A stretch of DNA of 64,000 nt from Erwinia aphidicola (GTDB taxonomy: Bacteria; Pseudomonadota; Gammaproteobacteria; Enterobacterales; Enterobacteriaceae), in assembly GCF_024169515.1 (NCBI RefSeq), contig NZ_JAMKCQ010000001.1:3720001-3784000 (forward strand). The letters are read 5' to 3'. Every line of letters begins with the position of its first letter. Position 1 is the first letter of the stretch. A program made the position numbers and the translations under genes. Below are positions 1 through 64,000 of this stretch, piece by piece. Under the pieces are notes generated by a model. The model was not told where the DNA came from and searched no databases. It saw only the letters and a list, made by a program, of their open reading frames with translations.

Positions 1-1410
1 TTCTTTATTCAAATTTTCGCCACCATGGGCTTCGCGGTGCTTTACTCCAGCCTGGTGCTGTACGCCACCAAAAAACTCGGCTTCAGCGAAGGGCAGGCCA
101 ACACCATGATGGGCGTGTTCGGCGCCTTTAACTACGGTCTGCACCTGTTCGGTGGCTACCTTGGCGGTCGCTTCCTCAGCAACCGTAATCTTTTCGTGCT
201 GGGAATGGTGCTGCAGGTTGCTGGCTGCTGGACGCTCTCCGGCCAGAGCGCGGAAGGCCTTTACTGGGGGCTGGCGATGTTCCTGACCGGCAGCGGCCTC
301 AATGTTACCTGCATTAATATGATGCTGACCCAGCGCTTTGCTCCGGAAGATAACCGCCGTGAGAGCGCCTTCCTGTGGAACTACGCCGGGATGAACCTCG
401 GATTCTTCCTCGGCTTTACCGGCGCGGGCTACTTCCAGCTCAGCGAGCACTATGAAGCGCTGTTCCTGTTCGCCACTATCGGTAACGCAGTGGCCATTGT
501 TATCTCGCTGCTGCGCTGGAAGGTGCTGGCCGATATCAGTACCCCGCTGCTGCAGGCAAACCCGCGCCAGTTCCGCTGGCGCATGTTGGCCGGGCTGGTG
601 ATTCTGGTGGCGCTGGTGCCGCTGATCCGCCTGATGCTCAATCACGCCGGGTTTACCGGGGCGTTTGTGCTGGCGCTGGGCGCAGCGATCTTCCTGCTGC
701 TGTGCTTTACCACGCTGCGCCATCGCCCGCGTGATGAGCAGCGCCGCATGTGTGCTTATCTGATCCTCGCGCTGGGTGCGCTGGTGTTCTGGACGCTGTA
801 CCAGCTGGCGCCGATGGGCCTGATGCTGTTCACCGAGCACAATATTAACCTCCGCGTGTACGGCATTCAGGTGGCCCCGCAGTGGGTGCAGAATATCAAC
901 ACCCTGGTGATTGTTTTCGGCGGGCCTTTGCTGGCTATCTGGTTCCGCAACCTGCGCGAGCGCGGCTGGCGCATCGATATCCCGCTGCAGTTCTCCGCCT
1001 CGCTGTTTATGATCGGGCTGGGTATGCTGGTGCTACCGCTGGGTATCGCGCTGGCGGGCGGGGACGGTATTGTGGCGTTCAAATGGATTGTTATCAGCTA
1101 CGTATTGCAGAGCATCGCCGAACTGCTGCTGTCGCCAATTGGCTATGCGATGATCGGCAAGCTGGCTCCGGCGCGCTATCAGGGGGTGATGATGGGCTGC
1201 TGGATGATGGTGACCGGCGTCGCTTCGGTGCTGTCCGGCTACGTTTCCGCGCTGATGCCGGAAAACAGCGGCAGCACGCCGCTGCTGACTAACCCTGGCT
1301 ACAGCCATATCTTCAGCCTGCTCGGCTGGGGCAGTGCGGCGGTCGGTTTAGTGCTGATCTGCCTGATCCCGCTGCTGCGCCGACTGATCCAGCAGGTCGA
1401 CCGGCCATAA
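1..1410 (+). CDS. POT/PTR-family MFS peptide transporter, 5' end cut by window
   Basis: Likely a proton-coupled di/tripeptide symporter in the inner membrane. The frame is open from base 1 (it begins FFIQIFATMGFAVLYSSLVL), so the Met codon at base 25 is internal and the true start lies upstream of the window. The 469 visible residues are almost entirely hydrophobic helices. The block around FAVLYSSLVLYATKKLGFSE followed by the GAFNYG region resembles the first helices of POT-family (PF00854) carriers, although the canonical ExxER signature would be upstream or is degenerate. A GC-rich hairpin follows the stop at once. The substrate is not determinable. Assignment to MFS is firm, to POT probable. 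Confidence 0.75.
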   Translation, partial: FFIQIFATMGFAVLYSSLVLYATKKLGFSEGQANTMMGVFGAFNYGLHLFGGYLGGRFLSNRNLFVLGMVLQVAGCWTLSGQSAEGLYWGLAMFLTGSGLNVTCINMMLTQRFAPEDNRRESAFLWNYAGMNLGFFLGFTGAGYFQLSEHYEALFLFATIGNAVAIVISLLRWKVLADISTPLLQANPRQFRWRMLAGLVILVALVPLIRLMLNHAGFTGAFVLALGAAIFLLLCFTTLRHRPRDEQRRMCAYLILALGALVFWTLYQLAPMGLMLFTEHNINLRVYGIQVAPQWVQNINTLVIVFGGPLLAIWFRNLRERGWRIDIPLQFSASLFMIGLGMLVLPLGIALAGGDGIVAFKWIVISYVLQSIAELLLSPIGYAMIGKLAPARYQGVMMGCWMMVTGVASVLSGYVSALMPENSGSTPLLTNPGYSHIFSLLGWGSAAVGLVLICLIPLLRRLIQQVDRP

Positions 1411-1418
1411 TTCTTTTC

Positions 1419-1436
1419 GGGGCAGTTCTCTGCCCC
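1419..1436 (+). terminator. Hairpin terminator after the transporter gene
   Basis: GGGGCAG (1419-1425), a four-base loop, then CTGCCCC (1430-1436), followed by AAATTTT. The 7-bp perfect stem sits 9 bases after the transporter stop codon and before ghrA. Confidence 0.6.
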
Positions 1437-1498
1437 AAATTTTCACTTGCCAGCCGCCGCGTTTTCCCTGAGCCTAAACAAAAACCAGGAGAGAAAAC

Positions 1499-2437
1499 GT
1501 GGACATCCTTTTTTATCACCCATCTTTTAAGGCAGAGACCTGGATCAGCGGGTTACAGCAGCGTTTACCCCATGCACGTATTCGTCTTTGGCAGCCCGGC
1601 GACGATCGGCCGGCTGATTATGCGCTGGTACGTCAGCCGCCGGTAGAGATGTTAAAAGGGCGGGCGCTGAAGGGCGTCTTTGCGCTCGGCGCCGGCGTTG
1701 ATGATATCCTCGGCCAGCTGCGCGAGCATCCGGATATGCTGGCACCCGGGGTGCCGCTGTTCCGCCTGGAAGATACCGGCATGGGCCGCCAGATGCAGGA
1801 GTATGCGGTTTATCACGTCCTCGGCTGGTTCCGCCGCTTCCCGGAATATCAGAAACAGAAAACCGAAACCCTGTGGCACCACCTGCGCAACTACGCGCGC
1901 CGCGACTTCACCATCGGTATTCTCGGTGCGGGCGTGCTGGGCAGCAGCGTCGCCAGCAGCCTGCTGGCGTGGGGTTTCCCGGTCAGCTGCTGGAGCCGTT
2001 CACCGAAGCAGATTGACGGCGTCACCAGCTTCCATGGTGAAGCGCAGCTTGGCGAGTTTCTTGCCGGAAGCCAGGTGTTAATTAACCTGCTGCCGAACAC
2101 GCCGCAAACCCGCGGTATTATCAACCGCCAGCTGCTCAGCCAGCTGAAGCCCGGTGCATTCCTGCTTAACCTCGCGCGCGGTGCCCACCTGGTGGAAGCC
2201 GATCTGCTGGCCGCGCTGGAAGCGGGCGAAGTGAAAGCAGCGGCGCTCGACGTGTTTAATCACGAACCGCTGCCCGCCGGACACGCGTTCTGGTCGCACC
2301 CGGATATCGCTATCACCCCGCATAATGCCGCTGTAACCTTGCCAGATGAAGCTATGGACTACATTGCGCGTTCGATTACCCGGCGCGAGAGCGGTGAAAT
2401 GCCGGAAGGGCGCGTCGATATCGATCGGGGTTACTAA
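1499..2437 (+). CDS. ghrA: Glyoxylate/hydroxypyruvate reductase A
   Basis: NAD(P)H-dependent cytosolic 2-hydroxyacid dehydrogenase that reduces glyoxylate to glycolate and hydroxypyruvate to glycerate. It has 312 residues, the same length as E. coli GhrA. The nucleotide-binding motif GAGVLG is at residues 143-148. The catalytic triad is visible as Arg227 (LNLARGAH), Glu256 (FNHEP) and His275 (ITPHNAA). The start is GTG at 1499, supported by AGGAGAG about 6 bases upstream; no in-frame ATG has a comparable site. It is followed by ycdX after 14 bases, giving a ghrA-ycdX-ycdY run as in enterics. Confidence 0.95.
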
Positions 2438-2451
2438 TCAGGAGAGAACAG

Positions 2452-3189
2452 ATGTATCCAGTTGACCTTCACATGCATACCGTTGCCAGCACCCATGCTT
2501 ACAGCACGCTGCGCGACTACGTATTACAGGCGCAGACCTGCGGCGTTAAGCTGCTGGCGATCACCGATCACGGCCCGGATATGGCCGATGCACCGCACTA
2601 CTGGCATTTTGTTAATATGAAAGTCTGGCCGCGGGTGATTGACGGCGTGGGCGTGCTGCGCGGCATCGAAGCGAATATCAAAAATGTACAGGGCGAGATC
2701 GACTGTAGCGGCCCGATGCTGGGTTCGATTGATATTATCGTTGCCGGGTTCCACGAGCCGGTATTTCCTCCGCAGGATGAAGCGACCCATACCCAGGCGA
2801 TGATCGCCGCGATGGCCAGCGGGCTGGTGCATATTATCAGCCATCCCGGCAACCCAAATTACCCGATCGATATTCATGCGGTCGCTGAAGCAGCGGCGAA
2901 GTATGATGTGGCGCTGGAGCTGAATAACTCCTCATTTACCACCTCGCGCAAGGGCAGTGAACCCAACTGCCGCAAAGTCGCGCAAGCGGTGCGCGATGCG
3001 GGGGGCCGCCTGGCATTAGGCTCTGATTCTCACACCGCCTTTACCCTCGGTAATTTTGAGCACTGTCTGCGTATCCTGCGCGAGGTGGATTTTCCTGAAG
3101 ATCGCGTGTTAAATGTCACGCCGCGCCGCCTGCTGGACTTCCTGCAGCAGCGTACCGGTAAGGAAATAGCTGAATTCGCCGATTTGTGA
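2452..3189 (+). CDS. ycdX: PHP-domain phosphatase YcdX
   Basis: Trinuclear zinc PHP-fold phosphatase of 245 residues. Metal ligands are recognisable in the N-terminal DLHMHT block (His7, His9), in ITDHG around residue 40, in IISHPGNP around residue 130 and in the late GSDSH motif. The start ATG at 2452 has GGAGAG about 7 bases upstream. In E. coli this protein is a partner of the TorD-like chaperone YcdY and is linked to swarming. The same adjacency is kept here, so a joint transcript is likely. The physiological substrate is unknown. Confidence 0.93.
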
Positions 3190-3225
3190 CAGTGTCACGC
3201 ATAACTTCTTACGGAATTGAAAGAC

Positions 3226-3777
3226 ATGAATGAGTTTTCCATCATCTGCCGCATTTTAGGCTCGCTTTACAACCGCCAGCCGCAGGACCCTTTACTGGTG
3301 CCGCTGTTCCAGATGCTGCGTGAAGGTAAACTGCAACAGCACTGGCCGCTGGAGCAGGATGAGCTGCTGACCCGTTTGCAGCAGAACTGTGACCCGCAGA
3401 CGCTGGCGACCGACTACAACGCCCTGTTTGTTGGCAGCGAATGCCGAGTGTCGCCTTTCGGTTCGCAGTGGGAGAATGGCCCGCAGGAAGCAGACGTGCG
3501 TGCTTTTCTTACCAGCCGCGGTATGCCGCTTAGCGATGCACCTGCCGACCATATTGGCGCACTGCTGCTGGCGGCATCATGGCTGGAAGATCAGTCCGAA
3601 GCGGATGAAATTACTGCACAGATAACCCTGTTTGATGAGTATCTGCTGCCGTGGGTGGGGGCGTTTCTGGGCAAAGTAGAAGCCCATGCGACCACCGCCT
3701 TTTACCGCACGCTGGCCGTCATCAGCCGTGAAGCGATTCAGGCGATGCGCGACGAGCTGGAAGACGATATCGCGTAG
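3226..3777 (+). CDS. ycdY: TorD-family chaperone YcdY
   Basis: All-helical cytoplasmic chaperone of the TorD/DmsD superfamily, 183 residues. The family core is visible in the run YNALFVGSE, followed by SPFGSQW and the later ADHIGALLLAASWL, which is the helix bearing the conserved D-H pair. In E. coli it stimulates YcdX by helping zinc insertion, and here it lies directly downstream of ycdX. The ATG at 3226 (MNEFSIIC) is preferred over a TTG three codons upstream because the sequence from the ATG matches the family N-terminus. Confidence 0.9.
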   Translation: MNEFSIICRILGSLYNRQPQDPLLVPLFQMLREGKLQQHWPLEQDELLTRLQQNCDPQTLATDYNALFVGSECRVSPFGSQWENGPQEADVRAFLTSRGMPLSDAPADHIGALLLAASWLEDQSEADEITAQITLFDEYLLPWVGAFLGKVEAHATTAFYRTLAVISREAIQAMRDELEDDIA

Positions 3778-3780
3778 GGT

Positions 3781-3796
3781 GTCAGGCAAGCCTGAC
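3781..3796. repeat. Palindromic hairpin after ycdY (GTCAGGC-type)
   Basis: GTCAGGC, a two-base AA loop, then GCCTGAC. The core closely resembles the longer palindrome after hemB (23559-23582), so it is probably a minimal member of the same dispersed family. It may also act as the terminator between the convergent genes ycdY and the CoA transferase. Confidence 0.5.
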
Positions 3797-3814
3797 CCGT
3801 TCATCACCGGACCA

Positions 3815-5188
3815 TTAATCCTGCCATTCCGCCACCGCTGAACCTAACTTCGACGGCCCGCGCGACCAGTTTAGCGGCGTGCCGGGCAGCCAGAACGGCG
3901 AACGCAGCCGCTGGCTCAGGCCAAACGACGATATCAGCGCTTCGGCATCTTCATCTGGCGGCAGGCGCGTGCCCAAACCTGAGGGCTGTGCTTCCTGTGG
4001 ATAGGGGGCGTCCGTCAGCAGGCAGGCGGTGCGCGCCAGCGACAGGCGAGCAGTGAAGCCGGTATTGTGCAGCAGGCGCTGGCGCAATCCTTCCAGTACC
4101 GCTGCCGCCATCATATAACCCGTGGCGTGATCCAGCGCCTGCACCGGCAGCGGGACTGGCGCATCGCTGTGCTGCCACAGGCGGCCGCGCTCGGCAATTC
4201 CGCTGGCCATCTGTACCAGGCTGTCAAAGCCGCGGCGGTTGCGCCACGGCCCGGTCCATCCCCATGCATTAAGGCTGACATCGACCAGCCCCGGTTTCAG
4301 CGCCTGTAACGCCTCTGCATCATAGCCCAGATTGCTGAGCGCATCGGCGCGATAGCCGTGCACCAGCACGTCACACTGGCCGAGCAGCTGCTCAAACCGT
4401 TTGCGTCCTTCCGCCGATTTCAAATTCAGCCGCGCACAGCGTTTACCCAGCGTAACTTCCTCCTCCAGCGCAGGTTCCTGCCAGTCTGGCGGATCGAGGC
4501 GCAGCACCTCAGCGCCCAGCCCGGCCAGAAAACGCGTGGCGACCGGCCCGGCGATAATGCGCGTCAGGTCGAGCACGCGCACGCCCAGCAGCGGGCGTGC
4601 CGCAAACAGTCGCCAGGTGGGCGCCGGGCCGCAGGCCTGCAGCGTCTGATCAATCAGCGCTTCACGGCTGACGCTCTGCCCCTGCGGGTGCTGCTGCCAC
4701 TCGCTGTGGCTGCGCAGCGCGGCGGCACAGCCTCCTGCGTCCACCACGGCCTGCTCCAGCTCCACTTTCTGCCAGCGGGCGACGGCTGCCGCCAGCTGCT
4801 GACGATGAGTCTGCTGCCCGAGTACCTGTTCCATCGCTGCACGATGATGCGGCGCATTAGTATGCAGACGCACCCAGCCATCCGCGGTGGCGTAATCCCC
4901 GGCAAGCGGATCCCACAGCGAGGGCAGCGGGCGATTAACCGGGCGCAGCGCGTGCTGAAACCAGCGCGCACACAAAGCCGCATCCAGCTCCACCGGTTGC
5001 GCGCTACCGATCAGGCTGGCAGTCGCCTGCGCCGCCAGCCCGATGCTGGTGGCCGCCAGTTCGCTGACGGGATAAGCGGAAACCAGCGCCTGTTCACCGT
5101 TAATTTTCAGCTCGGGCAGCGGCGTGCTGCTGTTGCGAAGTCCCTGCCACAGCTGTTGCCACAGCGCAGCGCTCAGGCGATTATCCAT
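3815..5188 (-). CDS. Family III (CaiB/BaiF-like) CoA transferase with N-terminal extension
   Basis: Putative acyl-CoA transferase, 457 residues, cytosolic. The hallmark N-terminal sequence of the family (GVRVLDLTRIIAGPVATRFLAGLGAEVLRLDPP, quoted here only by its key words LDLTRI, GPVATR, LGAEVLR) starts near residue 205, not near residue 5 as in CaiB or Frc. The preceding 200 residues contain a YATADGWVRLH segment that looks like the second-domain fold of the same family, so the order may be a partial duplication or permutation. The start ATG at 5188 has GGAGAG upstream. A minus-strand EamA exporter gene ends 20 bases upstream of it, suggesting co-transcription. The acyl substrate is unknown. 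Confidence 0.8.
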   Translation of the reverse strand: MDNRLSAALWQQLWQGLRNSSTPLPELKINGEQALVSAYPVSELAATSIGLAAQATASLIGSAQPVELDAALCARWFQHALRPVNRPLPSLWDPLAGDYATADGWVRLHTNAPHHRAAMEQVLGQQTHRQQLAAAVARWQKVELEQAVVDAGGCAAALRSHSEWQQHPQGQSVSREALIDQTLQACGPAPTWRLFAARPLLGVRVLDLTRIIAGPVATRFLAGLGAEVLRLDPPDWQEPALEEEVTLGKRCARLNLKSAEGRKRFEQLLGQCDVLVHGYRADALSNLGYDAEALQALKPGLVDVSLNAWGWTGPWRNRRGFDSLVQMASGIAERGRLWQHSDAPVPLPVQALDHATGYMMAAAVLEGLRQRLLHNTGFTARLSLARTACLLTDAPYPQEAQPSGLGTRLPPDEDAEALISSFGLSQRLRSPFWLPGTPLNWSRGPSKLGSAVAEWQD

Positions 5189-5207
5189 TCAACTCTCCTT
5201 CAGTTAA

Positions 5208-6116
5208 TCAGGGGCGATCCGAACGGCGGCGCACAAGGCGAAAACGCGACAGACGGGCGTGCATTTTCAGGTTGCGCAGGTTAATCACCGCGATTGCCGT
5301 GCCAATAATCACCAGCAGGCCGCCAGTGACTTTAAAGCTGTTCATGCTGTCGCCCAACACCACCACTCCCATAATCACTGCCAGAACCGGGGTCAGCAGC
5401 GAGTAGGGCATGATCAGGTTAACGTTGTAGTTTTTCAGCAGGCTGTACCACAGCGAATAAGCCACAATCGAGGAGCCGATCGCGCTGAACAGGATGCCAA
5501 ACCAGCCGCGCCATGAAGAGTGTAGCAGCAGGTTAAGCTGGTCGGATTCGGTCAGCCAGGATGCGCTGGCGACGATGGGAATGGCCAGAAATGAGAGCCA
5601 GCCGGTCATGGTCAGCGGACTGATGGGCGGTGATTTTTTCACAATCATATTGCTCACCGCCCAGCCGAATGCACTCAGCAGCAGCAGAACCAGCACCCAC
5701 CAATTAGGGATTGTTGGGCTTCCCGCCAGCACCACCACGCCGCTCAGTGAAATCGTAATGCCCAGCAGCTGCACCAGGCGCAGTTTCTCTTTGAGGATCA
5801 GCATCGCCAGCAGCATGGCGATAGGCGTGCCGAGCTGTACGATCACCGCCGCAGTACCGGCATCGGTATGGTTCAGGCTGACAAACAGCAGCGAAAAGTG
5901 CATAAAGCCAAACGTGAAGGCTAGCGGCACCAGGTAGCGCAGCTGCTGGCGCGAGACGCGGGTAAACGGCACCAGGATCAGCGCAACCACCACAAAGCGC
6001 AGGGTGGTCATCAGCAGCGGGGGCAGGTCATGCAGCCCCCATTTAATAGCGATGTTATTAAATGCCCAGATGGACACCACCATCAGAATCAGAAAAAAAT
6101 GACGCAGGGCCACCAC
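5208..6116 (-). CDS. EamA/DMT-family exporter
   Basis: Inner-membrane drug/metabolite transporter of about 302 residues with ten predicted helices in two EamA repeats (roughly residues 1-135 and 145-285). The start of the first repeat (SIWAFNNIAIKWGLHDLPPL) and ALILVPF are typical of EamA carriers that export amino acids such as cysteine or O-acetylserine. The start is one of two consecutive GTG codons at 6116 or 6113, with AAGGA upstream; the second has the better spacing. It precedes the CoA transferase gene on the same strand by 19 bases. The substrate is not predictable. Confidence 0.85.
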   Translation of the reverse strand: MVALRHFFLILMVVSIWAFNNIAIKWGLHDLPPLLMTTLRFVVVALILVPFTRVSRQQLRYLVPLAFTFGFMHFSLLFVSLNHTDAGTAAVIVQLGTPIAMLLAMLILKEKLRLVQLLGITISLSGVVVLAGSPTIPNWWVLVLLLLSAFGWAVSNMIVKKSPPISPLTMTGWLSFLAIPIVASASWLTESDQLNLLLHSSWRGWFGILFSAIGSSIVAYSLWYSLLKNYNVNLIMPYSLLTPVLAVIMGVVVLGDSMNSFKVTGGLLVIIGTAIAVINLRNLKMHARLSRFRLVRRRSDRP

Positions 6117-6360
6117 AAAATCCTTAGTTGAGTGATTGAGTCCCTTTCATCATGGCACGAAATGCGCCAGATGAGGCGCTGCTGACCGTCATTTTTTCAG
6201 CAGCAGGTAGTGCATAAGTGACGAAATAGCGCTCTGGCTAAGCCGATGCTTTGTATAAAGTTTACCTGAAAATGTTATGAGACAGGCTGGTGACAAACTG
6301 CGATGATGATCTGCGGGCTGTCCGGCCCCAATAACATTGCCGATAAGGAGCGAGATAACA

Positions 6361-7080
6361 GTGAAATTGCCGTTAGCGATTATCCAGCTTGAAAGCCCGC
6401 CGCAGGCGGTTAGCCGCCAGGTTGGGGAGCAGAAGCAGTGGTTTATTGAGGCGCTGGAGCTGGCCGATGATGACTATATCGTGGTACGCCCCGATCTTGG
6501 CGATGCACTGCCGGACGTGCAGCAGATTGCCTGCGCCGTGCTCAGCGGTTCGTGGGCGATGGTCACCGACCACGCAGAGTGGAGCGAGCGCACCGCCGCC
6601 TGGGTGCGCCATGCGGTGGCCGAACAGCTGCCGCTGCTGGGCGTCTGCTACGGTCATCAGCTGATGGCTTACGCGCTGGGTGGCGAGGTGGGGGATAATC
6701 CCAACGGCTGGGAGCGCGGCGTAAAGCTGCTGCAAACCACCCGCGCGCAGCGTCAGGATCCGCTGCTGGCCTCTGTGCCTGAGCGCTTCACCGCGTGGCT
6801 ATCACACCGTCAGTCGGTGCTGACGCCGCCGCCGGGTGCACAGGTGCTGGCCGCCTCCGCGCAGGATGGCTGCCAGATAATTCGCTACTCTGCCAGCGCG
6901 CTGTCGCTGCAGTTTCACCCGGAATTCACCCCTGAAATTATGGCCGCCTGCCTGCATAACAGCCTCGCGCCGGGGGAAGTGCAGAAGCTGCTGACGCAAC
7001 AGCCCGAACCGCACTGGCCGCGCCAGCTGCTGCGTGATTTTTTCCAACAGGCGCAGCCGCAGCAGGCGAAAAGCGCCTGA
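6361..7080 (+). CDS. Class I glutamine amidotransferase-like protein
   Basis: Stand-alone GATase1-fold enzyme, 239 residues. The nucleophile elbow GVCYGHQ places the catalytic Cys at residue 96, and the SLQFHPEF motif supplies the His-Glu pair near residue 190. A SLSHRQSV-like segment (WLSHRQS) before it matches GuaA-type proteins YfeJ and relatives that hydrolyse glutamine or gamma-glutamyl bonds. The start chosen is GTG at 6361, because AAGGAG lies at 6345-6350; the longer in-frame reading from a TTG at 6337 would place that ribosome site inside the gene. No synthetase partner is adjacent. Confidence 0.85.
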   Translation: MKLPLAIIQLESPPQAVSRQVGEQKQWFIEALELADDDYIVVRPDLGDALPDVQQIACAVLSGSWAMVTDHAEWSERTAAWVRHAVAEQLPLLGVCYGHQLMAYALGGEVGDNPNGWERGVKLLQTTRAQRQDPLLASVPERFTAWLSHRQSVLTPPPGAQVLAASAQDGCQIIRYSASALSLQFHPEFTPEIMAACLHNSLAPGEVQKLLTQQPEPHWPRQLLRDFFQQAQPQQAKSA

Positions 7081-7287
7081 TATTGGGGGCTGCCTGCAGC
7101 GGGCAGCTCCGCGCAATAACCGCCTGTGCGCCACCTCACATCACCCCGCGAAATTCCCGTTTTACTGACGTCCTCATCACAGTTTCAGCCTCTACGATCT
7201 GGCATCCTGCCGAATGTCGACAAGTGTTAACATTCAGTTATCACAGTGTTAATTATTCGCCACGGCGATGACCTCAACAGGAGTACG

Positions 7288-8811
7288 ATGATGCGCTATG
7301 CATACCCGGGCACCACAGATTCACTGATTACCCTGAAGCAGGAGTATGGCAACTACATCAACGGCGAGTTTGTCGCTCCGGTCAACGGTAACTATTTTAC
7401 CAATACCTCGCCGGTAAACGGTTCGGTTATCGGCAAGTTCCCGCGCTCTGATAAAGATGACGTTGAAAAGGCGCTGGATGCCGCCCACGCCGCTGCGGAA
7501 GACTGGGGGAAAACCTCCGTGCAGGCGCGCTCCCTGACGCTGTTGAAAATTGCCGATCGGCTGGAGCAGCATCTGGAAACGCTGGCGGTCAATGAAACCT
7601 GGGACAACGGTAAGCCGGTGCGTGAAACCATGGCGGCGGATATGCCGCTGGCGGTCGATCACTTCCGCTACTTCGCTGGCTGCCTGCGTGCGCAGGAGGG
7701 TACGGCGGCGGAGATAGATGAGTTTACCGCCGCCTACCACTTCCATGAACCGCTAGGCGTGGTCGCGCAGATTATTCCTTGGAACTTCCCGCTATTAATG
7801 GCAGCCTGGAAGCTGGCGCCTGCGCTGGCCGCCGGTAACTGCGTGCTGCTAAAGCCCGCCGAGCAGACGCCGCTGTCGATTACGCTGTTTGTGGAGCTGA
7901 TTGGTGACCTGCTGCCGAAAGGGGTACTGAACGTGATCCACGGTTTCGGTAAGGAAGCGGGTGAAGCGCTGGCCTCGAACCCGCGCATCGCCAAAGTGGC
8001 CTTTACCGGGTCGACCGCGACCGGTGGACATATTCTGGAGCTGGCGGCGAAAAACCTGATCCCATCGACCGTCGAGCTGGGCGGCAAATCGCCCAATATT
8101 TTCTTCGAAGATATCATGCAGGCCGAGCCATCCTTTATTGAGAAAGCGGCAGAGGGGGTGGTGCTGGGCTTCCTGAATCAGGGGGAGGTCTGTACCTGTC
8201 CGTCGCGTGCGCTGGTACAGGAATCGATCTACGAGCCATTTATGGCGGCGGTGATGGCGCGCGTGAAAACCATTAAGCGCGGCGACCCGATGGACACCGA
8301 CACCATGGTGGGCGCGCAGGCTTCGCAGCAGCAGTTTGATAAAATCCTTTCTTACCTTGAAATTGCGCAGCAGGAGGGGGCTGAAATTCTCACCGGCGGC
8401 GGGGTGGAAAAACTGGAGGGCGATCTCTCGAGCGGTTACTACATTCAGCCAACGCTGCTGAAAGGTACCAATAGCATGCGCGTGTTCCAGGAGGAGATCT
8501 TCGGGCCGGTGGTCGGCATTACCACCTTTAAGGATGAAGCCGAGGCGATTGCCATAGCCAATGATTCCATTTATGGCCTGGGTGCCGGCGTGTGGACGCG
8601 CGATATCAACCGTGCTTATCGCGTTGGACGGGCTATTAAAGCCGGGCGCGTCTGGACCAACTGTTACCACCTCTATCCGGCACATGCGGCGTTTGGCGGT
8701 TACAAAAAATCCGGTATTGGCCGCGAAACGCACAAAATGATGCTCGATCACTACCAGCAGACCAAAAATTTGCTGGTCAGCTACAGCGTGCAGCCACTGG
8801 GTTTCTTCTGA
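7288..8811 (+). CDS. aldB: AldB-like aldehyde dehydrogenase
   Basis: NAD(P)-dependent aldehyde dehydrogenase of 507 residues (E. coli AldB has 512), acting in the cytosol on acetaldehyde and related aldehydes. Clear ALDH signatures: PWNFPLLMA, the FTGSTATGG cofactor loop, [11 protein letters not shown] with the catalytic Glu, and [16 protein letters not shown] with the catalytic Cys. The ending [10 protein letters not shown] parallels AldB. The ATG at 7288 is preferred (CAGGAG 5 bases upstream); a second ATG follows at once. In E. coli aldB is a stationary-phase gene. The gene stands alone and ends at a strong hairpin. Confidence 0.9.
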
Positions 8812-8822
8812 GTAAATAGCCT

Positions 8823-8846
8823 ACAGGCCGGGGTTTTCCGGCCTGT
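8823..8846. terminator. Hairpin between convergent aldB and the repeat-protein gene
   Basis: ACAGGCCGG (8823-8831), six-base loop, CCGGCCTGT (8838-8846). The nine-pair GC-rich stem lies 12 bases after the aldB stop and 21 bases before the end of the convergent gene, so it can serve both strands. Confidence 0.65.
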
Positions 8847-8866
8847 GAATCCCACTGCGCTCCCCC

Positions 8867-10039
8867 TTAGTGGAACTGAGAACCGCCACCAAATCCTTCC
8901 GAACCGGTGTTGTTTGCTCCGTATCCGTGGCCGCCAAAAGCGTGCGATCCGGCATTATTTTCACCATGACCCGAGCCACCCGCATGCTGAGAACGCTGAC
9001 CTTTACTGCTCCCTCCCGTTCCTTTTGCTGTCTGGAATGGGGCACTGTTTTTGACGACCGGTTTATTCAAAACAACAGCGGGTACAGTCTCGGTAAAGGT
9101 CGGGCGGCCGACAACCTGCGTTTTAACCCGATCAATATTCATCTGGGTAAGCTGCGCACCGAGTAACGCGTTGATCTGCATTTGCGTGCGCGCCTGATTG
9201 GCGGCGGTCAACTGAGCGCCTTGCAGCGCGGCAGTTTGCTGCGCGGTGCGCGCCTGATTGGCGGCGGTGAGCTGAGCGCCTTGCAGTGCGGCAGTTTGCT
9301 GCGCGGTGCGCGCCTGATTGGCGGCGGTGAGCTGTGCGCCTTGCAGCGCGGCAGTTTGCTGCGCGGTGCGCGCCTGATTGGCGGCGGTGAGCTGAGCGCC
9401 TTGCAGTGCGGCAGTTTGCTGCGCGGTGCGTGCCTGATTGGCGGCGGTGAGCTGTGCGCCTTGCAGCGCGGCAGTTTGCTGCGCGGTGCGCGCCTGATTG
9501 GCGGCGGTGAGCTGTGCGCCTTGCAGCGCGGCAGTTTGCTGCGCGGTGCGTACCTGATTGGCGGCGGTAAGCTGTGCGCCTTGCAGTGCAGTGCGCGCGG
9601 CTGCGGCAGCCTGTTGCCCAGCCAGGATGCTGGCAGTCATCGAGCTGTTTTTAATACTGTTTACAGTCTGGCTGCTGACAGCGGGTTTATCAGGTGTTGT
9701 TGCCGTTGCCGTTGGTACTGGTGCTGTCAGGGGCGTCAGGCCAGTCCTGGCAGGTTCACCTGAATATCCGATTCTGTTAGCGATAGTGCTATCCAGATCG
9801 GAAACTGAAATGTTGTACCCTTTTGCCAACTGGCCAAAAGTTTGTGCCTGCATATCGGTTAAAGTCATACCTGCGCGCCGTGCGGCAATATCCTTAATAG
9901 CAGAAATGTTCATTCCCAGAGGTTCTGAGGCAGCCTGGCGAACACTGTCTACGATCTGATGAAGTGGCTCAAAGGCGGAGGCAGAAAAAGCCAGTGTGGA
10001 AGCGATTACAACAGCGATGACTTTAATTGAAGTTTTCAT
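8867..10039 (-). CDS. Exported protein with seven 20-residue Ala/Gln/Thr repeats and a Gly/His/Asn tail
   Basis: No known family recognised. The 390-residue product has a typical Sec signal peptide (positive MKTSIK, hydrophobic core, cleavage after ASA near residue 22). A non-repetitive domain follows to about residue 145. Seven copies of AALQGAQLTAANQARTAQQT occupy residues about 147-286, then a degenerate eighth copy, a linker, and a low-complexity tail from about residue 340 (SGHGENNAGSHAFGGHGYG and similar). No membrane anchor or outer-membrane signature is seen, so a periplasmic or extracellular location is likely. It could be a fibre, adhesin-like stalk or surface polymer protein; function is not inferred. 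The gene is flanked by a terminator and a long non-coding upstream region. Confidence 0.8.
   Translation of the reverse strand: MKTSIKVIAVVIASTLAFSASAFEPLHQIVDSVRQAASEPLGMNISAIKDIAARRAGMTLTDMQAQTFGQLAKGYNISVSDLDSTIANRIGYSGEPARTGLTPLTAPVPTATATTPDKPAVSSQTVNSIKNSSMTASILAGQQAAAAARTALQGAQLTAANQVRTAQQTAALQGAQLTAANQARTAQQTAALQGAQLTAANQARTAQQTAALQGAQLTAANQARTAQQTAALQGAQLTAANQARTAQQTAALQGAQLTAANQARTAQQTAALQGAQLTAANQARTQMQINALLGAQLTQMNIDRVKTQVVGRPTFTETVPAVVLNKPVVKNSAPFQTAKGTGGSSKGQRSQHAGGSGHGENNAGSHAFGGHGYGANNTGSEGFGGGSQFH
9181..9600. repeat. Seven tandem 60-bp repeats inside the exported-protein gene
   Basis: The 420 bases form seven in-frame units of exactly 60 bp that differ from one another at only a few positions (for example CTGAGC versus CTGTGC, CAGCGC versus CAGTGC). 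Near identity at synonymous sites shows recent expansion or homogenisation. Copy number is likely variable between strains. Confidence 0.95.
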
Positions 10040-10583
10040 AAATCTTCACTATAAAAAAATTTGCGTTTCATCGGGCCTCTCCCTGGATTCTCTACCTTGT
10101 AAGTATCGATAAAAAATCGACATTTTTACTTGCCATCTTTTTTTTTGAAGGTAAACAAGTAGCCAAAACCTTCCGACCAGCGCGTTAAAAAAAGATTAAA
10201 AGCCCACTGATAAATGTGAGTGACAGGCAGCATACCCTCCCTCGGCGAGGCTGATATTACGCCGCACTGGATGGCGGGATTTGACGTAGATCACACTTTT
10301 GGTGGAAGCGATTACACTGCGTAAATTTCCTATTGTTTCGTAAAGAAAAATAATTATCTAACAGTGTGGAATGGTGCAATTAGTGTCGTCTGTTGCACAA
10401 CTGAGAAGGGTAATTATCCTTCCATAACTTTTTAATATGACCCAGACGATTGCTGACTAAAGCCAAATATGGCACGGTGTTTTTAAGGTTGTATAGACAA
10501 GAATGCACAACCATTTTTCAACATGACGCTGTCGCCGCGCCGTTCCCGCGGTGGTGAGATCACTTCAGGCAAGGAGTTTGGAT
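10040..10583. other. 544-base non-coding region between divergent genes
   Basis: No supported gene. It holds AT-rich stretches, a CRP-like site (10280-10295) and several TGCACAAC or TGGTGCA motifs between 10370 and 10510. These would fit regulation of the NCS1 permease gene, but no complete known operator can be named. Confidence 0.5.
10280..10295. promoter_or_regulatory. CRP-like site
   Basis: TTTGA, six bases (CGTAGA), TCACA. One perfect arm and one arm with a single mismatch to TGTGA-N6-TCACA, embedded in the divergent intergenic region. Either neighbouring gene could be the target. Confidence 0.4.
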
Positions 10584-12002
10584 ATGTCCGTCACATCATC
10601 GCGCGCGCAGCCTCAGCCACGCCGTCTTATCGAAACCCGCAGTATTGATTATATTCCCGACGCCGAGCGCCATGGCCGGGTGTTCAGCCAGTTCACCCTG
10701 TGGTTCGGCGGTAATCTGCAAATTACCGCGATAATTACCGGCGCGCTCACCGTAGTCCTGGGCGGCGATGTCGTCTGGTCGCTGGTGGGGCTGCTGGCAG
10801 GACAGGTAATTGGGGCCGCAGTGATGGCGCTGCATGCGGTGCAGGGGCCACGCCTTGGGCTGCCGCAGATGATTACCTGCCGCACCCAGTTTGGCGTTTA
10901 TGGCGCGGTGATCCCGCTGCTGCTGGTCTGCATGATGTACGTGGGCTTTTCCGCCAGTGGCACCGTGCTGGCCGGGCAGGCGCTGGCGCATCTTGCCGGC
11001 GTAGGTGACCGCAGCGGCATGATGCTGTTTGCCGTGATTATCATGGTGGTGGCGACGTTGGGTTACCGTCTTATCCATGGCTTAGGTAAAGTCGCCAGCG
11101 TGGTTGGCATCCTGGCATTCTGCTATCTTTTCCTGCGCCTGTTTATGGAAAATGACGTCAGCAGCCTGCTGGCGAACCGCCATTTTTCTCTGCCGATGTT
11201 CCTGTTGGCGGTGTCGCTCTCCTCATCGTGGCAGATCGCCTTTTGCCCCTATGTTTCCGACTACTCGCGCTATCTGCCGCGCAGCGTTTCGGCGCGCAAC
11301 ACCTTTCTGGCGGTGTTCAGCGGCACGGTGCTTGGCACCCAGGCTTCAATGACGCTCGGGGTGATTGCCGCAGCGCTGGCGGGCAGTGCCTTCTCGGGTA
11401 ATGAGGTGGGTTATATCGTCGGGCTGGGATCGAGCGGCACGATGGCGCTGGTGCTCTATTTCGCCATCTGCTTTGGCAAAATCACCTTTACCACCCTGAA
11501 TGCTTACGGCAGCTTTATGTCGCTGGCGACAATCGTCTGCGGCTTCCGCAAAAGTGCAGCGATTAGCGAGCGGGCGCGCATGCTGTTTATCATCGCTATG
11601 ATGCTGGTCTCCTGCGGTATTGCCATACTTAGCGAACCCTCTTTCCTTAAGTCATTCACCCAGTTCCTGCTGTTCCTGCTGGCCTTCTTTGTACCCTGGA
11701 GCGCAATGAACCTGACCGACTACTACTTTATTACCCGTGGGCAGATAGATATTCCGGCGCTGAGCGATCCGGATGGCCGCTATGGGCGCTGGAACTGGAC
11801 AGGCATTTTTACCTATGCGCTGGGCGTGCTGGTGCAGCTGCCGTTTGTCGCCAATGGCTTTTATCAGGGGGCGTTAGTGAGCTGGTTTGACGGCAATGAT
11901 ATTTCGTGGCTGATCGGCTGGGTATTTACCGCGTTGTGCTGGCTGGGAGTGAATAAGCTGCGCAACCAGCCGCACCTGTCGGCGACGGTGCTGCCTGACT
12001 AA
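10584..12002 (+). CDS. NCS1-family nucleobase/cytosine-type permease
   Basis: Twelve-helix inner-membrane symporter, 472 residues, of the nucleobase:cation symporter-1 family (CodB-like). Family features include the N-terminal SIDYIPDAERHG, FGGNLQI in helix 1, the GPRLGLPQMITCRTQFG loop in helix 3, and VSDYSRYLP in the middle of the protein. The ATG at 10584 has AAGGAG at 10571-10576, a better start than an upstream in-frame GTG at 10551. There is no adjacent deaminase or hydrolase to reveal the substrate; purine, cytosine, allantoin or thiamine-type compounds are all possible. Confidence 0.88.
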   Translation: MSVTSSRAQPQPRRLIETRSIDYIPDAERHGRVFSQFTLWFGGNLQITAIITGALTVVLGGDVVWSLVGLLAGQVIGAAVMALHAVQGPRLGLPQMITCRTQFGVYGAVIPLLLVCMMYVGFSASGTVLAGQALAHLAGVGDRSGMMLFAVIIMVVATLGYRLIHGLGKVASVVGILAFCYLFLRLFMENDVSSLLANRHFSLPMFLLAVSLSSSWQIAFCPYVSDYSRYLPRSVSARNTFLAVFSGTVLGTQASMTLGVIAAALAGSAFSGNEVGYIVGLGSSGTMALVLYFAICFGKITFTTLNAYGSFMSLATIVCGFRKSAAISERARMLFIIAMMLVSCGIAILSEPSFLKSFTQFLLFLLAFFVPWSAMNLTDYYFITRGQIDIPALSDPDGRYGRWNWTGIFTYALGVLVQLPFVANGFYQGALVSWFDGNDISWLIGWVFTALCWLGVNKLRNQPHLSATVLPD

Positions 12003-12007
12003 AGAAA

Positions 12008-12029
12008 AGGGCGAGAGAAATCTCGCCCT
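12008..12029. terminator. Bidirectional terminator between permease gene and betA
   Basis: AGGGCGAGA, GAAA loop, TCTCGCCCT: a nine-pair perfect stem with a tetraloop. On the minus strand it is followed by TTTTCTTT, so it best serves betA; it also lies 6 bases past the permease stop. Confidence 0.8.
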
Positions 12030-12035
12030 CAGTGT

Positions 12036-13712
12036 TTATCGAGGCTGGCGAACCGGGGCGCCGTTGGCCTGATAGTACGGCACCTCCACCGCTGGCAGCG
12101 GGGCACGGCCGCGGATCACATCGGCCATCTTCTCGGCAATCATAATCGTTGGCGCATTCAGGTTGCCGGTGGTGATCTGCGGCATAATCGATGCATCCAC
12201 CACGCGTAGCCCCTCAATGCCGTGAACTTTGCCATCGTTACCCACCACCGCCATATTGTGATAGCCCATCGCGTTCGAGCAGGAAGGGTGGTAGGCGGTT
12301 TCGGCATGATGGCGCACGAAGTCATCCAGCTGCGCATCGCTGACGCACTCTGCGCCCGGGGAGATCTCTTTGCCACGGAATGGATCCAGCGCGCGCTGCT
12401 GCATAATCTCGCGCGTGATGCGGATCCCCGCCCGGAACTCGCGCCAGTCCTGTTCGTGCGACATATAGTTGAACAGAATGCTCGGATGCGCTTTTGGATC
12501 CTTCGATACCACCTGCACGCGGCCACGGCTCGGGGAGCGCATTGAGCCAACGTGTGCCTGGAAGCTGTGGGTGCGGATCGGGTTTGAACCGTTATAGTTC
12601 ACCGCCACCGGCAGGAAGTGGTACTGAATATTTGGCCAGCTAAACTCTTCGTGGCTGCGGATAAAGCCGCCCGCTTCGAAGTGGTTACTGGCGCCAATTC
12701 CCGTGCCGTTCAGCAGCCATTCGGCGCCGATCAGCGGCTGATTGTGCAGCTTCAGCGCGGGCGACAGTGAAACCGGCTGCGTACATTCGTACTGCAGATA
12801 CATCTCCAGGTGGTCCTGCAGATTGGCACCCACGCCGGGCAGGTCAAGCACCAGCGGGATGTCCAGCGAAGAGAGCAGTGCGCCGGGGCCGACACCGGAG
12901 CGTTGCAGGATCTGCGGGGAGGCAATCGCCCCGGCGCACAGTAGCACTTCGCGTTTCGCATACGCCTGCTGCGGCTGATCTTTCTGCTGCCACAGCACCC
13001 CGACGGCGCGCTGCTGCTCGAACAGAATGCGGTCGGTCAGCGCATGGACTTCAATCGTCAGATTGCTGCGCGGACGCGCCTGATCGAGGTAGCCGCGCGC
13101 GGTGCTGGCGCGTCGTCCTTTTGGCGTCACCGTGCGGTCCATCGGACCAAAGCCTTCCTGCTGATAGCCGTTCAGATCTTCGGTGCGCGGATAACCCGCC
13201 TGCACGCCCGCCTCAACCATGGCATGGAACAGAATATTGTTATTGCTTTTCGGCGTGGTGACGCTGACCGGCCCGGCATCGCCGTGATAATCATTGCCGC
13301 CGATATCGCGCCGCTCGGCAATCTTGAAGTAGGGCAGGCAGTCGAGGTAGCGCCAGTTCTCCAGCCCCTCCTGCTGCGCCCAGTTGTCGTAATCCATCGC
13401 ATTGCCGCGGATGTAGCACATGCCGTTGATCAGCGACGAGCCGCCCAGCCCTTTGCCGCGCCCGCACTCCATGCGGCGGTTGTTCATATGCGGTTCCGGG
13501 TCGGTCAGATACGCCCAGTTATAGCGGCGGCCCTGTAACGGGTAAGCCAGCGCCGCCGGCATCTGGGTGCGGAAATCCTGACGGTAGTCGGGGCCGCCAG
13601 CTTCCAGCAGCAGCACCGTCACCTCAGGATCTTCGGTCAGGCGGGTGGCCAGTACGTTGCCGGCAGAACCTGCGCCAATAATGATGTAGTCATATTCCCT
13701 GCGATTGCTCAT
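12036..13712 (-). CDS. betA: Choline dehydrogenase
   Basis: FAD-dependent GMC oxidoreductase that oxidises choline to betaine aldehyde, membrane-associated. It has 558 residues (E. coli 556). The FAD motif [18 protein letters not shown] is at the N-terminus, GMC signature blocks [15 protein letters not shown] and [16 protein letters not shown] are present, and the catalytic His region [12 protein letters not shown] and [13 protein letters not shown] close the protein. The ATG at 13712 follows AGGGAA at good spacing and is preferred over the GTG two codons upstream. It lies 19 bases after betB, forming a betBA operon. Confidence 0.96.
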
Positions 13713-13731
13713 GGTCACTTCCCTTTACTCA

Positions 13732-15201
13732 TTAAAAAATTGACTGATAACGTTCCATCGAGACCTGCACCGACTTGATGCGGGTGTAATGGTGGAGAGC
13801 GGTTAAGCCGTTCTCACGACCAACGCCAGACTGCTTGTAGCCACCTACCGGCATCTGCGCGGGGGATTCTCCCCAGCTGTTAATCCAGCAAATTCCCGCC
13901 TCCAGCTGGTGGATAATCTGGTGAGCTTTCGCCAGGTCGGGCGTGACCACCCCAGCGGCCAGGCCATAAACGGTATCGTTGGCGCGCTGAATCGCTTCCT
14001 GCTCGCTGTCATAGCTGAGCAGGCTCATCACCGGGCCAAAGATCTCTTCGCGCACGATGGTGTGGCTATCTTCACAGTCGGTGAAGATGGTGGGCTGCAC
14101 CCAGGCTCCGGCATCGTACATCCCACCGGTGATTGCCGCGCCGCCACTCAGCAGGCGCGCGCCTTCACGCTGGCCGGAAGCGATATAGCCGAGCACCTTG
14201 TCACGATGCGCGAAGCTAGCCAGCGGGCCAAAGTTGGTGTCCATTTCCAGCGGATCACCCGGGCGAATACGCTGCACGCGTTTGAGCAGTGCCGCTTCCA
14301 GCTCCGCTTTGCGCGCGCGCGGGACAAATACGCGGGTGCCGTTGGTGCACACCTGTCCCGAACTGTAGAAGTTCGCCATCATCGCGATGTCGGCGGCCAG
14401 TTCGATATCGGCATCGGCGAGGATAATCAGCGGCGATTTACCGCCCAGTTCCATGGTGACCTCTTTCAATGAGGACTCCGCAGCAGCGGCCATCACTTTC
14501 TTGCCGGTCGGCACGCCGCCGGTGAAGGAGATTTTTTCAATGCGCGGATGAACGGTTAGCGCCTGGCCAGTGCTGCCGCTACCCTGCAACACGTTGAATA
14601 CGCCGTCCGGCACGCCCGCTTCGCTGTAAATCGCCGCCAGCTTAAGCGCGCTGAGCGGAGTGATCTCACTCGGTTTGAAGATCATCGCGTTACCCGCAGC
14701 CAGCGCCGGGGCCGACTTCCACAGGGCGATCTGAATGGGGTAGTTCCACGCGCCGATCCCGGCCGTGACGCCCAGCGGTTCGCGGCGGGTATAGAAGAAG
14801 CTGCCGCTGCGCAGCGGATACTGCTCGCCTTCAATAGCACCCGCCAGCCCGGCGTAATACTCCAGCACGTCTGCGCCGGTAACAATGTCCACGGCCGTGG
14901 TCTCCGACAGCGGTTTCCCGGTGTCCAGGCTCTCAAGCAGAGCAAGTTCGGCATTGCGCTCGCGCAGCAGTGCCACGGCATTGAGCAGAATACGCCCGCG
15001 CTCCGTGCCGGTCATGGCGGCCCAGATACGCTGGCCGCGTTCGGCGCTCTCCACCGCACGTTCGACGTCGGCGGCAGTAGCAATTTGCACCTGCGCCAGG
15101 CTTTCCCCCGTGGCGGGATTGATGGTTTCGAAGGTCTCTGTGCCGCTGGCATCCGTCAGGCGGCCATCGATATACAGTTTCTGAATGGGAAGTTGAGCCA
15201 T
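13732..15201 (-). CDS. betB: Betaine aldehyde dehydrogenase
   Basis: NAD(P)-dependent enzyme that converts betaine aldehyde to the osmoprotectant glycine betaine, 489 residues (E. coli 490). ALDH motifs: [41 protein letters not shown] with catalytic Glu, and [14 protein letters not shown] with catalytic Cys. It is first in the betBA operon. In E. coli betI precedes betB in the same operon; here nothing codes between betB and the divergent betT, although the operator is retained. Confidence 0.96.
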
Positions 15202-15292
15202 ATGACTTGTCCTTAAGTTGGGGCTTACGTGCTGCCCGGTGCTCCCAATCTGTGATGCAGATTACGGGAAAGAATCGGCTGTTTTATTATTG

Positions 15293-15306
15293 ATTGAACG
15301 TTCAAT
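15293..15306. promoter_or_regulatory. BetI-type operator palindrome
   Basis: ATTGAACGTTCAAT, a 14-bp perfect palindrome in the betB-betT intergenic region, identical in core to the known BetI target type. It overlaps the spacer of a plausible betT promoter (TTGATT at 15290, TACTAT at 15312, 16-bp spacer). The repressor gene itself is not in the window. Confidence 0.75.
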
Positions 15307-15401
15307 TAAAATACTATAGGCTCACCCAATGTCAATGAGATGATGTTCAATTGATAATGAGATGTTGCAAAATGGTTTGTGAGATGAACAAGGAATGATG
15401 G

Positions 15402-16985
15402 ATGACAGTGGAAAATCGCAATACGCATCAAGATGAATCGGTGAGCCTCAATCGGCCGGTTTTTGTCAGTTCATCGCTGGTGATTTTAGTTCTCGGCATC
15501 CTGCTGGTGCTGTTCCCGGCAGGCAGCGAGCAGTGGCTGAGCCACGCGCAACTGTGGATAACCGATGTGTTTGGCTGGTACTACATGCTACTGATGGTGC
15601 TGTGCATGGGGTTTGTTTTCTGGCTGGCCTCTTCACGCCACGGTAACATCCGGCTCGGTAAAGAGGGGGAACCCCCGCAGTTCAGCTATCCGTCATGGGT
15701 GGCGATGCTGTTCTCCTCTGGCATCGGTATCGCGCTGGTGTACTACGGCGCTTATGAACCACTCGACCATTTCCTGCAGCCCCCGGAAGGGGCAGGCGGC
15801 ACCGTGGAAGCGGCGCGACAGGCGATGGCGATCACCTTCCTGCACTGGGGGCTACACGGCTGGGCGCTGTATGCGCTGATTGGCGTGGCGCTGGCCTATT
15901 TCGCCTATTGCCGCGGTCAGCCGCTGGCGCTGCGCTCCGCACTCTATCCGCTGTTTGGCGAGCGCACTCACGGCTGGCCCGGGCATCTGGTGGACAGTTT
16001 TGGCATCCTGGTCACGGTGATTTCGATGGTCACCAATCTCGGGATCGGCGCGCTGCTGGTCAACTCTGGCCTCAACTATCTGTTTGGCGTGCCGCAAACG
16101 CCGGGTGTGCTGCTGGGGTTGATTGTGGTGATGATGATCGTGGCAACCTTTGCAGCGGTCAGCGGCGTTGAGAAGGGCATCGCCATGCTGTCGAATATTA
16201 ACGTCGGCTTCCTCTGCCTGCTGCTGCTGTTTGTCTTCCTGAGCGGGCCGACGCTCAGCCTGCTGAACGGCATGCTGCAAAACGTGGGTGACTATCTCTC
16301 CACTATTGTCAGCCGCAGCTTTGATGTTTACCTGTATGGTAAGGCGGAGAAGTGGCAGGGCGCATGGACGCTGTTTTACTGGGCGTGGTGGGTGGCATGG
16401 GCGCCGTTTGTCGGGCTGTTTATTGCCCGTATCTCAAAAGGCCGTACCATTCGTGAACTGATCCTCGGCGTGCTGCTGATCCCGCTCGGTTTTACCCTGG
16501 CGTGGCTCTCCATTTTCGGCAATACCGCCATCAGTCTGGTGCTGGAGCACGGCGATGCGATTTTAGGAAAGGTGGCGCTGACCGACCCGCCGATGTCGAT
16601 ATTCAAACTGTTTGAGAATCTGCCGTTCACGCACATTGTGTCTGGCTTTACCGTGGTGATCAGCTTCCTGCTGTTCCTGACGCCGGTCGATTCCGGCACG
16701 CTGATGATCGCCAACCTCTCCAGCAAGGGTGGAACCTCCAGCGATGATGCGCCGGCCTGGTTACGTATCTTCTGGGCGGCGGTGACCACTCTGGTCTGCG
16801 CCGGGCTGCTGTATGCCGGGAACTTCAATGCGATGCAGACGGCGGTGGTCATTTGCGGCGTGCCGTTCTCCGTGGTGATCCTGCTGTATATGGTCAGCCT
16901 GCATAAAGACCTGACGCGCAAGAGCCGGGAAGCGCAGCCGCAAAAGCTGTCGCCGCCACCGGCTGATGCCAACGTCAGCCACTAG
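15402..16985 (+). CDS. betT: BCCT-family choline/betaine transporter, short form
   Basis: Inner-membrane transporter of the betaine/choline/carnitine family, probably bringing choline to BetA. It has 527 residues with twelve helices. The BCCT glycine-rich helix (SSGIGIALVYYGAYEPLDHF) and the WAWWVAWAPFVGLFIARISKGRTIRE signature (quoted by key parts WAWWVAWAPF and ARISKGRTIRE) are clear. E. coli BetT has 677 residues; the extra 150-residue cytoplasmic C-terminal tail that tunes osmotic activation is missing here, the protein ending in a short Pro-rich tail. The choline assignment rests on divergence from betBA. The ATG at 15402 is used; its ribosome site (AAGGAATG) is modest. Confidence 0.85.
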   Translation: MTVENRNTHQDESVSLNRPVFVSSSLVILVLGILLVLFPAGSEQWLSHAQLWITDVFGWYYMLLMVLCMGFVFWLASSRHGNIRLGKEGEPPQFSYPSWVAMLFSSGIGIALVYYGAYEPLDHFLQPPEGAGGTVEAARQAMAITFLHWGLHGWALYALIGVALAYFAYCRGQPLALRSALYPLFGERTHGWPGHLVDSFGILVTVISMVTNLGIGALLVNSGLNYLFGVPQTPGVLLGLIVVMMIVATFAAVSGVEKGIAMLSNINVGFLCLLLLFVFLSGPTLSLLNGMLQNVGDYLSTIVSRSFDVYLYGKAEKWQGAWTLFYWAWWVAWAPFVGLFIARISKGRTIRELILGVLLIPLGFTLAWLSIFGNTAISLVLEHGDAILGKVALTDPPMSIFKLFENLPFTHIVSGFTVVISFLLFLTPVDSGTLMIANLSSKGGTSSDDAPAWLRIFWAAVTTLVCAGLLYAGNFNAMQTAVVICGVPFSVVILLYMVSLHKDLTRKSREAQPQKLSPPPADANVSH

Positions 16986-17040
16986 ACGCCGTCTCACCCG
17001 GCTGGCATGGCTCTGACTAGCTCCCGCCTTGCCAGCACAC

Positions 17041-17160
17041 TCACTGACCGCTGATTTCCACTCCTTCAGCGGTCACCTCCAGCCCCACCGCATGAGCCAC
17101 TTCACCACCGATCCCATCGCCTAAAGCCAGCAGGACGGCCAGCGACTGTCCGTGCACAGG
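17041..17160 (-). pseudogene. Possible 39-codon C-terminal remnant of a lost gene
   Basis: On the minus strand an open stretch ending at a TGA (17041-17043) reads VHGQSLAVLLALGDGIGGEV followed by AHAVGLEVTAEGVEISGQ. Codon use is typical of real genes here (GTG, CTG, GGC, GAA), but a stop lies immediately upstream and no start or longer frame exists. I do not recognise the family. Confidence 0.35.
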
Positions 17161-17403
17161 TCAGCATAACCCGGCAATGACGGGCCTTTGAAGCCGGTTG
17201 ATAGTCAGCGGGTAGCAACTCCCGATGATGAATTTGTTAACCTGGGATTAACTTATTAAAGGATTTTATCATTAGCAGGGATTTTGTCTCCCGGACGCTG
17301 GGAGATCGCTTTATCAGCTGGTTTTACTAATGAGAGTTTGTGGCGGCAAACGGTAACCGGGTGTGAGTTTGTATCTGACGACCGAGCCACTTTGCGGTGA
17401 AAG

Positions 17404-17419
17404 TGTGATTATCATCACG
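17404..17419. promoter_or_regulatory. CRP-like site in an ORF-poor region
   Basis: TGTGA, six bases (TTATCA), TCACG: nine of ten consensus arm positions. It is more than 600 bases from the next gene, so its target is unclear. Confidence 0.4.
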
Positions 17420-18046
17420 CTGGCTGATGCTTTTTTTGCTTAAAAAAAGTCAGATCTATGAGAATTATCTGTTTTAAACGGTGCTGAATCACCCGCGTTT
17501 ACAAGCGCAGCGGGTTGACGTTCTCTGCTTGATGCTGAAAAGAGTGTAAATATTACACCGGGATGAACTAAGAGCGGGCAGGATGAGAGAGAAGCAGTCA
17601 GAGGAGCTAAGCTACAGATTTTTCAGGAAACCTGTTTTTTTACCTTTTGCTCCTTAACGCGTGAAATAAGAATATCCTCACTACATGCTTACCATTGGCA
17701 ATAAATTCAAGCTAAGAATATTCCTGGTGGCGCTTTTCGTTTACTGGACGTTAATAGTAGAAAACGCGTCCATTTTTTCCTTAAGTTAACCTTAATGTAA
17801 TCATTAGCGATAAATTACGTTTTAAATAAATGGATGTAATTATCCGTGGGCCGTTTAATCTCTGTTTATTTGTTTTCTCGCTAATGATTTTGCTGAGGAT
17901 GTTTTAGGGTTTCTTATCTGATTCTTATGCGATTTCTTAAAAAAGATCGGCTTTATCCGAAACCCCATGCAGGAATTAAAGTGGCGTTGATATTTTATTT
18001 TATCTGGTGTTAATTAAATTAACTTCGAGATTAAGAGATTTACGTG

Positions 18047-19024
18047 ATGACTCAAAAATTGCTGTCAGTGATCATCCCTGCGTATAACGTGGCTAACTAT
18101 ATTGTCGAGTGCGTTGATTCATTGCTGGTGCAGTTAGCGGCACCCAATGAAATTATTATCGTCAATGACGGTTCGACCGACGACACCCTGGCCCGCGTCG
18201 AGCAGGCCTACGGCAATGATGAACGAGTGAAAATTGTCACCCTGTCCAATGGCGGCGCGGGCCAGGCCCGTGACTACGGCATCAGCCTCGCACAGGGAAC
18301 ATTCGTCTTTTGCTGCGACCCAGATGATGTTGTTACCAATGGCTTTTTCGCAGAGTTACAGGCGACATACAGCCAGTATCCTGAGCTGGAACTGTTCTGC
18401 TTCAACTCCTCAATGTTTGCCGATAATGCCCCTGAACGCAGCTGGCCAAAAGTGCAGCATCAGCAGTTTGGTCTGCTGCGCCCGGCGACGGTTTTCCGCA
18501 ATTTGTTAAGCCATGGTGGATATACCTCGGCGAGCTGGAACTACGTGCTTAAAAGGGAAGTTATTGAGAAACACAATTTGAAATATATCCATCGGGTGCA
18601 TGAAGACCATTGCTACACGCTGGGGGCATTCCTCTGCAGTCGAATTGCCTTTGTCAGTACCAATATTTATTATCGTCAGCGCGTTCGCCAGGGCTCACTG
18701 ACCAATAGCGCCAAAGCGGAAAGTTTCTTCCGTCAGCGTTATGATGCCTTTATCTCCTGCTATGAAAAGCTGATGAAGTTGACAAGCGGAATGGAAGAAC
18801 GTCATGAATTGCGTCGACTTTATCTGATCCACTCCTTCAAATTAATGATTAATCTTTCGCTCGCCAGCAACAATCCGGTGCCGGATTACGTTAAAAATGC
18901 GATTAATTATTTCGGGAAAAATCTGAAACCGGGCGGTACAGGCAACTGGCTATTGTTAAAACAACCCGAACTGTACTCTAATCTGATTAAATTAAAGCGA
19001 GGACTTCGCAAGGCGCAAGGTTAG
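18047..19024 (+). CDS. Family 2 glycosyltransferase
   Basis: GT-A fold enzyme of 325 residues, probably cytoplasmic face of the inner membrane, adding a sugar to a surface-polysaccharide intermediate. The GT2 start LSVIIPAYNVANYIVECVDS, the nucleotide-binding IIIVNDGSTDDT and the DxD-like CCDPDD around residue 90 are present, followed by an acceptor region ending VHEDHCYTLG. The ATG at 18047 is used (AAGAGA 8 bases upstream); a GTG lies one codon before it. The gene is AT-richer than its neighbours and is followed 6 bases later by a flippase gene. Donor and acceptor sugars are unknown. Confidence 0.88.
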   Translation: MTQKLLSVIIPAYNVANYIVECVDSLLVQLAAPNEIIIVNDGSTDDTLARVEQAYGNDERVKIVTLSNGGAGQARDYGISLAQGTFVFCCDPDDVVTNGFFAELQATYSQYPELELFCFNSSMFADNAPERSWPKVQHQQFGLLRPATVFRNLLSHGGYTSASWNYVLKREVIEKHNLKYIHRVHEDHCYTLGAFLCSRIAFVSTNIYYRQRVRQGSLTNSAKAESFFRQRYDAFISCYEKLMKLTSGMEERHELRRLYLIHSFKLMINLSLASNNPVPDYVKNAINYFGKNLKPGGTGNWLLLKQPELYSNLIKLKRGLRKAQG

Positions 19025-19030
19025 AGACTC

Positions 19031-20332
19031 ATGGCAAAAGTAATTGATAAAGGCTTGTTAATAAATGTTCTCTCACTGCTGGCCTACCGTGGCGCTTCTT
19101 TCATCATCCCACTGGTGACGTTGCCTTACCTGGCACGCATCCTGGGCGTTGAACATATGGGGTTACTCGCGCTGGGCCTGGCCTGCGTGATGTACTGCAG
19201 TACCATCTCCGACTGGGGATTCAACGTTTACACCACCAAAGACATCGCAGAGCATCGTGATAATAAGCTGAAAGTCACCGAGCTGTTCTGGTCGACGTTC
19301 AACGCCAAGCTGCTGCTCGGCACAGCCTCACTGGCGGTACTGCTGATGGTCACCTGGTTCAATCCGGCCTGGCATAACCTGTTCTACATCGTGCTGGCTA
19401 ACGCTACGGTGTTGTACGGTCAGCTGCTGTCGTTTGGCTGGCTTATGCAGGGCTTTGAGAAGCTGGGCAAGACGGCGATTATCTCGACGATTGGTCAGCT
19501 GACCTCTATCCCGCTGACTTTCCTGCTGGTAAAAACCCCGGATGATACCTGGCTGGCAGCGCTGATCCCGGGCGTTGTCGCTTTCGTTACCGCAATTATC
19601 ACGCTGTCGATTGTCGTGAAGATGGATATCATCGGCTTCTACCGCTTCCAGCCCCAGGAAATTTTGCAGCGCATGAAAGACAGCCTGCACGTGTTCCTGT
19701 CAATTTTCGGCGCCAATATGTTTAACAACATCAACGTGCTGATCTTAGCGTCGATGACCAGCACCTATATGGTCGGGCTGTATAACGGGGCAGACCGCCT
19801 GAAAAAAGCCGCGAACTCGGTGCCGGAGCAGATCGGGAACGCCTTCTTCCCCCGCGTCAGCCATCTGTTTAACAAAGACCGCGCAGCGGCAATCGCGGCC
19901 ACGCGTAAGAGCATCACGCTATCGTTCCTGCTTAGCCTGTTTATCGTGATTTTCACTTATTTCTTCGCCGATATTGTGGTGCGCATCCTGCTCGGGCCAG
20001 CCTTCCATGAGTCGGCAGACGTGCTGCGGGTGGCGGTGTGTGGCTTTATCTTCGGTAATATCAGCTACCCGGCTGGCCTGCAGATCCTCATTCCGCACGG
20101 CCTGACCAAGCAGCGCATGTACCTGATGTTTATCGTTGGCGGGATTAATATCCCGGCCTGCTGCCTGCTGGCGTGGAAGTTTGGTGCGTTGGGCGCGGCC
20201 TGTGCGCTGGTGTTTTCAGAAATCCTGATCTTTATCGGCATTATCTATCTGCTGGTGAAACACGATATTCTGAAAACCTATCTCGCCCGGCCTGCGGTTT
20301 TTAAACAGCCTGGTAACGAGCACGCAGGCTGA
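19031..20332 (+). CDS. Wzx-type polysaccharide flippase
   Basis: Multi-helix inner-membrane protein of 433 residues in the MOP superfamily. The start (LSLLAYRGASFIIPLVTLPY followed by LARILGVEHMGLLALG) is the classic opening of Wzx O-antigen/exopolysaccharide translocases, and YNGADRLKKAANSVPEQIGN in the middle is also typical. It flips lipid-linked glycans to the periplasm. It forms a two-gene unit with the upstream glycosyltransferase, without a polymerase or other transferases nearby, so it may serve a glycan made elsewhere or a small modification. Confidence 0.88.
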   Translation: MAKVIDKGLLINVLSLLAYRGASFIIPLVTLPYLARILGVEHMGLLALGLACVMYCSTISDWGFNVYTTKDIAEHRDNKLKVTELFWSTFNAKLLLGTASLAVLLMVTWFNPAWHNLFYIVLANATVLYGQLLSFGWLMQGFEKLGKTAIISTIGQLTSIPLTFLLVKTPDDTWLAALIPGVVAFVTAIITLSIVVKMDIIGFYRFQPQEILQRMKDSLHVFLSIFGANMFNNINVLILASMTSTYMVGLYNGADRLKKAANSVPEQIGNAFFPRVSHLFNKDRAAAIAATRKSITLSFLLSLFIVIFTYFFADIVVRILLGPAFHESADVLRVAVCGFIFGNISYPAGLQILIPHGLTKQRMYLMFIVGGINIPACCLLAWKFGALGAACALVFSEILIFIGIIYLLVKHDILKTYLARPAVFKQPGNEHAG

Positions 20333-20342
20333 ATCACTCGCG

Positions 20343-21677
20343 TCAGTTGCGATCGATACGTGACTGACGCCAGTTCAACCACGGCGTCACCGAGATGCCG
20401 TGTACCACCACGCTGGCGACGATCAGCGTAAACGCCATATCCGCCATGCGCGTCACTTCCTCCCCCGACAGTCCGTGGGTATAGGCCCAGGCAATATAGT
20501 TAATGCTGCCAATTCCGCGAATGCCCAGCCAGCCAATCGTGGCGCGCTGCAGGCGCGGGGTATGCATGCCCAGCGTGGCTATCCACACCGACAGCGGGCG
20601 AATAATCAGGAACAGCAGCGCGGCCAGCAGCAGCCCGTCCGCGTTCCAGTGCTGCGCCAGCGTCACCCCAAGCACGATAATGATCAGCGCGGCAAACAGC
20701 CGTTCGATGGTGTCGCCGAAGGAGAGCGCATCGCTGACCACCAGCCCGGCAGAGCTGGCCGGATTGGTGCCCTCAATCATATGGCGGGCGTTGGGGTTAA
20801 TCAGCTCTTCAGCCGGTGGATGACAGTCGCTATCCTGGAACTCTTCGGTCGGGAAATGGCGCACCACGCGCATTTCGGCTCGGCGCAGCCCAACCCCGGC
20901 GGCGAAAGCGGCGAGAAAACCGGAAGCATCCAGCGCCTGAGCGGCGCTGTAGCTGAGGGCAATCAGCGCCAGCGCCAGAAAATCATTCGGGGCCACATCC
21001 TGATGCGTGTGGCGCAGGTGCGCGGCATACTGCCCAATCAGCTTGCCGAGCACAAAGCCGATAGCGCTACCGCCGACTACCGCCCACAGCACGTCGACCA
21101 GTGCCCAGTGGCTGAGATACCCCCAGGACATTTCTCCGCTGCCGGTCAGCAGCGCCACCGCCAGCATCAGCAATGGCAGGGCGGTGCCGTCATTCATTCC
21201 GGCCTCGCTGGAGAGCGAGACGCGCAGATTATCGTTATCGCGTGCGTCGTTGACTGAAATCAGGCTGGCGAGCACCGGGTCAGTGGGGGCGACGATAGCG
21301 CCAAATGCCAGCGCCAGCGGCCAGGAGAATCCGGCCAGCCAGTGGGCGGCCAGCGTTACGCCCGCCACCGTCAGCAGCATGCCTGGAAACGCCAGACGCA
21401 GCCCCATATGCCAGCCGGGGCTTTTGATCGGCAGCCGGAGCTTCAGCCCGGTGATAAACAGCGAGGCGGCCATGGCAATCTCAGTCAGGTTTTTGGCCAG
21501 CGTGGCGTGGGCAGCAATATCCACACGCAGCAGGTCCAGCACCCACGGGCCGCAGAGGATACCGGCAATCAAATAGAGAGCAAACGCCGTCACCGGGCCG
21601 CGCGTAATCCAGCCCGATGCCAGCGACATCAGTAATAACAGACCGCCGGTGGCGGCGGTCCAGCCAAGAAATCCCAT
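20343..21677 (-). CDS. CPA1-family cation/proton antiporter
   Basis: Inner-membrane Na+/H+ or K+/H+ exchanger, about 444 residues and 12 or more helices. The family motif FGAIVAPTDPVLASLI carries the conserved Asp of the ion site, and LSSEAGMNDGTALPL is the second conserved helix block. GWLGIRGIGSINY near the C-terminus is also characteristic of CPA1 (NhaP-like) proteins. Two adjacent ATG codons exist (21680 and 21677); the second is preferred because AGGAG is only two bases from the first. It is convergent with the flippase gene, 10 bases apart. Confidence 0.87.
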   Translation of the reverse strand: MGFLGWTAATGGLLLLMSLASGWITRGPVTAFALYLIAGILCGPWVLDLLRVDIAAHATLAKNLTEIAMAASLFITGLKLRLPIKSPGWHMGLRLAFPGMLLTVAGVTLAAHWLAGFSWPLALAFGAIVAPTDPVLASLISVNDARDNDNLRVSLSSEAGMNDGTALPLLMLAVALLTGSGEMSWGYLSHWALVDVLWAVVGGSAIGFVLGKLIGQYAAHLRHTHQDVAPNDFLALALIALSYSAAQALDASGFLAAFAAGVGLRRAEMRVVRHFPTEEFQDSDCHPPAEELINPNARHMIEGTNPASSAGLVVSDALSFGDTIERLFAALIIIVLGVTLAQHWNADGLLLAALLFLIIRPLSVWIATLGMHTPRLQRATIGWLGIRGIGSINYIAWAYTHGLSGEEVTRMADMAFTLIVASVVVHGISVTPWLNWRQSRIDRN

Positions 21678-21763
21678 CATTACTCCTGAATCGATTTTGC
21701 AATCTATTCAGTATGGACGGAATATGGCGAAGCGGCACAAACGACTGCCGCATTTGCGCGCAG

Positions 21764-22330
21764 TCAGTCGTTGCGACGTGCCAGCAGGGCGAGCGCTTCC
21801 AGCTGTGCGCTGAGGTGATGACGCGTGCTTTCGTCAGTCACGGTGCCGCTTTCCACATCAATACGCGTGGCGGCCTGGCCAATCATGATTTCCGGCTTAT
21901 TCAGCACCTGAGCGTTAAGAAACACCATGGATTGACGCAGATGATACTGCGCACGCGCACCGCCAATGGCCCCCGGTGACGCGGTCTGGATCGCCACCGG
22001 TTTCCCTGCCAGCGGGTTATCCGGCAGGCGCGACAGCCAGTCGATGGCATTTTTCAGCGCGCCCGGCACCGAATAGTTATATTCCGGCATCACAATGACC
22101 ACGCCGTCTGCCGCCGCAATGGCGGCCCCCATCGCCAGCACGGCCTCAGGGAAACCTTCCGCCTGGATATCGGCGTCATAGTGGGGGAAGTCGGCAATCG
22201 ACCCCAGCGGGCTGATCTCTACCCCGGCCGGAGCCAGCTGCGGCAGGCTGTTAGCGACAACGGCATTCATTGATGCGGCCCGCAGGCTGCCGAGCAAAGT
22301 AACAAACTTCAGGGGAGCGTTATGACTCAT
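21764..22330 (-). CDS. chrR: NAD(P)H-dependent FMN (quinone/chromate) reductase
   Basis: Flavodoxin-fold reductase of 188 residues, the same length as E. coli ChrR (YieF). The FMN phosphate loop GSLRAASMN, PEYNYSVPGALKNAIDWLSR and the GGARAQYHLRQ block are nearly identical to it. It reduces quinones, and in the E. coli enzyme also chromate, giving protection against oxidative stress. The ATG at 22330 is used. The next gene on the other side, hemB, is divergent. Confidence 0.92.
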   Translation of the reverse strand: MSHNAPLKFVTLLGSLRAASMNAVVANSLPQLAPAGVEISPLGSIADFPHYDADIQAEGFPEAVLAMGAAIAAADGVVIVMPEYNYSVPGALKNAIDWLSRLPDNPLAGKPVAIQTASPGAIGGARAQYHLRQSMVFLNAQVLNKPEIMIGQAATRIDVESGTVTDESTRHHLSAQLEALALLARRND

Positions 22331-22567
22331 GGTGGTTTCCCTATATTGACGGTAGGTTGCTCAATAAAAGCGCTAACCCGTTAATTTTACAAGCGCTATT
22401 ATGAAATATCTGTAAATACTTATGCGCATTCTGTGCCGTTGTGAGGTTCAGAAAAGCCCGCAAAGATTGTCATCCGGCGCCCGGAAGTATACTGTTAGCA
22501 CACTATTCATCTTTCTCTCCACGGAGTTCTCTTATCCGCTGGATGACCCGCTAAAACTGAGGTTGTT

Positions 22568-23548
22568 GTGTCCACTTACTCTCCCGCTCAGCGCCCAAGA
22601 CGCCTTCGTCAAACCGCTTCTCTTCGCTCCCTGTTCCAGGAAAATACTCTTAGCCTGAACGATCTGGCGCTGCCGATCTTCGTTGAGGAAGAGATTGACG
22701 ACTATAAGCCGATCATGGCGATGCCGGGCGTGATGCGTATTCCTGAAAAACGCCTGGCGTATGAGATTGAGCGCATTGCCAAAGCGGGCGTGCGGTCGAT
22801 CATGACCTTTGGTATCTCTCACCATACCGATGCTGACGGCAGCGATGCCTGGAATGAAAACGGGCTGGTGGCGCGTATGTCGCGCATCTGTAAAGAGACC
22901 GTGCCGGAAATGATCGTGATGTCCGATACCTGCTTCTGCGAATACACCAGCCACGGCCACTGCGGCGTGCTGCACGATCATGGCGTGGACAATGACGCGA
23001 CGCTGATTAACCTCGGCAAGCAGGCGGTAGTCGCGGCAGCAGCCGGAGCGGACTTTATTGCTCCTTCTGCAGCAATGGACGGCCAGGTGGGCGCGATCCG
23101 CCAGGCGCTGGATGCGGCAGGCTTTACCGATACTGCCATCATGTCCTACTCCACCAAGTTTGCCTCATCCTTCTACGGCCCGTTCCGTGAAGCGGCGGGC
23201 ACCTCGCTGAAAGGTGACCGTAAAACCTACCAGATGAACCCGATGAACCGCCGTGAAGCGATCCGCGAATCGCTGATCGACGAAGCGGAAGGCGCGGATG
23301 CACTGATGGTGAAACCGGCGGGTGCCTATCTGGATATCCTGCGCGACGTGCGTGAACATACCCGGCTGCCGCTGGCGGCGTATCAGGTAAGCGGTGAGTA
23401 CGCGATGATTAAGTTCGGCGCGCAGGCGGGGGCCATCAGCGAGATCGATGTGACGCTGGAAAGCCTGGGGGCGATTAAACGCGCCGGTGCCGATATTATT
23501 TTCAGCTACTTCGCGCTCGATCTTGCCGAGAAGAAAATCCTTTCCTGA
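22568..23548 (+). CDS. hemB: Delta-aminolevulinic acid dehydratase (porphobilinogen synthase)
   Basis: Condenses two 5-aminolevulinates into porphobilinogen, second common step of haem synthesis; cytosolic homo-octamer. It has 326 residues. The zinc cysteine cluster is [14 protein letters not shown], the Schiff-base lysines sit in [15 protein letters not shown] and [12 protein letters not shown]. The start is GTG (22568) with GAGG five bases upstream. It stands alone and ends at a palindromic hairpin. Confidence 0.97.
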
Positions 23549-23558
23549 AAATTAAGGT

Positions 23559-23582
23559 AGGGGTCAGGCATGCCTGACCCCT
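23559..23582. terminator. Palindromic terminator after hemB
   Basis: AGGGGTCAGGC, two-base AT loop, GCCTGACCCCT followed by TTTT on the plus strand. It is both an apparent intrinsic terminator and a GTAG-type palindrome (preceded by GTAG at 23557-23560). Confidence 0.7.
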
Positions 23583-23622
23583 TTTCCGGGCGAGGCATGC
23601 CATCGCCCCTACGGCCACCTTT

Positions 23623-23653
23623 GTAGGGGCTGACCCTCTTTTTCGGTCAGCCC
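23623..23653 (+). repeat. Copy A of a dispersed 31-bp GTAG hairpin
   Basis: Starts GTAGGGGCTGACC, has a pyrimidine loop CTCTTTTTC, and closes with GGTCAGCCC. Three further copies of the same length and layout occur at 52774-52804, 59643-59673 and 59687-59717. Confidence 0.75.
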
Positions 23654-23671
23654 GCCTGCCTGACCCGTCTT

Positions 23672-25138
23672 TCATACAGGCACAAAAAACTGGAAACAGG
23701 CGCCGCGTTGCGGGCGATCGACCAGCTTAATATCGCTATCATGCAGCTGCAAAATGCGTCGCACGATCATCAATCCCAGCCCGCCAGCGCGATGCTTGCG
23801 CGCATTCAGCAGCGAAGGGCGCACAAACAGATCTTCGCGCAGTTCAGCGGCTATCCCCGGCCCGCTGTCATTGACCTGAACCTGTACTTTGCCAGCCTGC
23901 TGCGTCATCTCAATCTCAATCAGCCCATGCTCTGGCGTATGGCGCAAGGCGTTGTCCAGCAGGTTGGTCAGCACCCGCTCCATCATGCCGAGATCGGCCG
24001 TGACCAGCGGAATGCCCGGCGCGCCAGTTACCCGGATTTGCTGGTGGCGGGATTCAGCCGTCAGCTCAAATTTTTGCATCACGTCCTGCACCAGCTCACT
24101 CAGGCAGAACGTCTCCTTTTGCGGTTTCACCACGCCATATTCCAGCCGCGCCAGTTCGAACAGCTCCTGCGCCAGACGGCCCACTTTCTTACTCTGCGCC
24201 AGCGCGATGCCAAGGTAGCGCTGGCGATCCTCCACGCTGAGCGTATCGGCCTTCACCGACAGCGTTTCCAGATAGCCGTGCAGCGAAGTGAGCGGGGTGC
24301 GCAGATCGTGGGAAATATTGGCGACAAACTCACGCCGTAGCCGATCCTGCTGCGTCAGGCTCTGCCACTGCTGGTCAATACGCTGCGCCAGCTGGACAAA
24401 CGCCTGCTGCAGCTGCGCGACCTCATCCTGCGGTTTGCCCGGCGGCAGGGGGGTATGAGCCAGGGCGCGGATGGCATCAATGCCGTCATCGTCCAGCCCG
24501 GCCACCTGCTGAGTCAGCCTGCGCACCGGGCGCGTGACCCAGCGGAAGGCGAAGAACCCGGCAATGCCACCCAGTAGCAGTACCAGCCCCATCGATCGCA
24601 GCGCCATCAGCACCGCCGAGTGGCGCTGCGCGGCGCTGGCCAGCAGCGAATACTCCTCGCCCTGCAGTATGATATAGACGTAGCCCTGCACGCTGTCGCC
24701 CATTTTCAACGGCGCGGCGCTGAACACCTGCGGCCGTGCGGGATCGCGCGGGTTATCGCCGTAGATCGGCATCGCCGCACCGGCCTGCAGCTGGTGCACC
24801 GGAGCCAGATCAACCTGCTGGCGCAGCAGTTTTCCCGCTGGGGCAGCATTGGCAATGATCTTGCCGCTGCTGTCCAGCAGATACACTTCCACGCTCGGGT
24901 TAACCGCCATCAGCTGGTCAAACAGCTTGTGGACCGCGCCCCGATCCAGCCCCTGCGCGCTGAGCAGCGGGTTGTTACTGACGATCTGGCTGGCGAGGTT
25001 AACCGACAGCCGCTGCGTCACGGCCTGGCTATACTGACTGGCGGAACGCACCTGCAGCCAGCCGGAGATGGCGCAGCAGGCGATCAGCAGCACGATAAAC
25101 ACCAGCATCAGGCGCTGCGAGAGCGTAAGTCGTTTCAT
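23672..25138 (-). CDS. Sensor histidine kinase
   Basis: Inner-membrane kinase of 488 residues, partner of the response regulator whose gene overlaps it by 4 bases (ATGA). Layout: helix 1 (about 8-28), periplasmic sensor domain (about 30-175), helix 2 (about 178-198), HAMP, then the phospho-acceptor His277 in EFVANISHDLRTPLTSL, N box NLLDNALRHTP near 400, and G boxes DSGPGIA and GGLGLMIVRR. The periplasmic domain has no cysteines and no recognised ligand fold. The divergent position next to a redox operon suggests it senses envelope redox, metal or oxidant stress; this is inference. Confidence 0.9.
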   Translation of the reverse strand: MKRLTLSQRLMLVFIVLLIACCAISGWLQVRSASQYSQAVTQRLSVNLASQIVSNNPLLSAQGLDRGAVHKLFDQLMAVNPSVEVYLLDSSGKIIANAAPAGKLLRQQVDLAPVHQLQAGAAMPIYGDNPRDPARPQVFSAAPLKMGDSVQGYVYIILQGEEYSLLASAAQRHSAVLMALRSMGLVLLLGGIAGFFAFRWVTRPVRRLTQQVAGLDDDGIDAIRALAHTPLPPGKPQDEVAQLQQAFVQLAQRIDQQWQSLTQQDRLRREFVANISHDLRTPLTSLHGYLETLSVKADTLSVEDRQRYLGIALAQSKKVGRLAQELFELARLEYGVVKPQKETFCLSELVQDVMQKFELTAESRHQQIRVTGAPGIPLVTADLGMMERVLTNLLDNALRHTPEHGLIEIEMTQQAGKVQVQVNDSGPGIAAELREDLFVRPSLLNARKHRAGGLGLMIVRRILQLHDSDIKLVDRPQRGACFQFFVPV

Positions 25139-25863
25139 AGGTTTTCCCGGGCGTCGTGCGCCTCAGCGACAAATTTATAGCCCTTGCCCCAGACGGTAAG
25201 AATGCGCTGCGGCTCGGCGGGGTTAGCTTCGATTTTGATGCGCAGCCGGTTGATGTGCGTATTCACCGTATGCTCGTAGCCTTCGTGCTCGTAGCCCCAT
25301 ACCTGATTCAGCAGGTTGAGGCGCGAAAATACTTTGCCGGGGCTTTTGGCAAAGAAATAGAGCAGGTCGAACTCGCGTGGGGTCAGCTCGATGGGCTGCT
25401 GATTTAGCATCACCTCGCGCGAGATCGGATCAATCAGCAGCCCGGAGAAGCTCAGCGTCCCGGCATCCATCTTCAGATTACGGCTCATCGCCTCCTGGCG
25501 GCGAAACAGCGCCTTAACCCGGGCCACCAGTTCCAGCATCGAAAACGGCTTGGCGAGATAATCGTCCGCGCCCAGCTCCAGCCCGAGCACGCGATGCACT
25601 TCGCTGGAGCGGGCGCTGATGATGATGATTGGCGTATAGCGCGTCATATTGCGCGCCCGGCGGCAGATCTCCAGCCCGTCGACGCCCGGCAGCATCAGGT
25701 CAAGGATCAGCGCATCCCAGCCGCCTTTTTCCAGCAGTGCCGCCCCCCGATCCCCGTCGGCAGCGTGGGTGATTTCGTAGCCCTCGTCGCGCAGATGCAG
25801 CCCCAGCAGCTCGGCGATATCGCCATCATCCTCCACGATTAAAATACGTTTGCCGTTTTCCAT
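25135..25863 (-). CDS. OmpR/PhoB-family response regulator
   Basis: DNA-binding regulator of 242 residues. The receiver domain has the acidic pair ED at 11-12, the phospho-acceptor Asp55 in LILDLMLPG, and the switch Lys in YLAKPFS. The winged helix (about residues 140-235) shows ELTPREFDLLYF and the recognition region HTVNTHINRLRIKIE. It is cotranscribed with and upstream of the kinase gene. The 150-base divergent promoter region to the cytochrome b gene is the obvious target. Confidence 0.92.
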   Translation of the reverse strand: MENGKRILIVEDDGDIAELLGLHLRDEGYEITHAADGDRGAALLEKGGWDALILDLMLPGVDGLEICRRARNMTRYTPIIIISARSSEVHRVLGLELGADDYLAKPFSMLELVARVKALFRRQEAMSRNLKMDAGTLSFSGLLIDPISREVMLNQQPIELTPREFDLLYFFAKSPGKVFSRLNLLNQVWGYEHEGYEHTVNTHINRLRIKIEANPAEPQRILTVWGKGYKFVAEAHDARENL

Positions 25864-25957
25864 TCTGCCCGCCGTTGTCAGCCTTAATATCGCTCAGTTT
25901 ACACACCCGCCTGCCGCGGAGTTATCACATTTTGTTTAACTCTGCGTGAGGTCTTCG

Positions 25958-25964
25958 GGAACTT
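25958..25964 (+). promoter_or_regulatory. Possible sigma-E-like -35 element upstream of the cytochrome b gene
   Basis: GGAACTT, matching the RpoE -35 consensus, lies 50 bases before the ATG. A poor TCATC -10 candidate follows after about 17 bases. A heptamer is expected several times by chance in a window of this size, so this is only suggestive. Confidence 0.2.
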
Positions 25965-26013
25965 ATCCGGGCAATACTGCCTCATCGCAACGGAGTCGCT
26001 GAGGGTAAACATC

Positions 26014-26631
26014 ATGAACGTGTCAACCGGGGAAGCAGGCAGCCGGCCTGAGATTATCCATCCACTGTGGCTACGGCTGACGCACTGGCTTAACCTGCTG
26101 GCGGTGCTGATGATGGTCACCAGCGGCTGGCGCATTTACAACGCCTCACCGCTGTTTGATTTCAACTTTCCCGCTGAAATCACCCTTGGCGGCTGGCTCG
26201 GCGGCGCGCTGCAGTGGCACTTTGCCGCCATGTGGCTGTTTGGGTTCAACGGCCTGTTTTACCTGGTGATGAACGTGGCCAGCGGGCGGATAAAGCGAAA
26301 ATTTTGGCCGCTTAATCTGCACGGGCTGCTGGCCGACCTTGGTGCCGCGCTGCGCGGTAAATTGCAGCACAGCGATCCGCGCCACTACAACATGGTGCAG
26401 CGGCTGGCCTATCTGTTTGTGATGTTTGACGGCGTGATCCTGGTGCTTTCCGGGCTGGTGCTGTGGAAGTCGGTGCAGTTTCCGCTGCTGCGCGAGCTGC
26501 TGGGCGGCTACGACACGGCGCGCTACGTGCACTTTCTGGCGATGGCCTCGCTGCTGGGATTTGTGCTGCTGCACGTGGTGATGGTCGCGGTGGTGCCGAA
26601 AACGCTGCTGGCGATGCTGCGCGGACGTTAA
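26014..26631 (+). CDS. Di-haem cytochrome b561-type membrane subunit
   Basis: Four-helix cytochrome b of 205 residues in the inner membrane. Candidate haem-ligand histidines are in WLRLTHWLN (helix 1), LQWHFAAMW (helix 2) and RYVHFLAM with VLLHVVMV (helix 4). It resembles the membrane subunits that pass quinol electrons to periplasmic molybdoenzymes. The next gene, 9 bases later, codes for such an enzyme, so the two likely form one complex. The ATG at 26014 has GAGGGT upstream. Confidence 0.88.
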   Translation: MNVSTGEAGSRPEIIHPLWLRLTHWLNLLAVLMMVTSGWRIYNASPLFDFNFPAEITLGGWLGGALQWHFAAMWLFGFNGLFYLVMNVASGRIKRKFWPLNLHGLLADLGAALRGKLQHSDPRHYNMVQRLAYLFVMFDGVILVLSGLVLWKSVQFPLLRELLGGYDTARYVHFLAMASLLGFVLLHVVMVAVVPKTLLAMLRGR

Positions 26632-26640
26632 GGAGAGACG

Positions 26641-27432
26641 ATGAAAAAGATGATACGCACGATATTCAGCCCCGCAGAGACGCAGGACGTGGTGAAAGAA
26701 GCGCAGCGGCTGATTGCCCGCCAGCTTGAGTCCTCTTCACGCCGCCGCTTTCTGCGCCAGGGGTTAACCCTCGGTGGGGTAGCGATGCTGACCGGCTGTG
26801 ATATCAGCGACAACGCCGGAGTCGAAAAGGCGCTGAACTCGGTTTCCGGCTTCAACGACCGCGTGCAGCACTGGCTGTTCGGTAGTGACCGGCTGGCGCC
26901 GGAATACCCTGAATCGGCTATCACGCGCCCGTTTCCTTTCAACGCCTTTTATGGCGAAGAGGATATTCCGCAGGTTAGCGGCGAGGATTATCGCCTGAAC
27001 ATCGCCGGAAAGGTGCTCGATAAGCGCAGCTGGTCGCTGCCCGAACTGTACAACATGGCGCAGGTCAGCCAGGTGACGCGCCATATCTGCGTCGAGGGCT
27101 GGAGCGCGATTGGTAAATGGGGCGGGGTGCCGTTTGCCGACTTCCTGCGGCTGATTGGCGCTGACCTTAGCGCGCAGTACATCAGCTTCAAATGTGCCGA
27201 CGACTACTACACCAGCATCGATATGAAAACGGCGCTGCACCCGCAAACGCTGCTGGCGCTGACTTATGACGGGCAGATCCTGCCACCAAAGTACGGTTAT
27301 CCCATGAAGCTGAGGATGCCCACCAAGCTGGGATATAAGAATCCCAAGCATATTCAGGTTATCGAAGTGACTAACACCTTCCCGGGCGGTTACTGGGAAG
27401 ATCAGGGCTACAACTGGTTTGGCGGCAGCTAA
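26641..27432 (+). CDS. Tat-exported sulfite-oxidase-fold molybdopterin oxidoreductase
   Basis: 263-residue periplasmic molybdoenzyme related to MsrP/YedY and sulfite oxidases. A twin-arginine signal SSRRRFLRQGLTLGG lies at residues 32-46 after an unusually long n-region, and LTGC at 50-53 looks like a lipobox, so it may be a lipoprotein. The molybdenum ligand is Cys150 in HICVEGWSAIGKWGG. The rest of the fold is compact (MsrP has 334 residues). ATG at 26641 follows GGAGAG. The substrate is unknown; reduction of oxidised methionine, as in MsrPQ, is one possibility. Confidence 0.88.
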   Translation: MKKMIRTIFSPAETQDVVKEAQRLIARQLESSSRRRFLRQGLTLGGVAMLTGCDISDNAGVEKALNSVSGFNDRVQHWLFGSDRLAPEYPESAITRPFPFNAFYGEEDIPQVSGEDYRLNIAGKVLDKRSWSLPELYNMAQVSQVTRHICVEGWSAIGKWGGVPFADFLRLIGADLSAQYISFKCADDYYTSIDMKTALHPQTLLALTYDGQILPPKYGYPMKLRMPTKLGYKNPKHIQVIEVTNTFPGGYWEDQGYNWFGGS

Positions 27433-27456
27433 CGCCGCGAATAACAACGCTCTATC

Positions 27457-27471
27457 TGCACACTCTGTGCA
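27457..27471 (+). promoter_or_regulatory. Small hairpin between molybdoenzyme and MXKDX genes
   Basis: TGCACA, CTC loop, TGTGCA, a perfect 6-bp stem in the 61-base gap. It could set relative expression of the downstream gene. No T-run follows directly. Confidence 0.3.
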
Positions 27472-27493
27472 CTCTTACTATTAAGGAAATACC

Positions 27494-27775
27494 ATGAAAA
27501 AGTTAATCAATGCAGTGATGATCTCTGGCGTGATGATGATGGGTCTGAGCGGGGCGGCACACGCAGCGGACAGCATGAAGAAAGAGAGCATGAGCCATAT
27601 GTCCCACGACTGTATGGGCAAGGATTCAATGGGCAAAGATAAGATGGGCCATGACTGTATGAAAAAAGACGGCATGAAGAAAGACGCAATGTCGAAGGAT
27701 GCGATGAAGAAAGACAGCATGGGCAAAGATTCAATGAGCAAAGATGGCATGAAAAAGGATGCCATGAGTCAGTGA
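27494..27775 (+). CDS. Exported MXKDX-pentapeptide repeat protein
   Basis: 93-residue small exported protein. A Sec signal peptide (MKKLINAVMISGV, cleavage after AHA at residues 22-24) leads to a 69-residue mature part made of M-x-K-D-x units such as MKKDG, MGKDS and MSKDA. The mature chain has 14 methionines, two cysteines (HDCM twice) and several histidines, and is otherwise Lys/Asp/Ser rich and presumably disordered. The type is known as the pentapeptide MXKDX repeat family; function unknown. It ends the cytochrome b-molybdoenzyme operon. Met/His/Cys richness suggests metal binding or a methionine-oxidation target. AAGGAA precedes the ATG. Confidence 0.85.
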   Translation: MKKLINAVMISGVMMMGLSGAAHAADSMKKESMSHMSHDCMGKDSMGKDKMGHDCMKKDGMKKDAMSKDAMKKDSMGKDSMSKDGMKKDAMSQ

Positions 27776-27782
27776 TTGATCG

Positions 27783-27816
27783 AACGCGGATGGCTTCATG
27801 CTGTGCCGTCCGCGTT
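27783..27816 (+). terminator. Hairpin after the MXKDX gene
   Basis: AACGCGGATGGC and GCCGTCCGCGTT pair with one internal mismatch around a ten-base loop, 8 bases after the stop codon. No clear T-run follows. Confidence 0.45.
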
Positions 27817-27871
27817 ACCACTTACCCGAATGCTTCGATGCTGTTGTAATAGAGATGCCTTTAGTTCAGGG

Positions 27872-28435
27872 TTATGAAATGGAAATACCCATTCTCTTAA
27901 GGATTTTATTCCCTGCAGTTTGAGGCAGCTTTATATTATTAATAATATTTATCTCATGATTAATATCGAGCCCTTCCGTATCCGAAAAGTCACAGTCGGA
28001 AAGATCTGTTCGGCGAAACTCGCAGTATGAAAAGGCAGAATTCGTAAAGCAGCTTTTCTTAAGATTGCAATCCTCAAAGGAACACTCCTTAAAGGAGCAG
28101 CTGCTGAAAGCACTGTTTTGCAACGCCAGATTAATAAAATCGACTAAGCTGAGTCGGCAATCGTAGAAGGAGAGTGAGTGCGGAATGGTCAAACCATTAA
28201 GCGAAACCCCTTGAATAAAACAATTGCGGAAAATGACATCGTTCATTCTCATAAATGACTGAGTTATCAGCCCGATTGAACTATCTGTAAACCTGCAGTT
28301 TTCGAACTCAAACTGACGCAAACGAATTTTTTCAAAGGTGCACCCGATGAAATCACAGTCAATGAAAGTACAGTTTTCTTGGGTGACATCCCTGACCTGC
28401 AGCCCTGTGTAGGTTTGATGTATGTACTCAATCAT
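27872..28435 (-). CDS. Qnr-like pentapeptide repeat protein
   Basis: 187 residues of five-residue coils with central Phe/Leu, for example CTFIDCDFIGCTFEK, SAFSSCSFKECSFEDCNLKK and FRRTDLSDCDFSD (right-handed quadrilateral beta-helix). The C-terminal helix ILKRMGISIS after an IKLPQTAGN stretch matches the dimerisation tail of Qnr proteins (LLMERLGIAV type). Qnr proteins bind DNA gyrase as DNA mimics; a similar role is possible but not shown. The gene is AT-rich compared with its neighbours and has a strong AGGAG site before the ATG at 28435, hinting at horizontal origin. It stands alone. Confidence 0.85.
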   Translation of the reverse strand: MIEYIHQTYTGLQVRDVTQENCTFIDCDFIGCTFEKIRLRQFEFENCRFTDSSIGLITQSFMRMNDVIFRNCFIQGVSLNGLTIPHSLSFYDCRLSLVDFINLALQNSAFSSCSFKECSFEDCNLKKSCFTNSAFSYCEFRRTDLSDCDFSDTEGLDINHEINIINNIKLPQTAGNKILKRMGISIS

Positions 28436-28902
28436 TTTTTCTCCTGGGCATTATCTCATTAATAAATGCCATCTTGCACATATTTTCCAGCCAGCGCTTA
28501 AACACTACTTTGCCTGGTTTTTATGTCAATTTATATTTTGAATGTTTCTAATGTGATGAATTATTAAAAATTATTTTATTGATTCTTATAGGCTCTTTTG
28601 GGGGCTTTTTATTTTCTGTTTTTCCTGGCAAGATCATTATCTTATTGAGTGGCTTCGGTTGAATTATTCGGCATGGTTACAAAAAGGCCGATAGATAGAT
28701 GGCGTTTAATGCTGTTTTTTTTTGATAATTGAAGTTCTATGCGTGGTACCGATCACGCTTTATCACTGTGGCGCAACCAACTACCAAGAGAACATGAGCT
28801 ACCTTTCCACGACTGGACTGTAGCAGAAGGAAAGCATGGGTTAACAGACTATGAGCCGCAGCGTAAGTTTGTGGGCGTGGGAAGTACCGCGCCCACGGGG
28901 TT
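28436..28902. other. AT-rich intergenic region
   Basis: 467 bases with T-rich runs and no supported coding sequence. A short plus-strand open frame from 28739 overlaps the EthD-like gene and looks like chance. The end holds the hairpin at 28871-28896. Confidence 0.5.
28871..28896 (-). terminator. Hairpin downstream of the EthD-like gene
   Basis: GTGGGCG and CGCCCAC form a 7-bp stem around a 12-base loop, seven bases beyond the stop of the minus-strand gene. No strong T-run. Confidence 0.45.
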
Positions 28903-29205
28903 TTATCCGACGCGCAATACCTCAGACACCATCTTCTGCGACTCGACGTTAGTAAAGTTTTTCACATCCGCGACAAACTCCGCACCATGCGCGTCAATTA
29001 CCTGCTGGAACTCTTCAATGCTGTTGCAGTAAACATGGCAGGCGGCAATAAACGGCGCGCTGCTGTCCAGCGGCGTATCAATTTCATAGGCGACACACTT
29101 ATCGCCCATGCGCGCTTTGAGCAGCGGCAGGTGTACATCGCGGTAATAGTCGTGGTCGAAATGGGCATCGGGCTTACGCGGGTAAAGTACGCTGAATTTG
29201 ATCAC
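28903..29205 (-). CDS. EthD-domain (dimeric alpha/beta barrel) protein
   Basis: 100-residue small protein of the EthD family: MIKFSVLYPRKPDAHFDHDY with HYY-type core DYYRDVHLPLLKARMG, then HVYCNSIEEFQQVIDAHGAE. Such proteins are ferredoxin-like dimers found near catabolic or stress genes, without a fixed activity. The start is GTG at 29205 with AAGGA seven bases upstream. No operon partner is evident. Confidence 0.85.
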   Translation of the reverse strand: MIKFSVLYPRKPDAHFDHDYYRDVHLPLLKARMGDKCVAYEIDTPLDSSAPFIAACHVYCNSIEEFQQVIDAHGAEFVADVKNFTNVESQKMVSEVLRVG

Positions 29206-29312
29206 ACTAGATTCCTTTTGAAGAGGATGGCTAAGAGAAGGAGTATAACCAGGGGCGGGCGCAGCGGGTTAGCGCATTGAGCGCTTGGCTGAGCGTTTGA
29301 CCGAAGACCTGT

Positions 29313-30503
29313 TTATAAGACCCGTTTGCTAAAAATCAGCCAGAGTAACAGCGCGCAGAGGGCTATTCCGCCCAGCGTCATATAGGCATGGCTCCACGTT
29401 GAATGGCTGACGATGGCGCCGGCCAGTGCCGGGCTGAGTGAGGCGCCCAGCCCCTGAAATAGCATCACTAAACCCAGCGCGGCGTTAATATGCCCTGAGC
29501 CGTTGAACATGGAAGCAATCAGTCCGGGTACGGCAACCCCCAGAATGCCCGCAGCGACACCGTCCAGCACCTGAACAGGAAATAACACCCACTCATTCCC
29601 CCACAAAGAGGCAATCGCGGCGCGCACTGGCAACACCACGAGGGCAATCAGAATCAGCCTGGCATAACCGCACTGAGCGGCATAGCGCGCGGTCAGCAAT
29701 GCGGCGGGGATCATCACCACCTGCGAGATCGCCACCGTTAATGCGGCATAGGTGCCTGGCGTGAACATCGCTTTAGCACCAGAGGAGGCGATCTGCATGC
29801 TCAACATCGGCAGCTGGGCCGCATTAGCCAGATGGAAGAGCAGTAACGTGGAACCTGTAACCAGCAATTCTGGCCGTTTTAACAATGCTAACAAAGAGGG
29901 AGAAACGGCCGCACCTGCCTGTTGGTTACTCCCCCTTGCCACATTATGGTCGATATCATCTTTGTTGATGGCCGAGGTACAAATCAGGGTGCATACCGCC
30001 ATCGCCGTCATCAGTAAGAAAACGGACCCGGTGCCCCAAATCCAGCAGGTGAACGCGGCCACGATGGCTATCGTCATATTGCCAGCATGGTTGAAGGCTT
30101 CATTGCGCCCCATTTGATGCACGAAAGCCTGCTGGCCGCCGATCCCCAGGGTGATACCGGCAATCGCGGGTGCGACGATAGCGGCCGCTAAGCCGGTGAC
30201 GATCTGCGATGCAATCACGATGGTGGGCGTCGGAAAATACCAGAGCGCCAGCGTGCTCAGGGTGATGAGCAGGGACGAGACGATAAGTAACAGGCGCTTG
30301 TGACGCGTGGCGTCGACGATCATCCCAGAGGGGAAGGTGGCCAGCAATCCCGCCAGGCTACCGGCGGTCATCACCAGGCCAATATCATCCGCCTGCCAGT
30401 GGTGAGAGACCAGAAATATCCCGAGGAATGGCCCCAGCCCGTCGCGAACGTCGGCAATAAAAAAGTTGAGCAAACAGAGCACTTGCAGTGAACGTAATTT
30501 CAT
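29313..30503 (-). CDS. MFS transporter
   Basis: Twelve-helix major facilitator of 396 residues. The start MKLRSLQVLCLLNFFIADVR at 30503 is chosen because the longer reading adds 25 residues rich in Pro, Tyr and Cys that do not resemble an MFS N-terminus. DGLGPFLGIFL, SLAGLLATFPSGMIVDATRHKR (the MFS motif A position, quoted by the parts GLLATFPSGMI and DATRHKR) and the central charged loop AINKDDIDHN are visible. It resembles predicted drug- or sugar-efflux carriers; substrate unknown. The ribosome site is weak. Confidence 0.82.
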   Translation of the reverse strand: MKLRSLQVLCLLNFFIADVRDGLGPFLGIFLVSHHWQADDIGLVMTAGSLAGLLATFPSGMIVDATRHKRLLLIVSSLLITLSTLALWYFPTPTIVIASQIVTGLAAAIVAPAIAGITLGIGGQQAFVHQMGRNEAFNHAGNMTIAIVAAFTCWIWGTGSVFLLMTAMAVCTLICTSAINKDDIDHNVARGSNQQAGAAVSPSLLALLKRPELLVTGSTLLLFHLANAAQLPMLSMQIASSGAKAMFTPGTYAALTVAISQVVMIPAALLTARYAAQCGYARLILIALVVLPVRAAIASLWGNEWVLFPVQVLDGVAAGILGVAVPGLIASMFNGSGHINAALGLVMLFQGLGASLSPALAGAIVSHSTWSHAYMTLGGIALCALLLWLIFSKRVL

Positions 30504-30615
30504 ACATAACCCCGGGTGAAGCAAGAACACGCAATAAGGTGAGAGATGACAATAGGGGGGATATCTGAATTTTTCCACTGCAACTTACACCCGGCAACCT
30601 GCACCCTGAATCCGC

Positions 30616-31878
30616 CTATTTCGCCACCGGAAAATCGGCGTAGCGCGTGGTATACGCGGGCGACAGCATCTCGCGCTTCATCGCCCAGGCTTTCTCAATC
30701 CCCTGGCCGGCAAACCACACTTTGCCTTTCCCCGAGCGGTTCAGCGTGTCGATCGCCGCCATCAGTGCCGCGCTGTCAGGCCTGGGCTGACAGTCGTCAA
30801 ACAGGTTCAGCTGCGCCACGCCGCTGCTGAAAAAATCCGCCAGCATCACGCCCGCCTTCATATAGCGGTGGCCGTCGCGCCAGATGCGGTCCAGCGCGTC
30901 GGTGGCGGCCTGAATAATATCGCGCGTGTCGTTCGACGGCGTCAGCAGCTTGCTGGCGGCCTGGTTACCGTAAAACACCTCATCCTGCGCGTGCGGGCTG
31001 GTGCGCAGAAAGACGCTGATAAAGCGGCAGAACTGCTTTTCCTGGCGCAGCTTTTCGGCGGCGCGTTCGGCATAGGCGCAGACGGCCTGGTGCATCTCTT
31101 CATAGGCGGTGATGCGGTGGCCGAACGAGCGGCTGCAGATAATCTGCTGCTTGGTGGGGGAGAACTCCTCCATGCCGAGGCACGGTTCGCCGCGCAGCTC
31201 GCGGGCGGTGCGCTCCAGCACCACGTTGAAGTGCTTGCGCACCACCCAGCTGGAGCAGTCGGCCAGCTGCAGCGCGCTCTCAATACCCATCAGATTAAGC
31301 TTTTTGCTGATGCGCCGCCCCACGCCCCACACTTCCTCTACCGGCACCAGCGCCAGCAGCTTACGCTGACGGTCGACGTTCGACAGATCGACCACACCGC
31401 CGGTCTTTTTCCACGTTTTCGCCGCATGATTGGCGAGTTTCGCCAGCGTTTTGGTCGGCCCGATCCCCACGCCAACGGTCAGCCCGGTGTTTTTCAGCAC
31501 CTGGTTGCGCATCTGGTGGCCGAAGGTGTCCAGCGGCATACAGTTATTCACGCCGCTGACGTCGACAAAGGCTTCATCAATGGAGTAGATCTCAATGGCC
31601 GGGCCGATCTCCGTCAGGGTATTCATTACCCGACTGCTGAGGTCGGCATACAGCGCGTAGTTGGAGCTAAAGACGTGCACCTTCTGGCGGTGCAGCTCGT
31701 TTTTCAGCTTGAAGTAGGGCGCGCCCATCTTGATCCCCAGCATTTTGGCCTCGGCCGAGCGCGAGATCACGCAGCCGTCGTTATTCGACACCACCACCAC
31801 CGGCTGCCCGCGCAGATCCGGGCGAAACACCGTCTCGCACGAGGTGTAGAAGCTGTTGACGTCAACGAGGGCGAACAT
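30616..31878 (-). CDS. umuC: DNA polymerase V catalytic subunit UmuC
   Basis: Y-family translesion polymerase, 420 residues (E. coli 422). Catalytic acidic residues are in MFALVDVNSFYTSCE and YSIDEAFVDVSG. The little-finger region is followed by the beta-clamp peptide QLNLFDD near residue 360. It lies 2 bases after umuD in one SOS-controlled operon, so it works with processed UmuD dimer to bypass lesions. The gene is intact. Confidence 0.96.
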   Translation of the reverse strand: MFALVDVNSFYTSCETVFRPDLRGQPVVVVSNNDGCVISRSAEAKMLGIKMGAPYFKLKNELHRQKVHVFSSNYALYADLSSRVMNTLTEIGPAIEIYSIDEAFVDVSGVNNCMPLDTFGHQMRNQVLKNTGLTVGVGIGPTKTLAKLANHAAKTWKKTGGVVDLSNVDRQRKLLALVPVEEVWGVGRRISKKLNLMGIESALQLADCSSWVVRKHFNVVLERTARELRGEPCLGMEEFSPTKQQIICSRSFGHRITAYEEMHQAVCAYAERAAEKLRQEKQFCRFISVFLRTSPHAQDEVFYGNQAASKLLTPSNDTRDIIQAATDALDRIWRDGHRYMKAGVMLADFFSSGVAQLNLFDDCQPRPDSAALMAAIDTLNRSGKGKVWFAGQGIEKAWAMKREMLSPAYTTRYADFPVAK

Positions 31879-31880
31879 GG

Positions 31881-32300
31881 CTACTGATGCGCTTTCAGGG
31901 TAAAGGTCACCACGCCGAAGATTTCCAGCTCTTCCTCGTTATGGAAGGTGATCGGCGCGTACTGGCTGTTGTGGGCGAACAGCTGCAAAACGGGGCGGGT
32001 GCGCAGCTCTTTCACCGTGAACTCGCCCGCCACGGCGGCCACCACGATGTTGCCGTGCACGGCATCGAGCGAGCGGTCAACGATCAGCAGGTCGCCATCG
32101 CCAATCCCCGCACCAATCATCGAATCACCGCTGACCTTAATAAAGTAGGTGGCGCTCGGATGTTTAATCGCCAGCTTGTTGAGGTCGAGCGTCTCCTCAA
32201 CATAGTCCTGCGCCGGGCTGGGAAAGCCGCACGGCACCCGTTCGATAAACAGCGGGAGCGGCAGAGCCGGGGTGATGATGGCTGGGCGGATGAACGGCAT
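31881..32300 (-). CDS. umuD: DNA polymerase V subunit UmuD
   Basis: 139 residues, the same as E. coli UmuD, from the ATG at 32300; an in-frame upstream start would run through the LexA box and is rejected. Self-cleavage site Cys24-Gly25 (RVPCGFPS), catalytic Ser60 (KVSGDSMIG) and Lys97 (FTVKELR) are all conserved. RecA-stimulated cleavage yields UmuD', the accessory subunit of polymerase V. It is first in the umuDC operon and is directly downstream of the LexA site. Confidence 0.97.
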
Positions 32301-32317
32301 AGTCTGAATCTCAATGT

Positions 32318-32337
32318 TACTGTGTTTATATACAGTA
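32318..32337 (-). promoter_or_regulatory. LexA (SOS) box of umuDC
   Basis: TACTGTGTTTATATACAGTA, a full 20-base consensus site with CTG-N10-CAG, 18 bases upstream of the umuD start codon. Confidence 0.97.
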
Positions 32338-32596
32338 TTACTGAATGCCGCCATCGATCAAGCGTCTTTCGCGCAGGTTCTGGAAAGCCTCTGAAGAGGC
32401 GGGGAATTTAGGTGATGCTGGAAAGGATAGCGCTGAGGTTCAGAGGGATAACGTGGGAGTATATCGCGGGTAATATCCAGTATGGCGACTCATGGATGAA
32501 ACAGAAAGCCTGATGGCAATTGCCGCTCAATGGCAGGGGTATCCGCCAGCGGCTATGCTCTCTGCTGACGGACGCCATTCATCATCAGGAGAAGCC

Positions 32597-33046
32597 ATGA
32601 AGGAATTTGATTACCAGCGCGATTTCAGCCAGATCGATTTCAGGAAACACCCGGAGCAGTACCAGGTCGGGCGCGGGGAGCAGGGCGTGCTGATGGTTGA
32701 GCCGTATAAAAGTGAGATCCTGCCGCACTGGCGCTTCAAAACGCCCGAAGTGGCGGAGATCTCTGCCGACGCCATCATGGCGCTGTTTGAAGCGTATCGC
32801 CGCGATGATGACTTCGTCGGCATGGATATGGCACGCAAGTTTATTCAGATGGGCTATACGCGCGCCAGGCGCTACGCCAACCACAAAGGCGGGCGTAAAT
32901 ATGATGCGCAGGGCGAGATATTGCCGTATCAGCTGAATGAAGAGAAGGCCGCCGCCGCCGCCATTTTTAAAGCCCACTGGGACAGCATTCGCCAGGATAA
33001 AGACTACCTGGCGCGGCGCAAAAAGCATCAACAGCAGTTCGGCTAA
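32597..33046 (+). CDS. DUF4385-type protein
   Basis: 149-residue soluble protein of unknown function, resembling the DUF4385 family: FDYQRDFSQIDFRKHPEQYQ with VGRGEQGVLMVEPYKSEILP (quoted in two parts), then DMARKFIQMGYTRARRYANH and KYDAQGEILPYQ. The ATG at 32597 has CAGGAGA upstream; an in-frame start at 32492 would include that ribosome site. Its end overlaps the end of the convergent TetR gene by 4 bases. Confidence 0.8.
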   Translation: MKEFDYQRDFSQIDFRKHPEQYQVGRGEQGVLMVEPYKSEILPHWRFKTPEVAEISADAIMALFEAYRRDDDFVGMDMARKFIQMGYTRARRYANHKGGRKYDAQGEILPYQLNEEKAAAAAIFKAHWDSIRQDKDYLARRKKHQQQFG

Positions 33047-33648
33047 GCCCCTTTGCCGACGGGTTCGGGGGGCGCGACCAGGATAACGGTGATAAACGCG
33101 TTGATATCTGCCGTTGCAGCCTGCTGTGCAGCGGGGGATGGGGAGATAATCAGCTGGTCGGCATAGCCGTTGAGCATCGCCCACAGCTGGCGCGTCACCC
33201 GCTGCGCATCACGATGGCGAAAGTGACCGGCCGTGATACCGCGGTCGATAATGTCAGCCAGCAGTGCCTGCCACTGCGCCATCATCGCCTCCGCCAGCTG
33301 CGCCCACTCCTCATCGCGGATCGCCAGCTGCCAAAGCGAGCTGTACAGCGACCAGCTGGCGTCCGGTGCGGCGGGCAGGTAGTTTTGCACAAACGCGCTG
33401 AGCTGTGAGCGCGCTTCGAGCGCGCCAATCTCATCAGCAAACTCTACGCGGTCGCGCTGCATAAATAGCGTCATCGCCTCTTTGCACAATGTTTCCCAGT
33501 CGCGGAAGTAGTGATAGATGTGGCTGCGCGAGATGCCGAGCTGTTCGGTCAGCTCGCGGGTGGTCACGCGCTCAATGCCTTTTTCGCTAAACAGCGTAAT
33601 TGCGCCATCAAGAATACGGGCGCGTAATACTTCAGCGGTCTCTTTCAT
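33043..33648 (-). CDS. TetR-family repressor
   Basis: 201-residue regulator. The N-terminal helix-turn-helix is RVTTRELTEQLGISRSHIYH with YFRDWETLCKEA, followed by a ligand-binding helical domain. The ATG at 33648 (MKETAEV) is used, with GGGAAG upstream; the longer reading would cross one of the palindromes. Two identical-type palindromes (33677-33692 and 33711-33726) lie between this gene and the divergent ABC membrane protein gene, so it probably represses both. The ligand is unknown. Confidence 0.9.
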   Translation of the reverse strand: MKETAEVLRARILDGAITLFSEKGIERVTTRELTEQLGISRSHIYHYFRDWETLCKEAMTLFMQRDRVEFADEIGALEARSQLSAFVQNYLPAAPDASWSLYSSLWQLAIRDEEWAQLAEAMMAQWQALLADIIDRGITAGHFRHRDAQRVTRQLWAMLNGYADQLIISPSPAAQQAATADINAFITVILVAPPEPVGKGA

Positions 33649-33676
33649 TGTTGCTTCCCACGGCTCCATGTTGACT

Positions 33677-33692
33677 TTGAGCAACTGCTCAA
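33677..33692. promoter_or_regulatory. TetR operator 1
   Basis: TTGAGCAACTGCTCAA: inverted arms TTGAGCA and TGCTCAA separated by two bases. It lies 29 bases upstream of the tetR start. Confidence 0.75.
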
Positions 33693-33710
33693 ATAGACTG
33701 CATCTGGTTT

Positions 33711-33726
33711 TTGAGCAACCGCTCAA
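33711..33726. promoter_or_regulatory. TetR operator 2
   Basis: TTGAGCAACCGCTCAA: same arms with one mismatch (CGCTCAA). It lies 26 bases upstream of the ABC membrane gene start, 34 bases centre to centre from operator 1 (about three helical turns). Confidence 0.75.
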
Positions 33727-33752
33727 GCCTAATCCTACCAGAAAATAATCCG

Positions 33753-34646
33753 ATGAAAACCTGTACCACTGCGGAAATCGTACCGACTTCCGCCAGCGCG
33801 ATCGCCACGCTGAAACTGCTTGGCCGCCGCCACAGCAAAAAATTGATCCTCACGCTGCTGCTGGTGATTGCCGAAAACGTCACCTATCTGCTCTATCCGC
33901 TGGCGGCCGGATTTGCCATTAACGCCATTCTCAGCGGCCAGGCGCTGCATGCGGTGCTGTATGCGGCGATGGTGTTTACCATGTGGGCGATTGGTGCCGC
34001 ACGCCGCAGCGTGGATACGCGCACCTTTGCCCGCATCTATGCCGGGCTGGCGGTGCCGGTGATCCTCACCCAGCGCCAGCAAAACCATCCGCCGTCGACC
34101 GTGGCCGCCCGCGTGGCGCTGTCGCGCGAGTTTGTCGACTTCTTCGAGCAACACCTGCCGGTGCTGATCACCTCGGTGGCGTCGATTACCGGCGCGGCGG
34201 TGATGCTGCTGGCGATTGAGTTCTGGACCGGCATTGCCTGTCTGGTGATTCTGGCGTTTTTCAGCCTGTTTCTGCGCGGCTACACGCGCAAAAATGAGCG
34301 GCTGTTTGGCCGCCTCAATGACCGGCTGGAGAAAGAGGTGCGCTTTGTCACCCACGCCGAAACGCCTGCGCTGACGCGCCATTACCGCGTGCTGGCCGGG
34401 CTGCGCATCCGCCTGTCGGACCGCGAAGCCTGGGGCTATCTGGCAATTGGTAGCGCCGCAGCGCTGCTGTTTGCACTGACCATTCTGTATATGACGCTGA
34501 AGGGCGGGGCGGATGCGGGCCACATCTACTCGGTGATGACCTATATGTGGATGTTCGCCATGAGCCTCGACGATGGCCCGCAGCTGCTGGAGAAATATTC
34601 TCAGCTGAAGGATATTGGCAAACGCGTGAATACCGGGCTGGAGTAA
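33753..34646 (+). CDS. ABC six-transmembrane-domain protein lacking an ATPase domain
   Basis: 297 residues of ABC-exporter-type membrane domain: LILTLLLVIAENVTYLLYPL, a TFARIYAGLAVPVI loop, EFVDFFEQHLPVLITSVASI and the final YMWMFAMSLDDGPQLLEKYS coupling region. No Walker A, signature or Walker B motif is present, and no ATPase gene is adjacent. It resembles the small family of stand-alone ABC membrane domains. The ATG at 33753 starts at MKTCTTAE. Divergent from and probably controlled by the TetR gene. The job (channel, partner of a distant ATPase, or resistance) is unknown. Confidence 0.83.
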   Translation: MKTCTTAEIVPTSASAIATLKLLGRRHSKKLILTLLLVIAENVTYLLYPLAAGFAINAILSGQALHAVLYAAMVFTMWAIGAARRSVDTRTFARIYAGLAVPVILTQRQQNHPPSTVAARVALSREFVDFFEQHLPVLITSVASITGAAVMLLAIEFWTGIACLVILAFFSLFLRGYTRKNERLFGRLNDRLEKEVRFVTHAETPALTRHYRVLAGLRIRLSDREAWGYLAIGSAAALLFALTILYMTLKGGADAGHIYSVMTYMWMFAMSLDDGPQLLEKYSQLKDIGKRVNTGLE

Positions 34647-34656
34647 GCGGCAGGTT

Positions 34657-34688
34657 GACGCGCGCATCACCGCATGGCGATGCGCGTC
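34657..34688 (+). terminator. Terminator after the ABC membrane protein gene
   Basis: GACGCGCGCATC and GATGCGCGTC pair (with a GC bulge) around a ten-base loop, followed by TGTTTT. It lies between convergent genes. Confidence 0.6.
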
Positions 34689-34693
34689 TGTTT

Positions 34694-35704
34694 TCAGGAG
34701 CGGTTCAGCTCGTTAATCAGCTTGCTGTTGAAGTCCGTCGGGTCTTCCATCTGCGGGGCGTGGCCCATACCGGGAAACTCAATCAGCCGCGCACCGGGAA
34801 TCATCTTCGCTACCTGTTTGCCCAGCACGTTATAGTGACCGATCTTCGCTTTGACCTCTGGCGGCGCAATATCGCTGCCAATTGCCGTGGTGTCGGCATC
34901 GCCAATCATCAGCGTGGTCGGCACTTTGAGCTGTGGGAACTCGTAAAACACCGGCTGCGTGAAAATCATGTCGTAGATCAGTGCGGAGTTCCAGGCGACG
35001 ATTTCGTGCCCCGGTCCCTTATTCAGCCCGGCCAGCATATCCACCCAGCGGTCGTATTCCGGCTTCCACTGCCCGGCGTAGTAGGTGTTCTGCTCATATT
35101 TGCGGATGCCTGCAGCATCCAGCTTCAGCTCGCGCTGATACCACTGGTCGACGCTGCGCCACGGCACGCCTTTGGCTTTCCAGTCTTCCAGCCCGATCGG
35201 ATTGACCAGAACCAGCTTTTCGGTAGCCTGCGGATAGCTCAGGGCGTAGCGCGTCGCCAGCATGCCGCCGGTGGAGTGGCCAACGATAATGGCTTTGTCG
35301 ATGCCGAGGCTGCCCAGCAGGGCGTGAGTATTGAGCGCCAGCTGCTGGAAGCTGTACTGATAATGGGCGGGCTTGCTGGCGCTGCAAAAGCCGATCTGAT
35401 CCGGCGCGATCACCCGATATCCGGCGCTGCTCAGCGCTTTGATGCTGCTTTCCCATGTTGCACCGCAGAAGTTTTTCCCGTGCATCAGGACGGCGGTGTG
35501 GCCGTTGGCCTTGCCGGTTGGCGCCACGTCCATATAGCCCATTTTCAGCGACTGCTGCTGCGAGTCAAAGCTGAACTGCTTAAGCGGATAAGGGTACTCA
35601 AAGCCCTGCAATTCCGGGCCGTATCCCTGCTGCGGGCTGGCGGCAACGGCGCTGCCGGACAAGGCCAGGGCCAGCAGCAGGCATGAACGGGTCAAAAATG
35701 GCAT
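34694..35704 (-). CDS. Exported alpha/beta hydrolase
   Basis: 336 residues. Sec signal peptide MPFLTRSCLLLALALSGSAVAA, then an alpha/beta-hydrolase fold: oxyanion HGKNFCG, nucleophile elbow VGHSTGGM with the catalytic Ser, late Asp in IGDADTTA, and the catalytic His in GMGHAPQMEDP. The location is periplasmic or secreted. It resembles haloalkane dehalogenase/epoxide hydrolase-like esterases; substrate unknown. The gene is single, convergent with the ABC membrane protein gene. Confidence 0.88.
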   Translation of the reverse strand: MPFLTRSCLLLALALSGSAVAASPQQGYGPELQGFEYPYPLKQFSFDSQQQSLKMGYMDVAPTGKANGHTAVLMHGKNFCGATWESSIKALSSAGYRVIAPDQIGFCSASKPAHYQYSFQQLALNTHALLGSLGIDKAIIVGHSTGGMLATRYALSYPQATEKLVLVNPIGLEDWKAKGVPWRSVDQWYQRELKLDAAGIRKYEQNTYYAGQWKPEYDRWVDMLAGLNKGPGHEIVAWNSALIYDMIFTQPVFYEFPQLKVPTTLMIGDADTTAIGSDIAPPEVKAKIGHYNVLGKQVAKMIPGARLIEFPGMGHAPQMEDPTDFNSKLINELNRS

Positions 35705-35809
35705 CCATCTTCTCCATCAGATTCAGCGGGTAGGGGCAATAGCATAGCCTGCTTTGCCCTGAAGTTTTCGCACTGAAGCCAGTCGTTACAATGATTTACC
35801 TAAGCGCGT

Positions 35810-36553
35810 TTAAGCCAGGCTCAAACGGCGGGTCATCCACACCGTAATGATAATCGAGCTAAGCGCCACCAGCATCAGGCCCGCGCCGACCGCAATCATC
35901 GCGCTAAAGCCGAACAGGTTAAACAGCAGCAGTCCGGCGATACCGCCGCTCAGGAAGGAGACGATGGTGATCAGGTGGGTGAGGAACTGCTTGCGCTGGG
36001 TGGTGACCTGTTTGGAAACGTCGCGGCGCGCCAGCGTGGCAATCACCGAACCCAGCGCAATCCCGGCATCGGTCAGCGTGCCGGTGATATGCGTGGATCG
36101 TACGCGCCCGTTGGAGAGCTGAGTGGAGTTAGCGTTATGAATACCCATCAGGAAGCCGAGCAGCACGATCACCTCCCGGTTATTAAACGGGGAGTAAAAC
36201 AGCATCTCAAAAGCGGAGATGGCAATTAACAGCGCCCCTTCTATCAGCAGCACCATGCTGAAGATGGTGCGGATATTGTGTTTAATTCCGCCAATAACAA
36301 TCAGCCGGCAGGTAATACAGCCGAGAACAAACGCACCAATCACCGACATCAGAAGTATCAGGTCTTTCACATTAAAACTGGATACTTCTGCCGACAGTTG
36401 CGAAGTATTTCCGCTCATGTGCGACGGGAAGAAGCCAAAGGCACCCAGCGCCATGGCATTGAGCAGCCCGGCGCTGGTGGCCAGCACCAGCGCCAGACAG
36501 CGGTCCTCAGTGTGGGAGCGGGCGCGCTTGCGCTTAATCATCATATTGAGCAT
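35810..36553 (-). CDS. DUF1275 (YoaK-like) membrane protein
   Basis: Six-helix inner-membrane protein of 247 residues. Family features: ATSAGLLNAMALGAFGFFPS, HMSGNTSQL after the first helix and GIHNANSTQLSNGRVRSTHI with TGTLTDAG. Function unknown. The start is uncertain between the ATG at 36553 and one three codons downstream. No operon partner. Confidence 0.85.
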   Translation of the reverse strand: MLNMMIKRKRARSHTEDRCLALVLATSAGLLNAMALGAFGFFPSHMSGNTSQLSAEVSSFNVKDLILLMSVIGAFVLGCITCRLIVIGGIKHNIRTIFSMVLLIEGALLIAISAFEMLFYSPFNNREVIVLLGFLMGIHNANSTQLSNGRVRSTHITGTLTDAGIALGSVIATLARRDVSKQVTTQRKQFLTHLITIVSFLSGGIAGLLLFNLFGFSAMIAVGAGLMLVALSSIIITVWMTRRLSLA

Positions 36554-36956
36554 GGCTACCCCTTAATTTGCCTTGATGTTCAGTCATCAGTGTAGTGTGT
36601 GGGGTAAGAAGAAAGCCAATAATAACCGGGTAATTAGAGTTATCTTATATTTCGTAAATAAAGAAATTGGTTTTATCTGTTGTTATTAAAAGTTCGGTAA
36701 AGAAATACGGTGCGTTTATTGATAACGCCGGAGGGAGATATTATTTCGCGGCGTCTGATAAGCGTTATCTATATACCCGTCAGGCGCAATTTAAGCGCTT
36801 TACCGAAGGCGCTTTCGGCGTGATAACCGCGGACTGAACTGGCCGAAGCCGATGTTGATCACACCTGACAATTAAGTTGCCTGTTACCCCACAGGTTTTC
36901 ATCGCCGCTGCCGATACTTCTCAGGAATGGAATTCACTCAGACTTGAGGAGGCGGG
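36554..36956. other. 403-base intergenic region with a possible small frame
   Basis: AT-rich promoter-like DNA for the two flanking genes. It contains the 56-codon open frame listed separately; nothing else is supported. Confidence 0.4.
36667..36837 (+). other. Candidate small ORF or gene remnant (56 codons)
   Basis: A frame from a TTG (36667) to TGA (36837) reads LVLSVVIKSSVKKYGAFIDN and continues AGGRYYFAASDKRYLYTRQA to the end GVITAD. Its last 40 codons look protein-like (YYFAASDKRYLY, FKRFTEGAFGVI), but there is no ATG and no good ribosome site. It may be the C-terminal end of a decayed gene. Family not recognised. Confidence 0.25.
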
Positions 36957-38180
36957 ATGATCGTCGGTATTGCGGTGAACGAACTGCGGCTGGGTATGTA
37001 CCTTTATAAGCTTGATGTGTTCTGGCTGAAACACCCGCTGGTCGGCAATGAAATGCTGCTGACGGATGAGACGCAGATAAAGGTCATCCAGAACAGCGGC
37101 GTGCGTGAAGTGTGGATCGACCTGTCGCGCGGGCGTGGCGTTGAGGTGAAGACCGGGATAGTCGAAAACGTGGTGCTGCCTGAGGCTGAGGCACCGTCTG
37201 GCTATCAGTCGCCGGAAGTTGATCGCGACCAGCCCGTTACCCTGCGCGGTGAGATGGCGCAGGCGCAGAAAATCTGCCTGGCGGCGAAAGGGCCAGTGAT
37301 GGACATGTTCAGCGATGCGCGCATGGGCAAAACTATCGATGCAAACAGCACGCTGCCGCTGGTCAATGATATTGCCGGCTCGCTCAGCCGCCATCCAGCC
37401 GCTTTGCTGAGCGTGGTGCGCCTAAAATCGCACGATGATTACACTTACCTGCACTCGGTGGCGGTCTGTGCGCTGATGCTTTCTCTGGCGGCACAGCTGA
37501 AGCTGGATCAGCATCAGACCAAACGTGCCGGGATGGCGGGGCTGCTGCACGACGTAGGCAAAGCGGCGGTGCCGCTGGCAATCCTCAACAAGCCTGCCAG
37601 GCTGACGGAGGAAGAGTTTGAGGAGATGAAGATCCATCCGGTGGCCGGCGCGGAGATCCTGCGTATCAGCGGTGCCGATGCAGATTTACAGGATGTGGCA
37701 CTGCATCATCACGAAAAGATCAATGGCACGGGATATCCGCACGGGCTGCGCGGCAATGCGATTTCTCTGCTCGCCCGTATGGCTTCAATATGTGATGTCT
37801 ATGATGCCGTCACCTCCGACCGTCCCTACAAAGCGGGCTGGAACCCGGCCAGTGCAATGCACCAAATGGCTAACTGGCACGGCCATTTTGATCGTAAGCT
37901 GCTGCACTCATTTGTCAAAGCGGTCGGTATCTATCCGGTTGGCTCACTGGTCAGGCTCTCCAACGGGCTGCTTGGCGTGGTGACCGAGCCGGGTGAACAC
38001 TCGCTGCTGCAGCCGAAGGTGTGCATTTTCTGGTCGTTAAACAGCGGCAAACGGCTGACGCCGTATGAGGTCGATCTCGCCAGCCAGCACGCCTCGGAAA
38101 GCATTGTCGGGCCGGAAGAAGCCGGACACTGGCCGGGGATAGACGTCAACGCACTGTGGCAGAAAGCGGTTACTGCCTGA
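36957..38180 (+). CDS. HD-GYP cyclic-di-GMP phosphodiesterase with DUF3391 domain
   Basis: 407-residue cytosolic signalling enzyme. An N-terminal DUF3391-like domain (about residues 1-125, beginning VNELRLGMYLYKLDVFWLKH) is followed by the HD-GYP domain. Key residues: His166 (YLHSVAV), His198-Asp199 (LLHDVGK), HHHEKINGTGYP with the GYP triplet at 259-261, and CDVYDAVTSDRPYK. All metal and GYP residues are intact, so it should degrade c-di-GMP. It lies just upstream of otsBA and 3.4 kb from flhDC; control of motility is plausible. GAGGAGG lies close before the ATG at 36957. Confidence 0.92.
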   Translation: MIVGIAVNELRLGMYLYKLDVFWLKHPLVGNEMLLTDETQIKVIQNSGVREVWIDLSRGRGVEVKTGIVENVVLPEAEAPSGYQSPEVDRDQPVTLRGEMAQAQKICLAAKGPVMDMFSDARMGKTIDANSTLPLVNDIAGSLSRHPAALLSVVRLKSHDDYTYLHSVAVCALMLSLAAQLKLDQHQTKRAGMAGLLHDVGKAAVPLAILNKPARLTEEEFEEMKIHPVAGAEILRISGADADLQDVALHHHEKINGTGYPHGLRGNAISLLARMASICDVYDAVTSDRPYKAGWNPASAMHQMANWHGHFDRKLLHSFVKAVGIYPVGSLVRLSNGLLGVVTEPGEHSLLQPKVCIFWSLNSGKRLTPYEVDLASQHASESIVGPEEAGHWPGIDVNALWQKAVTA

Positions 38181-38184
38181 TTTT

Positions 38185-38213
38185 CTGGCAGGATTTGGAA
38201 ACCCTTCTATACT
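38185..38213 (+). promoter_or_regulatory. Probable sigma-S/sigma-70 promoter of otsBA
   Basis: CTGGCA (38185-38190), 17 bases, TATACT (38208-38213) with C just before the -10, giving CTATACTTAA, the form preferred by sigma-S. It is 158 bases upstream of otsB, which in E. coli is RpoS-dependent. Confidence 0.55.
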
Positions 38214-38371
38214 TAATGCTGATGTTGTCCGCACTGAGGGTCGACGCGGTAGGAAAACCACGATCCCTCTCGACGTCAGACGACAGGCAACTGCTCTACG
38301 CCGTCCCCGTCAGACCACGCAGTTACCCTCATTGCACAGCATCTTTCTGAACCATTAATCAGGAGGAATGT

Positions 38372-39181
38372 GTGACTAAACAAGCAGATTTCGTTCCCCC
38401 AATTAAGGCAGAAGCGCGCTACGCCTTCTTCTTTGACGTGGATGGCACACTGGCGGCGATTAAACCGCGCCCGGATGAGGTTTCTGTCCCTGCTGAGGTA
38501 GTGGCTGACCTTCAGCACCTGGCGCAAAGCTGTGATGCTGCGCTGGCGCTGGTTTCCGGCCGCCCGATAAGCGAACTGGATGCCCTGGTCGCTCCGGCGC
38601 GTTTTCCGCTGGCCGGCGTGCATGGTGCTGAGCGGCGCAATCTCCAGAATGAAACAACGCGCATTGCCCTTGACCCGGGCACTGTGACGATCCTCAGCCG
38701 TGAACTGGAGCAGGCGATAGCCGCTCTGCCGGGCACCGGGCTGGAGAGTAAAGGTATGGCGTTTGCCCTGCATTATCGCCAGGCACCGCAGTATCAGCAG
38801 GCGATTGAAACGCTGGCCGACTCGCTGGTGGCGCGTTTCCCCGAGCTGGTACAACAGCCGGGAAAATGCGTGGTCGAACTGAAGCCGCGGGGCGTGAACA
38901 AAGGCGCCGCGATTAACGATTTTATGCAACTGCCTCCGTTTGCCGGCCGTATCCCGGTGTTTATCGGGGATGATTTGACTGACGAAGCAGGTTTTGACGT
39001 GGTCAATGCCATGGACGGTATCTCAATTAAAGTCGGCTCTGGAGCCACCGCCGCGCGCGGACGTCTGGCTGATGTTGATGCCGTTTACCGCTGGCTGGAA
39101 CAGACCCGAATAAAACTAGATCAAGACGCAACAACGTCGGTGAGGAGTCAAAGTTATGAGTCGCTTAGTAGTCGTATCTAA
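38372..39181 (+). CDS. otsB: Trehalose-6-phosphate phosphatase
   Basis: HAD-superfamily enzyme that releases trehalose from trehalose-6-phosphate. It has 269 residues. The HAD nucleophile is in FFDVDGTLAAIKPRPDEV, motif II in ALVSGRPISELD, and the late acidic motif in VFIGDDLTDEAGF. The start is GTG at 38372 with a perfect AGGAGG five bases upstream. Its 3' end overlaps otsA by 26 bases, showing an operon. Confidence 0.97.
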   Translation: MTKQADFVPPIKAEARYAFFFDVDGTLAAIKPRPDEVSVPAEVVADLQHLAQSCDAALALVSGRPISELDALVAPARFPLAGVHGAERRNLQNETTRIALDPGTVTILSRELEQAIAALPGTGLESKGMAFALHYRQAPQYQQAIETLADSLVARFPELVQQPGKCVVELKPRGVNKGAAINDFMQLPPFAGRIPVFIGDDLTDEAGFDVVNAMDGISIKVGSGATAARGRLADVDAVYRWLEQTRIKLDQDATTSVRSQSYESLSSRI

Positions 39182-40586
39182 CCGTATTGCCATTCCTGAT
39201 GGCAGTAAGGCCAGTGCCGGAGGGCTGACCGTTGGCATTGTTGATGCCCTGAAGACCACCGGAGGCATGTGGTTTGGCTGGAACGGTGAGATCAATGAAA
39301 TTGGAGAAGATGAAGAGCAATTGAACATGCTGGAGCAGGACGGTATTACTTATGCCTCCTTCGGCCTCGATCAGAATGATTACGATCTCTACTACCTGCA
39401 GTTTTCCAACGCGGTGCTCTGGCCTGCTTTCCACTACCGTCTCGACCTGGTGAATTTCCAGCGTGAAGCCTGGGACGGTTACTGCCGCGTCAACAAGCAG
39501 CTGGCACAGCGCCTGCAGCCGCTGCTGAAAGAAGACGATATTCTGTGGATCCACGATTACCACCTGCTGCCGTTTGCCGCCGAACTGCGCAAGCTGGGCG
39601 TGAATAACCGCATCGGCTTCTTCCTGCATATCCCGTTCCCGACCCCGGAGATCTTCAACGCGCTGCCGCCGCACGCCGACCTGCTGGAGATGATGTGCGA
39701 ATACGATCTGCTGGGCTTCCAGACGGAAAGTGACCGCCTGGCGTTCCTCGAGAGCGTTTCACTGCTGACCCCGATGCAGAGCGAGGGCAAACAGCATCGC
39801 GCCTTCGGCAACCGCTTCACTACCGAGGTTTACCCGATCGGTATCGAACCTGACAGCATCAAAGAGATGGCAGAAGGGCCGCTACCGCCAAAAATGGTGG
39901 CGATGAAGAAAGACCTGGGCGATGCGCAAAATATTATCGCCTGCGAGCGACTCGACTATTCGAAAGGGTTGCCGGAACGCTTTCTCGCCTACGAGGCGCT
40001 GCTGGAGAACTATCCGCAGCATCATGGCAAAATCCGCTACTCGCAGATTGCACCCACCTCGCGCGGCGACGTGCAGGCTTACCAGGATATCCGTCATACG
40101 CTGGAAACTGAAGCGGGCCGTATTAATGGTAAATATGGCACGCTGGGCTGGACGCCGCTCTACTACCTCAATCAGCACTTTGACCGCCGCCTGCTGATGA
40201 AAATCTTCCGCCTGACGGATATCGGGCTGGTGACGCCGCTGCGTGACGGCATGAATCTGGTGGCGAAGGAGTATGTCGCCGCGCAGGATCCGGATGACCC
40301 GGGCGTGCTGGTGCTGTCGCGCTTTGCCGGTGCCGCTAATGAGCTGACCTCGGCGCTGATCGTCAATCCTTATGACCGCGATGATGTGGCGGCGGCGCTT
40401 AATCAGGCATTGACCATGTCACGTACCGAAAGGATCTCGCGCTACAACGACATGATGGCGGTGCTGCGCAGCAATGACATTACCCACTGGCGTGAGAGCT
40501 ACCTGCGTGATTTGCAGGCGCTGCCGCAGGATGGCCGGGTAAAGAACCAGCAGAGTAACGTGACTTCCTTGCCAAAATTGGCCTGA
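39156..40586 (+). CDS. otsA: Trehalose-6-phosphate synthase
   Basis: GT20 glycosyltransferase that joins UDP-glucose and glucose-6-phosphate; 476 residues (E. coli 474). Conserved blocks: [21 protein letters not shown] with the glycine loop, [36 protein letters not shown] and [16 protein letters not shown] with the UDP-binding residues. Together with OtsB it makes trehalose during osmotic and stationary-phase stress. The ATG at 39156 lies within the end of otsB. Confidence 0.97.
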
Positions 40587-40621
40587 AACATCGGTCCAGT
40601 GTAAACAAGATGTTTGACCAG

Positions 40622-40639
40622 CAGGGGCTGCGGCCCCTG
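40622..40639 (+). terminator. Terminator after otsBA
   Basis: CAGGGGC, TGCG loop, GCCCCTG, then ATTTTCCTT: a 7-bp GC stem with a T-rich tail, 36 bases after the otsA stop. Confidence 0.75.
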
Positions 40640-41215
40640 ATTTTCCTTATCCCGCTTTAACCAATCCTCACGCTGCTTAACACTTCTCTGACGCAGTTTG
40701 CAGAAAAAACGCCCACTTGCTTCAGAAAAAACATAAGAAAGCCACTTTTCCCTAAAGGTTGGCGCCAGTCTGCCGATATTAAAATAAGCAATTACCCGAA
40801 AAATCCGAAAAACATTCACACTCCTTATGTAACGCCTATTTACATCTACAGGCATTAGCTGAACATCAGGCGCCGCCTGCTTACAAATCGCTATCACTCC
40901 ATTGCAAAAACCTGACCTTTGTCACATTTTTACCTTCGAATAGCTTTCGTATATTCACTGTAAGTAACTACCTGAAGGTGGTGTAAAACACCTTATTTAA
41001 AGTATAAAAGTCTTATAAATAGTATCATTTATGAATTTTATGCTGCCACGTGCCGCTTCGCTGCTCCCCTTGCGTTTAAAATTCCACGCGCGTTGGTTTT
41101 CGTTCGAAGATGGTTACTTACCGGGCGGAATTTACAAAAACTGACTGAAATGATTAGTTAGTGAGCTAATCAACAGGGTTGCTGATGGTTTTTTCTGAAT
41201 TATTTGCCTTAAAAG

Positions 41216-41231
41216 TGTGATCTAGATCACA
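41216..41231 (+). promoter_or_regulatory. Perfect CRP site of flhDC
   Basis: TGTGATCTAGATCACA, perfect palindrome, extended on both sides to AAAG and CTTT. Its centre is about 72 bases upstream of the predicted transcription start, the same class of position as CRP at E. coli flhDC. Confidence 0.9.
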
Positions 41232-41259
41232 CTTTATCTAAAATTCAGGTAGGCTCTCG

Positions 41260-41288
41260 TTGTATGTCGAAATCAGAGGGGATAGAGT
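41260..41288 (+). promoter_or_regulatory. Predicted flhDC promoter
   Basis: TTGTAT (41260-41265), 17-base spacer, TAGAGT (41283-41288). It would start RNA near 41295. Spacing to both the CRP site and the RcsAB-like box agrees with the E. coli arrangement; the -10 is weak, as for an activator-dependent promoter. Confidence 0.6.
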
Positions 41289-41298
41289 TGCCTTGTTT

Positions 41299-41312
41299 TC
41301 GGAATAGTCTTA
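41299..41312 (+). promoter_or_regulatory. RcsAB-like box of flhDC
   Basis: TCGGAATAGTCTTA matches the E. coli flhDC RcsAB box (as I recall it) at 11 of 14 positions and sits about +5 to +18 from the predicted start, the same place. It suggests envelope stress and capsule control of motility through Rcs. Confidence 0.6.
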
Positions 41313-41549
41313 AAAGAATGTAACAAGAAGTCACGGATGGAGTCAGGGAAGAGAGGGCTCAGGAATGGCCACTGGCAAAATGAGTTCATGATTATTTCCT
41401 GGCTTGGTTTCTGCGAAAAACAAGACAGCCTTAGCAAGCATTTGGCTTCTGCCACTAAATTTTTGCCATCTTTAGATTTACCAACCAGCAACCATGGTAG
41501 CGGCATTGACCGCACACGTTAAAAGTAGTGTCAGTCAGGATGGAAAAAA

Positions 41550-41903
41550 ATGGGTACATCAGAATTACTCAAACATATTTACGACATCAACTTGTCATAT
41601 TTATTGCTTGCACAACGTTTAATTAACCAGGAAAAAGCTTCGGCCATGTTTCGGCTGGGCATCGATGAATCAATGGCCGATGCTCTGGCAGGTTTGACAT
41701 TGCCTGAAATGGTCAAGCTGGCGGAAACCAATCAGCTGGTTTGCCAGTTCCGTTTCACCGATCACAATTCGATTAGCCGTTTGACTCGTGAATCTCGTGT
41801 GGATGATTTACAGCAGATCCATACCGGTATCCTGTTATCCAGTCGTTTATTACGTGATGTCTCAAAAGATGACGAGACACCGAAAAGAAGGGCGGCGAGC
41901 TAA
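41550..41903 (+). CDS. flhD: Flagellar master regulator FlhD
   Basis: 117-residue helical activator subunit; with FlhC forms the FlhD4C2 complex that switches on class II flagellar promoters. The sequence [20 protein letters not shown] and the region [17 protein letters not shown] are typical. The predicted leader is long. The stop codon overlaps the flhC start (TAATG). Intact. Confidence 0.96.
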
Positions 41904-42481
41904 TGAGCGAAAAAAGTATTGTTCAGGAAGCGCGTGACATTCAGCTGGCGATGGAATTAATCACGCTGGGTGCGCGCCTGCAAATGTTAGAAAGTGAAAC
42001 ACAGCTGAGCCGCGGCCGCTTAATTAAGTTATATAAAGAGCTGCGTGGAAGCCCACCCCCAAAAGGCATGCTGCCGTTCTCGACTGACTGGTTTATGACG
42101 TGGGAGCAGAATATCCATGCTTCGATGTTCTGTAACGCCTGGCAGTTCCTGATCAAAAGCGGATTATGCACCGGTGTTGAAGCGGTGATTAAAGCCTACC
42201 GTTTATACCTGGAGCAGTGTCCGCAACAGGACGAGGGCCCGCTGTTGGCGCTGACGCGCGCCTGGACCCTGGTCCGGTTTGTTGAAAGCGGTATGCTGGA
42301 ATTAGCCGGCTGCAAATGCTGCGGTGGCAGCTTTATTAACCACGCACATCAGCCTGTTGGCAGCTTCACCTGCAGCCTTTGCCAGCCGCCGTCCCGAGCG
42401 GTAAAAAGACGTAAACTTATCGCAGAATCTGCCGATAACAATTCACAACTGCTGGATGAACAGGTTAAACAAGCCGTTTAA
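41903..42481 (+). CDS. flhC: Flagellar master regulator FlhC
   Basis: 192-residue DNA-binding partner of FlhD, the same length as E. coli. The zinc-binding cysteines are CKCCGG and CSLCQPP near residues 138-160. It begins at 41903, overlapping the flhD stop by one base, so translation is coupled. A strong terminator follows. Confidence 0.96.
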
Positions 42482-42507
42482 TAGTGTTCGCCACGTGGAG
42501 TGAATCC

Positions 42508-42538
42508 AGCAGCGGTCTTTGACCGCTGCTTTTTTTTT
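42508..42538 (+). terminator. Strong terminator between flhC and motA
   Basis: AGCAGCGGTC, TTT loop, GACCGCTGCT and a run of nine T. It separates flhDC from the motor-chemotaxis genes. I found no good FliA promoter consensus between it and motA, so the promoter of motA remains unassigned. Confidence 0.92.
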
Positions 42539-42613
42539 GCCCCACGCCTGGCGATGCGCCTGCCGAATTCTGGCTTAACTTCCACCCACACGTTTACAGC
42601 GTAAGGATTTTTC

Positions 42614-43498
42614 GTGCTGATTATATTGGGTTATATCCTTGTCCTCGGATCGGTGTTGGGCGGCTTCGCAATGGTCGGCGGCCACCTTGGCGCATTATAT
42701 CAACCGTCGGAGGTGCTGATTATTGTCGGCTCCGGCATTGGCGCATTTATTGTCGGCAACAACGGCAAGGCGATTAAAGCGACGCTCAAGTCGCTGCCGC
42801 TGCTGATGCGCGGCTCGAAATATAACAAGTCGGTGTATATGGATCTGATGGCGCTGCTCTACCGCCTGATGGCCAAATCGCGCCAGCAGGGGATGCTGTC
42901 GCTGGAGCGCGATATCGAAAATCCGCAGGAAAGTGAGATTTTTGCTAATTACCCGCGCATTCTTGCCGATAAAAGATTAGTGGACTTTATTACCGACTAT
43001 TTACGCCTGATGGTCAGCGGCAATATGAATGCCTTTGAGATTGAAGCGTTGATGGATGAAGAGATTGAGACTTACGAGCACGAGTGCGATGTGCCGGCAA
43101 CGGCGCTTGGAACGATGGGCGATTCACTGCCGGCGTTCGGTATCGTGGCCGCGGTAATGGGGGTGATTCACACCCTGGCCTCTGCGGACCGCCCGGCGGC
43201 TGAGCTCGGTGCGCTGATCGCCAACGCGATGGTCGGCACCTTCCTCGGTATTTTGCTGGCTTACGGTTTTATCTCCCCGCTCTCCGGGGTGTTACGCCAG
43301 AAGTGTGCCGAGACCACCAAGATGATGCAGTGCATTAAGGTGACGCTGCTCTCCAGCCTGAACGGTTATGCCCCGCAGATCGCGGTGGAGTTTGGTCGTA
43401 AGACGTTGTACTCAACGGATCGACCGTCGTTCAGCGAGCTGGAAGAGCACGTTCGTAATGCGAAATCCAATAAGCAGACTTCGGATCAAGACGCATGA
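42614..43498 (+). CDS. motA: Flagellar stator protein MotA
   Basis: Proton-channel stator subunit, 294 residues with four membrane helices. The large cytoplasmic loop holds the rotor-contact charges in [21 protein letters not shown] (quoted as [12 protein letters not shown] and SLERDIE), and helix 3-4 contains [20 protein letters not shown]. The start is GTG (42614) with AAGGA upstream. It overlaps motB by 4 bases (ATGA). Confidence 0.96.
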
Positions 43499-44526
43499 AG
43501 CATAACAATCACCCCATTGTGCTGGTAAAGCGAAAAAAGTCGAATAAGCATGCCGGCTCGCACGGCTCGTGGAAAATCGCCTACGCCGACTTTATGACGG
43601 CAATGATGGCCTTTTTTATGGTGATGTGGCTGATTTCTATCTCAAGTCCTCAACAATTGATTCAGATTGCCGATTACTTTAAAACGCCGCTGAAAGTGGC
43701 GCTGACCGGCGGCCAGCGCAGCAGCGACAGCTCCAGCCCGATCCCCGGCGGCGGTAAAGATCCGGTCGAGAAGCAGGGTGAAGTGCATAAAGTGGTCGAT
43801 ATGGATGCACAGAAGCGCAAGCTGGATGAAATTCGTCTTAACCGCCTGCGGGAAAAGCTCGACCAGCTGATAGAGGCTGACCCGCGCCTGCGTGCGCTGC
43901 GTCCGCATCTGATTATTAACATGGTGGAAGAGGGGCTGCGTATCCAGATTATTGACAGCCAGAACCGCCCGATGTTTAAAACCGGCAGCGCCGAAGTGGA
44001 GTCGTACATGCGCGATATCCTGCGTGCGATTGCCCCGATTCTGAATGATATCCCCAACCGGATTAGCCTGGCGGGACATACCGACGACTTCCCCTATGCC
44101 GGGGGGGAGCGGGGTTACAGTAACTGGGAACTCTCTGCCGACCGTGCCAACGCGTCCCGACGCGAGCTGATGCTGGGAGGACTGGACAGCGGCAAGATGC
44201 TGCGTGTGGTGGGCATGGCTGACACCATGAAATTGAAGAACCGTGGTGGCAACGATGCGGTTAACCGCCGCATCAGCCTGCTGGTGTTAAACCATGACAC
44301 GGAAGCGCAGATCGAGCGTGAAAATGCCGAAAGTGATGCGGTACAGATTAGTGATGCAAGTAGCCTTAAAACGATAGCGGCACCGGAAGTTCCTTCTGAT
44401 GCCAGCAAAAACCAAGACCCTCAACACTCACAGGCTGAGCCTGTCAGCGCGAATGCTCCGGTAACGTCGTTACCTGCGGCACCCGCACCGGCGGCCCAGA
44501 CCGATCGCGACTCACAGCCGAGGTGA
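43495..44526 (+). CDS. motB: Flagellar stator protein MotB
   Basis: 343 residues. The single membrane helix carries the proton-binding Asp in [20 protein letters not shown], and the C-terminal OmpA-like peptidoglycan-binding domain has [10 protein letters not shown] and [16 protein letters not shown]. After residue 265 there is a long Ala/Pro/Ser-rich tail (about 75 residues, containing [11 protein letters not shown]), longer than needed for the fold. Translationally coupled to motA and followed 4 bases later by cheA. Confidence 0.95.
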
Positions 44527-44530
44527 TACC

Positions 44531-46531
44531 GTGAGCATGGATATCAGCGATTTTTACCAGACGTTCTTTGATGAAGCCGACGAATTGTTGGCGGACATGG
44601 AACAACACCTGTTGGGTCTTGACCCGCAGGAACCAGATTCGGAACAGCTTAACGCTATCTTCCGTGCGGCCCATTCGATTAAAGGCGGAGCGGGTACCTT
44701 TGGTTTTACTGTATTACAGGAAACCACGCATATTCTGGAAAACATTCTCGACGGTGCGCGACGCGGCGAAATGCAGCTGAGCACCGATATCATCAACCTG
44801 TTTTTGGAAACCAAAGATATTATGCAAGAACAGCTGGATGCGTATAAGACTGCCTCGGAACCCGATGCGGCGACGTTTGCCTATATCTGTCAGGCGCTGC
44901 GTCAGCTGGCGCTGGAAGCGAAAGGTGAGGTTCCGGCCCCTGCGGTGGCGACTGACGCTGCTCCGGCTGTGGCGGTTGCTGCCAGCGGTCTGCGGATCAA
45001 ACTGACCGGCCTGAAAGCGGGCGAAGCCGACCTGATGCTGGAAGAACTGGGCAATCTGGGTACGGTTTCCGCAGCCGTTAAGGGCGAGAACACGCTCGAA
45101 GCCTCACTGGATTCCTCAGTGGGTAAAGACGATATCGTCGCGGTGCTGTGCTTCGTTATCGACGAATCGCAAATCAGCTTCCCGCAGGCCGAGGTGGTGG
45201 ATATCAGCGCTGCGGCTGCTGCTCAGCCGGTGGCTGAACCAGTGGCTGCGGTTACCAGCGCCGAAGCGGAACTGGCCAGCGTGAGCGAGATTGCTCCGCT
45301 GAAGCGCGAAGCGGCGAAAAAGCCTGCTGCCCCGAAGGTGAATGAATCAACCAGTATTCGCGTAGCGGTTGAGAAGGTCGATCAGCTGATCAACCTGGTT
45401 GGCGAACTGGTCATTACCCAGTCAATGCTGGCGCAGCGCTCCGGCGAGCTGGACCCGGTCAATCATGGCGACCTGCTGAACAGCATGGGCCAGCTGGAGC
45501 GCAATGCGCGCGACCTGCAGGAGTCGGTGATGTCGATTCGTATGATGCCGATGGAGTATGTTTTCAGCCGCTTCCCGCGTCTGGTGCGCGACCTTGCCAG
45601 CAAGCTGGGCAAAGAAGTCGAACTGACGCTGATGGGCAGCTCGACCGAGCTGGATAAGAGCCTGATCGAACGCATTATTGACCCGTTAACGCACCTGGTG
45701 CGTAACAGCCTGGATCACGGGATTGAAACGCCGGAAAAACGCCAGGCAGTCGGCAAGCACGCGGTGGGCAACCTGACGCTGTCAGCGGAACACCAGGGCG
45801 GCAACATCTGCATCGAAGTGACCGATGACGGTGCCGGTCTGAACCGCGAACGTATTCTCGCCAAAGCGCTCTCTTCCGGCCTGCCGGTCAGCGAGTCGAT
45901 GAGCGACGAAGAGGTTGGCATGCTGATCTTCGCCCCGGGCTTCTCCACCGCCGAGCAGGTGACTGACGTCTCCGGTCGTGGCGTGGGCATGGACGTGGTG
46001 AAACGTAATATCCAGGAGATGGGCGGCCACGTTGAGATCTCCTCGAAGCAGGGCAAGGGCACAACGATCCGTATCCTGCTGCCGCTGACGCTGGCAATTC
46101 TGGATGGCATGTCGGTGCGCGTGGCCAACGAAGTGTTTATCCTGCCGCTGAATGCGGTGATGGAATCCCTGCAGCCGCTGGCGGATGACCTGAAAGCGCT
46201 GGCGGGCGGTGAACGCGTGCTGGAAGTGCGCGGCGAATATCTGCCGCTGGTTGAGCTGTGGAACGTCTTTGAAGTGCAGGGTGCGAAAACCGAAGCGACG
46301 CAGGGCATTGTGGTGATCCTGCAGAGCGCCGGTAAACGCTACGCGCTGCTGGTTGATCAGCTGATTGGCCAGCACCAGGTGGTCGTGAAAAACCTGGAAA
46401 GCAACTATCGCAAAGTGCCGGGTATCTCCGCCGCCACCATCCTTGGCGATGGCAGCGTGGCGCTGATTGTAGACGTCTCTGCACTGCAGTCTCTGAACCG
46501 TGAAAAGCGTGTGGCGGGAGCCGCAGCCTGA
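44531..46531 (+). CDS. cheA: Chemotaxis histidine kinase CheA
   Basis: 666-residue cytosolic kinase. P1 with phospho-acceptor His48 (RAAHSIKGGAG), P2 CheY/CheB-binding domain around 155-225, an Ala/Pro-rich linker, dimerisation P3 (about 265-330), ATP-binding P4 (HLVRNSLDHGIE, DDGAGLN, GRGVGMDVVK) and CheW-like P5 to the end. The start is GTG (44531), giving MSMDISDFYQTFFDEADELL as in E. coli, where the start is also GTG. Confidence 0.97.
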   Translation: MSMDISDFYQTFFDEADELLADMEQHLLGLDPQEPDSEQLNAIFRAAHSIKGGAGTFGFTVLQETTHILENILDGARRGEMQLSTDIINLFLETKDIMQEQLDAYKTASEPDAATFAYICQALRQLALEAKGEVPAPAVATDAAPAVAVAASGLRIKLTGLKAGEADLMLEELGNLGTVSAAVKGENTLEASLDSSVGKDDIVAVLCFVIDESQISFPQAEVVDISAAAAAQPVAEPVAAVTSAEAELASVSEIAPLKREAAKKPAAPKVNESTSIRVAVEKVDQLINLVGELVITQSMLAQRSGELDPVNHGDLLNSMGQLERNARDLQESVMSIRMMPMEYVFSRFPRLVRDLASKLGKEVELTLMGSSTELDKSLIERIIDPLTHLVRNSLDHGIETPEKRQAVGKHAVGNLTLSAEHQGGNICIEVTDDGAGLNRERILAKALSSGLPVSESMSDEEVGMLIFAPGFSTAEQVTDVSGRGVGMDVVKRNIQEMGGHVEISSKQGKGTTIRILLPLTLAILDGMSVRVANEVFILPLNAVMESLQPLADDLKALAGGERVLEVRGEYLPLVELWNVFEVQGAKTEATQGIVVILQSAGKRYALLVDQLIGQHQVVVKNLESNYRKVPGISAATILGDGSVALIVDVSALQSLNREKRVAGAAA

Positions 46532-46555
46532 CAATAACTGATTAAGGGTAGCATT

Positions 46556-47053
46556 ATGACTGGAATGGCCACTGTCACTAAACTCGCCGGCGAAACCGTG
46601 GGTCAGGAGTTCCTGGTGTTTACGCTGGGTGATGAAGAGTACGGGATTGATATCCTCAAGGTGCAGGAGATCCGCGGTTACGATCAGGTCACGCGCATCG
46701 CCAACACCCCGGCGTTTATCAAGGGTGTAACCAACCTGCGTGGCGTAATCGTACCGATTATCGACTTGCGTATTAAGTTTGCCCAGCCGGACGTCGACTA
46801 TAACGACAACACCGTGGTGATCGTGCTGAATCTGGAGCAGCGCGTGGTGGGCATCGTGGTGGACGGCGTGTCTGATGTGCTGTCGCTGACGCAGGATCAG
46901 ATCCGTCCTTCCCCGGAATTTGCCGTCACCATGTCTACCGAGTATCTGACCGGTCTGGGCGCGCTCGGTGAGCGTATGCTGATTCTGGTCGACATCGAGA
47001 AGCTGCTGAGCAGCGAAGAGATGGCGCTGATGGATACGCTGCGCAGCGCATAA
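46556..47053 (+). CDS. cheW: Chemotaxis coupling protein CheW
   Basis: 165-residue SH3-like coupling protein linking receptors and Che[21 protein letters not shown], the receptor-binding [13 protein letters not shown] and [20 protein letters not shown] are near identical to E. coli CheW. It closes the motAB-cheAW operon at a terminator. Confidence 0.97.
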
Positions 47054-47075
47054 TATTCAGCAATAACGATTGCGT

Positions 47076-47111
47076 AAGGGGTGGCCGTATTTTGGGTCAC
47101 CCCTTTTTTTT
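47076..47111 (+). terminator. Terminator after cheW
   Basis: AAGGGGTG (47076-47083) pairs with CACCCCTT (47098-47105) and runs into eight T. It ends the motAB-cheAW transcript before the receptor genes. Confidence 0.85.
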
Positions 47112-47192
47112 GCAGTGATACCCCACATTGCTTTGCCTTAAGTGCCGGGAGGAGAGGGCTAAGATCTTTTAGTTACTTAACTTTGCGCAGCA

Positions 47193-47219
47193 TAAAGTTC
47201 TCCGCCGGGGAACCGATAC
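47193..47219 (+). promoter_or_regulatory. FliA (sigma-28) promoter of receptor gene 1
   Basis: TAAAGTTC, 11 bases, ACCGATAC. It agrees with TAAAGTTT-N11-GCCGATAA at 13 of 16 positions, 44 bases before the start codon. Confidence 0.8.
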
Positions 47220-47262
47220 CATTAGACGTTATTCTATTCATCATACATACCAAGGGTTTCTT

Positions 47263-48924
47263 ATGTTCACGCGGATTAAAGTCGTCACCAGCCTGATTAT
47301 GGTTCTGGTGATTTTCGGCACGTTACAGTTAGCTTCTGGCGGCTTGTTTATCAATGCGCTGACTCACGATAAAAACAGCTTTGCGGTATCTCAGGCCGCC
47401 AGCGATAACGTGGCGCTGTTTACCGACGCCTGGGTCACGCTGAACCAGACGCGCATTACGCTCAACCGCGGCATGCTGCGCCTGCAGAGCGAAGCGGCCA
47501 ACTCGGGCAGCAGCGCCTCCCTGAAGATGCTCAGTGACCAGGCCAAACAGCAGCTTGCGCTGGCGGCTAAAACTTACGCCGCTTATCAGGCCCTGCCGGA
47601 AACGCCGGGCATGAACAGTCAGCTGGTTGAGCGCCTGGAGCAGAGCTATGACGTTTACGTGCAGACGCTGACGCAGATGATCCAGCTGATGGATGACAAA
47701 CAGCTGGATGCGATGTTCAAAATGAATATCGAAGCGAAGCAGAAAGTGATGCAGAGCACCTATGTCCAGTGGCGTGACCAGCAGGCAACGTTGAGCAAGC
47801 AGGGCGCGGCGCAGAACGAGAAAGCCTACGAGCAGATGCTGTGGCTGATCTCTGGCGTTATGATTCTGGTGGTGGCGCTGATCGTGCTGTGCTGGTATGG
47901 CCTGCGTAACATCTTGATCCGCCCGCTGCAAAGCAGCATTGCGCACATCAGGAGTATTGCAGAGGGTGACCTGACGCAAAATATCGTTGCGGTCGGGCGC
48001 AACGAAATGGCGCAGCTGGCGAACAGCCTGCATGAGATGCAGCAGGCGCTGGTGAAGACCGTCAGCGTCGTGCGCGATGGTTCAGACGCGATTTACACCG
48101 GCGCCAGCGAAATCTCTGCGGGTAATAATGACCTGTCAGCGCGCACTGAAGAGCAGGCTGCCTCGCTGGAGCAGACCGCTGCCAGCATGGAGCAGCTGAC
48201 CGCGACGGTGAAGCAGAATGCTGAGAACGCCCGCCAGGCGTCACAGCTGGCGCTGAATGCCTCCGAAACGGCACAGAAGGGTGGCCGGGTGGTCGATGGC
48301 GTGGTGAAGACCATGAACGATATTGCCGGGAGCTCGAAGAAAATTGCCGATATTATCAGCGTTATTGACGGTATCGCTTTCCAGACCAATATCCTGGCGC
48401 TGAATGCCGCGGTGGAAGCGGCCCGTGCCGGGGAGCAGGGGCGTGGCTTTGCGGTGGTGGCGGGCGAAGTGCGTAACCTCGCCCAGCGCAGCGCCCAGGC
48501 GGCGAAGGAGATCAAAGGATTGATCGAAGACTCGGTAGCGCGCGTCGATACCGGCTCACAGCTGGTCGGCAGCGCGGGTGAAACCATGACCGATATCGTC
48601 AATGCGGTGACCCGCGTCACCGATATTATGGGCGAAATCGCTTCGGCTTCTGATGAGCAGAGCCGCGGCATCGACCAGGTCGGCACCGCCGTCACCGAGA
48701 TGGACCGCGTGACGCAGCAGAATGCCTCGCTGGTGGAAGAGTCCGCCTCGGCGGCCGCCTCGCTCGAAGATCAGGCCAGCCGTCTGACCCAGGCGGTGGC
48801 GGTGTTCCGCATTGCGCGCCAGCAGGCGGCCCCGGTTGCCGTGCTAAAGCGCCCGCTGCTGAATAAGCCCAGCGCTAAGCCCGCTAACCCGGTGAGCAAC
48901 GACGGTCATTGGGAAACGTTTTAA
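47263..48924 (+). CDS. Methyl-accepting chemotaxis protein 1 (Tar-like)
   Basis: 553 residues. Helix 1 (about 8-30), a four-helix-bundle ligand domain (about 35-188) with [12 protein letters not shown] where Tar/Tsr place the amino-acid-binding Arg, helix 2 (about 190-212), HAMP, then the long signalling hairpin with the tip [20 protein letters not shown] and [20 protein letters not shown]. The C-terminus HWETF is the CheR/CheB tether. The ligand domain is more diverged than in the next two receptors; ligand unknown. It has its own FliA promoter. Confidence 0.94.
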
Positions 48925-48935
48925 TTCCGTATCCC

Positions 48936-49107
48936 AAACGGGTCGGGCATGCCCGACCCCTACACGTAATACGTAGGGTCGAGGCATGCCCGCCCCCTAC
49001 ACGTAATATGTAGGGCCGAGGCATGCCCGACCTCTACACGTAATATGTAGGGCCGAGGCATGCCCGACCTCTACACGTAATACGTAGGGTCGAGGCATGC
49101 CTCGACC
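48936..49107. repeat. Tandem array of GTAG palindromes, 37-bp period
   Basis: Five units starting at 48936 (degenerate AAAC), 48973, 49010, 49047 and 49084. Each unit is GTAGGG, a palindrome around GGCATGCC, then CTAC, with the spacer ACGTAATAC or ACGTAATAT. All starts are exactly 37 bases apart. It lies between receptor genes 1 and 2. Confidence 0.93.
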
Positions 49108-49126
49108 TTAATCCATCCCAGCGCCA

Positions 49127-49153
49127 TAAAGATCCCCCCGCGATTGCCGATAA
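49127..49153 (+). promoter_or_regulatory. FliA promoter of receptor gene 2
   Basis: TAAAGATC, 11 bases, GCCGATAA: perfect -10 and near-perfect -35, 32 bases before the start codon. Confidence 0.88.
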
Positions 49154-49184
49154 CAGCAGCCTTAACCGATTAATAAGGAACATT

Positions 49185-50846
49185 ATGTTTAAGCGTATGA
49201 AGGTCGTTACCAGCCTGATAGTGGTGCTGGCATTTTTTGGTTCATTACAGTTAATCACCGGCGGCCTGTTCTTCCAGGCGCTGAAAGGCGACAAAGATAA
49301 TTTCGCCGTCTCCCAGCAGCTGCGGCTGCAGCAGTCCGCCCTCAACCAGTCCTGGATCGCTCTGATTCAGGCACGTAATACCCTCAACCGTTCCGGGATC
49401 CGCTACATGCTGGATGCTAATCATATGGGCAGCGGCGACAGCGTTAAACAGCTGCTGGCGGCGGCGCAGGAACAGCTCAATATCGCAGAGAAAAGCTACG
49501 CCACCTGGGACTCTCACCTGTCGCAACAGGGCAAAAGCGCCGAAAACGTGCGCGCTATTCAGGAAAACTACCGCATCCTGCACGACGCGCTGGCGCAGCT
49601 GATCCAACTGATGAACGACGGCAAGATTAGCGAATTCTTCGATCAGCCAACCCAGCGTTATCAGGATGGTTTCAGCCATGCCTATAACAGCTGGCTGAGC
49701 AAAAACGATGCGCAGGCGCAGGCCGGTGCGGACCAGAATCTGCATGCCTTCAATCAGGCGATCTGGGTGCTGGTTATCGTGCTGGTGGTGTCACTGCTGG
49801 CAATTGGCGGGGTGTGGAGCGGCATCCGTCATATCCTGCTGCTGCCGCTGCAGAGCAGCATCGGTCATATCCGGCGTATTGCCAGCGGCGATCTGACGCA
49901 GCCCATTACCGTAGAGGGGCGTAACGAGATGGCGCAGCTGGCCGCCAGCCTGCAGCATATGCAGCAAGAGCTGGTGCGCACCGTCAGCGTGGTGCGCGAC
50001 GGCTCTGATGCCATCTTTACCGGCGCCAGCGAAATCGCCGCCGGCAATAACGACCTCTCTGCGCGTACCGAACAGCAGGCCGCCTCGCTGGAGCAGACCG
50101 CGGCCAGCATGGAGCAGCTGACCGCCACGGTGAAGCAGAACGCCGAGAACGCCCGCCAGGCCTCACAGCTGGCGTTGAGCGCCTCTGAAACCGCACAGAA
50201 GGGCGGCAAAGTGGTGGATGGCGTGGTGAAAACCATGAACGACATCGCCGGCAGTTCGAAGAAAATTGCCGATATCACCAGCGTCATCGATAGCATCGCC
50301 TTCCAGACCAATATTCTGGCCCTCAATGCCGCGGTAGAAGCGGCGCGTGCCGGGGAGCAGGGGCGCGGCTTTGCCGTGGTCGCGGGCGAAGTACGTAACC
50401 TCGCCCAGCGCAGCGCGCAGGCGGCGAAGGAGATCAAAGGACTGATCGAAGACTCGGTATCCCGCGTCAACACCGGCTCGGTGCTGGTGGAGAGCGCCGG
50501 TGGAACCATGAGCGATATCGTCAATGCGGTGACCCGCGTCACCGATATCATGGGCGAAATCGCTTCGGCTTCTGACGAGCAGAGCCGCGGCATCGACCAG
50601 GTCGGCACCGCCGTCACCGAGATGGACCGCGTCACGCAGCAGAATGCCTCGCTGGTGGAAGAGTCCGCCTCGGCGGCCGCCTCGCTCGAAGAGCAGGCCA
50701 GCCGACTGACCCAGGCGGTCGCCGTGTTCCGCATTGCGCGCCAGCAGGCGGCCCCTGCTGCCGTGCTAAAGCGCCCGCTGCTGAATAAGCCCAGCGTTGA
50801 GTCCGCTAACCCGGTGAGCAACGACGGTCATTGGGAAACGTTTTAA
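49185..50846 (+). CDS. Methyl-accepting chemotaxis protein 2 (Tsr-like)
   Basis: 553-residue receptor with the same layout as receptor 1. The ligand domain resembles Tsr: [15 protein letters not shown] with the binding arginines, and [14 protein letters not shown] near the end of the bundle. From about residue 250 the signalling domain is almost identical to the other two. It ends in HWETF. Serine or a related amino acid is a reasonable ligand guess. The promoter and flanks are duplicated with gene 3. Confidence 0.94.
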
Positions 50847-50857
50847 TTCCGTATCCC

Positions 50858-50965
50858 AAACGGGTCGGGCATGCCCGACCTCTGCACGTAATACGTAGGG
50901 TCGGGCATGCCCGACCCCTACACGAAATATGTAGGGTCTATGTAGGGTCGAGGCATGCCTCGACC
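50858..50965. repeat. Second, shorter GTAG palindrome array
   Basis: Units begin at 50858, 50895, 50931 (truncated to 11 bases) and 50942. The left flank (TTCCGTATCCCAAACGGGTC) and right flank (CATAAAGATCCCCCCGCGAT) match those of the array at 48936-49107, showing that gene end, array and promoter were copied together. Confidence 0.9.
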
Positions 50966-50984
50966 TTAATCCATCCGAGCGCCA

Positions 50985-51011
50985 TAAAGATCCCCCCGCG
51001 ATTGCCGATAA
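50985..51011 (+). promoter_or_regulatory. FliA promoter of receptor gene 3
   Basis: TAAAGATC, 11 bases, GCCGATAA, identical to that of gene 2, 33 bases before the start codon. Confidence 0.88.
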
Positions 51012-51044
51012 AACACAGCAGTAGCTATCCAACTGGGGAAAGGT

Positions 51045-52724
51045 ATGTTCAAGAGTATGAAAGTGGTAACCAGCCTGGTGCTGGTTTTGGTTTTATTTGG
51101 TGCTTTACAGTTGATTTCGGGCGGGCTGTTTTTCCAGTCTCTGAAAGGAGATAAGGAAAACTTCGCGCTGACTCAGCAGATTCGCCTGGAGCAGGCCAAT
51201 CTTACCGCCGCATGGATAGCACTGGTTCAGACACGTAATACGCTTAACCGCGCCGGGATCCGCTATCAGCTGGATGCCAGCAATAACGGCAGCGGCGCCA
51301 CCATTCCGGAACTGGTGGCGCTGGCGAAAAGCCAGCTGACCACCGCGGAAACGCAGTTTGCGGAGTACACCAAAGAGTTACCGCCGGATGTCGTGGCACT
51401 GCCGCACGTTCAGGCCGTGAGCGAGCACTACAAAATCCTGCATGACGCGCTGGTTGAGCTGAGCGACATGCTGGCCAAAGGTGACTTCAAAGGGTTTGTC
51501 GACCAGCCTACTACCGGTTTCCAGAACGGTTTTGAAGCGGCCTATGACAACTGGCTGAAGAATACCGATGCCCTGCTGTCGGCGGGTGCCGAGCAGAACG
51601 AGCGCGCATATCACCAGGCTATCTGGGTGCTGCTGATTATTCTGCTGGTCTCCGTCGCCACCATCGCGCTGGTGTGGACCGGTATCCACCACATTCTGCT
51701 GCGTCCGCTGAAGCAAAGCATCGAGCATATCCGCTGTATCGCCAGCGGCGACCTGACGCAGAGTATTGAGGTGACAGGGCGCAACGAGATGGCGCAGCTG
51801 GCCTCCAGCCTGCATCACATGCAGCAGGAGCTGGTAAAAACCGTTAGCGACGTGCGCGATGGTTCCGATGCCATCTTTACCGGCGCCAGCGAAATCGCCG
51901 CCGGCAACAACGACCTCTCTGCACGTACCGAAGAGCAGGCCGCCTCGCTGGAGCAGACCGCTGCCAGCATGGAGCAGCTGACCGCGACGGTGAAGCAGAA
52001 CGCCGAGAACGCCCGCCAGGCGTCACAGCTGGCGTTGAGCGCCTCTGAAACCGCACAGAAGGGCGGCAAAGTGGTGGATGGCGTGGTGAAAACCATGAAC
52101 GACATCGCCGGCAGTTCGAAGAAAATTGCCGATATCACCAGCGTCATCGACGGCATCGCCTTCCAGACCAACATTCTGGCCCTCAATGCCGCGGTAGAAG
52201 CGGCGCGTGCCGGGGAGCAGGGGCGTGGCTTTGCCGTGGTGGCGGGCGAAGTGCGTAACCTCGCCCAGCGCAGCGCGCAGGCGGCGAAGGAGATCAAAGG
52301 GCTGATTGAAGACTCGGTATCCCGCGTCAACACCGGCTCGGTGCTGGTGGAGAGCGCCGGAGAGACGATGACCGATATCGTCAATGCGGTGACCCGCGTC
52401 ACCGACATCATGGGCGAAATCGCCTCTGCCTCTGACGAGCAGAGCAAGGGCATCGACCAGGTCGGCACCGCCGTCACCGAGATGGACCGCGTTACGCAGC
52501 AGAACGCCTCGCTGGTGGAAGAGTCCGCTTCGGCGGCGGCCTCGCTCGAAGATCAGGCCAGCCGACTGACTCAGGCGGTCGCCGTGTTCCGAATTCGTAA
52601 AGAAAATGTCATCGCGGCCGTTAATAACAACAGGGGCAACGTTTCCCCGGTGCTGGCAGCACCCGCGGCGGCGCGTAAAGCGTTACCGGCAGCCAGTTCA
52701 GACGAGCATTGGGAAACATTTTAA
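51045..52724 (+). CDS. Methyl-accepting chemotaxis protein 3 (Tsr-like)
   Basis: 559-residue receptor. [20 protein letters not shown] in the ligand bundle is close to Tsr, as is [18 protein letters not shown] and signalling domains are nearly identical to receptor 2; the C-terminal linker differs ([20 protein letters not shown]) but the HWETF tether is kept. It precedes cheR by 149 bases with repeat DNA between, so cheRBYZ may be read from here. Confidence 0.94.
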
Positions 52725-52773
52725 TACGTCACAATAAGGTCGGTCGGCCGAAATAGCCGGTCTGCCAGTTAAC

Positions 52774-52804
52774 GGGGCGACCGAAAAAGAGGGTCGACCC
52801 CTAC
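52774..52804 (-). repeat. Copy B of the 31-bp GTAG hairpin
   Basis: On the minus strand it starts GTAGGGGTCGACC, has loop CTCTTTTTC and closes GGTCGCCCC. It lies between receptor gene 3 and cheR. Confidence 0.75.
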
Positions 52805-52873
52805 AGTAGGGGCGGAGCGCTGTTGTGGTCCGCCCACGCAGAAACGTTGGGTTGAAGTTGGCAGGATGGCTAC

Positions 52874-53746
52874 ATGAAGAAAACGACGTTGTTAGCTCCA
52901 CCGGAAACCGCAACGCTGCTGTCACAGATGGTGCAGCGTCTGCCGTTATCCGATACGCACTTTAAGCGTATCAGTCAGTTGATTTATCAGCGAGCTGGCA
53001 TCGTCCTCGCCGACCACAAGCGGGAGATGGTTTATAACCGCCTCGTGCGCCGGTTACGTACGTTAAATATCGACGATTTTGGTCGCTATATGGCGCTACT
53101 GGAAACTGACCCGAACAGCGCGGAGTGGCAGGCATTTATCAATGCCCTGACCACCAACCTGACGGCCTTTTTCCGCGAGGCGCACCACTTCCCTATCCTG
53201 GCGGAGCACGCGAAGCGTCGCCCCGGCAGTTACAACGTCTGGTGTGCGGCGGCCTCCACCGGTGAGGAGCCTTACTCCATCGCCATGACGCTGGCCGAAA
53301 CGCTGGGCACCGGTCCGGGTAAATTCCAGATCCATGCCACGGATATCGACACTCAGGTGCTGGAGAAGGCGCAGTCCGGCGTCTACCGCCAGGAAGAGCT
53401 GCGCACGCTGTCACCGCAGCAGATGCAGCGCTTCTTCCTGCGCGGCACCGGCCCGCATGAGGGCATGGTGCGCGCGCGTCCGGAGCTGGCAAATATGGTG
53501 AGCTTTGCCCAGCTTAACCTGCTGGCTAACGACTGGGCGCTCTCCGGCCCGTTTGATGTGATTTTTTGCCGTAACGTGATGATCTACTTTGATAAAGAGA
53601 CGCAGGAGAAAATTTTACGGCGTTTTGTTCCGTTACTGAAACCAGGCGGCCTGCTGTTTGCCGGACACTCAGAAAACTTCAGCCAGATCAGTAAAGAGTT
53701 CTATCTGCGTGGCCAGACGGTCTATGGACTGACTAAGGAAAGATAA
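52874..53746 (+). CDS. cheR: Chemotaxis methyltransferase CheR
   Basis: 290-residue SAM-dependent enzyme that methylates receptor glutamates. N-terminal helical domain ([20 protein letters not shown]), SAM site [19 protein letters not shown], and [20 protein letters not shown]. The beta-subdomain that binds the WETF tether is present. It overlaps cheB by one base (TAATG). Confidence 0.96.
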
Positions 53747-54795
53747 TGAGTAAAATCAGAGTGTTGTGCGTTGATGATTCTGCCCTGATGCGTCAGCTGA
53801 TGACCGAGATTATCAACAGCCATGCCGATATGGAGATGGTGGCATCCGCGCCGGACCCGTTAGTGGCGCGGGATTTAATCAAGCAGTTCAACCCGGATGT
53901 GTTAACGCTGGATGTTGAGATGCCGCGGATGGATGGCCTCGATTTTCTTGAAAAACTGATGCGCCTGCGTCCGATGCCGGTGGTGATGGTCTCCTCCCTG
54001 ACCGGGAAAGGCTCTGAGATCACGCTGCGCGCGCTGGAGCTGGGGGCGGTGGATTTTGTTACTAAACCGTCGCTGGGGATCCGCGAAGGGATGCTGGCCT
54101 ACAGCCAGATGATTGCCGATAAGGTGCGTGCCGCTTCCCGCGCACGTCTGCACACCCGTGGCCCAACGCCCGCGCCGGTGATGCTGAAAGCGGGCCCGCT
54201 GCTGAGTAGTGAAAAGCTGATTGCGATTGGCGCGTCGACCGGCGGTACCGAGGCGATCCGCCACGTGCTGCAGCCGTTACCGGCCACCAGCCCGGCGCTG
54301 CTGATCACCCAGCATATGCCGCCAGGCTTCACCCGCTCGTTTGCCGAACGTCTGAACAAGCTGTGTCAGATCACGGTGAAAGAGGCGGAAGATGGCGAAC
54401 GTATTCTGCCCGGCCATGCCTATATTGCCCCGGGCGCGATGCACCTGGAGCTGGCGCGCAGTGGCGCAAACTACCAGGTCAAACTGAATGAAGGCCCGCC
54501 GGTGAATCGTCACAAGCCGTCGGTCGATGTGCTGTTTAACTCAGTGGCGCAGTACGCCGGTCGGAATGCCGTTGGCGTGATCCTGACCGGAATGGGTAAC
54601 GATGGGGCTGCCGGGCTGCTGGCGATGAATAAAGCCGGTGCCTGGACCATCGCCCAGAACGAAGCGAGCTGTGTGGTATTTGGTATGCCGCGAGAGGCAA
54701 TCGCCCTCGGGGGAGCCAGTGAAGTGGTGGATCTTCACCAAATCAGTCAGCACATGCTGGCAAAAATTAGCGCCGGACAGGCGTTGCGTATCTAA
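53746..54795 (+). CDS. cheB: Chemotaxis methylesterase/deamidase CheB
   Basis: 349 residues. Receiver domain with Asp56 ([12 protein letters not shown]), then the esterase domain with catalytic Ser in [13 protein letters not shown], His in THMPPGFT-like [10 protein letters not shown], and Asp in [10 protein letters not shown]. It removes methyl groups from receptors after phosphorylation by CheA. Translationally coupled to cheR. Confidence 0.97.
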
Positions 54796-54834
54796 CAACG
54801 CGGTCCTCGCGAGCGACAAAAAACGGGAGTAAGT

Positions 54835-55224
54835 ATGGTCGATAAAAATATGCGGTTTCTGGTGGTAGACGACTTCAACACGATGCGTCGTATCGTCCGT
54901 AACCTGTTAAAAGAGCTGGGTTTCAACAACGTTGAAGAAGCAGAAGACGGCGTTGATGCGCTGAATAAGCTGCGCGCCGGGGGTTTTGACTTCGTGGTCT
55001 CTGACTGGAACATGCCCAATATGGACGGTCTGCAGCTGCTGCAAACCATTCGTGCGGACGCCACGATGAGCAAACTGCCGGTCCTGATGGTGACGGCGGA
55101 AGCGAAGAAAGAGAACATCATTGCTGCGGCTCAGGCGGGCGCCAGCGGCTACGTGGTTAAACCCTTCACTGCGGCTACCCTGGAAGAGAAATTAGGCAAG
55201 ATCTTCGAAAAACTGGGTATGTAA
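54835..55224 (+). CDS. cheY: Chemotaxis response regulator CheY
   Basis: 129-residue single receiver domain that binds the flagellar switch. Asp12-Asp13 region VVDDFNTM, phospho-acceptor Asp57 ([12 protein letters not shown]), Thr87 and Lys109 (YVVKPF) are all conserved. It lies 39 bases after cheB and 9 bases before cheZ. Confidence 0.98.
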
Positions 55225-55233
55225 GGAGCCAAC

Positions 55234-55878
55234 ATGAACGCAATTCCGAAACCAAATGTTGATGCTGCTTCGGCACAGGACATTATCTCCAAAATTGGTT
55301 CACTGACGCGGATGCTGCGCGACAGTCTGCGAGAGCTGGGTCTGGATCATGCTATTGCCGAAGCGGCAGAAGCGATCCCAGATGCCCGCGATCGCCTTGA
55401 TTATGTGGTACAGATGACCGCGCAGGCGGCAGAGCGCGCGCTTAACTGCGTGGAGGCTGCACAGCCGCGTCAGACGGTGTTGGAAGATGGAGCGAAAACG
55501 CTGAAAGGGCGCTGGGATGAGTGGTTTGAAAATCCTATCGAACTGGCAGATGCCCGCTCGCTGGTTTCGGATACTCGTGGTTATCTCGACGAAGTGCCGC
55601 AGCATACCAGCTTCACCAACGCCCAGCTGATGGAAATCATGATGGCTCAGGATTTCCAGGATCTGACCGGGCAGGTGATAAAACGTATGATGGATGTGAT
55701 CCAGGAGATTGAACGTCAGCTGCTGACGGTCCTGATGGAGAACATTCCAGACCAGAGTATGCGGGCGAAAAAAGATACCGACAGCCTGCTCAATGGTCCG
55801 CAGATTAATGCTGCGGCACCAAACGTGGTAGCCAGCCAGGACCAGGTCGATGACCTGCTGGACAGCCTCGGCTTCTGA
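55234..55878 (+). CDS. cheZ: CheY-P phosphatase CheZ
   Basis: 214 residues. The catalytic Asp143 and Gln147 lie in [13 protein letters not shown], and the C-terminal CheY-binding peptide is [13 protein letters not shown], the same as in E. coli. It terminates the CheY signal. It is last in the cheRBYZ run and followed by a terminator. Confidence 0.97.
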
Positions 55879-55883
55879 TATCC

Positions 55884-55906
55884 AGGGGCGGTACCCTACC
55901 GCCCCT
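55884..55906 (+). terminator. Terminator after cheZ
   Basis: AGGGGCGGTA, CCC loop, TACCGCCCCT: a ten-pair stem six bases after the cheZ stop; a T-rich tract follows after ten bases. Confidence 0.7.
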
Positions 55907-56025
55907 CTATTGACTGTTTTTCCCATTCCGTAAATAACCCCCTAATTACACGTTTACTCGTGGCATTACCCCTGCGCGAATTTGGCATTCTAGCCTCAGT
56001 CAATCCGTACTGAAGGTTCGCCGCT

Positions 56026-57177
56026 GTGTCTCAGGATAGCGATGAGGAAAAAACAGAGTCCGCTACGGCTCACCGATTGGAAAAAGCCCGAGAAGATGGG
56101 CAGATTCCGCGATCGCGTGAGCTGACGTCGATCCTGATGCTGGTGGCCGGGCTAAGTATTCTCTGGGCTGGCGGCGAATGGATGGGGCGCAAACTCGGTG
56201 CTTTGGTGGCGGATGGTCTGGTATTTAACCACTCGGTGGTCAGTGATACCAGCCAGATGCTGCGCCAGATTGCCAACCTGCTGATGCAGGCGGTGATGGC
56301 TATCTTGCCGATGATGTTTGGCCTGGTGGTGGTGGCAATCGCCGCGCCGATGCTGCTCGGTGGCCTGGTCTTCAGCGGAAAATCAATTAAGTTCGACCCC
56401 GGCAAGATGAACCCGATCAAAGGGCTGGCGAAGCTGGTCTCCGCCCAGTCGGCAGCGGAGCTGCTGAAAGCAGTGCTTAAGGCCACGCTGGTTGGCATCG
56501 TTACCGGGCTATATATCTGGCACCACTGGGCGGAGATGCTGCGCCTGGTGAGTGAGTCGCCGGTGACCGCGCTGGCCGGGGCGCTGAACATGATTGCGAT
56601 GTGCAGCATTCTGGTGGTGCTCGGGCTGTCGCCGATGGTGGGTTTCGACGTGTTCTTCCAGCTGTACAGCTACTTCAAGAATTTACGCATGTCGCGTCAG
56701 GATATTCGCGATGAGTACAAGCAGCAGGAAGGTGACCCGCACGTGAAGGGGCGTATCCGCCAGCAAATGCGTGCCGCCGCCCGCCGCCGCATGATGGCCG
56801 ATGTGCCCAAGGCGGACGTGATTGTGACTAACCCGACCCACTATTCGGTCGCGTTGCAGTACGACGAGAAGAAAATGAGTGCGCCAAAGGTGCTGGCGAA
56901 GGGCGCAGGGGATATTGCTCTGCGCATTCGTGAGCTGGCGAAAGAGAATCGTATCCCGATCCTCGAAGCCCCGCCGCTGGCGCGTGCGCTGTATCGCCAC
57001 AGTGAAATTGGCCAGCATATCCCGGGGCAGCTGTACGCCGCCGTGGCAGAAGTTCTCGCCTGGGTATGGCAACTCCGCCGCTGGAAAGTGGAAGGGGGGC
57101 TGATCCCAAAACGACCTGTTAAATTACCGGTGCCGGAAGCGCTGGACTTTGCTGGAGAAGAAAAACCTGATGTCTAA
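56026..57177 (+). CDS. flhB: Flagellar export switch protein FlhB
   Basis: 383-residue membrane component of the flagellar type III export gate. It opens with TAHRLEKAREDGQIPRSREL, has four membrane helices (about 30-210), the linker MSRQDIRDEYKQQEGDPHVK and the autocleavage motif NPTH (VIVTNPTHYSVAL) that switches substrate specificity. The start is GTG at 56026. It overlaps flhA by 8 bases. Confidence 0.97.
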   Translation: MSQDSDEEKTESATAHRLEKAREDGQIPRSRELTSILMLVAGLSILWAGGEWMGRKLGALVADGLVFNHSVVSDTSQMLRQIANLLMQAVMAILPMMFGLVVVAIAAPMLLGGLVFSGKSIKFDPGKMNPIKGLAKLVSAQSAAELLKAVLKATLVGIVTGLYIWHHWAEMLRLVSESPVTALAGALNMIAMCSILVVLGLSPMVGFDVFFQLYSYFKNLRMSRQDIRDEYKQQEGDPHVKGRIRQQMRAAARRRMMADVPKADVIVTNPTHYSVALQYDEKKMSAPKVLAKGAGDIALRIRELAKENRIPILEAPPLARALYRHSEIGQHIPGQLYAAVAEVLAWVWQLRRWKVEGGLIPKRPVKLPVPEALDFAGEEKPDV

Positions 57178-59257
57178 TCTGGCCGCTAAATTACGGTTAC
57201 CTGCCAACATGAAAGATACGCAGTGGAAGGTGTTGGCCGGGCCAATACTGATCCTGCTTATCCTGTCGATGATGGTGCTGCCGCTGCCGCCGTTCATCCT
57301 TGACCTGCTGTTTACCTTCAACATCGCGCTGTCGATTATGGTGTTGCTGGTGGCGATGTTCACCCAGAAAACGCTGGAGTTCGCCGCTTTCCCGACCATT
57401 CTGCTGTTCTCCACCTTATTACGCCTGGCGCTCAACGTGGCCTCCACGCGTATTATCCTGATGGAAGGCCACACCGGGGCGGCGGCTGCCGGACAGGTGG
57501 TGGAAGCCTTTGGTCACTTCCTGGTGGGCGGTAACTTCGCCATCGGTATCGTGGTGTTTATCATCCTGGTCATCATCAACTTTATGGTGATTACCAAGGG
57601 TGCCGGGCGTATTGCCGAAGTGGGCGCGCGCTTTGTGCTCGACGGGATGCCGGGTAAGCAGATGGCGATTGACGCCGACCTCAATGCCGGGCTGATCGGT
57701 GAAGAGGAGGCGAAAAAGCGTCGTTCCGATGTGACGCAGGAAGCCGATTTTTACGGTTCGATGGACGGTGCCAGTAAGTTCGTGCGCGGCGATGCGGTGG
57801 CGGGGATCATGATTATGGTGATCAACGTGATCGGCGGCCTGCTGGTCGGGGTGGTGCAGCACGGGATGGACGCCGGACATGCGGCGGAAACCTATACCCT
57901 GCTGACCATCGGTGACGGCCTGGTCGCACAGATCCCGGCGCTGGTGATCTCCACTGCGGCCGGTGTGATTGTGACGCGCGTGGGCACCGATCAGGACGTG
58001 GGCGAGCAGATGGTTGGCCAGCTGTTCAACAACCCGCGCGTCATGATGCTGAGCGCCGGGGTACTCGGCCTGCTTGGCCTGGTGCCGGGCATGCCAAACC
58101 TGGTGTTCCTGCTGTTTACCGCCGCGCTGCTGGGGCTGGCCTGGTGGATCCGCGGTAAAGAGATGCAGCCTAAAGCCGCCGCGACGCCGCAGATGGCCAA
58201 AGCCCCGCAGGAGAGCGCGGCCTCGGTCGAAGCCACCTGGGGCGACGTGCAGCTGGAAGATTCGCTGGGGATGGAAGTGGGCTACCGCCTGATCCCGATG
58301 GTCGACAGCGCGCAGGACGGCGAGCTGCTCGGACGCATCCGCAGTATCCGTAAGAAATTCGCCCAGGAGATGGGCTTCCTGCCGCCGGTGGTGCATATCC
58401 GTGACAACATGGATCTGACGCCGGCGCGCTACCGCATTCTGATGAAGGGCGTGGAAATTGGCAGCGGGGATGCGTATCCCGGCCGCTGGATGGCAATTAA
58501 CCCCGGCACCGCTGCCGGAACTTTGCCGGGTGAAGCTACCGTCGACCCGGCCTTTGGCTTGGCGGCGATCTGGATTGACAGCGCGCTGAAAGAGCAGGCG
58601 CAGATTCAGGGCTTTACCGTGGTGGAGGCCAGCACCGTGGTGGCGACTCACCTCAACCATCTGATTGGCCAGTACGCCAGCGAACTGTTTGGCCGCCAGG
58701 AGGCGCAGCAGCTGCTGGACCGCGTTACCCAGGAGATGCCGAAGCTGACTGAGGATCTAATCCCGGGCGTGATCACCCTGACTACGCTGCATAAAGTGCT
58801 GCAGAACCTGCTGGCCGAGCGCGTGTCGATCCGCGATATGCGCACCATTATTGAAACCCTGGCGGAACACGCTGCGGTGCAGACCGATCCGCAGGAGCTG
58901 ACTTCGGTGGTGCGCGTGGCGCTGGGCCGCGCCATCACCCAGCAGTGGTTCCCGGGCAATGGCGAAGTGCAGGTTATCGGGCTGGACTCAACGCTGGAAC
59001 GTCTGCTGTTACAGGCGTTGCAGGGCGGCGGTGGGCTGGAGCCGGGTCTGGCTGACCGCCTGCTGGCGCAGGCGCAGAGCGCGCTGCAGCATCAGGAAGG
59101 GCTGGGGGCGCCGCCGGTGCTGCTGGTCAATCATCCGCTGCGTGCGCTGCTGGCCCGCTTCCTGCGCCGCACGCTGCCGCAGCTGATGGTGATCTCCAAT
59201 ATGGAGCTCACCGACAACCGCAATATCCGCATGACTTCCACCATCGGGGGTCATTAA
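57170..59257 (+). CDS. flhA: Flagellar export gate protein FlhA
   Basis: 695 residues (E. coli 692). Eight membrane helices in the first 330 residues include the FHIPEP block GARFVLDGMPGKQMAIDADL with NAGLIGEEEAKKRR; the cytoplasmic domain with VVEASTVVATHLNHLIGQYA follows. The ATG at 57170 (MSNLAAKLRLPAN) matches the family start; an upstream in-frame start would add seven residues inside flhB. Ends by overlapping the flhE start (TAATG). Confidence 0.97.
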   Translation: MSNLAAKLRLPANMKDTQWKVLAGPILILLILSMMVLPLPPFILDLLFTFNIALSIMVLLVAMFTQKTLEFAAFPTILLFSTLLRLALNVASTRIILMEGHTGAAAAGQVVEAFGHFLVGGNFAIGIVVFIILVIINFMVITKGAGRIAEVGARFVLDGMPGKQMAIDADLNAGLIGEEEAKKRRSDVTQEADFYGSMDGASKFVRGDAVAGIMIMVINVIGGLLVGVVQHGMDAGHAAETYTLLTIGDGLVAQIPALVISTAAGVIVTRVGTDQDVGEQMVGQLFNNPRVMMLSAGVLGLLGLVPGMPNLVFLLFTAALLGLAWWIRGKEMQPKAAATPQMAKAPQESAASVEATWGDVQLEDSLGMEVGYRLIPMVDSAQDGELLGRIRSIRKKFAQEMGFLPPVVHIRDNMDLTPARYRILMKGVEIGSGDAYPGRWMAINPGTAAGTLPGEATVDPAFGLAAIWIDSALKEQAQIQGFTVVEASTVVATHLNHLIGQYASELFGRQEAQQLLDRVTQEMPKLTEDLIPGVITLTTLHKVLQNLLAERVSIRDMRTIIETLAEHAAVQTDPQELTSVVRVALGRAITQQWFPGNGEVQVIGLDSTLERLLLQALQGGGGLEPGLADRLLAQAQSALQHQEGLGAPPVLLVNHPLRALLARFLRRTLPQLMVISNMELTDNRNIRMTSTIGGH

Positions 59258-59646
59258 TGAAGGCGTTATGGCTGTTACTGCTGCTGCCGGGCATCAGCCT
59301 GGCGGCGGGCGGTGCCTGGCATGCCAGCGCCACCGGCCCGGGCCTGCAGAATCGCGGCGTGCAGGCGTCGTCGCGCCCGCTGGCACCGTCTGAAGCGGTG
59401 AGCGGCGCGATCACCGAGGTCGCCTGGCGCTACGTGCTGAGCACGCCGGCTCCGGCGGGTTTGCAGGTCAGGCTCTGTGCGGAAAATCGCTGCGTGCCGA
59501 TTGAGGGCGGCAGCGGGTCAACGCGCGGCTTAAGCAACGTGGCGGCGGGTGAAACATTGCGCTTTATTTATCACGTAGAAGGGAAAGGGCGGGTATTTCC
59601 GATAGTGCGCGTGGTGAGTAATGAAGTGATGGTGAATTACCAGTAG
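59257..59646 (+). CDS. flhE: Flagellar protein FlhE
   Basis: 129-residue periplasmic protein with a Sec signal (MKALWLLLLLPGISLAAGG). It contains a CAENRCVPIEGG segment with two cysteines, typical of FlhE, and ends KGRVFPIVRVVSNEVMVNYQ. FlhE is thought to limit proton leak through the export gate. It completes the flhBAE operon. Confidence 0.92.
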   Translation: MKALWLLLLLPGISLAAGGAWHASATGPGLQNRGVQASSRPLAPSEAVSGAITEVAWRYVLSTPAPAGLQVRLCAENRCVPIEGGSGSTRGLSNVAAGETLRFIYHVEGKGRVFPIVRVVSNEVMVNYQ

Positions 59647-59673
59647 GGGGCGACCTTCTTTTCCGGTCGACCC
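59643..59673 (+). repeat. Copy D of the 31-bp GTAG hairpin
   Basis: GTAGGGGGCGACC, loop TTCTTTTCC, GGTCGACCC. Its first four bases include the last bases of the flhE stop codon. It faces copy C in inverted orientation 13 bases away. Confidence 0.7.
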
Positions 59674-59686
59674 GGAATGTGGGCAC

Positions 59687-59717
59687 GGGTCGACCAAAAA
59701 AAAGGGTCGACCCCTAC
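59687..59717 (-). repeat. Copy C of the 31-bp GTAG hairpin
   Basis: On the minus strand: GTAGGGGTCGACC, T-rich loop, GGTCGACCC. With copy D it forms an inverted pair between the convergent genes flhE and argS, and may form a larger cruciform or a double terminator. Confidence 0.75.
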
Positions 59718-59735
59718 GGTTGAATCCCGATTTTC

Positions 59736-59759
59736 GTAGGGGCGAGGCATGCCTCGCCC
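59736..59759. repeat. GTAG palindrome of the GGCATGCC type
   Basis: GTAG followed by GGGCGAGGC, AT loop, GCCTCGCCC: perfect nine-pair stem just before the end of argS. Same core as the 37-bp arrays near the receptor genes. Confidence 0.8.
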
Positions 59760-59766
59760 GCCGCGT

Positions 59767-61497
59767 TTACATCCGTTCTACCGTCTGAATGCCCAGGGTA
59801 TCCAGACCCCGCTTCAGGGTTTTGGCGGTCAACAGCGCCAGGCGCAGACGGCTCTGTTTTGTGGCGTCATCTTCGGCATTCAGGATCGGGCAGTGCTCGT
59901 AGAAACCGGAGAACAGGCCCGCCAAATCGTACAGGTAGGCACACATCACATGCGGCATCCCGTCGCGCGCGACCTGAGTAATCACCTCTTCAAACTGCAG
60001 CAAACGCACGGCCAGCGCCGCTTCGCGCTCTTCGCTGATGCGCGTTTCGCCGCTGATGCCGTGTTCATCAATCCCGGCTTTACGGAACACCGACAGCACG
60101 CGGGTATAGGCATACTGCATATACGGCGCGGTGTTGCCTTCAAACGCCAGCATATTGTCCCAGTCGAAGATGTAGTCGGTGGTACGGCTTTTTGACAGGT
60201 CTGCGTATTTCACCGCGCCGATGCCGACGATCTCCGCCAGCTGCTGCAGTTCATCCGCTGGCATATCCGGGTTCTTCTCACCAATCAGCCTGGTGGCGCG
60301 GTCAACCGCTTCATCCAGCAGGTCAGAGAGCTTAATGGTACCGCCCGCGCGGGTTTTGAATGGCTTACCGTCTTTGCCCAGCATCATGCCGAACATGTGG
60401 TGCTCCAGCGGCAGTGAATCCGGGATATAACCGGCTTTACGCACGATGGTCCACGCCTGCATCAGATGCTGGTGCTGGCGTGAGTCGATGTAATAGAGCA
60501 CGCGATCCGCTTTCAGCGTCTCGTAACGATATTTGGCGCAGGCGATATCGGTGGTGGTGTACAGATAGCCGCCATCCTTTTTCTGGATGATCACCCCCAT
60601 CGGCTCGCCATCTTTATTCTTGTACTCGTCGAGGAACACCACGGTGGCGCCTTCGCTCTCGACCGCCAGCCCTTTGGCCTTCAGATCGGCGACAATGCCT
60701 GGCAGCATGTCGTTGTACAGGCTCTCACCCATTACGTCGTTGCGCGTCAGGGTGACGTTCATGCGGTCATAAATTTTCTGGTTCTGCGACATGGTGATGT
60801 CAACCAGGCGTTTCCACATCTTGCGGCAGTATTCGTCACCGCCCTGCAGTTTTACCACGTAGCTACGCGCGCGCTCGGCAAAGGCCTGGTCTTCATCGTA
60901 GGTGCGCTTGGCTTCGCGGTAGAACACTTCGAGGTCGGCCAGCGCGATCTCTTCGTGGTTCTCGTTCTGCTGCTTTTCGAGGAAGGCGATCAGCATGCCG
61001 AACTGGGTGCCCCAGTCGCCGACGTGGTTGGCGCGGATCACGTTATGGCCGAGAAACTCCAGCGTGCGCGCGGCGGCGTCACCAATGATGGTGGAGCGAA
61101 CGTGACCCACGTGCATCTCTTTAGCGACGTTAGGGGCTGAGTAGTCGATCACCACGGTCTGCGGAGTGACATCCGCCACGCCGAGCTTCGGTGCCGCCAG
61201 CACGTTGTCGATCTGGCTGGCAACCCATGCCGGGTCAAGGAAGATATTAATGAAGCCCGGACCGGCAATCTCCACTTTCTGCGCAATTCCGGTGAGGTCC
61301 AGCTGCTCCAGAACCTTTTCTGCCAGCTGTCGCGGCGGCATGCCCAGCGATTTAGCCACGGCCATCATGCCGTTGGCCTGGTAATCACCAAACTGTGCTT
61401 TAGCCGACTGGCGCACCTGAGGCTCACAATTAGCCGGAGCACCCACTGCGATCATCGCCTGACTGACTTTATCTGAGAGAAGGGCCTGAATATTCAC
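59767..61497 (-). CDS. argS: Arginyl-tRNA synthetase
   Basis: 576-residue class I synthetase. The HIGH motif appears as HVGH in [20 protein letters not shown]; the N-terminal domain [19 protein letters not shown] and the C-terminal anticodon domain ending [12 protein letters not shown] are like E. coli. The start is GTG (61497), as in E. coli. It is convergent with flhE. Confidence 0.98.
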
Positions 61498-61625
61498 CGA
61501 GTTACCTTAATTTGCTGAAAGGTCAACGCTTGCGCGCTGGCCGTTGTCACGACGCCGCCCGCCGGGAAAATGACCGGGAATGGCAGCGCTAAAAAAGAAG
61601 GGGAAAAGTATACTGCATTTGATAA

Positions 61626-61661
61626 CAAGTTATCCAGGAACCTGCGTTCCTGGATAACTTG
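61626..61661. repeat. Perfect 16-bp inverted repeat with 4-base loop
   Basis: CAAGTTATCCAGGAAC, CTGC, GTTCCTGGATAACTTG. It lies between argS and the 41-codon ORF. Each arm holds TTATCCAGG, close to a DnaA box. It could be a terminator for the small ORF, a leader structure for argS, or a protein site. Confidence 0.8.
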
Positions 61662-61717
61662 TGCAGAGCAGGTGGGGATAACAGTGCTGTGAGGCTGTCA
61701 TCCACAAAAAAGAGATA

Positions 61718-61843
61718 TTAACGACGGCGATGGGGGCGGTGCGGGCTAGCGACAGTATTTTTTCCGTTCTGTACCTTCCAGTGGCGTACCAGAGCAAACC
61801 CCATCATCGCGATCAGCACGGCGACAAGCAATAACATAAGCAT
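61718..61843 (-). CDS. Predicted 41-residue membrane peptide
   Basis: ATG at 61843 to TAA at 61718. The peptide reads MLMLLLVAVLIAMMGFALVR (one membrane helix) then HWKVQNGKNTVASPHRPHRRR, very basic. AGGAAAAG upstream provides a ribosome site at good spacing. A helix followed by a strongly positive tail fits small inner-membrane proteins with N-terminus outside or embedded. Family not recognised; it sits on the argS strand, upstream of it. Confidence 0.6.
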   Translation of the reverse strand: MLMLLLVAVLIAMMGFALVRHWKVQNGKNTVASPHRPHRRR

Positions 61844-62154
61844 AGAGCTTTTCCTTGTGTGATGGTCGGGACAAATCTATAAGAAAGCAGAATAGCCTAC
61901 AATCCACCCCTTTTGATTTAGGAATTGTCGCATTGTATAAATTTAACTAAACTAAAACAGAAAGTTAAAGGCTATTTTCTAAAAGAAAAGCTGGTACTAA
62001 ACCAGCTGAAGCTGGATGAAAAGCCGGATAAACAGTCGAATTGTAGGAATAATTGCCTTAAAGCGATAAATTTCTATTGATTGAGATGGTACGCAATTCA
62101 GGTTGCCTTAAGTATGAAAGGTAAGCCTGGCTACAGTAAATGAAGGAAACAGTG

Positions 62155-62721
62155 ATGTCTGAGCGCTTTGAAGCAGCAGAATTAAACGATCTGGCTAATG
62201 ATTTACCCCGTTTTTTACACTCTCTTTACCATCTGGCGCAGCGTCTGGGGCTCGATCTCGCCGCGCTGGAAGTTGACCACATAGCGCTGAGGTGCAATCA
62301 GAACACCACCGCAGAGCGTTGGAAAGCGGGCCTTTTACGTCTGGGTACGCTGTTTTCCGAGAAGCAGATTGCGGGCAGGCCAATTGCATTATTCGAATTA
62401 ACGCAACCGTTACAGGTGGGGCCGTGGCCGATAAGCATCATTGAACTACCGTGGCCCGGTCAGCGGCTCTATCGCCACGAGGGGTGGGAGCATATCGAAG
62501 TGGTGCTGCGCGGCGATGCCGACACGCTGGGGACGCGTGCGCTGGCGCTGATGGCCGATGAAGGCTTGATCCAACAGGGCATTTCAGTGAAAAGCAGCGC
62601 GCCGCATGGGGAAGGTGAGCGGCTGCCCAACCCGACGCTGGCGGTGACTGACGGCCAGGTGACCATCAAGTTCCATCCGTGGAGCCTGAAGGAGATTGTG
62701 GAGAGCGAACGCGAAGCTTAG
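62155..62721 (+). CDS. yecM: YecM-family VOC-fold protein
   Basis: 188 residues, equal to E. coli YecM, a metal-binding-type VOC fold protein of unknown function. DLPRFLHSLYHLAQRLGLDL, VDHIALRCNQNTTAERWKAG, ELPWPGQRLYRHEGWEHIEV and ERLPNPTLAVTDG all match. The ATG at 62155 (MSERFEAAE) has GAAGGA upstream; the in-frame ATG at 62140 is less likely. Its neighbourhood with argS and cutC is conserved in enterics. Its 3' end overlaps the convergent lyase gene by 4 bases. Confidence 0.92.
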   Translation: MSERFEAAELNDLANDLPRFLHSLYHLAQRLGLDLAALEVDHIALRCNQNTTAERWKAGLLRLGTLFSEKQIAGRPIALFELTQPLQVGPWPISIIELPWPGQRLYRHEGWEHIEVVLRGDADTLGTRALALMADEGLIQQGISVKSSAPHGEGERLPNPTLAVTDGQVTIKFHPWSLKEIVESEREA

Positions 62722-63869
62722 CGACCGATAGCCAGCGCCAGCGTCATGCGGCGCAGGGCCTCGTTTAACAGGTCGCGCTGACAGCCAAAGTTGAAGCGCA
62801 CAAACTTGTCATCGCCGAAGTCGCGCCCGGCCGAGAAACCCAGCCCGTGTTTTTCAAAGAACAGCGCCGGGCTGGCTACGTTGAGCTGGCTGGCGTCAAT
62901 CCAGCCGAGGTAACTGCCTTCCGGCGCGACCATGCTCATGCCCGGCAGTGTGTTAACGTGCTGCACCAGCGCATCGCGGTTGCTGCGCAGATACGCCAGC
63001 TGCGCCTCCAGCCACGGCTGACCGTCGCGCCAGGCCGCGGTGGCCGCGACCAGCGCCAGCACGTCGACGTCCGGCACAATGCCTTTACGCTGCTGGTTAA
63101 AACGTTCACGCAGTTCACGGTTGGGGATAATGGCCAGCGATGCGCCCAGCCCGGCGATATTGAAGCTTTTTGACGGCGACAGCAGGGTTACTGAGCGCTG
63201 CGCGGCGTCTTCGCTCAGGCTGGCGAACGGAATATGCTCTACCCCCGGTTCCAGCAGCAGGTCACAGTGGATTTCATCCGAACAGACCAGCAGGTCGTGG
63301 CGCTGGGCAAACCGCAGCTGGGCTTCCAGCTCAGCGCGGCGATAGACGGTGCCGCCGGGGTTTTGTGGGTTGCACAGCATCAGCAGCTTCTCGTTGCCGG
63401 TCAGCTGCGCGTCCAGCGCGTCAAAATCCACTACCCAGCGCTGCTCTTGCAGCACCAGCGGGGCATTGATCTGATCTCTGGCGGCGAGCGAAGCCGCGGA
63501 ACGAAACGGCGGATAGATTGGGGTGGGGGCCACGGTGCCCTGATGGGCTTCGGTAAAGGCACGCACGCATAGATTAAGCCCGGTTACTACGCCGGGAAGA
63601 AACACTAACCATTCCGGCTGGATTTGCCAGCCATAGCGGCTGCTCATACGCGCGATAATCACGTCAATCAGCTCTTCCTGCGGGAAGCCATAACCGAATA
63701 TTCCGTGAGCCACCCGCTGCTGTAACGCGTCGATAATGCAGTCGGCAGAGCGAAAATCCGTATCCGCTACCCACAGCGGAAGGATATCCCGGTCACCATA
63801 TTTTCGCCATTTCAGGCTATCGCTGTGACGGCGGTCTATCCGTTGGTCAAAACTGAATGCCATGATCAT
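62718..63869 (-). CDS. MalY/PatB-type PLP C-S lyase (aminotransferase class I fold)
   Basis: 383-residue PLP enzyme with cystathionine beta-lyase activity likely. The cofactor lysine is in LLSPSKSFNIAGLGAS, substrate-fold blocks LPLWVADTDFRS, GIFGYGFPQ, CNPQNPGGTVYRRAEL and VCSDEIHCDLLL are typical of MalY/PatB. The start is ATG at 63869 or two codons later; GGGAA precedes the first. It releases homocysteine or other thiols from cysteine conjugates. No maltose regulon genes are adjacent. Confidence 0.88.
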   Translation of the reverse strand: MIMAFSFDQRIDRRHSDSLKWRKYGDRDILPLWVADTDFRSADCIIDALQQRVAHGIFGYGFPQEELIDVIIARMSSRYGWQIQPEWLVFLPGVVTGLNLCVRAFTEAHQGTVAPTPIYPPFRSAASLAARDQINAPLVLQEQRWVVDFDALDAQLTGNEKLLMLCNPQNPGGTVYRRAELEAQLRFAQRHDLLVCSDEIHCDLLLEPGVEHIPFASLSEDAAQRSVTLLSPSKSFNIAGLGASLAIIPNRELRERFNQQRKGIVPDVDVLALVAATAAWRDGQPWLEAQLAYLRSNRDALVQHVNTLPGMSMVAPEGSYLGWIDASQLNVASPALFFEKHGLGFSAGRDFGDDKFVRFNFGCQRDLLNEALRRMTLALAIGR

Positions 63870-63966
63870 GTTTCCCGTTAAAATAAGTACCAGTGCAAGA
63901 TAAGTTCAGACTAATCATCAGAGTATACATAAACAAACAGCCAGCAGTGATTAACCGGAGGATAGG

Positions 63967-64000
63967 ATGCGAAAACTGGAAATATGCTGCTACGGGGTGG
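63967..64000 (+). CDS. cutC: Copper homeostasis protein CutC, 3' cut by window
   Basis: Only eleven codons visible: MRKLEICCYGV, matching the CutC start LEICCYS type. CGGAGGATAGG upstream gives a strong ribosome site. In E. coli cutC also lies next to yecM and argS, which supports the call. Confidence 0.8.
   Translation, partial: MRKLEICCYGV

Follow-up and report, generated by a model that had tools for sequence, protein, structure and literature searches.

A five-gene cassette of Erwinia aphidicola, in which a two-component system faces a membrane cytochrome, an exported molybdoenzyme and a small methionine-rich MXKDX peptide, raises the question of what such a set of proteins accomplishes in the cell envelope. 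The cassette lies in a 64,000-nucleotide stretch of genomic DNA that was analyzed as a whole (henceforth termed the window). A first-pass annotation had proposed an analogue of the methionine sulfoxide (MetO) repair system MsrPQ, with MXKDX as a sacrificial methionine pool or a metal buffer, and knew of no function assigned to MXKDX proteins. The last point is corrected by the literature, in which a role as hypochlorite sinks has been proposed for MrpX and BcrX, methionine-rich peptides whose genes neighbor those of such reductases (PMC8315932, PMC4623255). Here, we argue that the five genes probably form an oxidant-induced envelope MetO-repair circuit in which MXKDX takes up oxidant and is recharged.

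Architecture of the cassette

Sequence inspection found five reading frames open across 23672..27775, in the layout described earlier (Table 1). The kinase and regulator genes overlap by 4 nt and diverge from the cytochrome b operon, in which gaps of 9 nt and 61 nt precede the molybdoenzyme and MXKDX genes, respectively; the overlap, the divergence and the 9-base gap agree with the first-pass coordinates. The lipobox (residues 50-53) and the predicted operator are additional to that description. Scanning 25864-26020 for sigma-70 elements gave nothing resembling a promoter. The window cassette adjoins hemB, for which a search of the other loci compared gave no match, so the flanks are not common to cassettes.

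Table 1. Positions of cassette features in the window.
Feature	Position	Strand	Basis
OrhK-type sensor histidine kinase, 488 aa	23672..25138	-	Pfam HisKA, HATPase_c, HAMP; periplasmic domain
OrhR-type OmpR/PhoB response regulator, 242 aa	25135..25863	-	PF00072 + PF00486
Predicted OrhR operator TCACATTTTGTTTAACTCTGCGTGA	25925..25949	+	64 nt 5' of cytochrome b start
Cytochrome b561-type membrane protein, 205 aa	26014..26631	+	PF01292, 84.2 bits
Molybdoenzyme, sulfite-oxidase fold, 263 aa, Mo-ligand Cys150	26641..27432	+	PF00174 Oxidored_molyb
Molybdoenzyme twin-Arg at residues 34-35; lipobox LTGC with Cys53 as its last residue, then Asp (+2)	26740..26799	+	sequence
Exported MXKDX Met-rich peptide, 93 aa (mature part 69 residues, 14 of them Met)	27494..27775	+	TIGR02953, 90.3 bits

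An orthologue of the Escherichia coli OrhKR cassette

By sequence comparison, the cassette is an orthologue of E. coli OrhKR-C3566/C3567/C3568 (PMC8550376) and thus of a kind already known. Both share all five genes, their order, the divergent orientation of kinase and regulator and the operator type, and the same order occurs in UTI89 and on pVR50B. Identities between window and UTI89 proteins amount to 48% (kinase), 67% (regulator), 58% (cytochrome), 65% (enzyme) and 43% (peptide). The kinase, the only match in its own genome at E <= 1e-30, is 48-50% identical over its full length to the E. coli cassette kinases (L083, L084); for the regulator, the corresponding identities are 67-69%. Working with a uropathogenic E. 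coli, Gu et al. (2021) reported that OrhR binds the promoter region, that the operon is induced by peroxide and that cells lacking either cytochrome or enzyme are sensitive to peroxide (PMC8550376). The E. coli copy lies in a pathogenicity island and is reported to share a transcript with a toxin operon (PMC8550376), whereas the window copy has no such neighbor. Beyond these cases, the five-gene order recurs in many other genomes, as the first-pass annotation had suggested be checked.

Other assignments of the two-component system were rejected. Membership of HprSR (YedVW) failed because the regulator reached 155.3 bits against the NCBIfam HprR cut-off of 353. Likewise, kinase and regulator fell below the cut-offs of all four models for the heavy-metal systems CzcRS, CopRS and CusRS (TIGR01386, 160.1 of 292.55; TIGR01387, 163.4 of 279.2; NF007345, 101 of 423; NF007346, 152.4 of 420). 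In the periplasmic domain, Met77 is invariant in 27/27 cassette kinases scoring above 400 bits, but was not accepted as the oxidant sensor, since 30 other residues of this domain are equally invariant; it stands as a candidate.

An enzyme pair analogous to MsrPQ

Cys150 and the twin arginines of the molybdoenzyme, both pointed out in the first-pass annotation, are invariant across 51 aligned homologues. A pattern search found the twin-Arg motif followed by a lipobox cysteine, and the lipobox recurs in 99/100 homologues, the exception (L119) reading LNGC. The enzyme is thus likely a Tat lipoprotein, anchored in the membrane. Asp occupies position +2 in 18/18 named loci from three Enterobacterales families; under the Asp +2 rule, such a lipid anchor would stay in the inner membrane, facing the periplasm. 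As His24, His69, His173 and His187 of the cytochrome are invariant in 99/99 homologues, this b561-type protein is predicted to be the quinol-oxidizing di-haem partner of the molybdoenzyme.

The MsrPQ/HprSR system of E. coli K-12 resembles the cassette in its exported molybdoenzyme of one fold, its membrane haem partner and its two-component control, as well as in envelope MetO repair, which is predicted for the window. However, MsrQ belongs to a membrane family other than the window b561, and we know of no methionine-rich peptide in the K-12 MsrPQ operon. The E. coli cassette pair has been filed as an MsrPQ homologue and labelled a putative Msr system, with 27.6% identity to MsrP and 23.1% to MsrQ (PMC8550376), whereas here it appears as b561 plus predicted Tat lipoprotein. 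These identities, together with the MsrP-like fold and Mo-ligand Cys and a similar operon logic, would fit an MsrPQ operon that has diverged and is controlled by a system of YedVW/HprSR type. We regard this as very unlikely: against the MsrP model (NF003767, cut-off 207) the enzyme scored 75.6 bits and its UTI89 counterpart 73.4; the MsrQ model did not match the window cytochrome, which matched PF01292 alone and shares this family with its UTI89 counterpart; and the regulator falls far short of HprR. Furthermore, the genome carries a separate true MsrP (497.7 bits) and MsrQ (217.9), and this MsrP (L001) has no lipobox. Judged from sequence models, the pair is therefore analogous to MsrPQ and not a member of it.

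Structure leaves the choice of substrate undecided because the fold matches of the molybdoenzyme to MsrP and to sulfite dehydrogenase are tied. The enzyme might accordingly reduce other S- or N-oxides or be a sulfite dehydrogenase, with MXKDX as an independent stress protein sharing the operon, and 42/76 enzyme genomes do lack an MXKDX peptide above the cut-off. Sulfite dehydrogenase identity was rejected on the SorA (48.9 of 600 bits) and SoxC (41.6 of 420) models. Genomic context, presented in the next two sections, also weighs against these alternatives, which we judge improbable.

A predicted operator shared with MetO reductase genes

The window operator, TCACA-N15-CGTGA at 25925-25949 ahead of the cytochrome gene, differs by one mismatch from the published TCACA-N15-TGTGA (PMC8550376); in UTI89 the spacer is N14 in place of the published N15. 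It is the only exact site in its own genome, with one more at 3 mismatches, where the control pattern read backward gave 5 matches at <=3 mismatches. The operator type is conserved in 29/35 loci with an adjacent kinase and regulator and in 20/20 Pseudomonas loci, compared with 0/22 loci with sigma factors. The latter are a better control than shuffling, which permuted individual nucleotides across the initial 510 nt of every locus of the two-component class and not the promoter regions.

In Pseudomonas (7/7 genomes examined, of 20 loci), orhKR lies away from the cytochrome-molybdoenzyme-MXKDX operon and instead faces msrB and msrA across the operator, accompanied by a DsbD-like gene in 5/7. 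Whole-genome scans located two exact operator sites in each of the 7 Pseudomonas genomes, one before the cytochrome-molybdoenzyme-MXKDX operon and the other between orhR and msrB-msrA; the backward pattern gave 0 in all 17 genomes scanned. The genomes for these surveys were chosen by hand (17 for operator scans, 12 for orhKR neighbors and 37 for the msrA expectation given below). Across the operator from orhKR in Citrobacter lie the genes of a true MsrP (499.6 bits, cut-off 207) and MsrQ (224.8 bits, cut-off 130), and the same genome has the operator before its cytochrome-molybdoenzyme-MXKDX operon as well.

A common control site is thus predicted to link the cassette to two other kinds of MetO-repair enzyme, and the recurrence of the same regulator and operator type beside msrB-msrA and msrPQ argues against a different substrate. 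We lean, by a small degree, towards a wider reading in which OrhKR would be the master switch of a regulon for methionine oxidation in the envelope: one 25-bp operator would place three MetO reductase modules (b561 with the Tat-lipoprotein molybdoenzyme, as a new class driven by quinol; exported MsrB-DsbD-MsrA; MsrPQ) under one sensor, and MXKDX would be a catalytically recharged sink turning quinol electrons into hypochlorite or peroxide scavenging. A small regulon that unites different repair enzymes and is conserved across Enterobacterales, Pseudomonas and Burkholderiales is predicted. Among the open-licence papers listed in literature searches, none tied OrhKR to MsrAB or Pseudomonas, and none combined b561 with methionine-rich peptide, Msr and molybdopterin.

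The MXKDX peptide and its association with MetO reductases

The window peptide belongs to the MXKDX family (TIGR02953, cut-off 41 bits) and is the single match in its own genome; the UTI89 peptide, at 35.2 bits, falls below the cut-off. The mature part of the window peptide, with the signal cut by a simple A-x-A rule, contains the 14 Met, 2 Cys and several His noted before, the His numbering 3. HDCM blocks are present.

The 83 loci surveyed (the window, two from E. coli and 80 named) contain 6,850 ORFs with lengths of 40-260 codons; a fixed rule identified 71 as Met/Lys/Asp-rich, and 64 of these lie immediately 3' of the molybdoenzyme gene, a placement that is not chance. A looser rule, in which upstream and downstream labels are approximate, found a methionine-rich peptide in 77/80 named loci; the exceptions are L065, L072 and L011, whose contig ends 50 nt past the enzyme gene. 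As the named loci are the best 80 of at least 590 relatives, their counts are no random sample. In an evenly drawn 398-genome sample of the phylum, the molybdoenzyme (close or distant score band) occurs in 34/35 genomes with MXKDX vs 42/363 without it, far beyond chance, as the first-pass annotation had proposed to examine; within the close band, 24/28 enzyme genomes have MXKDX. Score bands and distances for this count were entered by hand, and the cytochrome was checked in fetched loci only.

MXKDX is also linked to thiol-type reductases. The msrA gene occurs in 11 of the 80 named loci (best 80 of at least 590), where ~0.4 would be expected from 83 copies in 37 of the genomes. One genome without a molybdoenzyme match (G364) encodes, in the missing enzyme's place, MsrB, a DsbD/thioredoxin protein and MsrA together with MXKDX and SigF/NrsF, the MsrB start being twin-Arg and the MsrA start signal-like; this substitution speaks against the other-substrate alternatives. 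Exported MsrA/MsrB beside MrpX in perchlorate islands had already been noted (PMC4623255). Together, regulator and operator beside true MetO reductases and the pairing of MXKDX with Msr enzymes favor MetO repair, and with it the proposed analogy to MsrPQ.

Of the two roles first suggested for MXKDX, the sacrificial methionine pool is favored and the metal buffer is the weaker. A peptide acting mainly as a Cu(I)/Ag(I) buffer, its methionines kept reduced and metal-binding by the reductase, would be consistent with the Cys, His and HDCM content of the window peptide, with Met/His/Asp-rich distant peptides (L115, L116), with repair of the copper chaperone CusF by MsrP and copper induction of msrP via CusSR (PMC9302797), and with the response of Caulobacter sigma-F to heavy metals (PMC3511200). 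Yet among the 71 mature peptides found by the ORF rule in 71/83 loci, 43 lack Cys, 23 lack His and 16 lack both; the median count per peptide is 0 for MxxM vs 11 for M-x4-M; the linked genes are MetO reductases; and the two-component system scores below the heavy-metal and Cu/Ag models. A primary buffering role is thus unlikely.

Proposed circuit and related systems

In the favored circuit, the OrhK/OrhR-type pair would sense envelope oxidation and switch on the cytochrome-molybdoenzyme-MXKDX operon via the predicted operator. Electrons would pass from quinol over b561 to Mo, and the molybdoenzyme, presumably held at the periplasmic side of the inner membrane by its lipid anchor, would reduce MetO, a substrate suggested by genomic context. 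The MXKDX methionines would absorb oxidant, and the molybdoenzyme would probably return them to the reduced state. We infer that MXKDX is a substrate of this enzyme, and one main rather than the sole client because the enzyme occurs in many genomes that lack the peptide. The MXKDX repeat family, whose use is little known, and a molybdoenzyme family so far unassigned thereby become a testable circuit, and the earlier classification of the reductase of the E. coli OrhKR cassette with MsrPQ is corrected. If this reading is right, bacteria build a renewable envelope oxidant sponge paid for by the respiratory chain.

The working principle is that of MrpX/YedYZ. According to PMC8315932, PMC5748585 and PMC4623255, which refer to Melnyk et al. 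(2015), MrpX of Azospira suillum is a periplasmic peptide that hypochlorite oxidizes and an enzyme of YedY type reduces again; as judged from such descriptions, the cassette likewise combines an exported methionine-rich peptide with a membrane haem protein and an enzyme of the YedY fold. Control differs, being SigF/NrsF in Azospira and a two-component system in the window. BcrXQP with BcrS/AbcS, which is induced by HOCl, is the same three-part unit of an MXKDX peptide and two proteins forming a putative MetO reductase, but uses ECF sigma/anti-sigma control and has the peptide gene at the opposite operon end (PMC8315932). The EcfF/OsrA regulon of Bradyrhizobium japonicum, which is of the ECF16 (SigF) type and induced by peroxide, includes three peptide MetO reductases; it differs from the window cassette in having no two-component system, and the available text makes no mention of an MXKDX peptide (PMC3420878).

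SigF-type control, the type of the Azospira and Brucella hypochlorite systems, is present in 22/100 loci, with NrsF detected alongside in 20. A quick tree with long branches (76/100 loci and one MsrP; 15 of the 24 loci left out are from Pseudomonas) gave a rough figure of about 13 regulator changes. Azospira was absent by name from the best 120 homology matches sought for YedY1, in which Dechloromonas and Azonexus relatives are present; a Rhodocyclales relative (L069) matched the b561 family by script. Loci L115-L123 have the order peptide-cytochrome-enzyme, with a b561-type cytochrome and a distant enzyme (Pfam checked for L123). Among E. coli cassette copies, 75/363 places are on plasmids.

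Cassette anatomy and published relatives

The five genes and their spacing were confirmed as first annotated (see table). By family scans, the kinase is a histidine kinase and the regulator is of OmpR type, and neither reaches the cut-off of any of the 25 NCBIfam models listed for it; the cytochrome b is a cytochrome b561 (PF01292, Pfam), the molybdoenzyme belongs to PF00174 (Pfam), and the MXKDX peptide matches TIGR02953 (NCBIfam) with 90.3 bits against a cut-off of 41. The cassette itself is of an already published kind: the same five genes are arranged alike in UTI89 and on plasmid pVR50B, at 40–69% identity to the window. In passages of the uropathogenic E. coli study that named the kinase and regulator OrhK and OrhR, gel shifts showed OrhR binding upstream of the peroxide-induced operon c3566-c3567-c3568, a TCACA-N15-TGTGA site was proposed, and protection against tert-butyl hydroperoxide was shown for the kinase and regulator genes as well as for those of the cytochrome and the enzyme (PMC8550376). 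By blastn, 350 of 5,426 E. coli genomes gave a match to the cytochrome-molybdoenzyme region, 72 of them with coverage of 80% or more; 75 of the 363 locations are plasmid-borne, so the cassette appears to be mobile in this species. Downstream of the MXKDX gene in the window lie a perfect 12-bp hairpin without a T-run, possibly the transcript end, and a gene for a 187-aa pentapeptide-repeat protein, matched weakly and below cut-off by HalA and Qnr models; with 40% G+C against 57% for the window, this gene was likely acquired.

Coordinates of the features described
Feature	Record	Position	Strand
Histidine kinase	window	23672-25138	-
OmpR-type regulator	window	25135-25863	-
Predicted operator	window	25925-25949	
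Cytochrome b	window	26014-26631	+
Molybdoenzyme	window	26641-27432	+
MXKDX peptide	window	27494-27775	+
12-bp hairpin	window	27783-27816	
Pentapeptide-repeat protein	window	27872-28435	-
Left operator half (Edwardsiella)	L167	6556	
ADAMKP-repeat peptide	L141	3237-3485	
Duplicated unit (Bordetella species)	L041	1523-8794	
DUF1223 protein	L064	4375-5229	
DUF1223 protein	L111	586-1410	

A system distinct from MsrPQ

The Erwinia genome holding the window encodes a second PF00174 protein, which scores as a true MsrP with 497.7 bits and has a true MsrQ, at 217.9 bits, after it, so the cassette is an additional system and not the housekeeping MsrPQ. Its identity as MsrPQ is ruled out by the b561-type cytochrome, by a lipobox in the enzyme and by an enzyme score of 75.6 bits against the MsrP cut-off of 207. 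Four histidines of the cytochrome are invariant in 99/99 homologues, as would be expected if it is a b561 with four helices and two haems. By pattern search, 99 of 100 homologues of the enzyme have the lipobox immediately behind the twin-Arg stretch, and the remaining one reads LNGC; the sequence of the genome's own MsrP contains none. The residue after the lipobox Cys is Asp in all 18 named loci (from the best 80 of 590 relatives) of three Enterobacterales families and mostly Ser or Asn in other families. Under the Lol-avoidance rule, Asp after the lipoprotein Cys leads to retention at the inner membrane; the predicted lipoprotein would thus be held there, beside its cytochrome. The UTI89 cytochrome is likewise PF01292 and the UTI89 enzyme falls under the MsrP cut-off, which, together with the b561 and lipobox features, makes the published label of MsrPQ homologue a loose one. 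The cassette pair is a distinct enzyme class; its molybdoenzyme shares a fold with MsrP and is unrelated to MsrA and MsrB.

Distribution and regulation

A scan of genome contigs with 22 aligned enzymes found at least 590 stretches encoding a relative, of which the best 80 come from Enterobacterales, Pseudomonas, Burkholderiales, Rhodocyclales and unplaced assemblies. The window, two loci of E. coli and 17 of other genomes brought this set to 100, which was classed by control: 35 have a divergent OrhR-type regulator, 22 have SigF (NrsF detected in 20), 35 have neither found adjoining, and 8 are not evaluable. One enterobacterial-type cassette stands in a record titled Chryseobacterium, probably a mislabelled or mixed assembly, and a Bordetella locus carries a tandemly duplicated cytochrome-molybdoenzyme-MsrB unit or an assembly artefact.

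A predicted 25-bp operator with the consensus gAGTTaTCACatTT.aTTtAActTT.CGTGAgg lies 5' of the cytochrome gene in 29/35 loci with an adjacent kinase and regulator and in 0/22 sigma-type loci; the UTI89 variant reads TCACA-N14-TGTGA. It also precedes the operon in Citrobacter and in all 20 Pseudomonas loci, none of which was found to have an adjoining kinase and regulator, one lying too close to its contig end to judge. The cassette operator is the sole exact site in the window's genome. Whole-genome scans allowing one mismatch gave two exact sites in each Pseudomonas genome, before the cytochrome-molybdoenzyme-MXKDX operon and between orhR and msrB, with a further one-mismatch site in one of seven. 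Three genomes gave no site, those of L053 and L069, in which the OrhK search was negative, and that of L042, which lay outside this search; the backward pattern had no matches in the 17 genomes scanned.

OrhK orthologues (50–56% identity over nearly full length) were found in 10 of 12 hand-chosen genomes, nine without an adjacent kinase and regulator and three sigma-type. In 7/7 Pseudomonas genomes OrhK and OrhR diverge from msrB and msrA with the operator in the gap; both reductases have signal-like starts, and a DsbD-like thioredoxin protein lies between them in five. In Paraburkholderia, whose cytochrome-molybdoenzyme operon is sigma-type, orhKR faces msrB-dsbD-msrA, and Citrobacter has msrP-msrQ in the facing position. 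Edwardsiella is an exception, with no Msr gene within the 11 kb fetched around OrhK; its orhR is adjoined by an intact left operator half, which may be left over from an operon that has moved. Family scans confirmed the MsrA, MsrB, MsrP and MsrQ identities in the examples tested. The same sensor and site type therefore adjoin different methionine sulfoxide reductases, MsrA/MsrB or MsrPQ. This predicted OrhKR-MsrAB-MsrPQ regulon and the distinct enzyme class, for which the open-licence papers searched yielded no report, are what is new beyond the published cassette.

The MXKDX peptide as a probable rechargeable sink

The first-pass annotation knew of no assigned function for MXKDX proteins, which is out of date: Met-rich peptides are reported to act as hypochlorite sinks in Azospira (Melnyk 2015, as cited in passages of PMC8315932, PMC5748585 and PMC4623255), and the same role is proposed for BcrX, an MXKDX protein (PMC8315932). 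A Met-rich peptide is encoded in 77 of the best 80 loci. In a sample of 398 genomes spread evenly over the phylum, MXKDX and the enzyme co-occur beyond chance: the enzyme, in a close or distant band, is present in 34/35 genomes with MXKDX over cut-off and in 42/363 others (Fisher P 7e-27). MXKDX occurs in 24/28 close-band and 10/48 distant-band enzyme genomes. Of the 35 MXKDX genomes, 22 carry the two genes no more than 5 kb apart, and in 12 they are farther apart or on different contigs. Because many enzyme genomes lack MXKDX, or keep the two far apart, the enzyme must have other clients.

We consider it probable that the cassette is an envelope methionine-sulfoxide repair circuit with MXKDX as a rechargeable oxidant sink, in line with the earlier Met-pool reading of a sink tied to the reductase. 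Anatomy, conservation, operator and linkage are established by sequence, and OrhR binding, peroxide induction and protection by cytochrome and enzyme are established in E. coli (PMC8550376, in part). Electrons would pass through the cytochrome to a putatively lipid-anchored enzyme acting on methionine sulfoxide, and oxidised MXKDX would be a client that it re-reduces. That MXKDX instead buffers metal appears improbable, given that its Cys and His are not conserved, even though E. coli offers a known connection between copper stress and Msr repair (PMC9302797, in part).

Consistent with a repair circuit, MsrA or MsrB appears to replace or join the molybdoenzyme in some genomes. The single MXKDX genome without the enzyme, G364, lies outside the 218 of 398 genomes with the corresponding match; its MXKDX gene is grouped with SigF/NrsF, MsrB (twin-Arg start), a DsbD/thioredoxin protein, MsrA (signal-like start) and a protein resembling FecR that scores below the Pfam cut-off. 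G194 and G197, with a distant enzyme elsewhere in the genome, encode weaker, sub-cut-off Met-rich peptides followed directly by MsrA with a signal-like start (Pfam check in G194). Among the best 80 of 590 loci, 11 contain msrA against about 0.4 expected, calculated from 83 copies in 37 of their genomes (average size 5.6 Mb), the 11 being among these copies. Exported MsrA/MsrB were already noted in perchlorate islands with mrpX (PMC4623255, in part).

Peptide design varies. L141 shows another repeat design at this position: a Met-rich peptide that has a signal-like start and is made of the six-residue repeat ADAMKP, with MsrA following, by the listed start, after about 20 nt. Three distant cassettes with their own kinase and regulator (L115, L116, L117) have His, Asp or Glu for Lys between Met residues, as in MSHDDG repeats. 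A DUF1223 protein adjoins SigF/NrsF/MXKDX loci in two genomes.
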